Assembly (NCBI GenBank): GCA_947454025.1
Contig: CANGIZ010000021.1
Span: 1 to 32,772, forward strand
Origin: Bacteroidota bacterium
GTDB lineage: Bacteria > Bacteroidota > Bacteroidia > Chitinophagales > Chitinophagaceae
Direction: 5' to 3'
DNA: 32,772 bases
Shown piece by piece: positions 1-32,772 of the stretch. Every line of letters begins with the position of its first letter. The stretch's first letter is position 1. The position numbers were made by a program, and so were the translations under genes. The notes under the pieces were generated by a model. It was not told where the DNA came from. It saw only the letters and a program-made list of their open reading frames with translations, and made no database searches.

Positions 1-85
1 GCTCAATAATTGCTTAATTTTTACTCTTTGGTTGAACATAATCTTAAATTGTACTATTTGGACAGCAAAGATAACCCATAAAAAA

Positions 86-117
86 TTGTTTTTTTATTGA
101 AAAAGGGGTTAACATTG
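86..117 (+). promoter_or_regulatory. possible rho promoter
   Basis: TTG at 86-88 is followed after 21 bases by TAACATTG at 110-117, one base off the Bacteroidota -7 box TAnnTTTG. It would start transcription near 124 and give rho a leader of about 130 bases. The leader (124-256) holds a small hairpin, GGTCC 169-173 with GGACC 182-186, and then a C-rich, G-poor stretch at about 184-223. This is a weak match in AT-rich DNA. No gene is visible in positions 1-256. Confidence 0.3.
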
Positions 118-256
118 CATTGGAAAGCGACGATTATTGATCTTATTTATTTCGTCCACCTTCAAACTGGTCCTGACATCTGGACCTCAACCTCAAAAAA
201 GATTCTCAAAAGCCTCCGAAATTGATTCGAATTTTTAATAATTTATAAGATTTACA

Positions 257-1801
257 GTGCAAGAAAAAGACGACAAACCAAAAAGGGGACGTAAGCCCGT
301 TGCTGCGCCCGCTGCTAAGTCAACCAAGTCCGAAAAACCAGCTCCAGCAAAGGAAGAAGCTGCTGCGCCAAGAGCGCGCAAGCCTATTGCTAAAAAGCCC
401 GCTGCCGACGAAAACCCCAACCAAAGTATCGACGACAAAGCTTCTCAAATAGCTGCTCAATTATTTGGAGATGAAAGTGCTGCAAGCACTCCAGCGCCAA
501 CTACTACAGCTACCGAAGTTCAAGTAAGTACAACCGAGGGAACCGATCCTCAAACGGGTCAACCAACTGGTCAAAGTGCTAGTCAACAAAACAATGAATT
601 CCGTGGCCAAAGAGGCCCTGGTCAGGGACAGCACCAACATCAAAACAGAAATCAACCGAAAAAAGAGCCCGCTTTTAATATTGAATTTGACGGCGCCATT
701 CCTTCCGAAGGTGTTTTAGAAATGATGCCCGATGGATATGGTTTTTTAAGAAGCTCCGACTATAACTATTTATCCTCTCCCGATGACGTATATGTTTCTC
801 CTTCTCAAATAAAATTGTTTGGATTAAAAACTGGAGATACGGTTCAAGGTTCGGTGCGTCCTCCAAAAGAAGGTGAAAAATATTTTGCTTTGACAAAAGT
901 GGATTTTGTGAACGGCAAAAAGCCAGATGAAATTCGAGATCGTATTCCTTTTGATTATTTAACTCCTTTGTTTCCTTTTGAAAAATTAAATTTATATACT
1001 ACTGCGAATAATTATAGCACGCGTATTATGGATTTGTTTACACCTATTGGAAAGGGTCAACGTGGATTATTGGTCGCGCAACCAAAAGTGGGTAAAACCA
1101 TGTTGTTGAAAGAAGTGGCTAATGCCATAGCAGCTAATCACCCAGAATGTTATTTAATGGTGGTGTTAGTGGACGAGCGTCCTGAGGAAGTTACCGATGT
1201 AGAGCGTTCTGTAAAAGCAGAAGTGATTGCATCTACTTTCGATGAGCCTGCAGAAAAGCACGTGAAGGTTTCTACAATGGCTTTACAAAAAGCAAAGCGA
1301 CTAGTAGAGTGTGGACACGACGTAGTAATTTTATTAGATTCTATCACACGTTTAGCACGTGCGCACAATACAGTTGCTCCAAGTTCTGGTAAAGTTTTAT
1401 CAGGTGGTGTGGAAGCAAATGCAATGCAAAAACCAAAGCAATTTTTTGGTGCAGCCCGTAAAATTGAAAACGGTGGTTCTTTAACCATTATCGCTACAGC
1501 CCTTGTTGATACTGGTTCTAAGATGGATGAAGTTATTTTTGAAGAGTTCAAAGGAACAGGTAATATGGAATTGGTATTGGATAGACGTTTAGCAAATAAG
1601 CGTATTTTCCCTGCTATTGATTTAACCGGTTCAAGTACACGTCGCGATGATTTATTATTGTCGGCAGATGTGTTACAAAGAATGAATATTTTACGTTTAT
1701 TCTTGAACGACATGAATACCGACGAAGCAATGAATGAATTATTAAAACGCATGCGCGGTACTAAAGACAACGAAGAATTTTTAGCCAGCATGAACCGATA
1801 G
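257..1801 (+). CDS. rho: transcription termination factor Rho
   Basis: Hexameric RNA helicase that ends transcription at C-rich, unstructured RNA. The 514-residue protein has a cold-shock-like RNA-binding domain at about 150-220 ([17 protein letters not shown]), a Walker A motif PKVGKT near 277, a Walker B strand [13 protein letters not shown] near 356, and the Rho signature regions [14 protein letters not shown] and SSTRRDDLL. The first 140 or so residues are low complexity: Ala/Lys/Pro-rich, then Gln/Gly/Asn/His-rich. The helical Rho_N domain that normally opens the family is not visible. The start is GTG; an in-frame TAA at 239-241 rules out a longer upstream reading. Bacteroidota Rho proteins are known for disordered insertions, but loss of Rho_N is less usual. 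The product call is very secure; the exact N-terminus is less so. Confidence 0.97.
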
Positions 1802-1843
1802 AAATTAAATAGCCCTTAAAAAAATTAAGGGCTATTTAATTTC
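1801..1843. terminator. bidirectional terminator between rho and nadD
   Basis: A perfect 19-base inverted repeat (1801-1819 with 1825-1843) has a 5-base A loop. The GC core AGCCCTTAA/TTAAGGGCT is followed on either strand by ATTTAATTTC, so it can serve both convergent genes. The left arm starts on the last base of the rho stop codon. Confidence 0.75.
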
Positions 1844-1869
1844 AACTCTTATGATTTTTTATTTATGAC

Positions 1870-2442
1870 CTAGTCCTTAAAATAATTATTATTCTCTATT
1901 TCCTCGCGTACTTTTTCTGGAACTAAATATCGAATTGTTAATCCTTCTTTTCGGTTGTTTCGAATAAGTGTTGCCGAAAGTTCTAACATAGGTGCTTCTA
2001 AATAATTCACTTTCGCACCATAGGTTTCGGTAATTTCAAAACCAGGTCGGCGATATACAATAAAGCTATAGTTTTTAATGAGCGTGTCGAAGTTTTTCCA
2101 TTTCGGTAAATTTTGAAAACTATCTCCTCCCATAATTACAGAAAACTCGTGTTGTGGATATTGCTCTGTTAAATATGCGAGCGTATCAATGGTATAAGAC
2201 GGTTTTGGTAATTTAAATTCAATATCCGAAACACGTAATTGCGGATCATCTTCAATCGCAATTTGTGCTAAGTGTAGTCGATCGTATTCGTTTAATAAAC
2301 TACTTTGAGTTTTGTGCGGATTTTGAGGAGACACCACCAGCCAAACTTGTTTAAGATCTGAATGATTCGCAATATAACTTGCCACCATTAAGTGTCCGTT
2401 GTGGATGGGGTTAAAACTTCCAAAAAACAAGCCTATTTTCAT
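1870..2442 (-). CDS. nadD: nicotinate-nucleotide adenylyltransferase
   Basis: Transfers AMP from ATP to nicotinate mononucleotide, giving deamido-NAD in the cytoplasm. The 190-residue protein has the usual family length. It opens with the nucleotidyltransferase motif GLFFGSFNPIHNGH (residues 4-17), with the HxGH pair that binds ATP phosphates, and ends with the second family motif in the form LSATLIRNN (usual ISSTxIR). VIMGGDSFQNLPKWKNF is the typical NadD substrate region. It lies 29 bases after the feoA-like gene on the same strand, so the two may be cotranscribed from the promoter at 2709-2716. The convergent rho gene is separated by a strong hairpin. Confidence 0.95.
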   Translation of the reverse strand: MKIGLFFGSFNPIHNGHLMVASYIANHSDLKQVWLVVSPQNPHKTQSSLLNEYDRLHLAQIAIEDDPQLRVSDIEFKLPKPSYTIDTLAYLTEQYPQHEFSVIMGGDSFQNLPKWKNFDTLIKNYSFIVYRRPGFEITETYGAKVNYLEAPMLELSATLIRNNRKEGLTIRYLVPEKVREEIENNNYFKD

Positions 2443-2471
2443 CTTAATTAATTGATTATCAATTGTTTATA

Positions 2472-2699
2472 TTAATTTACAGGAGTAATTAAAATGCTTT
2501 CAGCTTCGTCCATTCTTAAACTTAACTGATATCCAGCAACCGAAATACTAATTGGATCACCCAGTGGCGCTACTTGTTCAACCGTAATATATTCTCCTGG
2601 AATACATCCCATCTCCATTAATTTTAAAAAGATTTCATCGTTTTCAAATGAATGAATAATCCCCGATTCGCCAATATGTAGCTCAGATAATTTCTTCAT
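2472..2699 (-). CDS. feoA: small FeoA-domain protein
   Basis: A 75-residue SH3-like FeoA domain. In ferrous-iron uptake systems FeoA acts with the FeoB permease, and similar domains occur on DtxR-type regulators. Family signatures seen are LSELHIGESGIIHSF, LMEMGCIPGEYI, APLGDPISISVAGYQLSLR and the closing EAESILI. The start was set at ATG 2699: it gives the standard domain length and lies 9 bases after a clear TAnnTTTG box, whereas the longer reading to 2798 adds 33 residues with no family match and would run through that promoter. No feoB is visible in the window, so the partner is elsewhere or the domain has another role. Confidence 0.88.
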   Translation of the reverse strand: MKKLSELHIGESGIIHSFENDEIFLKLMEMGCIPGEYITVEQVAPLGDPISISVAGYQLSLRMDEAESILITPVN

Positions 2700-2708
2700 A
2701 ATAGTCAA

Positions 2709-2716
2709 CAAATATA
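2709..2716 (-). promoter_or_regulatory. -7 box upstream of feoA-like gene and nadD
   Basis: On the minus strand the sequence reads TATATTTG, an exact TAnnTTTG, 9 bases before the chosen ATG. No well-spaced TTG -33 element is visible. It supports the short start of the feoA-like gene. Confidence 0.5.
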
Positions 2717-2800
2717 CTTTCCTTCTTAGACAATGTCTTACGAATTTTGGAGCAATAATTGAGTCGAAAATTCGTATAAATATTTGAAAGACATTCAACT

Positions 2801-3265
2801 ATGAGTATGACCATCTTCTTTAATAAAGCTGACAAGTCTATGACCCTTGGCAATCGAGTGGCGCTAAAAGCCTTTCTCGAAAAGCAAATGAAAAAAGAGG
2901 GAATCCGCATTGAGTGTCTTCAATATGTTTTTTGTTCTGATAAATATCTGTTGGACATAAATAAGCAGTTCTTAAACCATGATTACTATACTGATATTAT
3001 AAGTTTCGATCTATCTGAAACCAAGGGTGAATTAATAGGAGACATATATATTAGTGTGGACCGTGTAAAAGAAAATGCTAAAACCTTAAAGACCACCCTA
3101 GGAAATGAGCTGTTAAGAGTGATTTTTCATGGAGCTCTGCATTTTTGTGGGTACAAGGACAAAAAGCCAGCCGATGCCAAGCTAATGAGGGCGATGGAGG
3201 ACAAATGGCTGAAGGCTTACTTGAAGAGTGTTCCACGAGAAGGCGCAAAGCGTCTGATGAAATAA
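2801..3265 (+). CDS. ybeY: endoribonuclease YbeY, rRNA maturation factor
   Basis: Zinc-dependent endoribonuclease involved in 16S rRNA 3'-end processing and ribosome quality control. The 154-residue protein carries LNHDYYTDIISFDLSE and GDIYISVDRVKENA, both standard YbeY signatures, and the metal site HGALHFCGYKD near residues 110-120. The textbook site is HGxLHLxGYDH with three His. Here Asp stands where the third His would be, a form I recall as usual in Bacteroidota. The gene diverges from the feoA-like gene across about 100 bases. Residue 3 is also Met, so the start could be 2807. The coding end carries a parS-like half-site at 3229-3236. Confidence 0.93.
   Translation: MSMTIFFNKADKSMTLGNRVALKAFLEKQMKKEGIRIECLQYVFCSDKYLLDINKQFLNHDYYTDIISFDLSETKGELIGDIYISVDRVKENAKTLKTTLGNELLRVIFHGALHFCGYKDKKPADAKLMRAMEDKWLKAYLKSVPREGAKRLMK
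3229..3236 (+). other. parS-like half-site inside ybeY
   Basis: TGTTCCAC, the left half of the parS palindrome found 51 bases downstream, continues as GAGAA instead of completing the palindrome. It may be chance or a degenerate copy. Confidence 0.25.
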
Positions 3266-3273
3266 CAAACTCC

Positions 3274-3301
3274 TTCAAGTGTTCCACGTGGAACACTTGA
3301 A
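3274..3301. other. parS: parS-like ParB-binding palindrome, site 1
   Basis: A perfect 28-base palindrome centred between 3287 and 3288. Its inner 16 bases, TGTTCCACGTGGAACA at 3280-3295, equal a known chromosomal parS form (Pseudomonas type) and fit the general parS consensus TGTTnCACGTGnAACA. It lies just after ybeY. ParB loads at such sites, usually near the origin, to segregate the chromosome. No T-run follows, so a terminator role is unlikely. Confidence 0.75.
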
Positions 3302-3319
3302 TAGATATAGAAAGAAATG

Positions 3320-3366
3320 CTATTTCGAGCGAACTTTGAGCGAAGCGATAGAGAGTCGAGAAATAG
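3320..3366. repeat. Bacteroidota-type intergenic inverted repeat
   Basis: Imperfect inverted repeat with CTATTTC (3320-3326) and GAAATAG (3360-3366) as outer arms, and GAGCG and GTCGAG motifs inside. It resembles the scattered intergenic repeats of the ATTTCGAGCG...TCGAGAAAT type often seen in Bacteroidota genomes. Only one copy is present in this window. Confidence 0.45.
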
Positions 3367-3412
3367 ACATTTTTTCTATGGTATATATTGAAATACGAAA
3401 ATTATATTACAG

Positions 3413-3439
3413 TGTTCCACAAGAACTCGCATAGCGAGT
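3413..3439. other. parS-like half-site followed by small hairpin
   Basis: TGTTCCAC at 3413-3420 repeats the parS left half and is followed by AAGAAC, a near but one-base-short match to the right half. Directly after lies a hairpin, ACTCGC 3425-3430 with GCGAGT 3434-3439 and a 3-base loop. Function unknown. Confidence 0.25.
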
Positions 3440-3457
3440 GATTAAAATTATAACTAA

Positions 3458-3491
3458 ATATTAAAACGTTCCACGTGGAACGTTTTAATAT
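3458..3491. other. parS: parS-like ParB-binding palindrome, site 2, at mnmG promoter
   Basis: A perfect 34-base palindrome centred between 3474 and 3475, built on the 14-base parS core GTTCCACGTGGAAC (3468-3481) but with C and G in place of the outer T and A. The arms differ from those of site 1, so the shared core rather than a duplication is what is conserved. The right arm covers the position expected for the -33 element of mnmG. Confidence 0.65.
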
Positions 3492-3503
3492 AGATTACCA
3501 TCT

Positions 3504-3511
3504 TATCTTTG
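3504..3511 (+). promoter_or_regulatory. mnmG -7 box, predicts leaderless mRNA
   Basis: TATCTTTG, an exact TAnnTTTG, ends 7 bases before the mnmG ATG (3519), so transcription should start at or next to the start codon. The -33 region would lie in the right arm of the parS-like palindrome at 3458-3491; no clear TTG is present there. Confidence 0.6.
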
Positions 3512-3518
3512 CAACCTT

Positions 3519-5387
3519 ATGTTTCCAAAATACAATGTCATAGTAGTAGGTGCCGGTCATGCCGGATGTGAGGCAGCAGCAGCAGCAGCCAATATGGGTA
3601 GTAAAGTATTACTCGTAACCATGAATATGCAGACCATTGCACAAATGAGCTGTAACCCTGCCATGGGGGGGATTGCTAAAGGACAAATTGTAAGAGAGAT
3701 AGATGCACTAGGTGGTTACAGTGGGATAGTGTCCGATTTAAGTACGATTCAATTTAGAATGTTGAATAAAAGCAAGGGGCCTGCTATGTGGAGTCCGAGG
3801 ACACAGAATGACAGACACTTGTTTGCTGCTAAGTGGAGAGAGCTATTAGAACAAACCCCTAATGTAGATTTTTACCAGGATTCAGTGAATGAATTAATAA
3901 TAAAAAATGGAAAGGCTTGTGGGGTAAAAACAAGTCTTGGGCATTTGATTGAATCAGATGCCGTAGTCATTACAAGTGGTACCTTCTTAAATGGTATTAT
4001 GCATATAGGGGAGAAACAAATTGGAGGGGGGCGTGTAGCAGAGAAAGCGGCTACGGGAATTACCGAACAGTTGGTTTCATTTGGAATGGAATCAGACAGA
4101 CTTAAAACAGGAACACCCCCTAGGGTTGATGGAAGAAGTTTGGATTATACAAAAATGGAAGAACAAAAGGGTGATGAAGAAGTAGTAGGTTTTTCCTATT
4201 TAGACATCCCAAGAGTTAAAGCTGAAAACCAAAGATCTTGTTGGATAACCTATACCGACACGATTGTACACGATATATTAAAAACAGGATTTGACCGAAG
4301 TCCTATGTATGCTGGAAGAATTGAGGGTGTAGGTCCTAGATACTGTCCAAGTATTGAAGACAAAATAAATCGCTTTGCCGAGAGAGAGCGCCACCAGTTG
4401 TTTGTAGAACCCGAAGGTTGGAATACGGTTGAAGTTTATGTAAATGGATTTAGTACCAGCTTACCAGAAGAAGTACAATACGAAGCTCTTCGTAGAGTTC
4501 CCGGATTTGCCAATGCTCGAATGTTCCGTCCTGGCTATGCTATTGAATATGATTTCTTCCAGCCGACACAATTAAAATATACACTGGAAACGAAAGCAAT
4601 TGAAAACCTGTTTTTCGCAGGACAAATCAACGGAACTACAGGTTACGAGGAAGCGGCTTGTCAGGGTATTATGGCAGGGATGAATGCACACCTCAAAATC
4701 AATCATAAAGAACCATTTATCCTACATCGTAGTGATGCCTATATTGGTGTACTTATAGATGATTTAATCGGAAAGGGAACTAATGAACCCTACAGAATGT
4801 TTACATCTAGAGCAGAGTTTAGAACCTTGTTAAGACAAGACAATGCAGATATTAGATTAACAGAAATTAGCCATAAGCTTGGTTTAGCAAGTGAGGAAAG
4901 AGTGCGTAGGGTTGAATTAAAAAACAACGAGGTAGCTGACATTAAAAATATTTTAAATACACACGCTATCGAACCAACTGAAATCAATTCATTCTTAGAA
5001 AGCATTGAATCTGCAACATTAAACGAAAAACAAAAAGCAGCGAAACTCGTTCTGAGACCGAATATCAGCTTACAACAAATAGTAGATAATAGTCAAACTT
5101 TACAGGCAAAATTAGTTGAAAAAGAAATTGAATTTTTAGAGCAGGCTGAGATTCAGGTGAAGTATGAAAGATATATCGAAAAAGAAAAGGAGATCGTTGA
5201 ACGAATGGCATCATTAGAAAACCTAGTTATTCCAGATAGTTTCGATTATGATAAAGTCGCTGCACTTTCTATAGAGGCTTTACAAAAATTCAAAAAAATC
5301 AGACCCATCACCATCGGACAGGCCAGTAGAATTAGTGGAGTTAACCCAAGTGATGTTCAAATCTTAATGGTGTATATGGGAAGATAA
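3519..5387 (+). CDS. mnmG: tRNA uridine-5-carboxymethylaminomethyl modification enzyme MnmG (GidA)
   Basis: FAD enzyme that, with the GTPase MnmE, adds the carboxymethylaminomethyl group to the wobble uridine of several tRNAs. At 622 residues it is full length (E. coli about 629). It opens with the Rossmann FAD motif VGAGHAGCEAA, followed by MSCNPAMGGIAKGQIVREIDALGG and KGPAMWSPRTQNDR; GTFLNGIMHIGEKQIGGGR and LKTGTPPR are present, and the C-terminal tRNA/MnmE-binding region ends in RPITIGQASRISGVNPSDVQILMVYM. MnmE is not in the window. It stands alone after the parS-like palindromes; in many bacteria this gene sits next to oriC or parAB. The coding sequence carries a run of five GCA codons (3573-3587) and a 7-G run (3665-3671) but is intact. 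Confidence 0.97.
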   Translation: MFPKYNVIVVGAGHAGCEAAAAAANMGSKVLLVTMNMQTIAQMSCNPAMGGIAKGQIVREIDALGGYSGIVSDLSTIQFRMLNKSKGPAMWSPRTQNDRHLFAAKWRELLEQTPNVDFYQDSVNELIIKNGKACGVKTSLGHLIESDAVVITSGTFLNGIMHIGEKQIGGGRVAEKAATGITEQLVSFGMESDRLKTGTPPRVDGRSLDYTKMEEQKGDEEVVGFSYLDIPRVKAENQRSCWITYTDTIVHDILKTGFDRSPMYAGRIEGVGPRYCPSIEDKINRFAERERHQLFVEPEGWNTVEVYVNGFSTSLPEEVQYEALRRVPGFANARMFRPGYAIEYDFFQPTQLKYTLETKAIENLFFAGQINGTTGYEEAACQGIMAGMNAHLKINHKEPFILHRSDAYIGVLIDDLIGKGTNEPYRMFTSRAEFRTLLRQDNADIRLTEISHKLGLASEERVRRVELKNNEVADIKNILNTHAIEPTEINSFLESIESATLNEKQKAAKLVLRPNISLQQIVDNSQTLQAKLVEKEIEFLEQAEIQVKYERYIEKEKEIVERMASLENLVIPDSFDYDKVAALSIEALQKFKKIRPITIGQASRISGVNPSDVQILMVYMGR

Positions 5388-5487
5388 TGGTACAAAGTTC
5401 ACCATCCATCAAAAAATAATTATTGCACTTTATTTCATATTAGTATTTTAGTAGCTTTAGATAATCTAAAATAAAATACAGTAGCGT

Positions 5488-8400
5488 ATGAAGAGGATCT
5501 TTTTATGGCTAACCCTAATTAGTATAGGAGTTACGTCAAGTGCACAAGAGTCTTTTCCGGTAAACGGAGTTAGAGATATTCGTGCTGGCTTGTATGCATT
5601 TATAAATGCAACCATTGTACAAACCCCAACAACGAAAATCGAAAAGGGAATCTTGTTAATAAAACAGGGTAAAATTATTGCAGTGGGAACTTCGGTAGTA
5701 GTTCCAAAAGATGCGGTAGTGGTTGATTGTAAAGAAAAATACATCTACCCTTCATTCGTAGATGCATACACTGATTACGGAGTAGGTACACCAAAAAGAC
5801 CTTCGGGCGGTTTTAATTATGGTGCTCCTGCGCAATTTGTATCAAACAAAGCCGGTGCTTATAATTGGAATCAAGCTATTAAACCCGAAGTGAATGCTTT
5901 TGAAGCTTTTGCTCCAGACGAAACAGCGGCAAGCGGATTTCGTAATAACGGATTCGGAACCGTATTTACACATATAAAAGATGGTATAGCAAGAGGTACA
6001 GGTGCAGTAGTCACCTTATCAACGGAAGATGCTCACCAAGCATTAATTAGAACAAAAGCTGCAGCAGTATATTCTTTCGAAAAAGGATCAAGTACACAAT
6101 CTTATCCAAGTAGTTTAATGGGAAGTATTGCATTGTTGCGCCAAACCTATTTGGATGCAAAATGGTATCAAAATAAACCAGCTACCGAAGGAACCAATCT
6201 TTCTTTAGAAGCATTTAATGCAACACAATCTTTACCACAAATATTTGCTGCAGATGATAAGTGGTCTACATTAAGAGCAAACAGAATTGGAGCAGAATTT
6301 GGAGTTCAATATATTTTAAAAGGTGGAGATAATGGATACCAAAGAATTGATGAATTAGCCAAAACAAAAGCCTCTTTTATTTTGGGCGTAGATTTCCCAA
6401 TTGCAATGGATGTTGAAGATCCAAATGATGCAAGATTTGTATCATTAGCTGATATGAAGCACTGGGAATTGGCACCAACAAATTTAGCTGCATTTGAAAA
6501 AGCTAATATTCCATTTAGTATTAGTGTTTCTGAAATGAAAGAAAGTAAGAATTTCTTTACTAATTTAAGAAAGGCAATTGCTGCAGGATTATCAGAAACA
6601 AAAGCTTTGGAAGCATTAACAAAAACACCTGCAACACAGATTGGAGTATATGATCAAGTGGGTTCTTTGGAAACGGGTAAATGGGCCAACTTTATTATAA
6701 CCACTGAACCGGTATTTGCTAGTAATGCAAAAATTATTGAAAACTGGGTTCAAGGTAAAAAATATGAAGTAAACGAATCAGAGTGGAGCAGTTTTGCAGG
6801 AAAATATAAAGTAACAATATCAAACGCTGGTGTTACTACTGATTATAGTTTAGAAATTAAAAAAGATTTATCTGCTAATATTATTGGGGTAGATACATTA
6901 ATGGCTAAGGTAACTGTGAATGATGCTTTAGTGAAATTAAGCTTTCCATCTAAAAAAGGAAAAGGAGCTGAGCAAATAAGATTGGGTGGTATCATTATGG
7001 GAAATAGCTGGGCTGGTACAGGATTAGATGCCGCTGGAAATAAAACAACATGGGCAGCAACTTATGTAAGTAATGTTGCACAAGTAGCAGAAAAGAAAAA
7101 AGAAAATGATTCGACCAAGGCTTTGGCAAAAGTTACCTATCCATTTGTTGGATTCGGAAACGAAACAATTCCTTCTCAAGAAACGATATTAATTAAAAAC
7201 GCAACGGTTTGGACTAGTGAGAAAGATGGTGTGTTAAACAACACGGATGTTTTAATTAAAGCGGGTAAGATTTTAAAAGTAGGAAAGGGTTTAAGCGAAA
7301 CAAGCGCAAAAATTATAGACGGAACGGGTAAGCACTTAAGTGCTGGGATTATTGACGAACACTCACATATCGCCGCATTGTCCATAAATGAAGGAGCACA
7401 GTCTGTAACTAGTGAAGTTCGTATTGGAGATAATATGAATCCTGAAGATATCAATATCTATCGTCAGTTAAGTGGTGGTGTTACAACATCACATATATTA
7501 CACGGTTCTGCTAATACTATTGGTGGTCAAACACAATTAATGAAATTACGTTGGGGGGCTACCGATGAGGGTTTAAAATTTGCGGGTGCAGATCCATTTA
7601 TCAAATTTGCATTAGGTGAAAACGTAAAAAGAACAACCTCTGCAAACAACAATCGTTTCCCAGATACAAGAATGGGTGTTGAGGAGGTTTTAAACGACGC
7701 CTTTGATAGAGCGGTGGATTATCAAAAAGCGATGAAAGCGAATTCAAATACAAGAAGAGATCTAGAGCTAGATGCTTTGGTAGAAATTATGAATAAGAAA
7801 CGTTTTATCACTTGTCACTCATATGTGCAACCTGAAATTACTTATGCAATGCGCATAGGTGATAAATACGGATTTACTTTTAACACTTTTACGCATATAT
7901 TAGAAGGATATAAAGTAGCAGATAAAATGTTAGCGCATGGTTCAAGTGCATCAACCTTCTCTGATTGGTTTATGTATAAGCAAGAAGTAGTGGACGCTAT
8001 CGCTTACAACGCGGCAATCATGCAAAAAGTAGGCTTAAATGTTTGTATTAATTCTGACGACGCGGAAATGGCTAGACGTCTTAACCAAGAAGCGGGTAAA
8101 ATTGTAAAATATGGTGGTGTTTCTGAAGAAGAGGCATTAAAGATGGTAACTATTAACCCAGCCAAAGCTTTACACGTTGCCGATAAAGTGGGTAGTATTA
8201 AAGTTGGTAAAGATGCAGACTTGGTATTATGGTCAGACAACCCTTTAAGTATTTATGCAAAATCTCTTTATACGATTGTGGATGGTGTAGTTTATTTCGA
8301 TAGAACAAAAGATGAAGAAATGCACAAGGCGGTTGCTGCTGAAAGAGCTCGTTTAATTCAAAAGATGTTGGGCGAGAAAAAAGCAGGAGCGCCTACAAGA

Positions 8401-8493
8401 CCGGCTACAGCAAGCTTACAAACCATATTAAACTGTGGCGATCACGAACACGCCGATGGAATGGCAACAATTTACGAAAACGAAAAAAACTAA
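5488..8493 (+). CDS. secreted two-domain amidohydrolase-family protein
   Basis: A 1001-residue protein with a signal peptide (cleavage probably after TSSAQ, about residue 20), so exported. It contains two amidohydrolase-like modules. In the first (about 30-430), the strand that should carry the metal-binding HxH reads PSFVDAYTDYG, without His, so it looks non-catalytic. A beta-rich linker (about 435-565) follows. The second (about 575-960) has an intact site: IIDEHSH near 622, GGVTTSHILHGS, ITCHSY, FTHILEGY and NSDDAEMARR, as in imidazolonepropionase-like amidohydrolases; it ends with KVGKDADLVLWSDNPL. The substrate is unknown; peptides or cyclic amides are possible. Only 3 bases separate it from the next gene, a metal-less relative. 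Confidence 0.85.
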   Translation: MKRIFLWLTLISIGVTSSAQESFPVNGVRDIRAGLYAFINATIVQTPTTKIEKGILLIKQGKIIAVGTSVVVPKDAVVVDCKEKYIYPSFVDAYTDYGVGTPKRPSGGFNYGAPAQFVSNKAGAYNWNQAIKPEVNAFEAFAPDETAASGFRNNGFGTVFTHIKDGIARGTGAVVTLSTEDAHQALIRTKAAAVYSFEKGSSTQSYPSSLMGSIALLRQTYLDAKWYQNKPATEGTNLSLEAFNATQSLPQIFAADDKWSTLRANRIGAEFGVQYILKGGDNGYQRIDELAKTKASFILGVDFPIAMDVEDPNDARFVSLADMKHWELAPTNLAAFEKANIPFSISVSEMKESKNFFTNLRKAIAAGLSETKALEALTKTPATQIGVYDQVGSLETGKWANFIITTEPVFASNAKIIENWVQGKKYEVNESEWSSFAGKYKVTISNAGVTTDYSLEIKKDLSANIIGVDTLMAKVTVNDALVKLSFPSKKGKGAEQIRLGGIIMGNSWAGTGLDAAGNKTTWAATYVSNVAQVAEKKKENDSTKALAKVTYPFVGFGNETIPSQETILIKNATVWTSEKDGVLNNTDVLIKAGKILKVGKGLSETSAKIIDGTGKHLSAGIIDEHSHIAALSINEGAQSVTSEVRIGDNMNPEDINIYRQLSGGVTTSHILHGSANTIGGQTQLMKLRWGATDEGLKFAGADPFIKFALGENVKRTTSANNNRFPDTRMGVEEVLNDAFDRAVDYQKAMKANSNTRRDLELDALVEIMNKKRFITCHSYVQPEITYAMRIGDKYGFTFNTFTHILEGYKVADKMLAHGSSASTFSDWFMYKQEVVDAIAYNAAIMQKVGLNVCINSDDAEMARRLNQEAGKIVKYGGVSEEEALKMVTINPAKALHVADKVGSIKVGKDADLVLWSDNPLSIYAKSLYTIVDGVVYFDRTKDEEMHKAVAAERARLIQKMLGEKKAGAPTRPATASLQTILNCGDHEHADGMATIYENEKN

Positions 8494-8496
8494 ACC

Positions 8497-9807
8497 ATGC
8501 AAAAGAAATATTCTAGTTTATTTATATTGTCTCTTGCATTGTTCGCTAAGGCTGCAATTGCACAAGAAACGATTTATCCGGCTGGTCCTCAACAAGGAAC
8601 AACAGCTATTACACACGCAACTGTTCACGTAGGAAACGGAACCGTAATAACCGATGCAACAGTTGTATTTGAAAAAGGAAAAATTACTGCTGTAGGTGCT
8701 GGTGTTGCAATACCAGCTAACGCAACGCTTGTAGATGCTACAGGAAAACAAGTATATCCAGGTTTAATATTATCTAATTCTTACTTAGGTTTAAAAGAAG
8801 TAGCTAATGGAGTAAGGGGTAGTAATGACCTTGTAGAAATTGGAGAAAACAACGCGAGCATTCGTTCTTTGGTTTCTTACAATACCGATTCTAAAATCAT
8901 TAATGTATTAAGAGCTAATGGAATTTTATTGGCACACGTAGCACCAGAAGGGGAGTTGATTGATGGACAATCAAGCGTTGTGCAATTAGATGCCTGGAAT
9001 TATGAAGATGCTGCCTATAAATCAGATATAGGTCAGTTTATAGAACTGCCTTCGTTTATCGTAAGAACAAGAGGTCGTGGATTTATGCGCAGCGCAGCTA
9101 CTGCAGATCCAATTAAAGAAGCAATGGCAAAAGTAGAAACAATCAAAAAGTTTTTTACAGAAGCGAAAGCATATTTACAAGAAAAAAACCACGTTGCTAA
9201 CAACCTGAAATTTGAAGCAATAAGACCATTATTTGAAGGAAAACAAAAATTGTTTGTACGTGCAAACGAAGTTAAACAAATCTTAATTGCTATTGAATTG
9301 GGGAAACAATTTGATGTAAAAGTGGTGATAGTTGGTGGTGCAGAAAGTTTCCAAATTGCGCCTATTTTAGCTTCAAATAATATTCCAGTAATATTAGACC
9401 AACAACACGCATTACCTAGTACGGAGGATGACGATATTGATCAGCCATATAAGCTTCCAGCACAATTATCAAAAGCGGGTGTATTGGTATCTATTAGTGA
9501 TATGAGCGAAAACACAAAGCAAAGAAACTTAGCTTTTAATGCTGGAACTGCAGCTACATATGGCTTAACTAAAGAAGAAGCATTAAGTACTATTACCTTA
9601 AACAGTGCAAAAATTTTAGGTATAGACGATATCACTGGTTCTATAGAAACTGGAAAAGATGCAAATGTCATTATTAGCGAAGGCGATATTTTAGATATGC
9701 GTGGAAACCAGTTAATCAAGGCTTATATACAAGGAAGAGACGTCTCCTTGGATAATAAACAAAAACAGTTGTACGAACGCTATAAGCACAAGTATAAAAT
9801 AAAATAA
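8497..9807 (+). CDS. secreted amidohydrolase-like protein lacking the metal site
   Basis: A 436-residue exported protein (signal peptide to about AIAQ, residue 22) with the amidohydrolase fold: TDATVVFEKGKITAVGAG at the start and LTKEEALSTITLNSAKILGIDDITGSIETGKDANVIISEGD at the end. The HxH strand reads PGLILSNSYLGL and no further zinc-ligand set is evident, so hydrolysis by the usual mechanism is unlikely. Its order of elements (GILLAHVAPEGELIDGQSSVVQLD, then an alpha/beta barrel) parallels the first module of the upstream protein (GTVFTHIKDGIARGTGAVVTLS). It starts 3 bases after the upstream stop, so the two are almost surely cotranslated and may form a complex. A strong terminator follows. 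Confidence 0.85.
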   Translation: MQKKYSSLFILSLALFAKAAIAQETIYPAGPQQGTTAITHATVHVGNGTVITDATVVFEKGKITAVGAGVAIPANATLVDATGKQVYPGLILSNSYLGLKEVANGVRGSNDLVEIGENNASIRSLVSYNTDSKIINVLRANGILLAHVAPEGELIDGQSSVVQLDAWNYEDAAYKSDIGQFIELPSFIVRTRGRGFMRSAATADPIKEAMAKVETIKKFFTEAKAYLQEKNHVANNLKFEAIRPLFEGKQKLFVRANEVKQILIAIELGKQFDVKVVIVGGAESFQIAPILASNNIPVILDQQHALPSTEDDDIDQPYKLPAQLSKAGVLVSISDMSENTKQRNLAFNAGTAATYGLTKEEALSTITLNSAKILGIDDITGSIETGKDANVIISEGDILDMRGNQLIKAYIQGRDVSLDNKQKQLYERYKHKYKIK

Positions 9808-9852
9808 TTGAGTTGTTCATACCAACTCACTATTGATCGCTTGTTTTAATTT

Positions 9853-9889
9853 ACATCCCTGACACGAAAGTGTTGGGGATGTTTTTTTT
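9853..9889 (+). terminator. intrinsic terminator after the amidohydrolase pair
   Basis: A 13-base stem (9853-9865 with 9870-9882, two G-U pairs) closed by a GAAA tetraloop and followed by eight T (9882-9889). Textbook Rho-independent terminator. Confidence 0.9.
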
Positions 9890-9891
9890 GC

Positions 9892-9899
9892 TACCTTAG
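9892..9899 (+). promoter_or_regulatory. probable polA -7 box, predicts leaderless mRNA
   Basis: TACCTTAG, one base off TAnnTTTG, ends 4 bases before the polA ATG. A TTG lies at 9873-9875 with short (16-base) spacing, inside the terminator stem. Placement suggests transcription begins at the start codon. Confidence 0.4.
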
Positions 9900-9903
9900 C
9901 AGC

Positions 9904-12843
9904 ATGGCTAAGAAACTATATTTATTAGATGCATTGGCGCTTATTTATAGGGCCTATTATGCATTGATACGTACACCAAGAATTACAAGTACAGGTATAA
10001 ATACCAATGCTCAATTTGGTTTTACAAACACCTTATTAGAAATTATAAAAAAGGAGAATCCATCACATATTGCAGTATGTTTTGATACACATGCACCAAC
10101 CGAACGTCATACCGATTTTACCGATTACAAAGCAAATAGAGAAGAAGCACCAGAAGACTTAATAAGTTCTTTGCCGCATATTAAAGCCATTATTGAGGGT
10201 TTTAATATACCCGTGGTAGAATGTGATGGTTACGAGGCAGATGATGTAATTGGTACCCTAGCTTGGCAAGCAGCTGACTTAGGATATGAAGTATATATGG
10301 TAACACCCGATAAAGACTATGGACAATTATTGGTAAAGCCCAATGTGTATATGTGGAAGCCACCCGCGTTTGGTAACGAACGAGAGATATTAGATGCAGA
10401 AAAAATTAAAGCAAAATGGGATATCGCCCGTGTTGATCAGGTAATAGATATGCTTGGATTAATGGGAGATGCAGCAGATAATATTCCCGGTATTCCAGGA
10501 GTAGGAGAAAAAACAGCAGCTAAATTATTAAAGGAATATGATACCCTTGAGGGCGTATTAGCCAATGCGGATAAAATAAAGGGCGCAATGGGTGAAAAAG
10601 TGAGAGCTGGTGTAGATTCAGCAATAATGAGCAAAAAATTAGCAACCATTATTACCAACGTTCCTGTGCAATTTCACGAAGAAGATTATAAATTATCGGA
10701 AAAAAACATTCCCGCACTTACCGAAATATTTAATCTATTAGAATTTAAAACGCTTGGTAAACGTATACTGGGTAGTGATTTCGAAGTGGTTTCAGAAAAT
10801 GCAAAAGGAGAGAAAGACGCAGTGCGTCTTTCGATGAAGGAGCAAACCGACTTATTTGGTAATGCAGTAAAGCCTCTTAAAGAGAAAGTTATTAAAACAA
10901 AAACAATAATATTAGACTCAGCTCAAGGCACACAATCTGTTTTAGAACCCAATGATGAAGAATCTAAAGAACTTGTTACTACCGAGGAAGACAACATACC
11001 ACAATTAGTTGTCAATAAAAATATTGGTAATACAACACATGCATATCATTCCGTAGTGGGAGAAGATGCAATAAATAATTTAGTAAGTGTATTACAAAAA
11101 GAAAGAGAAATTTGTATCGACACGGAAACAACCGGAATAGATGCAAACAATGTTCAATTAGTAGGTTTAAGTTTTTCCATAAAAGAGCATGAAGGATATT
11201 TTGTACATGTTGCAAATGAAGGTGATGGTGAAGAGGGTGCTAAAAAAATATTGAACCATTTTAAACCACTATTTGAAAATCCAAATATTACCTGGATTGG
11301 TCAAAACTTAAAATATGATTTTTTAGTACTTAAATGGTATGGTGTAGAATTAAAGGGTTACACTTTTGATACGATGTTGGCTCATTATGTAATTGAGCCT
11401 GAAGGCAGGCGTAGCATGGATTTGCTAAGTGCTCAATTTTTAGGATATGAGCCAGTATCTATTGAAACGCTTATTGGAAAGAAAGGTAAAAACCAAGGTA
11501 CAATGCGTGATGTACCGCTAGAACAGATTACAGAATATGCTGCAGAAGATGCAGATATCACCTTACAATTAAAACACTGCTTTGATCCATTAATAATTAA
11601 AAGGGGTGTAACCAAAGTTTTTGAAGAAGTGGAAAATCCTTTGGTGCGTGTTTTAGTTGACATGGAATATGAAGGTGTAAAAGTAGACACCGCATTTTTA
11701 AGTGATTATAGTAAGGTGTTGGAGGAAGAGGCAAAGAAAAGCGAGGAAAAGGTATTTGAACAAGCCGGCGTACGTTTTAATCTTGCATCCCCTAAACAAT
11801 TAGGAGAAGTATTATTTGATATTCTAAAATTAGATCCTAAAGCAAAGAAAACAAAAACGGGACAATATGCTACAGGTGAAGATGTATTGTCGAAAATGTC
11901 ATCAAAGCATAAGATTGTAGATGACATATTAAACTTTAGAGAGTTGACAAAGTTAAAGTCTACTTATGTTGATGCAATACCAGAACTGATTAATCCAAAA
12001 ACAGGAAGGATACATACTAGTTATGCTCAAGCAGTAGCTGTAACCGGAAGATTGAGTAGTACAAATCCAAATTTACAAAACATACCCATCCGTTCAGAGA
12101 GGGGTCGTGAAATTAGGAAAGCCTTTGTGCCAAGGGACCCGAGTCGTGTTTTAGTAAGTGCGGATTATTCTCAAATTGAATTAAGAATCGTTGCCGCAAT
12201 AAGTGGTGATCCAAATATGTGCGAGGCTTTTAAACTAGGAAAAGACATTCATACTGCAACAGCAGCTAAAGTATATGGTATACCAGAGGCGGATGTTACG
12301 AAAGAAATGAGGTATAAAGCAAAGAGTGTCAACTTTGGAATTATTTATGGTCAAGGTGCCTTTGGTTTGGCAGAGAACTTAAATATATCTAGAACCGAAG
12401 CAAAAGAAATTATAGATAACTATAAAAAAGAGTTTCCGAATATTCAAAAATATATGGATGAGCAAATCAACAAAGCAAAGGAATTGGGTTTTGTTGAAAC
12501 ACTAATGGGGCGCAAGCGTTGGTTAAGAGATATTAATAGTAGCAATTTTACTGTACGTGGATTTGCAGAACGAAACGCTATTAATTCACCCATTCAGGGC
12601 TCTGCTGCAGATATGATAAAACTAGCTATGATTCGTGTTCACAAGGAAATGAAAAAGAAAAACTGGGAATCTAAAATGATTTTACAGGTACACGATGAAT
12701 TGGTATTTGATGCAGTAGCATCTGAATTACCTGATCTTAAAGAATTAATCCTATCCTGTATGACAGGAGCAATGATATTGCCTAATGATGTACCGGTAGA
12801 AGCAGAGATTGGCGTAGGTAAAAACTGGTTAGAAGCACACTAG
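9904..12843 (+). CDS. polA: DNA polymerase I
   Basis: Family A polymerase for Okazaki fragment processing and gap repair, 979 residues. The 5'-nuclease domain spans about 1-295 (TPDKDYGQLL, GDAADNIPGIPGVGEKTA). A poorly conserved charged linker of about 90 residues follows. The 3'-5' exonuclease domain (about 395-590) has all its acidic motifs: DTETTG, NLKYDFLVL and YAAEDAD, so proofreading should be active. The polymerase domain shows RLSSTNPNLQNIP, DYSQIELR near 754, the O-helix RYKAKSVNFGIIYG, and QVHDELVFD near 928. The linker makes it somewhat longer than E. coli Pol I (928). It is convergent with the DUF2480 gene, with no clear terminator between. Confidence 0.98.
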   Translation: MAKKLYLLDALALIYRAYYALIRTPRITSTGINTNAQFGFTNTLLEIIKKENPSHIAVCFDTHAPTERHTDFTDYKANREEAPEDLISSLPHIKAIIEGFNIPVVECDGYEADDVIGTLAWQAADLGYEVYMVTPDKDYGQLLVKPNVYMWKPPAFGNEREILDAEKIKAKWDIARVDQVIDMLGLMGDAADNIPGIPGVGEKTAAKLLKEYDTLEGVLANADKIKGAMGEKVRAGVDSAIMSKKLATIITNVPVQFHEEDYKLSEKNIPALTEIFNLLEFKTLGKRILGSDFEVVSENAKGEKDAVRLSMKEQTDLFGNAVKPLKEKVIKTKTIILDSAQGTQSVLEPNDEESKELVTTEEDNIPQLVVNKNIGNTTHAYHSVVGEDAINNLVSVLQKEREICIDTETTGIDANNVQLVGLSFSIKEHEGYFVHVANEGDGEEGAKKILNHFKPLFENPNITWIGQNLKYDFLVLKWYGVELKGYTFDTMLAHYVIEPEGRRSMDLLSAQFLGYEPVSIETLIGKKGKNQGTMRDVPLEQITEYAAEDADITLQLKHCFDPLIIKRGVTKVFEEVENPLVRVLVDMEYEGVKVDTAFLSDYSKVLEEEAKKSEEKVFEQAGVRFNLASPKQLGEVLFDILKLDPKAKKTKTGQYATGEDVLSKMSSKHKIVDDILNFRELTKLKSTYVDAIPELINPKTGRIHTSYAQAVAVTGRLSSTNPNLQNIPIRSERGREIRKAFVPRDPSRVLVSADYSQIELRIVAAISGDPNMCEAFKLGKDIHTATAAKVYGIPEADVTKEMRYKAKSVNFGIIYGQGAFGLAENLNISRTEAKEIIDNYKKEFPNIQKYMDEQINKAKELGFVETLMGRKRWLRDINSSNFTVRGFAERNAINSPIQGSAADMIKLAMIRVHKEMKKKNWESKMILQVHDELVFDAVASELPDLKELILSCMTGAMILPNDVPVEAEIGVGKNWLEAH

Positions 12844-12869
12844 ATAAAAATATACTAGGTAATAATATA

Positions 12870-13379
12870 CTAGGCTTTCTTTTTATAAACCGGCACCGTA
12901 CTGCAAGGTTCGCCATACATGATGCTTTTAACTACAGGACGTAATTTATGTGTAATGGCTACATAAGCGGACTCACCTATTGGTGTTTCACCACATCCTT
13001 TAATCACTACGCGTTGGTCGTTGTAATCTTGTTCGTTAATTAAAGCAATTTTTTCTAATAATAACTGTTCGCGAACTTTGTTTTCGTCACCAAAATAAAC
13101 AGCTTTTGCATAGGGTTGTAGTGCAGATACAATAAGCATATTGGCCCACATTGGAATAATTGCATCAGTAGAACAATATATTCCCACTATTTTATCTTGA
13201 TAAGAAGCCCAATCGGTGCTTAGTAAAGAAGCGCGAAAATCCTTCTCCTTTAAAATAAGCTCCATAAATAAATAGGGCTTTATATCAAACAATACGATTT
13301 CATTGCTTGGTAATAGAGAAGCAAGATCAAAGGATATGATTCCACTTTCAGTAACCTTATTGTTTAAAAGTTCAGACAT
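12870..13379 (-). CDS. DUF2480 family protein
   Basis: A 169-residue soluble protein without signal peptide or membrane segments. The C-terminal block RVVIKGCGETPIGESAYVAITHKLRPVVKSIMYGEPCSTVPVYKKK is what I recognise as the conserved signature of DUF2480, a family I know only from Bacteroidota. Two Cys (in KGCGE and EPCST) and a Glu/Ser-rich centre are the only candidate functional residues; the pattern recalls small metal- or sulfur-handling proteins, but function is unknown. It lies downstream of ppiD on the same strand, behind a terminator, so it probably has its own promoter in 13380-13400, where TAATTTTA on the minus strand is a weak -7 match. Confidence 0.8.
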   Translation of the reverse strand: MSELLNNKVTESGIISFDLASLLPSNEIVLFDIKPYLFMELILKEKDFRASLLSTDWASYQDKIVGIYCSTDAIIPMWANMLIVSALQPYAKAVYFGDENKVREQLLLEKIALINEQDYNDQRVVIKGCGETPIGESAYVAITHKLRPVVKSIMYGEPCSTVPVYKKKA

Positions 13380-13392
13380 AATGTAAAATTAC

Positions 13393-13417
13393 AAAAAAAG
13401 CCTCCAAATTGGAGGCT
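13393..13417 (-). terminator. intrinsic terminator after ppiD
   Basis: Read on the minus strand, AGCCTCC pairs with GGAGGCT (13417-13411 with 13405-13399) across a 5-base loop and is followed by seven T (13399-13393). It separates ppiD from the DUF2480 gene. Confidence 0.88.
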
Positions 13418-13439
13418 CTTTCTTTATAGCAATTATTAA

Positions 13440-15524
13440 CTAGTATAATTTTGATCGATTGTCTTCGATTTTTGCAATTTTCTTTAAAGCAAGGTTTGTT
13501 CTAAACATTACACTTCTTGTTCTGTTTAAAGCTTCTTCTTTATAAAAATTAGCATCTTGTTGAGCTTGTTTAGCACCTATATTATTCACCGACAAAACGT
13601 AAACACCAGCATTACCAGCAATTGGAGTGCTAACCTTGTTCAACAAAGATTTATTAAATGCTGCTCCAACTAATTTTGGTTCATTACCTAAACCAGGGAT
13701 CATAGAATAATTAAAGTTTAAGCTATCTGCTTTTTGTACCATCGCTTTCGCGCTAGAGGCGATTGCATCTAAAGTATTACCCTTTAAAGTAGCTTTGATT
13801 TTTTCTGCTTTCTTTTGATCTCTAACAATACCTTCAACTTGTGGACGAGCCGCTTCTACACTTGCTAAACCCTCTTTATCTTCAGCAGTAATAACAGCAA
13901 CTACATAAGTATCGCCAATTTCAAATGCTTCAGAAACGTCATTTACTTTTTTCTCGTTCATCCATCTTACCAATTGTCTTGCTTCGCCAATGCCTTGTAT
14001 TTCAAAATCATTTGCTTTAATACCTGTTGCAGGTAAAACTTGTTTACCTAATTTAACAGCATTTTCATTAAATGATTTTACATCTTTACTAGTTGCAGCA
14101 AATTGAGCTGCTGCTGCAGAAGCAGCATTGATTGTTTCATTACTTGGCATAATTGACTTGGACAAATAAGCAATTTTGTATGCAGGACCTCTTTGTGTTT
14201 GCTTTAAAATTTCAATATAATGATAACCGAAATCTGTTTTAATAACACTCTTTGTTCCAACATTATTATCAAAAGCAAAATCGTTAAATGCTGGAACCAT
14301 TTGTGCTTGAGCAAACATACCCAAGTTTCCCCCTTTTGATTTACTTCCACCGTCATCAGAATATTGAGCAGCCAATGCCTCAAATGATGCACCACCTTTA
14401 ATTGCAGTACTAATACTATCAATTAATTTTTTAGCACTACTGTCATCTCTAACTTGTTGTCCATTTTGTGGATTATTGGTCGCAATTAAAATATGTCTAA
14501 CACTCGCGCTATCTGGCCATTGTTTAGTACCTAATACTTTTGCAATAGTATAATTACGTCCGTCAACATAAGGTCCATAAAGATTACCAACACCTACACT
14601 TAACACAGAATCTTTTTGAGGAATTTGTAGGGTTTTCTTGCTGATATAACTATTGTAGAAAGGAATTTCAGTCCCTACTTTATTTAAATAAGCACCGGCA
14701 TCGGTTGCGTTTTTAAATGCTTCTTTTAAAGAAAGGATATCATTTTTTGTAGCTAAAGAATCTGCAGCAGTAGGTGCAGCACTAAATCCTACGTATCCAA
14801 TATTTTTTGAAGCTTCTTCAACTTGGTAAGCCGCTGCATTGTCTTTTAAATAAGCAGCAATCTCATCGTTTGATACTTTAATAGTACTATCTGAAATTGT
14901 AGTATAAGGTACATTTACGAAATTGATAGATGCAATTGAATTAGATTCAGCATATTGCTTTTCAGCTAACCATTTAGGCATTTGTACACCCTTCACTACT
15001 AATGCTTGGTATTTATTTCTAATTCTATTTTGGATAGAAGGTTCAATATAAAATTTTTCAATTTGTTTAATCTGATCTTTATTCTTTCCTTTTTTAATTT
15101 GTGCAATAGCATTCTTTGCATCATTCACTTTAAATTCACCAGTATTTTTATCGGTGAACTCTTGTTTGAACGGTGATTCATTACCAAATAATACATCTGA
15201 TAGTTCTTTTGAACCAACAGTAATACCTAATTTATTTCCTTCTGTTTCAAACAATAATCTATCTACTTCTTGATTCCATAAATATCCAATCATTTGTTCT
15301 TTCTTAACACCTTGTGATGCATAGTTCTGAACTTGGATATCAACTTTCTCATCAAACTCTACTTTATTAATTACTACGCCATTTACTTTACCTAAAGTAG
15401 AAATATCATTCGTACCTCTTTTACGGCCAATACCGTCTTGTAAAATAAATGCGATTAACGCAACTGCAATAATACCAAAGATGATCCAAGCACCTCTTTC
15501 TCTAATGTTCTGAATAATTGACAT
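13440..15524 (-). CDS. ppiD: membrane-anchored peptidyl-prolyl isomerase, PpiD/SurA type
   Basis: Periplasmic folding factor anchored in the inner membrane. From the chosen start the protein has 694 residues: a short cytoplasmic tail, one membrane helix at about 10-30 (GAWIIFGIIAVALIAFILQDG), a SurA-like N-terminal chaperone region (GKVNGVVINKVEFDEKVD onward), and a parvulin rotamase domain at about 335-445 (SVRHILIAT, ASFEALAAQYSDDGGSKSKGGNLGMF, FGYHYIEIL). The last 230 residues look like a degenerate second rotamase/chaperone part. The ATG at 15524 is preferred over 15548: the N-terminus MSIIQNIRERG suits the family, and a -7 box at 15546-15553 overlaps the upstream ATG. It diverges from recA across the long AT-rich gap. 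Confidence 0.9.
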   Translation of the reverse strand: MSIIQNIRERGAWIIFGIIAVALIAFILQDGIGRKRGTNDISTLGKVNGVVINKVEFDEKVDIQVQNYASQGVKKEQMIGYLWNQEVDRLLFETEGNKLGITVGSKELSDVLFGNESPFKQEFTDKNTGEFKVNDAKNAIAQIKKGKNKDQIKQIEKFYIEPSIQNRIRNKYQALVVKGVQMPKWLAEKQYAESNSIASINFVNVPYTTISDSTIKVSNDEIAAYLKDNAAAYQVEEASKNIGYVGFSAAPTAADSLATKNDILSLKEAFKNATDAGAYLNKVGTEIPFYNSYISKKTLQIPQKDSVLSVGVGNLYGPYVDGRNYTIAKVLGTKQWPDSASVRHILIATNNPQNGQQVRDDSSAKKLIDSISTAIKGGASFEALAAQYSDDGGSKSKGGNLGMFAQAQMVPAFNDFAFDNNVGTKSVIKTDFGYHYIEILKQTQRGPAYKIAYLSKSIMPSNETINAASAAAAQFAATSKDVKSFNENAVKLGKQVLPATGIKANDFEIQGIGEARQLVRWMNEKKVNDVSEAFEIGDTYVVAVITAEDKEGLASVEAARPQVEGIVRDQKKAEKIKATLKGNTLDAIASSAKAMVQKADSLNFNYSMIPGLGNEPKLVGAAFNKSLLNKVSTPIAGNAGVYVLSVNNIGAKQAQQDANFYKEEALNRTRSVMFRTNLALKKIAKIEDNRSKLY

Positions 15525-15545
15525 ATATACTATAATTATAGGTGG

Positions 15546-15553
15546 CAAAAATA
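15546..15553 (-). promoter_or_regulatory. ppiD -7 box
   Basis: The minus strand reads TATTTTTG, an exact TAnnTTTG, ending 21 bases before the ATG at 15524. No well-spaced -33 TTG was seen. It argues against the longer start at 15548. Confidence 0.5.
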
Positions 15554-15858
15554 AAGGATTCTTGCAACTAAATGCAGGTATAAAGCCAATTTCACATGTA
15601 TTTTTTATCTAAAATGTCATTTAAAAATACACATATACTAAGTGGATAAATTAATTTTCCGTGGATATCCTCTAATTTTCAGTGAATAAACCTTAATAAG
15701 TTTAGAATAACTATCAATGTAAAATTCATTAGAAGGTGATTTGTTAAAAAAACCTTCCATTTATACCCGTGAATTAACAGTGAATAAATTGGGGATTATA
15801 ATTTTTATAAATTTCTATCATTGAAATAATCCAAAATAAGAACATATCAAATTCAATC

Positions 15859-15880
15859 AGAGTAATACTTTCATTACTCT
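15859..15880. repeat. inverted repeat in ppiD-recA gap
   Basis: AGAGTAAT (15859-15866) and ATTACTCT (15873-15880) form a perfect 8-base stem with a 6-base loop; the loop side contains one of the AATACT hexamers. It is followed by AT-only sequence rather than a T-run. Possible protein-binding site or cruciform. Confidence 0.4.
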
Positions 15881-16136
15881 TTAATAATATAAAAATTAGA
15901 AATGTGTATTCAAAATAGTATTGTTAATAACTAAGATATACACTTATACACAGGGGTAATAGTATTAGGTTCTTTATATAAATGTATTATAGTTTAATAC
16001 TACAATAGAAATTAACATTCAGTTTAAAACCAGAATTGGGTGCCTATTTCAAAATACACTACTTTTATTCAAGTCCATACAAAAGGGTCTATTTAGTATT
16101 GAATTAATACTTTAATTAGTAATCCTAAAAAATACT
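15864..16136. repeat. cluster of AGTATT/AATACT hexamers
   Basis: Seven copies within 273 bases: AATACT at 15864, 15996, 16106 and 16131; AGTATT at 15917, 15961 and 16095. Those at 16095-16100 and 16106-16111 form an inverted pair around GAATT. The exact DnaA box lies among them. Confidence 0.5.
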
Positions 16137-16220
16137 AAATTTATTGCTAAATAATAAAACAATGAAAATCAATAAGTTAAATAATATTTTAAATATATCT
16201 TACAAAGATAACTAATCTAA

Positions 16221-16238
16221 TTAGTAAAATTTTACTAA
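16221..16238. promoter_or_regulatory. 18-base palindrome upstream of recA, possible operator
   Basis: TTAGTAAAATTTTACTAA is a perfect palindrome ending 71 bases before the recA ATG and about 30 bases before the best recA -7 candidate (16267-16274). Shape and place suit a regulator site; no known Bacteroidota SOS box is claimed. Confidence 0.4.
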
Positions 16239-16266
16239 ATATTTTAGTTTATTAACAAAATATCCC

Positions 16267-16274
16267 TATCTTCA
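16267..16274 (+). promoter_or_regulatory. possible recA -7 box
   Basis: TATCTTCA matches six of eight positions of TAnnTTTG and would leave a leader of roughly 30 bases before the recA ATG. No clear -33 TTG. Confidence 0.3.
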
Positions 16275-16309
16275 CTTAAATATTCAAAGAAAACATAAAA
16301 CGATTAACC

Positions 16310-17329
16310 ATGAGTACTGCAAATGCTGAAAAATTAAAAGCCCTTAAGTTAACAATCGATAAAATCGATAAGGATTATGGAAAAGGTAGTGTGATGATGA
16401 TGAATGAAAGAAGTCAAGAACCACAGGAAGTAATTTCAACTGGTTCAATCGGATTAGATACTGCATTGGGAATTGGTGGATTACCAAAAGGAAGAATTAT
16501 AGAAATATATGGACCAGAATCATCTGGTAAAACAACAGTTGCAATTCATGTAATTGCAGAGGCACAAAAGAAAGGTGGAATGTGTGCAATCATAGATGCG
16601 GAACATGCATTTGATAGTGCATATGCAAAAAGATTAGGAGTTGATGTAGATAATTTATTAGTTTCTCAACCTGATTATGGTGAGCAAGCTTTAGAAATTG
16701 CAGACCGTTTAATTTTATCTGGTGCAATTGATGTAGTGGTTATTGACTCAGTTGCTGCCTTGGTTCCAAAGAGTGAATTAGAAGGAGAAATGGGTGATTC
16801 TAAAATGGGATTACATGCAAGATTGATGTCTCAAGCATTGAGAAAATTAACTGCAACCATTAATAAAACAGGTACCGTTTGTATTTTCATTAACCAATTA
16901 AGAGAAAAAATTGGAGTAATGTTTGGTAACCCTGAAACAACAACAGGAGGTAATGCATTAAAGTTTTATGCTTCTGTTCGTTTAGATATTCGTAGAATGG
17001 CACAAATTAAAGATGGTGATGAAGCTGTGGGAAATAGAGTCAAAGTAAAAGTGGTGAAAAATAAAGTGGCACCGCCTTTTAGAGCAGCAGAGTTTGAAAT
17101 TATTTTTGGAGAAGGTATTAGTAAAATTGGAGAAATTATTGATATGGGTGTTGAATTAGAAATTATCAATAAGAGTGGATCTTGGTTTAGTTACGAAGGA
17201 AATAAACTAGGTCAAGGACGCGATTCAGTAAAAACAATCTTACACGATAATCCAGAAATGGCAAATGAAATTGAAGCAAAAATTAGAGCAAAAATTGCTG
17301 CAAAAGTAGAGGAAGCAGCAAGTAAATAA
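16310..17329 (+). CDS. recA: recombinase RecA
   Basis: ATP-dependent strand-exchange protein for homologous recombination and the damage response. The 339-residue protein has normal length with all marks: [43 protein letters not shown] (Walker A at about 67-75), [33 protein letters not shown], the L2 loop [36 protein letters not shown], and a short charged C-tail. It is monocistronic: a terminator follows at 17365-17392. The long upstream gap holds a palindrome that may be its operator. recX lies 14 kb away, not next to it. Confidence 0.99.
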
Positions 17330-17364
17330 TATTTATCTTGTTTTTTAAAGGTTAGTAGGTACGG

Positions 17365-17392
17365 ACCGCATCATTTATGGTGCGGTTTTTTT
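17365..17392 (+). terminator. intrinsic terminator after recA
   Basis: ACCGCATCA (17365-17373) pairs with TGGTGCGGT (17378-17386) with one G-U pair and a TTTA loop, followed by seven T (17386-17392). Confidence 0.9.
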
Positions 17393-17411
17393 ATATTTAT
17401 AAAAAAAAGAA

Positions 17412-18287
17412 TTGATTCGAGTTTTAAAATTATTCATCCGATCAGCACTTTGGTTATTTTGTAGTGATATACAAATTAAAAACAAACACCTTTTAAAACA
17501 AGATGGTCCTTTATTAATTATAGCAAATCACCCAAATTCTTTTTTAGATGCAATTATAATTGGTGCGCAATATAAAAGAAAGGTCTATTTTTTAGCGAGA
17601 GGAGATGCATTTACTAAAAAACATCACCGCTTTTTATTGGGTTTATTAAATATGATTCCGGTTTACCGATTAAGGGAAGGAAAACAATTTTTACATTTAA
17701 ACGAATTTGCATTTAATGAGTCTATTAAACTATTAAAAAAGGGGGAAGCCGTTTTAATATTTATTGAAGGCACCTGTATCAACTCACATGAATTACAACC
17801 CTTTAAAAAAGGGACTACTAGGATATTAGAGGGAGCCCATAAACAGGGCGTTTTTCCAAACGTACAAATTGCGGGAATTGCATATAATCAACTAAGAGGT
17901 ATTGGAAAGAAAGTAAACATAAGCTTGGCACAAATGAATATAAACCAATCCATTCTTATAGCAAAAGACAGGGTTGAATTTAATAAAAACGCATTTGAAC
18001 TATTACATCAACAAATATTTCCATCCCAAATTCCGACAAGAATCAAGAAGAATCTATTCTATTATTTACATTATCCATATTATCACTGGCTTGCTCAAAA
18101 AGTAGCTAAAAGAACAAAGAATACTGTTTTTTATGATTCTGTATTATTTAGTTTACTTCTATTCACCTATCCCCTCTTTTTATTAATATTATCGAGCATA
18201 CTATATATAATTCACATACCGCTACCAATAATTTTTGGTACCTTGTTAAGTATACCGTTATTAAGTAAACGCACCATAGAAGTATAA
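17412..18287 (+). CDS. membrane-associated glycerophospholipid acyltransferase (PlsC-like)
   Basis: Likely transfers an acyl chain onto a lysophospholipid or glycerol phosphate at the inner membrane. The 291-residue protein has motif I as IIANHPNSFLDAIII (His then Asp with five residues between, a known variant of HX4D), motif II-like YFLARGDAF, motif III as FIEGTCINS in place of FPEGTRS, and IAGIAYN near motif IV. Two hydrophobic segments close the protein (about 240-280). The start is TTG: an in-frame TAA at 17400-17402 lies only four codons upstream and there is no early ATG. It heads a run with mgsA and the M28 peptidase (gaps 19 and 15 bases). The substrate cannot be read from sequence. 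Confidence 0.85.
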   Translation: MIRVLKLFIRSALWLFCSDIQIKNKHLLKQDGPLLIIANHPNSFLDAIIIGAQYKRKVYFLARGDAFTKKHHRFLLGLLNMIPVYRLREGKQFLHLNEFAFNESIKLLKKGEAVLIFIEGTCINSHELQPFKKGTTRILEGAHKQGVFPNVQIAGIAYNQLRGIGKKVNISLAQMNINQSILIAKDRVEFNKNAFELLHQQIFPSQIPTRIKKNLFYYLHYPYYHWLAQKVAKRTKNTVFYDSVLFSLLLFTYPLFLLILSSILYIIHIPLPIIFGTLLSIPLLSKRTIEV

Positions 18288-18306
18288 ATTTAAAAAGAAA
18301 AAATAG

Positions 18307-18762
18307 ATGGAAAAAAATATGCGCACACTGGGACGCCGAAAAAAAATTGCATTAATCGCCCACGATAATAAAAAAAAGGATCTCATAGAATGGGCAATTC
18401 ACAATAAAATTGAACTATCCAAACATTCTTTAGTAGCAACAGGAACGACAGGTAAATTAATTGAAGAAGCGCTTGACCAGCCCGTAGTAAAACTATTAAG
18501 TGGACCATTAGGGGGTGACCAACAAATTGGAGCGATGATTGCAACAGGTGATATTGATGTAGTATTTTTCTTTTTTGATCCCATGGAAGCACAACCACAC
18601 GATAGTGATGTAAAAGCTTTATTAAGATTGGCAGTTGCCTGGAACTTACCAATGGCCTGCGATCGAAGCACTGCCGACTTCCTAATGACCTCAAGATTTA
18701 TGCAGGAAGAATATCAATACCAACTTCCGAACTATACCCAATATTTAAACAGAAACATTTAA
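18307..18762 (+). CDS. mgsA: methylglyoxal synthase
   Basis: Converts dihydroxyacetone phosphate to methylglyoxal and phosphate, a glycolytic bypass used under phosphate limitation or sugar-phosphate stress. The 151-residue protein aligns with E. coli MgsA from residue 1: His19 (ALIAHD), the phosphate loop TGTTGK at 45-50, catalytic Asp71 in SGPLGGDQQIGAMIATG, and His98 in DPMEAQPHD all fall at E. coli numbering, which also fixes the start. DVKALLRLA and MACDRSTADFLMTS complete the signature. No methylglyoxal detoxification gene was seen nearby. It sits between the acyltransferase and the peptidase with short gaps, so cotranscription is likely though the functions look unrelated. Confidence 0.97.
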   Translation: MEKNMRTLGRRKKIALIAHDNKKKDLIEWAIHNKIELSKHSLVATGTTGKLIEEALDQPVVKLLSGPLGGDQQIGAMIATGDIDVVFFFFDPMEAQPHDSDVKALLRLAVAWNLPMACDRSTADFLMTSRFMQEEYQYQLPNYTQYLNRNI

Positions 18763-18777
18763 TTCAAAATATATTAC

Positions 18778-20979
18778 ATGAAAAAGCAAGCACTGGTATT
18801 TTCATTATTGTGTTTTATAATCACTAACACAAAAGCACAACAAAGTTTACTTGGTTTTAAATCAAGTGACGCAGAAATTATAAATGAAAAAATTTTTGAC
18901 GCCCAATTAAGCGCAAAGAGAGTTGGAGAAAATATAAAAAAACTATCTTCTGTTCCACACCATGTTGGATCAGTAGGTGGAAAAATGGTGGCAAGTGAAA
19001 TTGCAAAAGTTTTTAAAGAAGCGGGTTGGGATACAAAAATTGAAACCTATCAATTAATGTTTCCAACGCCTATAACAAGAACCCTAGAAATGTCGGGGGT
19101 GACTAATTATAAAGCAAAATTAAAAGAGACGCCATTAAAAGAAGATGCAACCTCAAACCAAGCTGATCAATTACCAACGTACAATTGCTGGAGTGCAGAT
19201 GGTGATGTAACATCAAATCTTGTATTTGTAAATTACGGACTACCCGAGGATTATGAAACATTGGCCAAGTATGGTATTGACGTAAAAGGAAAAATTGTGA
19301 TTGCGAAATATGGTAGAAGCTGGAGAGGTATTAAACCAAAAGTTGCACAAGAACACGGAGCAATTGGTTGTTTAATTTATTCTGATCCTGCAGATGATGG
19401 ATATGGTGCAGGTGATGCATATCCTGTTGGTGCATTTAAAAACGATCAAACGGTACAAAGAGGATCTATTATGGATATGGTAATTTATCCCGGTGATCCT
19501 ACCACGCCGAATATTGCTTCCATTGAAGGTGCTCCAAGAGTTGACCACAACGATGCTAAAAATTTATTAAAAATCCCTGTATTGCCAATTAGTTATGGCG
19601 ACGCAACTCCATTATTAAAAGACATGGCGGGTCCGGTGGCACCAAGAGAATGGGGTGGTGGACTTCCTTTCACCTATCATATTGGACCAAGCACTTCTCA
19701 AGTACATTTAAAATTAGCTTTTGACTGGAAATTGAGACCAGGCTTAGATGTAATTGCTACTATTAAGGGTAGTGAATTTCCAGATCAATGGGTAATAAGA
19801 GGTAATCACCACGATGGCTGGGTAAACGGCGCAGCCGACCCGATTAGTGGTATGGCTGCCGAATTGGAAGAAGCCATTGCTATTGGTGGTTTATTAAAAC
19901 AAGGTTGGAAGCCAAAAAGAACTTTGGTGTATTGTGCTTGGGACGCTGAAGAACCAGGATTAATGGGATCAACCGAATGGGTAGAAAACCATGCAGCAGA
20001 ATTACAAACAAAAGCAGTTGCTTACATAAACTCTGATGGAAACGGAAGGGGCTTTTTGGGTGCCGAAGGTTCTCACGCGTTCGCGCCATTGATTACAGAA
20101 ATTAGCAAAACCGTAATAGATCCACAAACTGGTGTTTCGGTTTTTGAGCGATCAAAAGCAGCACGTGCTGCAAGCGCGACAAGTACGGCTGCAAAAAAAG
20201 AAGCATTTCAATCAACCGCATATCCTTTAGGAGCAATGGGTTCGGGATCTGATTATTCTTCCTTTATACAACACTTGGGAGTTCCGTCATTGAATATTGG
20301 TTATGGTGGTGAAGACGAGGGCGGAGAATACCACTCTATTTATGACTCTTATGATATGTATCGACGTTTTAAAGATCCAACTTTTGCATACGGAGTAACG
20401 CTTGCTCAAACAACAGGAAGAGTGGTAATGCGTCTTGCAAATGCCGATGCATTACAATTTGATTTTACTGAATTACACAAAACAGTAAAAGGATATATTA
20501 CAGAATTGATGAACAATGTGGACCAATTACGTGAAAAAGCAAAAGTAGAAAACGAATTGGTAAACAACAGTGTGTATGTATATGCTGCAGATAAAACCGA
20601 AAATTTGAAACTTCCAGTTTTATTACCCGAAGTGCCTTACATTGATTTCACATCGGTATTAAACGCTTTGGCTCATTTAGAAAAAGCGGCCGCTGGCGCG
20701 GAAGCAGCTAAAAAAACAGCAGATGCTAAAAAATTGGCAGAGATCAATTCAAAAATTTATACTGCAGAACAACAATTATTAACCAACGCGGGTTTACCTC
20801 GTCGTCCTTGGTTTAAACATAGTTTGTATGCCCCAGGTTTTTACACAGGATATGGTGTAAAAACGGTCCCAGGTGTTAGAGAGGCGATTGAACAAAAAAA
20901 TTGGGCAGAAACAAATGAGCAAATGGGCGAAGTGGCAAAAGCAATTGATAGACTTTCTGTTTATTTAGAAGCATTATAG
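18778..20979 (+). CDS. secreted M28-family metallopeptidase (glutamate carboxypeptidase II-like)
   Basis: A 733-residue exported peptidase (signal peptide ending TKAQ, about residue 21). Architecture resembles glutamate carboxypeptidase II: a protease-associated domain near 165-240 (DVKGKIVIAKYGRSWRGIK, HGAIGCLIYSDPADDGYG), the M28 catalytic domain near 320-560, and a C-terminal helical dimerisation region. Zinc ligands and catalytic residues seen are GNHHDGW (His), NGAADPISG (Asp), DAEEPGLMGSTEW (catalytic Glu-Glu pair), INSDGNG (Asp) and EYHSIYDSYD (His). It probably trims amino acids from peptides in the periplasm or outside. It ends 15 bases before uvrB, whose promoter box begins 4 bases after this stop codon. 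Confidence 0.93.
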   Translation: MKKQALVFSLLCFIITNTKAQQSLLGFKSSDAEIINEKIFDAQLSAKRVGENIKKLSSVPHHVGSVGGKMVASEIAKVFKEAGWDTKIETYQLMFPTPITRTLEMSGVTNYKAKLKETPLKEDATSNQADQLPTYNCWSADGDVTSNLVFVNYGLPEDYETLAKYGIDVKGKIVIAKYGRSWRGIKPKVAQEHGAIGCLIYSDPADDGYGAGDAYPVGAFKNDQTVQRGSIMDMVIYPGDPTTPNIASIEGAPRVDHNDAKNLLKIPVLPISYGDATPLLKDMAGPVAPREWGGGLPFTYHIGPSTSQVHLKLAFDWKLRPGLDVIATIKGSEFPDQWVIRGNHHDGWVNGAADPISGMAAELEEAIAIGGLLKQGWKPKRTLVYCAWDAEEPGLMGSTEWVENHAAELQTKAVAYINSDGNGRGFLGAEGSHAFAPLITEISKTVIDPQTGVSVFERSKAARAASATSTAAKKEAFQSTAYPLGAMGSGSDYSSFIQHLGVPSLNIGYGGEDEGGEYHSIYDSYDMYRRFKDPTFAYGVTLAQTTGRVVMRLANADALQFDFTELHKTVKGYITELMNNVDQLREKAKVENELVNNSVYVYAADKTENLKLPVLLPEVPYIDFTSVLNALAHLEKAAAGAEAAKKTADAKKLAEINSKIYTAEQQLLTNAGLPRRPWFKHSLYAPGFYTGYGVKTVPGVREAIEQKNWAETNEQMGEVAKAIDRLSVYLEAL

Positions 20980-20983
20980 GGTG

Positions 20984-20991
20984 TACCTTTG
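20984..20991 (+). promoter_or_regulatory. uvrB -7 box, predicts leaderless mRNA
   Basis: TACCTTTG, an exact TAnnTTTG, ends 3 bases before the ATG at 20995. It lies in the 15-base gap after the M28 peptidase, with any -33 element inside that gene's coding end. It also argues against the in-frame TTG at 20989, which lies within the box. Confidence 0.6.
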
Positions 20992-20994
20992 GGT

Positions 20995-23043
20995 ATGCCA
21001 TTTAAACTTCAATCTAATTATACCCCCTCGGGAGATCAACCTAGTGCAATTGCGCAGTTGACCGAGGGGGTTTTAAATGGAGATAAGTACCAAACCTTGT
21101 TGGGCGTTACAGGTAGTGGTAAAACATTTACCATTGCCAATCTAATTCAAAACGTACAACGTCCCACACTAGTGCTTACGCATAATAAAACACTGGTTGC
21201 GCAATTGTATGGAGAGTTTAAAAGTTTTTTTCCCGACAATGCCGTAGGCTATTTTGTTTCTTACTATGATTATTATCAACCCGAAGCTTATTTGCCAACA
21301 TCAGGCGTTTATATTGAAAAGGATTTAAGTATTAATGAAGAATTAGATAAATTAAGACTACAAGCCACCGCACAATTATTAAGTGGAAGAAGAGATATTA
21401 TTATTGTTGCGAGTGTGAGTTGTATTTATGGAATGGGCAATCCTACTGAATTAGAAAATGGAATTATTCGAATTCACAAAGGACAAACTCTTGCAAGACA
21501 AGCATTTTTACATGCTTTGGTGAATGCATTGTATCACCGATCGGTTACAGAATTTGATAGAGGTGCGTTTAGGGTGAATGGAGACACCGTAGATATTCGT
21601 TTGCCTTATGTAGATTATGGATATAGAATTACCTTTTTTGGAGACGAGATTGAAGAAATAGAAACCATTGAAATTGAAACTGGAAAAAGAATTGAGCGCA
21701 TGGAAAATGCAGCCATTTTTCCAGCGAATTTATATTTAGCACCCAAGGATATGGTGCAACAAATTATTTATGAGATACAGGATGAGATGCGCGCTCAGGT
21801 GGAGTATTTTAAAAAGGTAGGAAAACCGCTGGAAGCCGCAAGAATAAAGGAACGTGTGGAATATGATATCGAAATGATTAGAGAGTTGGGATATTGTACA
21901 GGTATTGAAAACTACTCTCGATTTTTTGATAGACGCGTGCCCGGAACAAGACCCTTTTGCTTATTAGATTATTTCCCTAAAGATTTTATTTGTGTGATTG
22001 ACGAGAGTCACCAAACCATTCCACAAATTTGCGGAATGTATGGAGGAGACCGAAGTAGAAAAATGAATTTAGTGGAATATGGATTTAGATTGCCAAGTGC
22101 GATTGATAATAGACCCCTCAATTTCACCGAGTTTGAAAACATCATTGGACAATCCATTTTTGTAAGTGCTACACCGGGAGAATATGAATTAGAAAAAACA
22201 GATGGATTGATTGTAGAGCAGGTAGTAAGGCCAACGGGATTATTGGACCCGCCAATTGAAGTGCGCCCTACAAAAAACCAAATTGACGACCTGTTAGAAG
22301 AAATAGCAATGCAAGTAGAAAAAGGCGACCGCGTTTTAGTAACCACGCTTACTAAAAAAATGGCAGAAGAAATGGATCGCTTTCTGCAAAAAATTCAAAT
22401 CAAATCTAAATATATTCATAGTGATATTGATGCACTTGAACGAGTGGAAATTTTGCGCGAACTAAGACTCGGCATAATTGATGTATTGGTTGGGGTGAAT
22501 TTATTAAGAGAGGGATTAGACCTTCCTGAAGTTTCATTGGTAGCGGTATTAGATGCAGACAAAGAAGGTTTTTTAAGAAATGAAAAATCATTGACTCAAA
22601 CAGCAGGCCGTGCTGCAAGAAATGCCAATGGTCGTGTTATTTTTTACGGCGATAGCATTACAAAAAGTATGCAGCGCACCATTGACGAAACCAATCGCCG
22701 CCGCGAAAAACAAATTAAATACAACACCGAACACCATATTACACCCACTACGGTGGTAAAAAGCATTGAGCAAGTAATGGCGCAGGGTTCGGTTTTAGAT
22801 ATTAAAGGCTATACGCTTAATAACATGAACGTGCGTACCACCGACGAGATTAATGTATTGGCCGAAGACGGCGCAAACTATAGCGCATATAAAACGGTTC
22901 CTCAATTAGAAAAAGCCATTAAGGATACTAAAAAACAAATGGATAAATTTGCCAAAGCCCTAGATTTTATGGAAGCTGCAAAAATAAGAGACGAAATGTT
23001 TTTATTAGAAGCACAACTAGAAAAAATGAAAGCGGCAAAATAA
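20995..23043 (+). CDS. uvrB: excinuclease ABC subunit B
   Basis: Damage-verifying helicase-like subunit of nucleotide excision repair, working with UvrA and UvrC. The 682-residue protein has the standard length. It shows TPSGDQPSAIAQL, Walker A GVTGSGKTFT near 38, the beta-hairpin YFVSYYDYYQPEAYLP, DEEx-like IDESHQTIPQICGMYGGDRSRK, helicase motifs SATPGEYE, LVTTLTKKMAEEM, VGVNLLREGLDLPEVSLVAVLDADKEGFLRN and QTAGRAARN, and a C-terminal UVR domain (about 645-680) for UvrC contact. The start was set at ATG 20995 giving MPFKLQSNY; the TTG two codons earlier overlaps the promoter box. Confidence 0.98.
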   Translation: MPFKLQSNYTPSGDQPSAIAQLTEGVLNGDKYQTLLGVTGSGKTFTIANLIQNVQRPTLVLTHNKTLVAQLYGEFKSFFPDNAVGYFVSYYDYYQPEAYLPTSGVYIEKDLSINEELDKLRLQATAQLLSGRRDIIIVASVSCIYGMGNPTELENGIIRIHKGQTLARQAFLHALVNALYHRSVTEFDRGAFRVNGDTVDIRLPYVDYGYRITFFGDEIEEIETIEIETGKRIERMENAAIFPANLYLAPKDMVQQIIYEIQDEMRAQVEYFKKVGKPLEAARIKERVEYDIEMIRELGYCTGIENYSRFFDRRVPGTRPFCLLDYFPKDFICVIDESHQTIPQICGMYGGDRSRKMNLVEYGFRLPSAIDNRPLNFTEFENIIGQSIFVSATPGEYELEKTDGLIVEQVVRPTGLLDPPIEVRPTKNQIDDLLEEIAMQVEKGDRVLVTTLTKKMAEEMDRFLQKIQIKSKYIHSDIDALERVEILRELRLGIIDVLVGVNLLREGLDLPEVSLVAVLDADKEGFLRNEKSLTQTAGRAARNANGRVIFYGDSITKSMQRTIDETNRRREKQIKYNTEHHITPTTVVKSIEQVMAQGSVLDIKGYTLNNMNVRTTDEINVLAEDGANYSAYKTVPQLEKAIKDTKKQMDKFAKALDFMEAAKIRDEMFLLEAQLEKMKAAK

Positions 23044-23069
23044 TAATTGAGCAAAAAAATAAATAAACA

Positions 23070-23696
23070 ATGTCCGATATTTTACATGCAATATATACAG
23101 GTTTACTGCAAACGGGTTGGGTGGAAGCGGTTGCTGTAATAGCGGGAATCGCATCGGTTTGGTATAGTAAGAAAGAAAATATCTTAGTGTTCCCCACAGG
23201 GCTTATTAATACCGTCTTTTACATCTATTTAAGTTATAAAGGACACTTATTGGGAGAGGCAAGTGTGAATTTATATTATACCATTATGAGTTGTTATGGT
23301 TGGTATTTGTGGACCAGAAAAAAAGAAGATCACCAAACCCTTGTATTACAAATCACACACAGTTCAAAAAAAGAATGGTTACAACAGCTAGGTTTTTTTA
23401 CCCTGTTTTATATTGTTATTTATGTAGCACTATCCTATGCTAAAACAGCATTTGCTCCCGAAGCGATTCCTTGGGCTGATGCTTTTGCAAGTGCCACGGC
23501 TTATACGGGTATGTGGTTAATGGCTAAGAAAAAAGTGGAGAGTTGGATTTGGTGGATACTTACAAATATGGCATCTATTCCTTTGTATTTTATTAAAGGG
23601 TATGCGTTTACGAGCGTACAGTTTATTGTATTATTAATATTAGCCTTTGCTGGATTACAATCTTGGAGGCAAAAGGCAAATTTGTCAAAAAAATAA
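23070..23696 (+). CDS. pnuC: nicotinamide riboside transporter PnuC
   Basis: Inner-membrane facilitator that brings in nicotinamide riboside, trapped inside by phosphorylation. The 208-residue protein has about seven hydrophobic helices and family marks VEAVAVIAGIASVWYSKKENILVFPTGLINTVFYIYLSYKGHLLGE, YYTIMSCYGWYLWTRKK near 75-90, and ESWIWWILTNMASIPLYFIKG near the end. The next gene is a nicotinamide riboside kinase, the partner expected for this transporter, which makes the substrate assignment stronger than for an isolated PnuC. It follows uvrB after 26 bases and may read through from it. Confidence 0.93.
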   Translation: MSDILHAIYTGLLQTGWVEAVAVIAGIASVWYSKKENILVFPTGLINTVFYIYLSYKGHLLGEASVNLYYTIMSCYGWYLWTRKKEDHQTLVLQITHSSKKEWLQQLGFFTLFYIVIYVALSYAKTAFAPEAIPWADAFASATAYTGMWLMAKKKVESWIWWILTNMASIPLYFIKGYAFTSVQFIVLLILAFAGLQSWRQKANLSKK

Positions 23697-23712
23697 ACAC
23701 CAAGTATACTAC

Positions 23713-24246
23713 ATGAACAAGGTTAAAAAAATTGTGATATTGGGTCCGGAGTCTACAGGTAAATCAACACTTTGTGCAGCATTGGCAAAACACTACAACA
23801 CGCTATGGTGTCCAGAATATGCACGTGCGTATTTGTCCGAACACGGCACTGATTATAACTATGATAATTTATTAACCATTGCCAAGGGGCAATTAGCGGG
23901 CGAAGATGAATATGTGCAAAAGGCAAACGAACTGTTAATAATTGACACAGATATGTATGTGATGAAAGTATGGTGTGAATATGTGTTTAATAACTGCCAC
24001 CCCTATATTTTAGAAAAAATAAATGAAAGAAAATACGACGCGTATTTATTGTGTGATATAGATCTTCCATGGACTGCAGATGAAATGCGCGAATATCCCA
24101 ATGAGGAACCTCGAAAAGAGCTCTTTACGATTTATAAAGAATTATTAATAAATCAAAACACGCCTTGGGGAATTGTGAGCGGTACTGGGGAGGAAAGAAC
24201 CCAAAACGCAATTGCACTCATTGAAAACCTAACGAAGACAAAATAA
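23713..24246 (+). CDS. nadR: nicotinamide riboside kinase-like ATPase (NadR C-terminal type)
   Basis: Probably phosphorylates nicotinamide riboside to NMN, trapping what PnuC imports. The 177-residue protein corresponds to the kinase part of NadR without the DNA-binding or adenylyltransferase domains. Seen: P-loop GPESTGKSTLCAALAKHY (about 10-27), WCPEYARAYL, the IDTD strand, LLCDIDLPWTADEMREYP and a closing SGTGEERTQNAI. The start at ATG 23713 gives the P-loop its normal distance from the N-terminus; a longer in-frame reading back to 23647 would overlap pnuC by 50 bases without adding family sequence. Only 16 bases separate it from pnuC. NMN could then be adenylylated by an enzyme elsewhere, as NadD here prefers the nicotinate form in most bacteria. 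Confidence 0.9.
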   Translation: MNKVKKIVILGPESTGKSTLCAALAKHYNTLWCPEYARAYLSEHGTDYNYDNLLTIAKGQLAGEDEYVQKANELLIIDTDMYVMKVWCEYVFNNCHPYILEKINERKYDAYLLCDIDLPWTADEMREYPNEEPRKELFTIYKELLINQNTPWGIVSGTGEERTQNAIALIENLTKTK

Positions 24247-24285
24247 AAGCTACCTCCTAACCTGGTTACACAATCACGAAATAGC

Positions 24286-24981
24286 CTATTTGCTTTTTAA
24301 TAAAGCGTGAATATCCTCGTCCGGTTCAATATTATTCATCTCTCTTAAAATTTGCGGATAACGCCAAGATACGCGCCTGGTCATGGGTACCGCTGTAAAT
24401 TTTTTAGGATTCGGAAAGCCTGCAACAATCATAGCGGCTTCGGCACGCGTTAAATTTTTAGCGGACTTGTGAAAATAATGTTGTGCTGCAGCCTCTACTC
24501 CAAAACAACCAGGCCCTGTTTCGATTACATTTAAATACACTTCTAAAATTCTTTTTTTCCCCCAAACCCATTCAATTAAAAAGGTAAAATAGAACTCTGG
24601 TATTTTTCGGATGTATTTATCATAACTACCACCCTGCCACAAAAAAACATTTTTTGCAGTTTGTTGAGTAATGGTACTGGCGCCGCCACCAATAGGAATT
24701 CTAGATTTTTTATTTTTCTTTTTTGGACGCAAACTTTTTTCAATCGCGTCCCAATCAAAACCACTGTGGTCGGTAAATGTTTGGTCCTCGCTTGCAATCG
24801 CTGCTAGCTTTATATTGTAGGACATTTCATCCCAACCTACATAATCTCTTTTTAATCCCAAACCAAAGGCATTGGTAATTTGAGTAATGGTAATAGGAGG
24901 CTCTATAAATTTAGTAATAAGCACATATACAATGGAACTTATGAATAAATAGAGAAAAAGTTTCTTAATTTTTTTTAGCAC
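24286..24981 (-). CDS. mtgA: monofunctional biosynthetic peptidoglycan transglycosylase
   Basis: GT51 glycosyltransferase that polymerises lipid II glycan strands on the periplasmic side. The 231-residue protein has an N-terminal membrane anchor (about 8-25) and no transpeptidase domain. GT51 motifs: AAIASEDQTFTDHSGFDWDAI with the catalytic Glu near 64, GGASTITQQTAKNVFLW, KKRILEVYLNVIETGPGCFGVEAAAQHYFHKSAKNLTRAEAAMIV, and the C-terminal GFPNPKKF. The start is GTG. It is the last gene of a four-gene minus-strand run after GH3, LysE and a secreted hypothetical (gaps 1, 15 and 22 bases). Confidence 0.96.
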   Translation of the reverse strand: MLKKIKKLFLYLFISSIVYVLITKFIEPPITITQITNAFGLGLKRDYVGWDEMSYNIKLAAIASEDQTFTDHSGFDWDAIEKSLRPKKKNKKSRIPIGGGASTITQQTAKNVFLWQGGSYDKYIRKIPEFYFTFLIEWVWGKKRILEVYLNVIETGPGCFGVEAAAQHYFHKSAKNLTRAEAAMIVAGFPNPKKFTAVPMTRRVSWRYPQILREMNNIEPDEDIHALLKSK

Positions 24982-25003
24982 GGCAAGAATGAATCTGACT
25001 TTA

Positions 25004-25555
25004 TTAAATTACTTCTACACTAAATCTTTTTCCAATCGGACGATAATTTGGATTGGCCTTAGCTTGCCACTTTCCAAGAAGCCATGCAACAACACCTCCT
25101 GCAATTTGTGGAATATTTCGATTGCTAAAAACGGGATCTTTTCTAAGTAGGGAATTGGTAATATTTAAACCTGCATACAACGGACCCGCCACTTTTAAAA
25201 GACCACCATTTGTAAAAACACTGGTGTAATGACCTTTTTCTTGTGCAAAAGCAATGATCTCGTTGATGTGAATGGTAATACGTCCTAATTTTAAAGTGTC
25301 TTCTCCCCAGGTTCCATAAGGGGTCATTACTTGTTGCAATGCAAATTGATTGATTTGAATAGAATCTGTTTTGACCCAATCAATATAGCCGGTTACCCAC
25401 TGATGATTACTAAACTCAAAATTGATATAGCTACCACTTGTATAAGAATGTACTATAATATTCCTATCCTTTAGTGCCAATAGCTTTCCGCCTTGTGCAT
25501 TCAAACAAGTTGAACCCAGGCAGCCTATAATAACAAATAGTATAATTTTATTCAC
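25004..25555 (-). CDS. secreted hypothetical protein
   Basis: A 183-residue protein I do not recognise. It has a signal peptide (MNKIILFVIIGCLGSTCLNAQ, cleavage after about residue 21) and a mature part that is mostly beta-rich: a repeated pattern of short strands around GGKLLALKDRNIIVHSYTSGSYINFEF, then HQWVTGYIDWVKTDSIQIN, which reads like a small barrel in which a surface protein describes a response to its context. The C-terminal part contains one moderately hydrophobic stretch (IPQIAGGVVAWLLGKW) and basic residues. No catalytic motif was found. Its place between a LysE exporter and mtgA suggests an envelope role. Confidence 0.75.
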   Translation of the reverse strand: MNKIILFVIIGCLGSTCLNAQGGKLLALKDRNIIVHSYTSGSYINFEFSNHQWVTGYIDWVKTDSIQINQFALQQVMTPYGTWGEDTLKLGRITIHINEIIAFAQEKGHYTSVFTNGGLLKVAGPLYAGLNITNSLLRKDPVFSNRNIPQIAGGVVAWLLGKWQAKANPNYRPIGKRFSVEVI

Positions 25556-25570
25556 ACTACAATTTACGAA

Positions 25571-26212
25571 CTAATATTGTAAAGCACTATAAAAAAGTGC
25601 TGCGCTAAAAATTAAGATAATAATACCCGACAATCGATTAATCCAAACCAGGGTTTTTTCAGTGAGCTTGGGTCTTAGTGTTCCAGCTAAAGCCACTTTG
25701 GCAAGATCTGAAACCAATACAAATAATAAACAGGTTCCAAACACCAAAAGTTTATAAGCCAATGGACTATTGGTTGCTGAAGCATCAGCCCCAATTGCCG
25801 CTGTCCAAGCAAACCAAAATAAAAATACACTAGGATTTAAAGTGTTCATTAAAAAGCCAGATACGAATACGCCTATGATATCTCGCTTGCTCATGGTTTT
25901 ATCTTTATCGTCTCCGATGGATTCAATTTTTATTTTTTTAAATATCAATGTGTACAAACCCATTAACAATAAAAAACCAGCACCCACCATCGCAATGATT
26001 GCTTTATGCGAAAGCACCAAAGTAAACAAAGCAGTAAATACATTACAAATAAATAATAAACTAATATCACTTGCCGAAACGCCCGCTACGAAAGCGTATC
26101 CCGCTTTATGTCCGTTGGTTAAACTTTGTTTAAGAATGGCAAAAACAACTGGACCAATAGAGATGCTTAATATGAGCCCAAGCAATAAGCCCTTTAAAAC
26201 AGGAGCAATCAT
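25571..26212 (-). CDS. LysE-family exporter
   Basis: Inner-membrane exporter of the LysE/RhtB type, which typically pumps amino acids or small derivatives out by proton exchange. The 213-residue protein has six predicted membrane helices and opens with the family pattern PVLKGLLLGLILSISIGPVVFAILKQSLTNGHKAGYAFVAGVSASDI; a charged cytoplasmic loop (about 93-110) follows helix 3, and GFLMNTLNPSVFLFWFAW is the second typical signature. It starts one base after the GH3 stop codon, so the two are translationally coupled. The substrate is unknown; the coupling suggests it might concern a GH3 product. Confidence 0.9.
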   Translation of the reverse strand: MIAPVLKGLLLGLILSISIGPVVFAILKQSLTNGHKAGYAFVAGVSASDISLLFICNVFTALFTLVLSHKAIIAMVGAGFLLLMGLYTLIFKKIKIESIGDDKDKTMSKRDIIGVFVSGFLMNTLNPSVFLFWFAWTAAIGADASATNSPLAYKLLVFGTCLLFVLVSDLAKVALAGTLRPKLTEKTLVWINRLSGIIILIFSAALFYSALQY

Positions 26213-26213
26213 A

Positions 26214-27734
26214 TTAATTATTTAGAATAAAATTTTTCCAGTCTTTTAGCATTTCACCTTTAATAACTCTTGGAAATTTATGTTGTCCTCCAATTTTTCC
26301 CTTGCTTTCTAAAAATGACATAAAAACCGACTCTTTCAAAATAGAAACACGTACTTCTTTAAGTGCACTCTTTCTTTCTACCGCATAGTCGTCGTTAAGT
26401 TCTACTAATTTTTCATCAATTTTATTGGCCATTAATTTTTCATCCATAGCCTGATCACAAGCAATATACCAATGGTGTGCAAAAAAGCTTCCAGCTGGTT
26501 CGCCCGAAACACAATATTCTGGTATTGAAATATTTAATTCCTCGCTCACCAATTGAATAGCCTTGTTCATATTGTCTACACTCAAGTGCTCTCCAACTAA
26601 ACTTAAAAAATGTTTGGTTCTACCTGTAATGATAATTTCGGCATTGGATTTGTCAACAAATCGAACCGTATCGCCAATTAAGTAACGCCAAGCGCCCGCT
26701 ACTGTGCTAATTAAAATGGCATAATCTTTACCCTCCTCCACTTCGTGTATCATCAATGCTTCGGGGTTCTCGATCATTTCGCCGTCGGCATCAAAATTAT
26801 TTTCATCAAAAGGAACAAATTCAAAAAAAATATGTTGGTTAAAAGAAAGGCGCATGCCCTCTCCATTTTGTTTGTCTTGCCAAGCTAAAAATCCTTCACT
26901 TGCTAAATAGGTTTCAATGTATTGAATGGGTCTTCCTAATAATTTTTCAAAACCGAGTTTATAGGGCTCAAAGCTTACTCCACCATGAACGAAAAAAGAA
27001 AGATTAGGCCACATTTCGTGAATGTTGTTCAACTTATACCGTTCAATTACCATTTCGATACACATTTGAATCCACGCTGGAACCCCAACGATAAATCCAA
27101 TATCCCAATTAGGTGCTTTATCAACGATCTCGTTTAGTTTTTTATTCCAATCTCTTTCTTTTGCAATTTTTTTACCTGGTTTATAAAAGGGCTGAAACCA
27201 AAATGGCGCTTTCTTTTGAGTGATGCCGCTTAAATCGCCTGCATAATATCCAGGACCTTTTTGTAAGTCGGTACTTCCGCCCAATGTAAGCCAACCCTTG
27301 CTAATACTCACTAAAGGAACGTCCTTATAATTAAACAAACTCATCAATTGCTTAATCATAATTACTTTATTACCCCTTAATAAGTCGTTGGTAATAGGAA
27401 TGTATTTACTAGCAGCTTCGCTAGTACCACTGCTGAGTGCAAAAAATTTAATTTTCCCTGGCCAAGTAATATCGGCCTGACCCTCCAAGGATTTATGCCA
27501 CCAATCCGTATATATTTTATTGTAATTATATGCAGGTACTTTTTGTTGAAATACTTTGCCTACGTGCTTGCTTTGTAAAATTTGTTCAAATCCAAATTTT
27601 TGACCAAACTCGGTATAACGTGCACGACGTAACAATTTTTTAAGTACGCGCATCTGCGATCTTCTTGGGCTTCTTTGAGGAAGACCCAGTGCCCTAGTTA
27701 GGGATTTAGGCAAGTTAATCTCGAAAATCGGCAT
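26214..27734 (-). CDS. GH3-family acyl-acid amido synthetase-like protein
   Basis: A 506-residue member of the GH3 family, adenylate-forming enzymes that in plants conjugate acyl acids such as auxin or jasmonate to amino acids; bacterial members are mostly uncharacterised. Seen: ATP-binding FFALSSGTSEAASKYIPIT near 95-113, FVHGGVSFEPYK, the substrate-side YIETYLASEGFLAWQ, and VAGAWRYLIGDTVRFVDKSNAEIIITGRTKHFLSLVGEHLSVDNM, with the hinge and cap to the C-terminus. Length is usual. It leads the operon with the LysE exporter. The minus-strand GATTTTG 5 bases before its ATG is a weak -7 match. The bacterial substrate cannot be read from sequence. Confidence 0.92.
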   Translation of the reverse strand: MPIFEINLPKSLTRALGLPQRSPRRSQMRVLKKLLRRARYTEFGQKFGFEQILQSKHVGKVFQQKVPAYNYNKIYTDWWHKSLEGQADITWPGKIKFFALSSGTSEAASKYIPITNDLLRGNKVIMIKQLMSLFNYKDVPLVSISKGWLTLGGSTDLQKGPGYYAGDLSGITQKKAPFWFQPFYKPGKKIAKERDWNKKLNEIVDKAPNWDIGFIVGVPAWIQMCIEMVIERYKLNNIHEMWPNLSFFVHGGVSFEPYKLGFEKLLGRPIQYIETYLASEGFLAWQDKQNGEGMRLSFNQHIFFEFVPFDENNFDADGEMIENPEALMIHEVEEGKDYAILISTVAGAWRYLIGDTVRFVDKSNAEIIITGRTKHFLSLVGEHLSVDNMNKAIQLVSEELNISIPEYCVSGEPAGSFFAHHWYIACDQAMDEKLMANKIDEKLVELNDDYAVERKSALKEVRVSILKESVFMSFLESKGKIGGQHKFPRVIKGEMLKDWKNFILNN

Positions 27735-27803
27735 CTACAAAATCGGGTTTTTATCTTTTAAGATTATATACAAAAATAGGAATGTTATTCGAGCAAACGA
27801 AGC

Positions 27804-27811
27804 TACTTTTG
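27804..27811 (+). promoter_or_regulatory. -7 box of inositol-monophosphatase-family gene, predicts leaderless mRNA
   Basis: TACTTTTG, an exact TAnnTTTG, ends 4 bases before the ATG at 27816. It lies in the 81-base gap shared with the divergent GH3 gene. It would drive this gene and thiL. Confidence 0.6.
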
Positions 27812-27815
27812 TAAT

Positions 27816-28592
27816 ATGATTAAAAATACACTTTTAAAGGCCATAGAAGCAGGCGCCAAGGAGCTGACACACTATTTTAACGGAACCTTTACCATTTCAA
27901 GTAAAGGAACGCTAAATGACTTGGTGACCGAAGCAGACCACGCTTCCGAAAAAGCTATTTTTAAAGTAATTCAGGACAACCACCCCGATCATTTTATTTT
28001 AAGCGAGGAAACGGGTGCTATGCCAACAAGCTCTACGACTAAGTGGATAATTGACCCGATTGACGGCACTATAAATTTTGCCAATGGAATTCCTATTTGT
28101 TGTGTGAGTATTGGTGTAGAAGAAAATGGAGAAATGATTATGGGGGCGGTGTATAATCCATTTATGAATGAATTATTTTTTGCAGAAAAAGGAAAAGGAG
28201 CAACGCTAAATGATAAGCCCATTAAAGTAAGTGATAAAGATAATTTATTAGCAAGCTGTTTGGTAACTGGTTTTCCATATCAATATTTGGATACCGAAAA
28301 TGGCCCACTACAAATTTTTGAAAAACTAATACGAAAAGCAATTCCAGTGCGCCGTTTAGGCAGTGCTGCCTTGGATTTATGTTGGACAGCAGCGGGTAGA
28401 TTTGACGGTTTTTACGAACATAAATTACAAGCATGGGATAGTGCAGCAGGTTTTTTAATTGTGCAAGAAGCAGGTGGAAAGGTGACAGATTTAAAAGGAG
28501 AAAAATACAATCCTTATCAACCTGGAATCATTGCTACCAATGGAAAAATTCATGAATCATTATTAGCCTTAGTTAAGGGCGGATCTTTATAA
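27816..28592 (+). CDS. inositol monophosphatase family phosphatase
   Basis: Mg-dependent sugar-phosphate phosphatase. The 258-residue protein has normal length with all metal-site motifs: GTLNDLVTEADHASE (about 30-45), the catalytic Glu pair in ILSEETG, DPIDGTINFANG (about 86-97), and the C-terminal AWDSAAGFLIVQEAGGKVTDL. The family acts on inositol phosphates, histidinol phosphate, NADP or 3'-phosphoadenosine compounds, and these cannot be told apart here with confidence. It is followed after 8 bases by thiL, so cotranscription is nearly certain. Nothing in the sequence points to a thiamine role. Confidence 0.93.
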   Translation: MIKNTLLKAIEAGAKELTHYFNGTFTISSKGTLNDLVTEADHASEKAIFKVIQDNHPDHFILSEETGAMPTSSTTKWIIDPIDGTINFANGIPICCVSIGVEENGEMIMGAVYNPFMNELFFAEKGKGATLNDKPIKVSDKDNLLASCLVTGFPYQYLDTENGPLQIFEKLIRKAIPVRRLGSAALDLCWTAAGRFDGFYEHKLQAWDSAAGFLIVQEAGGKVTDLKGEKYNPYQPGIIATNGKIHESLLALVKGGSL

Positions 28593-28600
28593 AAATTATT

Positions 28601-29632
28601 ATGTCAGAAAGAACAGAAATTGAAAAATTAGGAGAGTTTGGTTTGATAGATCATCTCACCGAAAATTTTGAAACATTTAACGCATCTACTATTTTATCGA
28701 TTGGTGATGACGCAGCTGTAATAGATCATTTTGGAAAACAAACTGTAATTACAACCGATTTATTAGTGGAAGGGGTACACTTTGATTTAATGTATACACC
28801 TTTAAAACACTTAGGATATAAATCGGTAATTGTAAACCTAAGTGATATTTATGCAATGAATGCGCAACCCACGCAAATCACCATGAGCTTGGCTTTCAGC
28901 AATCGCTTTAGTTTAGAAGCTTTAGAAGAATTTTATTTGGGTGTGCAAATTGCATGCGAAAAACATGGGGTGGATTTGATTGGCGGGGATACATCTACTT
29001 CACAAAAGGGCTTAGTGATTTCGGTTACAGCATTAGGTGAAGTGGCACCCGATAAATATGTAAAAAGAAGTACTGCAGAGAGTGGAGATTTAATTTGTGT
29101 GTCTGGCGATTTAGGTGCTGCTTTTTTAGGATTGACTTTAATGGAAAGAGAAAAAAAGATTTTTTTAGAAAACCCACAAGTACAACCTACTCTAGAAAAT
29201 GAAGATTATATCGTTGGCCGCTTATTAAAACCGGAAGCAAGAAAAGATATTATAGATTATTTAACGGAACAGGAAATTATTCCAACAGCTATGATGGATA
29301 TTAGTGATGGCTTAAGTAGCGACTTATTACATATTTGCAAACAAAGCAATTTAGGTTGTAGATTGTATGAGGAAAAAATTCCGTTGAATGAAGCTACAAA
29401 GGCCGCTGCGTTTAAGTTTGGCATGGACCCAACAGTTTGTGCATTGAATGGAGGAGAAGATTACGAATTACTTTTTACAATGAAGCAAGCCGACTACGAC
29501 AAAATCACATTACAAGAAGAGATCAGTGTAATTGGTTATATGTGTGATAAAGAAGAGGGCACTAAAATTATTACTAAAGGCAATAATGTGTTTGAAATTA
29601 ACGCACAGGGATGGAATGCGTTTTCAAAATAA
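28601..29632 (+). CDS. thiL: thiamine-monophosphate kinase
   Basis: Phosphorylates thiamine monophosphate to thiamine diphosphate, the active cofactor, in the cytoplasm. The 343-residue protein carries the AIRS/ThiL fold marks: LSIGDDAAVI near 33-42, the TTDLLVEGVHFDL motif, GYKSVIVNLSDIYAMNAQPTQI, DLIGGDTSTS, the ATP-binding MDISDGLSSDLLHI, and NGGEDYELLFT near the end. Length is typical. Other thiamine biosynthesis genes are absent from the window, so ThiL serves an unlinked pathway or salvage. The 25 bases to the convergent nagA gene show no convincing terminator. Confidence 0.97.
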   Translation: MSERTEIEKLGEFGLIDHLTENFETFNASTILSIGDDAAVIDHFGKQTVITTDLLVEGVHFDLMYTPLKHLGYKSVIVNLSDIYAMNAQPTQITMSLAFSNRFSLEALEEFYLGVQIACEKHGVDLIGGDTSTSQKGLVISVTALGEVAPDKYVKRSTAESGDLICVSGDLGAAFLGLTLMEREKKIFLENPQVQPTLENEDYIVGRLLKPEARKDIIDYLTEQEIIPTAMMDISDGLSSDLLHICKQSNLGCRLYEEKIPLNEATKAAAFKFGMDPTVCALNGGEDYELLFTMKQADYDKITLQEEISVIGYMCDKEEGTKIITKGNNVFEINAQGWNAFSK

Positions 29633-29657
29633 CCCAACATTAGTAGTCAAATAGCAA

Positions 29658-30740
29658 TTAACTAACTACGATTTTTATTAACTGCCGATCTGCACTTAAA
29701 CAAAGTAGGTCGGCATTTTCATTTACTTCAATGCTAGCATGAATTCCTTTTGCCTGCATAACACGTGCGGGATATACACTACACATTCTAATGGCTTCGC
29801 CTAAATCAATACCCACTTCGTTAACTAAATTATTAATGGATTTAATTTGTGTTAATGCAGATCCACTAAGGGTTCCAGCGGATTCATATTTATCTCCCAC
29901 TAATTGATGTTGGTATTTTCCAGTAGTGGTAGTAGTCACAGCATCGGTAATACAAAACAACCGTTCACCCATTACTTGTTTTGCAATTTTAATGGCATTA
30001 AAATCAACGTGGTATCCATCTGCAACCAAACTGCACATGGCGCGTTTGTGATTAAACAAAGCCCCAACCAATCCCGGAGCGCGATGTTGTAAAGGACTCA
30101 TGGCATTGAATAAATGTGTGGCAACCCGAATGTTCCTATTTAAAAATTCGGTAGCCATTTCATAAGAAGCATCACTATGTCCCGCTGAAACAACAATTCC
30201 ATTTGATTGTATCAAATCAATAATTTCGTTGGTACAAACTTCGGGCGCCAACGTAATCATACTAATCCACTCTTTACCATAGGCTAATATCGCTTCCACT
30301 TCTTTCAAGCTAGGTGCATGAATAATGTCCGCACTATGTGCTCCTTTTTTAACTACATTAATCCAAGGACCTTCAATATGTAATCCAATACAACCCTTGC
30401 CACCATTGGTTTTATATGCTTTCACAGCATCAATGGCTTTATAAATAACCTCGGTAGTTTGTGACGCAATGGTAGGTTGAAAATAAGCGGCGCCGCCTTT
30501 CAAACAATACTGATATGTTTTTTCAATACATTCTGCATCAGGAAATTCAGATAATAATTTTCCACCCGCACCATAAATTTGTAAATCAATTAAAGCAGGT
30601 ACTATTAATGGAAATGCATTTTTGTGGTCATATCCTTCCTTACTTATAGCAATAATTTTTCCTTCTTTTACTTCTACCACCACTTCAGAAATCCAATGAT
30701 CACCTGTAAATAATTCTTGTGCTGAATAAAATGTAGACAT
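29658..30740 (-). CDS. nagA: N-acetylglucosamine-6-phosphate deacetylase
   Basis: Removes the acetyl group from GlcNAc-6-phosphate, feeding cell-wall recycling and chitin or amino sugar use. The 360-residue protein shows PALIDLQIYGAGG in place of an HxH strand (E. coli NagA likewise lacks HxH there), the metal Glu in LHIEGPWIN, metal His in SAGHSDA and VATHLFNAMSPLQHRAPG, DGYHVD, and the catalytic Asp in CITDAVT near 275. This is the pattern of a single-metal NagA. The start is ATG 30740; the in-frame TTG two codons earlier is less likely. nagB is not in the window. The gene follows the omega-amidase-like gene after 28 bases. Confidence 0.94.
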   Translation of the reverse strand: MSTFYSAQELFTGDHWISEVVVEVKEGKIIAISKEGYDHKNAFPLIVPALIDLQIYGAGGKLLSEFPDAECIEKTYQYCLKGGAAYFQPTIASQTTEVIYKAIDAVKAYKTNGGKGCIGLHIEGPWINVVKKGAHSADIIHAPSLKEVEAILAYGKEWISMITLAPEVCTNEIIDLIQSNGIVVSAGHSDASYEMATEFLNRNIRVATHLFNAMSPLQHRAPGLVGALFNHKRAMCSLVADGYHVDFNAIKIAKQVMGERLFCITDAVTTTTTGKYQHQLVGDKYESAGTLSGSALTQIKSINNLVNEVGIDLGEAIRMCSVYPARVMQAKGIHASIEVNENADLLCLSADRQLIKIVVS

Positions 30741-30768
30741 ATGCAAATTGTTTAAAGTGGAAACTCAT

Positions 30769-31560
30769 TTATAAGATCGTAAAATCATCGGCGTCTTTCC
30801 AGAACGGAAAACGTTCCCTTGTATTATTTACTTCTTCTTTTTGTAAATGTATATGAAAAATATCTTCCTCGTAGGCACAATGATACAATACTTCTCCTAA
30901 AGGCCCAACTACCATTGAGTCTCCGCTGTGTGCAATATTATTTCCATCCAATCCAACTCGATTTACACCAATTGTAAAACATTGGTTTTCGATGGCGCGT
31001 GCGGTTAATAAAGTTTTCCAAGCATGACTTCTTTTTTCAGGCCAGTTGGCAATATATAACAATACATCATATTCTTTATCGGCATCTTCAGTGGATTGTT
31101 GACGTGCCCAAACTGGAAAACGCAGGTCATAACAAATTTGTAAATTAATTTTCCAACCCTTAACGCTTGCGATTAATCTTTTATTACCAGCTGAGTAATG
31201 TTGGTCTTCACCCGCAAATGCAAACAAATGACGTTTATCATAATAACCTAATTGTCCATTGGGCAACATCCAAATAAGACGATTATAATAATTTCCCTTT
31301 TCTTCAATAATTAAGGAACCCGTAATGATTGCATTTTTTTCTTGTGATAATCTTCGCATCCAATCTACCGATGGTCCCTCCATGGTTTCTGCAAACTTCT
31401 CGGGCTGCATACTAAAACCCGTTGTAAACATTTCGGGTAGCACGATGATTTCGGTGGGCTGTTCGATGCTCCTAATTTTTTGAGCCAGCATGTCCAAGTT
31501 AGCGCCCTTGTCTTCCCAAAAAAGGGAGCTTTGGATTAATGAAAATTGTAAAATAGACAC
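30769..31560 (-). CDS. carbon-nitrogen hydrolase, omega-amidase (YafV) type
   Basis: Probably hydrolyses 2-oxoglutaramate-like omega-amides. The protein carries the nitrilase-superfamily triad: Glu in IVLPEMFTTGFSM, Lys in YDKRHLF (followed by AFAGEDQHYSAG), and Cys in LQICYDLRFPVWAR, with NWPEKRSHAWKTLLTARAIENQCF and GVNRVGLDGN also family-typical. The MFTTGFSM segment favours the YafV/omega-amidase branch over other nitrilases. The start was set at GTG 31560, which gives MSILQFSLIQSSLFWED as in relatives; a TTG three codons upstream (31569) is the alternative. A TATCTTTA box at 31581-31588 lies between it and recX. Confidence 0.88.
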   Translation of the reverse strand: MSILQFSLIQSSLFWEDKGANLDMLAQKIRSIEQPTEIIVLPEMFTTGFSMQPEKFAETMEGPSVDWMRRLSQEKNAIITGSLIIEEKGNYYNRLIWMLPNGQLGYYDKRHLFAFAGEDQHYSAGNKRLIASVKGWKINLQICYDLRFPVWARQQSTEDADKEYDVLLYIANWPEKRSHAWKTLLTARAIENQCFTIGVNRVGLDGNNIAHSGDSMVVGPLGEVLYHCAYEEDIFHIHLQKEEVNNTRERFPFWKDADDFTIL

Positions 31561-31580
31561 GGCGATCAATTTGCTTGTTT

Positions 31581-31588
31581 TAAAGATA
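31581..31588 (-). promoter_or_regulatory. possible promoter box for the omega-amidase-like gene
   Basis: Minus strand reads TATCTTTA, one base off TAnnTTTG, in the short gap after recX and 20 bases before the chosen GTG. A separate promoter from recX is therefore possible. Confidence 0.4.
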
Positions 31589-31596
31589 CAAACCTT

Positions 31597-32076
31597 TTAT
31601 GTTCCCGGCTTGTATAAACCTTGTAATATGGGTTGAATCAAAGCGGGTTCAAAACCACGTTGATGTAAAAAGGCTTGGGTTTTGGCCATACGAGATAAAC
31701 CTCGTTCTCCTTTGAGGGTATTCCACTTTTTGGTGGCTAAATCAACAAGTTTAGCACGATAATCATCCTCGTCAATGGATTGTAGGGCTTTTTTGATATT
31801 AAAAGCGCTAACTCTTTTTTGATAGAGGGCGTGGTTAATTTTAAGTTTCCCCCAACCTTTAATCCTAAAATGTCCACCTGCAAAGCTGGTTGCAAAACGC
31901 TCTTCATTTAAGAAGTTTTCTGAAATTAAATCCGATAAAATTTCTTCTACTTCAGGCTTGGTCATGCCGAGTTCATAAAGCTTGTCCCTTACCTCTTGTT
32001 GTGCTCTTTCTTGATAAGCACAAAAATGGCGGATGCTTAGTATAGCTTGCTCTTTACCTACTCTAATTTTTTTCAT
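31597..32076 (-). CDS. recX: regulatory protein RecX
   Basis: Inhibits RecA filament growth and ATPase activity. The 159-residue protein is made of helical RecX repeats: AILSIRHFCAYQERAQQEVRDKLYELGMTKPEVEEILSDLISENFLNEERFATSFAGGHFRIKGWGKLKINHALYQKRV, with the family mark LNEERFA, then a basic stretch and a final three-helix repeat (QAFLHQRGFEPALIQPIL). It is not linked to recA, which lies 14 kb away, although both are in this window. TATTTTAG on the minus strand (32095-32102), 18 bases before the ATG, is a weak promoter match. Confidence 0.9.
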   Translation of the reverse strand: MKKIRVGKEQAILSIRHFCAYQERAQQEVRDKLYELGMTKPEVEEILSDLISENFLNEERFATSFAGGHFRIKGWGKLKINHALYQKRVSAFNIKKALQSIDEDDYRAKLVDLATKKWNTLKGERGLSRMAKTQAFLHQRGFEPALIQPILQGLYKPGT

Positions 32077-32127
32077 CTATGTCAATAAGTAGTGCTAAAA
32101 TAGCTTTTTAATCTTAACATTTTACAT

Positions 32128-32135
32128 TAGGTTTG
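32128..32135 (+). promoter_or_regulatory. probable dnaN -7 box
   Basis: TAGGTTTG, an exact TAnnTTTG, lies 49 bases before the dnaN ATG, giving an expected leader of about 40-45 bases. A T-rich stretch about 20 bases upstream may serve as -33. Confidence 0.5.
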
Positions 32136-32184
32136 CTCTAGTTATAAAACGCGATTTTTTCAAAAGCCAAACAACAAAAATTCT

Positions 32185-32772
32185 ATGAAATTTATTGTTT
32201 CTTCTTCTTCTCTTTTAAAGCACCTCCAACAAATTTCTGGTGTAATTAATACCAATACCGTATTGCCTATTTTGGAAGATTTTTTATTCGAAATAGAAGA
32301 TAAAAAATTAAACATTGTAGCTACTGACTTAGAAACAGTAATGCGTGTACAAATGGAAGTGGAAAGTAAAGCGAATGGTCGTGTTTGTATTCCTGCTAAA
32401 ATTTTAATTGATTCTTTAAAAAATATTGCAGACCAACCTTTGACTTTTAATATCGACAAAAATTACGCAGTAGAAATTACAAGCGATAATGGTAAGTATA
32501 AAGTGATGGGAGAGAATCCGGACAATTTCCCTAAAGAGCCTACAGCCGATGATACGACTGGGTTTAAGATGACTAGTACAGGTTTATTAACAGCAATTAA
32601 CAAAACATTATTTGCAGTAAGTGGTGATGATTTACGTCCTGCCATGACAGGTGTGTTTTTTGAATTATCAAAAGACAGTGTACAATTTGTAGCAACCGAT
32701 GCACATCGTTTGGTTAGATATAAAAGAACCGATGCAAAGGCAACACAAAACGCAAGCTTTATTGTGCCTAAA
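32185..32772 (+). CDS. dnaN: DNA polymerase III beta subunit (sliding clamp), partial
   Basis: The ring-shaped processivity clamp for replication. 196 codons are present before the window ends, about half of the usual 370 or so, with no stop, so this is truncated by the window and not a broken gene. Reading from ATG 32185 gives MKFIVSSSSLLKHLQQISGVI, then TVLPILEDFLFEIEDKKLNIVATDLETVMRVQMEV, ILIDSLKNIADQPLTF, DNFPKEP and ALFAVSGDDLRPAMTGVFFEL-type sequence ending in VATDAHRLVRYKR, all standard for the first two clamp domains. Its presence supports an origin-near location. dnaA is not visible. Confidence 0.97.
   Translation, partial: MKFIVSSSSLLKHLQQISGVINTNTVLPILEDFLFEIEDKKLNIVATDLETVMRVQMEVESKANGRVCIPAKILIDSLKNIADQPLTFNIDKNYAVEITSDNGKYKVMGENPDNFPKEPTADDTTGFKMTSTGLLTAINKTLFAVSGDDLRPAMTGVFFELSKDSVQFVATDAHRLVRYKRTDAKATQNASFIVPK

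Follow-up and report, generated by a model that had tools for sequence, protein, structure and literature searches.

What are the two perfect palindromes that lie between ybeY and mnmG in this window (the whole stretch of 32,772 nucleotides of Bacteroidota DNA analysed here)? A first-pass annotation of the sequence had read them as parS sites, the places where the partition protein ParB loads. In ParABS systems elsewhere, ParB loads at parS, clamps and slides, and ParA and SMC segregate and organise the origin. We weighed this reading against two others, and we conclude with high confidence that the palindromes form the parS cluster, or centromere, of a chromosomal ParABS system and are the predicted landing sites of its ParB.

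Two palindromes with a parS core

The chromosomal parS consensus of ParABS systems is TGTTNCACGTGNAACA. Both palindromes, of 28 and 34 bp, are present as the first-pass annotation described them and share the core GTTCCACGTGGAAC (Table 1), the two exact cores being 187 bp apart. The inner 16 bases of the first do equal a known parS form: site 1 matches the consensus exactly, and site 2 is exact over 14 bp and shows two mismatches, its outermost pair being changed symmetrically to C/G. That chance would hardly produce such a pair was also borne out, with 0.09 matches to the consensus expected in the window at up to two mismatches and two matches in 0 of 100 shuffles. The form TGTTNCACGTGAAACA is tabulated for B. 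subtilis parS in the part of PMC7022226 that was available. Rfam gave zero matches in the window at gathering scores.

Site 2 sits at -51, the same place as the mnmG-proximal site in many congeners. Downstream of it, TATCTTTG presumably represents the Bacteroidota -7 box TAnnTTTG of a likely mnmG promoter, whose -33 region site 2 would span. Since this box ends only 7 bp ahead of the ATG (window 3504-3519), the mnmG mRNA may be leaderless. Among 25 compared upstream regions, TATCTTTGCA was found in 15, those without canonical sites.

Table 1. Coordinates of the features discussed. Positions are those of the window unless a locus of another genome is named.
Feature	Position	Strand	Basis and remarks
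parS site 1, 28-bp perfect palindrome (14+14)	3274-3301	.	sequence, repeat search
Core of site 1, GTTCCACGTGGAAC	3281-3294		exact 16-bp parS at 3280-3295
parS site 2, 34-bp perfect palindrome (17+17)	3458-3491	.	sequence, repeat search
Core of site 2, GTTCCACGTGGAAC	3468-3481		outermost pair of its 16-mer is C/G
ybeY (endoribonuclease), flanking	2801-3265	+	PF02130, E 7.7e-27
mnmG/gidA, flanking	3519-5387	+	PF01134, E 5.4e-161; the parS cluster adjoins mnmG in many relatives
Likely mnmG promoter -7 box, TATCTTTG	3504-3511	+	sequence; 12 bp past palindrome 2
Copy of the ybeY 3' end	3411-3446	+	81%; probable trace of a ~184-bp tandem duplication
Probable eroded parS relic in the C-terminal codons of ybeY	3230-3243	+	GTTCCAC intact, right half gone
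Second probable eroded relic, GTTCCACAAGAACT, within the ybeY-tail copy	3414-3427	+	sequence; left half GTTCCAC intact
HNH-A, example in G080	L171 356-967		
HNH-A, example in a named locus	L012 3355-3969		
HNH-B at the ybeY-mnmG place (G016)	L138 587-928		
HNH-B at the ybeY-mnmG place (G069)	L152		

The motif and its ParB in the genome

The genome that holds the window (2.04 Mb in 91 contigs, 86.8% complete) carries the exact motif GTTNCACGTGNAAC in three places, namely sites 1 and 2 and one GTTGCACGTGAAAC on contig C4, and the reversed pattern used as a control has 0 exact matches. When up to one mismatch is allowed the motif occurs in five places and the control in four; because the former count is at control level, only exact matches carry weight. 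An even scatter, which according to the first-pass annotation would speak against parS, is not what we found in this 86.8% complete genome: the exact sites are few and clustered, two of the three lying at the window locus. Across a set of 200 genomes, 121 of the genus and our own among them, the exact motif is present in 118 (own counted) and the reversed control in 30.

A parB gene, without which the prediction would have failed, is present as well. It lies in a parA-parB operon on contig C9, and its product scores above the TIGR00180 cut-off. This ParB has 305 aa with ParB_N, HTH_ParB and ParB_C domains, its closest PDB chains are Spo0J/ParB, and the accompanying ParA is Soj-like, which gives the sites the cognate pair expected of a chromosomal parS. 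By analogy with known systems, the C9 ParB would load at GTTCCACGTGGAAC, close as a clamp and slide outward, and ParA and SMC would segregate and organise the origin region, near which mnmG lies.

Sites at mnmG in relatives and position of the origin

We compared the best 80 of 579 named mnmG loci. Upstream of mnmG, these hold 89 exact matches in 77,679 bp, against 36 in their remaining 639,251 bp, and the reversed control has 0 upstream and 0 elsewhere. An exact motif lies within 1 kb upstream of mnmG in 43 of these best 80 of 579 loci. The other 37 have none in that 1 kb (8 with one elsewhere, 29 with none), some of them with short upstream sequence and several from Saprospiraceae. The 29 motif-free loci include some with a short upstream stretch or with one-mismatch sites, and four of them (L012, L014, L021, L025) carry HNH-A, a gene treated below. 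As a separate observation, nine of the best 80 of 579 loci have a parS site inside the mnmG coding sequence at +381, in the same codon (L018, L019, L024, L027, L028, L029, L031, L038, L082).

Six named genomes, chosen among loci already with a site at mnmG, were searched whole, and all exact matches were at mnmG (L017 2, L019 3, L039 3, L055 2, L070 1, L082 4), the widest spread being 7.1 kb (L039).

For the position of the origin, GC skew was sampled in two relatives, in 20 stretches of 20 kb each. In the single-contig congener G080 (3.14 Mb), the cumulative minimum falls in the sample at 2.098-2.118 Mb and mnmG at 2.224 Mb, with two equally good placements (1.96-2.10 or 2.12-2.25 Mb); since G080 has no canonical cluster, its skew locates mnmG and not canonical sites. 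In the complete chromosome of LGM1 (CP075895), the minimum falls in the sample at 166-186 kb and the sites lie at 152.6-153.9 kb, the best fit being 0.19-0.33 Mb and a placement at 3.01-3.15 Mb nearly equal. By this proxy, mnmG coincides with the sampled skew minimum or lies close to it in both, as expected of sites in the origin domain. In the portions of the literature available we found nothing on parS at mnmG/gidA in Bacteroidota, and an earlier notice of Bacteroidota parS is possible.

The palindromes could also serve nucleoid occlusion, as binding sites of a Noc protein, or be an operator through which a transcription factor controls mnmG. The Noc-binding form, NBS, has CCC/GGG and parS has CAC/GTG, and the cores in the window are CAC/GTG. 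The Noc model TIGR04285 scores the C9 ParB at 204.8 bits, though below its cut-off of 315; this ParB lacks K at positions 179 and 184 and keeps R173, a position at which Noc has Q according to the accessible part of PMC7383237. The 12 bp between the end of site 2 and the likely -7 box would speak for this alternative, but sites inside mnmG, at +381 in nine of the best 80 of 579 loci, and in the ybeY end of relatives are unlike an operator. We consider this alternative, in either form, highly improbable.

Hairpins and extended arms

To place the arms among congeners, we used 80 upstream regions, some of them shortened by contig ends. They come from 79 congeners, out of 109 besides our own genome in which mnmG was matched. 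The window's clade is here the 50 regions in which the first 150 residues of MnmG are at least 91% identical to those of the window, and the sister clade is the other 30.

Folded as single-stranded RNA, site 1 reaches -17.7 kcal/mol (z -5.9) and site 2 -18.2 kcal/mol (z -6.2). Hairpins of this strength, arms that stay symmetric past the core and a pair of terminator-like matches on the minus strand (0.4 expected) would fit a role at the RNA level, as intrinsic terminators or as hairpins in the ybeY and mnmG transcripts, with a secondary likeness to parS. However, no T-run follows either hairpin on the plus strand, the coding strand of both genes, which makes a terminator function unlikely. Moreover, the core recurs across families and the arms do not, a contiguous extension of at least 10 bp being present at a single site among the 89 from the named loci (L009-L085). 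A separate hairpin with a T6 stretch (ATTTCGAGCG...GTCGAGAAATAG, ~3312-3375, z -2.3) lies between the palindromes; it is either a ybeY terminator or a dispersed repeat, and G012 has a similar one between ybeY and mnmG. Altogether, the palindromes are very unlikely to be RNA elements in the first place, and we keep to the parS reading.

The long arms themselves belong to the window's clade. At least ten further complementary pairs in a row were found at 16 of its 83 sites, against 0.8% expected from random pairing of arms from different sites, and an extension of at least 10 bp at 0 of 26 sister-clade sites. Past the core, the sequence of the arms differs between sites and the symmetry is kept. 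Extended arms are thus a habit of this clade that preserves palindromy, not sequence. A mutational process such as template switching at inverted repeats is a possible source.

An old duplication and its relics

Since the arms differ, the first-pass annotation had held that the pair is not a simple duplication. The arms have indeed diverged, but a duplication is shown by the repeated tail of ybeY. In a repeat search, the ybeY 3' end at 3227-3262 recurs at a spacing of 184 (81% of 36 nt), and the palindromes are alike over 77% of 35 nt at a spacing of 187, in register with the tail repeat. The two sites probably go back to an old tandem duplication whose copies have since diverged; going by the repeat, the duplicated unit would have been a ybeY tail plus parS. 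Both tail copies hold a half-site (Table 1). In the relatives G002 and G110, YbeY ends VPRGT.., which is what an intact site encodes in that frame, so the half-site inside the ybeY tail of the window is probably a dead parS.

ParB contacts and drift of the site centre

The parS site and ParB are regarded as very conserved. In the window's clade, both depart from the usual form. Sites were counted with the expression GTTyC-A[CT][AG]T-GrAAC, outside which further-changed sites (e.g. in G020, G042 and G098) fall. The centre ACGT is present in 43 of 83 sites in the window's clade against 27 of 27 in the sister clade, and the central CG is absent from 40 of 83 and 0 of 27, respectively. Of the changed centres, 35 are one-sided (28 ACAT, 7 ATGT) and five two-sided (ATAT); the two sites of the window retain the ancestral centre. 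Five of the 50 regions in the window's clade have no counted site, two of these five being under 80 bp. Among the genus genomes, GTTCCACATGGAAC is present in 28 of 122, and G012 and G087 have two GTTCCATATGGAAC palindromes apiece.

For ParB, 60 fetched proteins and that of the window were compared, with Caulobacter numbering via alignment. At positions 201/202/204, all 21 proteins of the window's clade have S/L/K and all 40 of the sister clade have G/H/R, which amounts to a single tree contrast between two clades. The ParB of the window keeps R173, N178, Q162, G170 and K171, shows no Noc-type residues, and departs from the Caulobacter contacts at three positions (S172 to D, G201 to S, R204 to K). 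According to the part of PMC7383237 that was available, G201 and R204 of Caulobacter ParB touch parS, and ParB and Noc proteins alike conserve R204. Because positions 201, 204 and 172 differ, the affinity of this ParB for parS is something we infer. In the window's clade, then, ParB has replaced residues that touch parS elsewhere (G201 to S, R204 to K), and the sites of many relatives have changed at the base pair beside the dyad. We propose that S201/K204 would loosen the reading of this base pair and so permit the change.

HNH-A and a replaced site in the sister clade

HNH-A encodes a protein of ~204 aa from an HNH-like family without a name and has matches in 32 of the 200 genomes; two are weak (G082, G097), which leaves 30, all in the genus. 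In the 28 genomes with both places known, it is a single chromosomal copy adjoining mnmG, at 31-175 bp upstream in 27 and at 742 bp in G010; G041 (no mnmG found) and G072 are without such a placement. It also occurs in 4 of the best 80 of 579 named mnmG loci. In G010, HNH-A is separated from mnmG by a pair of genes that, judged by eye, look like a nucleotidyltransferase (MNT)/HEPN pair (L181 304-960).

Exact canonical sites number 0 in 27 of the 30 genomes with HNH-A and one in each of G063, G080 and G099; none has at least two, and some of these assemblies are incomplete (G060 and G083 under 60%). In the sister clade, 22 of 30 regions have no canonical site and 21 of these 22 carry HNH-A, and eight of the nine regions without HNH-A have 1-5 canonical sites. 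G081 has neither canonical site nor HNH-A and keeps split-like remnants.

These remnants resemble a 31-bp split element, GTTCCACGnnnCaC-n-GTTyC-n5-GrAACA. The expression GTTCCACGnnnCaCnGTTyCn5GrAACAt fits upstream of HNH-A in 20 of 21 regions read, with 35 elements; the fetched stretch of G010 begins downstream of the element, and a genome search recovers its two. Elsewhere it fits 1 of 60 other regions (G006, a one-mismatch site then GTTTT). The left part is exact in 23 of the 30 genomes with HNH-A against 0 of 92 other genus genomes and is nearly always just upstream of the gene (exceptions on G043 C111 and G107 C145); G011 and G067 have none even at one mismatch.

Hidden canonical sites were sought in 10 genomes with HNH-A, where no cluster was found outside mnmG and the counts at up to one mismatch were at control level (36 vs 43 for the reversed pattern). 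The idea that the split element stems from a changed specificity of ParB found no support: the examined contacts are the same in 22 of 22 sister-clade ParBs with HNH-A and in 18 without it, bar D172 and R184 once each.

Residues 46-120 of HNH-A share 34% identity (E 6e-6) with a protein of Azospirillum phage Cd, annotated as endonuclease VII in one of two records, and H78 and N101 are invariant across nine proteins. Pfam, NCBIfam and PHROG gave no match under E 0.2, the profile had a single chance-level match in PDB (E 2.7), 126 pattern matches in viral contigs yielded zero confirmed cases, and the predicted structure has a mean pLDDT of 50. On these results, nuclease activity of HNH-A is a guess. 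Cleavage of cruciforms, as by endonuclease VII-like enzymes on long palindromes, is a weak candidate, given that long arms are absent from sister-clade genomes free of the gene (0 of 26 sites).

HNH-B and the history of the nuclease-like genes

A second and different gene of phage type, HNH-B (114 aa; phrog_2340 endonuclease, E 7e-15), occupies the same place between ybeY and mnmG in two of the 122 genus genomes (G016 and G069), where two copies of GTTCCACnnnnCACATTAACGTTCTACATTAACA stand ahead of it. In both genomes the repeats are changed and canonical sites are absent. Canonical sites are likewise absent, with no HNH-B present, from the genomes closest to these two by ParB (G058, G026, G098). 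The canonical form is therefore lost outside HNH-B genomes too, and this lowers the odds that homing explains it. Among 88 congeners with neither gene, 36 have no exact canonical site and 43 at least two; many of the 36 are from the window's clade with changed centres or are assemblies without mnmG. Sites in the window's clade thus change with no nuclease gene there today.

Treating relatives as independent, a Fisher test of genomes with at least two sites (0 of 32 with an HNH gene, 43 of 88 without) gave p 4.5e-8; an independent-pairs test of the link yielded nothing from its 1-2 informative pairs. A test on the ParB tree (22 rows, quick tree) rejected a single origin for the possession of HNH-A (p-AU 0.0003), a state that requires four changes, two of them forced by well-supported branches. 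Distances between the HNH proteins follow those between the ParBs (Mantel r 0.77 over 19 genomes), which makes an old gain with several losses, each regaining canonical parS, as likely a history of HNH-A as transfer of the whole allele.

The boldest interpretation takes HNH-A for a putative homing element, one that would cleave canonical parS or select against it, so that the centromere of the genus would be under attack and turning over. We regard it as doubtful. The drift of parS centres together with S201/K204 in the window's clade may be an escape from the same conflict. A tamer reading is a clade-specific centromere with an accessory protein. In the accessible portions of the literature, we found no account of nucleases acting at parS.

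Meaning of the locus and comparison with known systems

The palindromes of the window are very probably a real parS cluster, ordinary in kind but with two unusual traits, the extended arms and the altered contact residues of its ParB. What is new lies mostly in the surrounding genus rather than in the window: in the genomes compared, the centromere sites of other species have drifted or been replaced, often beside a small nuclease-like gene. Within a single genus, the window locus and those of its congeners present centromere change as a natural series, from canonical sites, through a one-bp change with substituted ParB contacts, to replacement beside a nuclease-like gene. This series opens to test the joint change of an important multi-copy DNA site and its reader, and the idea of selfish nucleases that target bacterial centromeres.

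Compared with phage HNH and endonuclease VII-like enzymes, HNH-A has a common core (E 6e-6) and HNH-B matches phrog_2340. However, the genes of this genus are chromosomal, single-copy beside mnmG where both places are known, and tied to a missing canonical cluster. The likeness to Noc and NBS is that of a paralogous reader and a related palindrome, but the site core and ParB residue 173 in the window are of the ParB-parS type.

The closest known system is the chromosomal parS of ParABS. The window shares with it the core of 14 bp, its recurrence within a few hundred bp, a position near the skew minimum in relatives and one chromosomal parA-parB operon. The sites differ in lying by ybeY and mnmG, distant from parAB. 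The par operons are usually in the ori domain, as stated in the available part of PMC7022226, whereas in G080 parB is at 1.27 Mb, far from mnmG at 2.22 Mb of 3.14 Mb. Finally, the palindromes are longer (28 and 34 bp) than the 16-bp chromosomal parS, and their ParB has S201/K204 where the usual cognate ParB has G201/R204.
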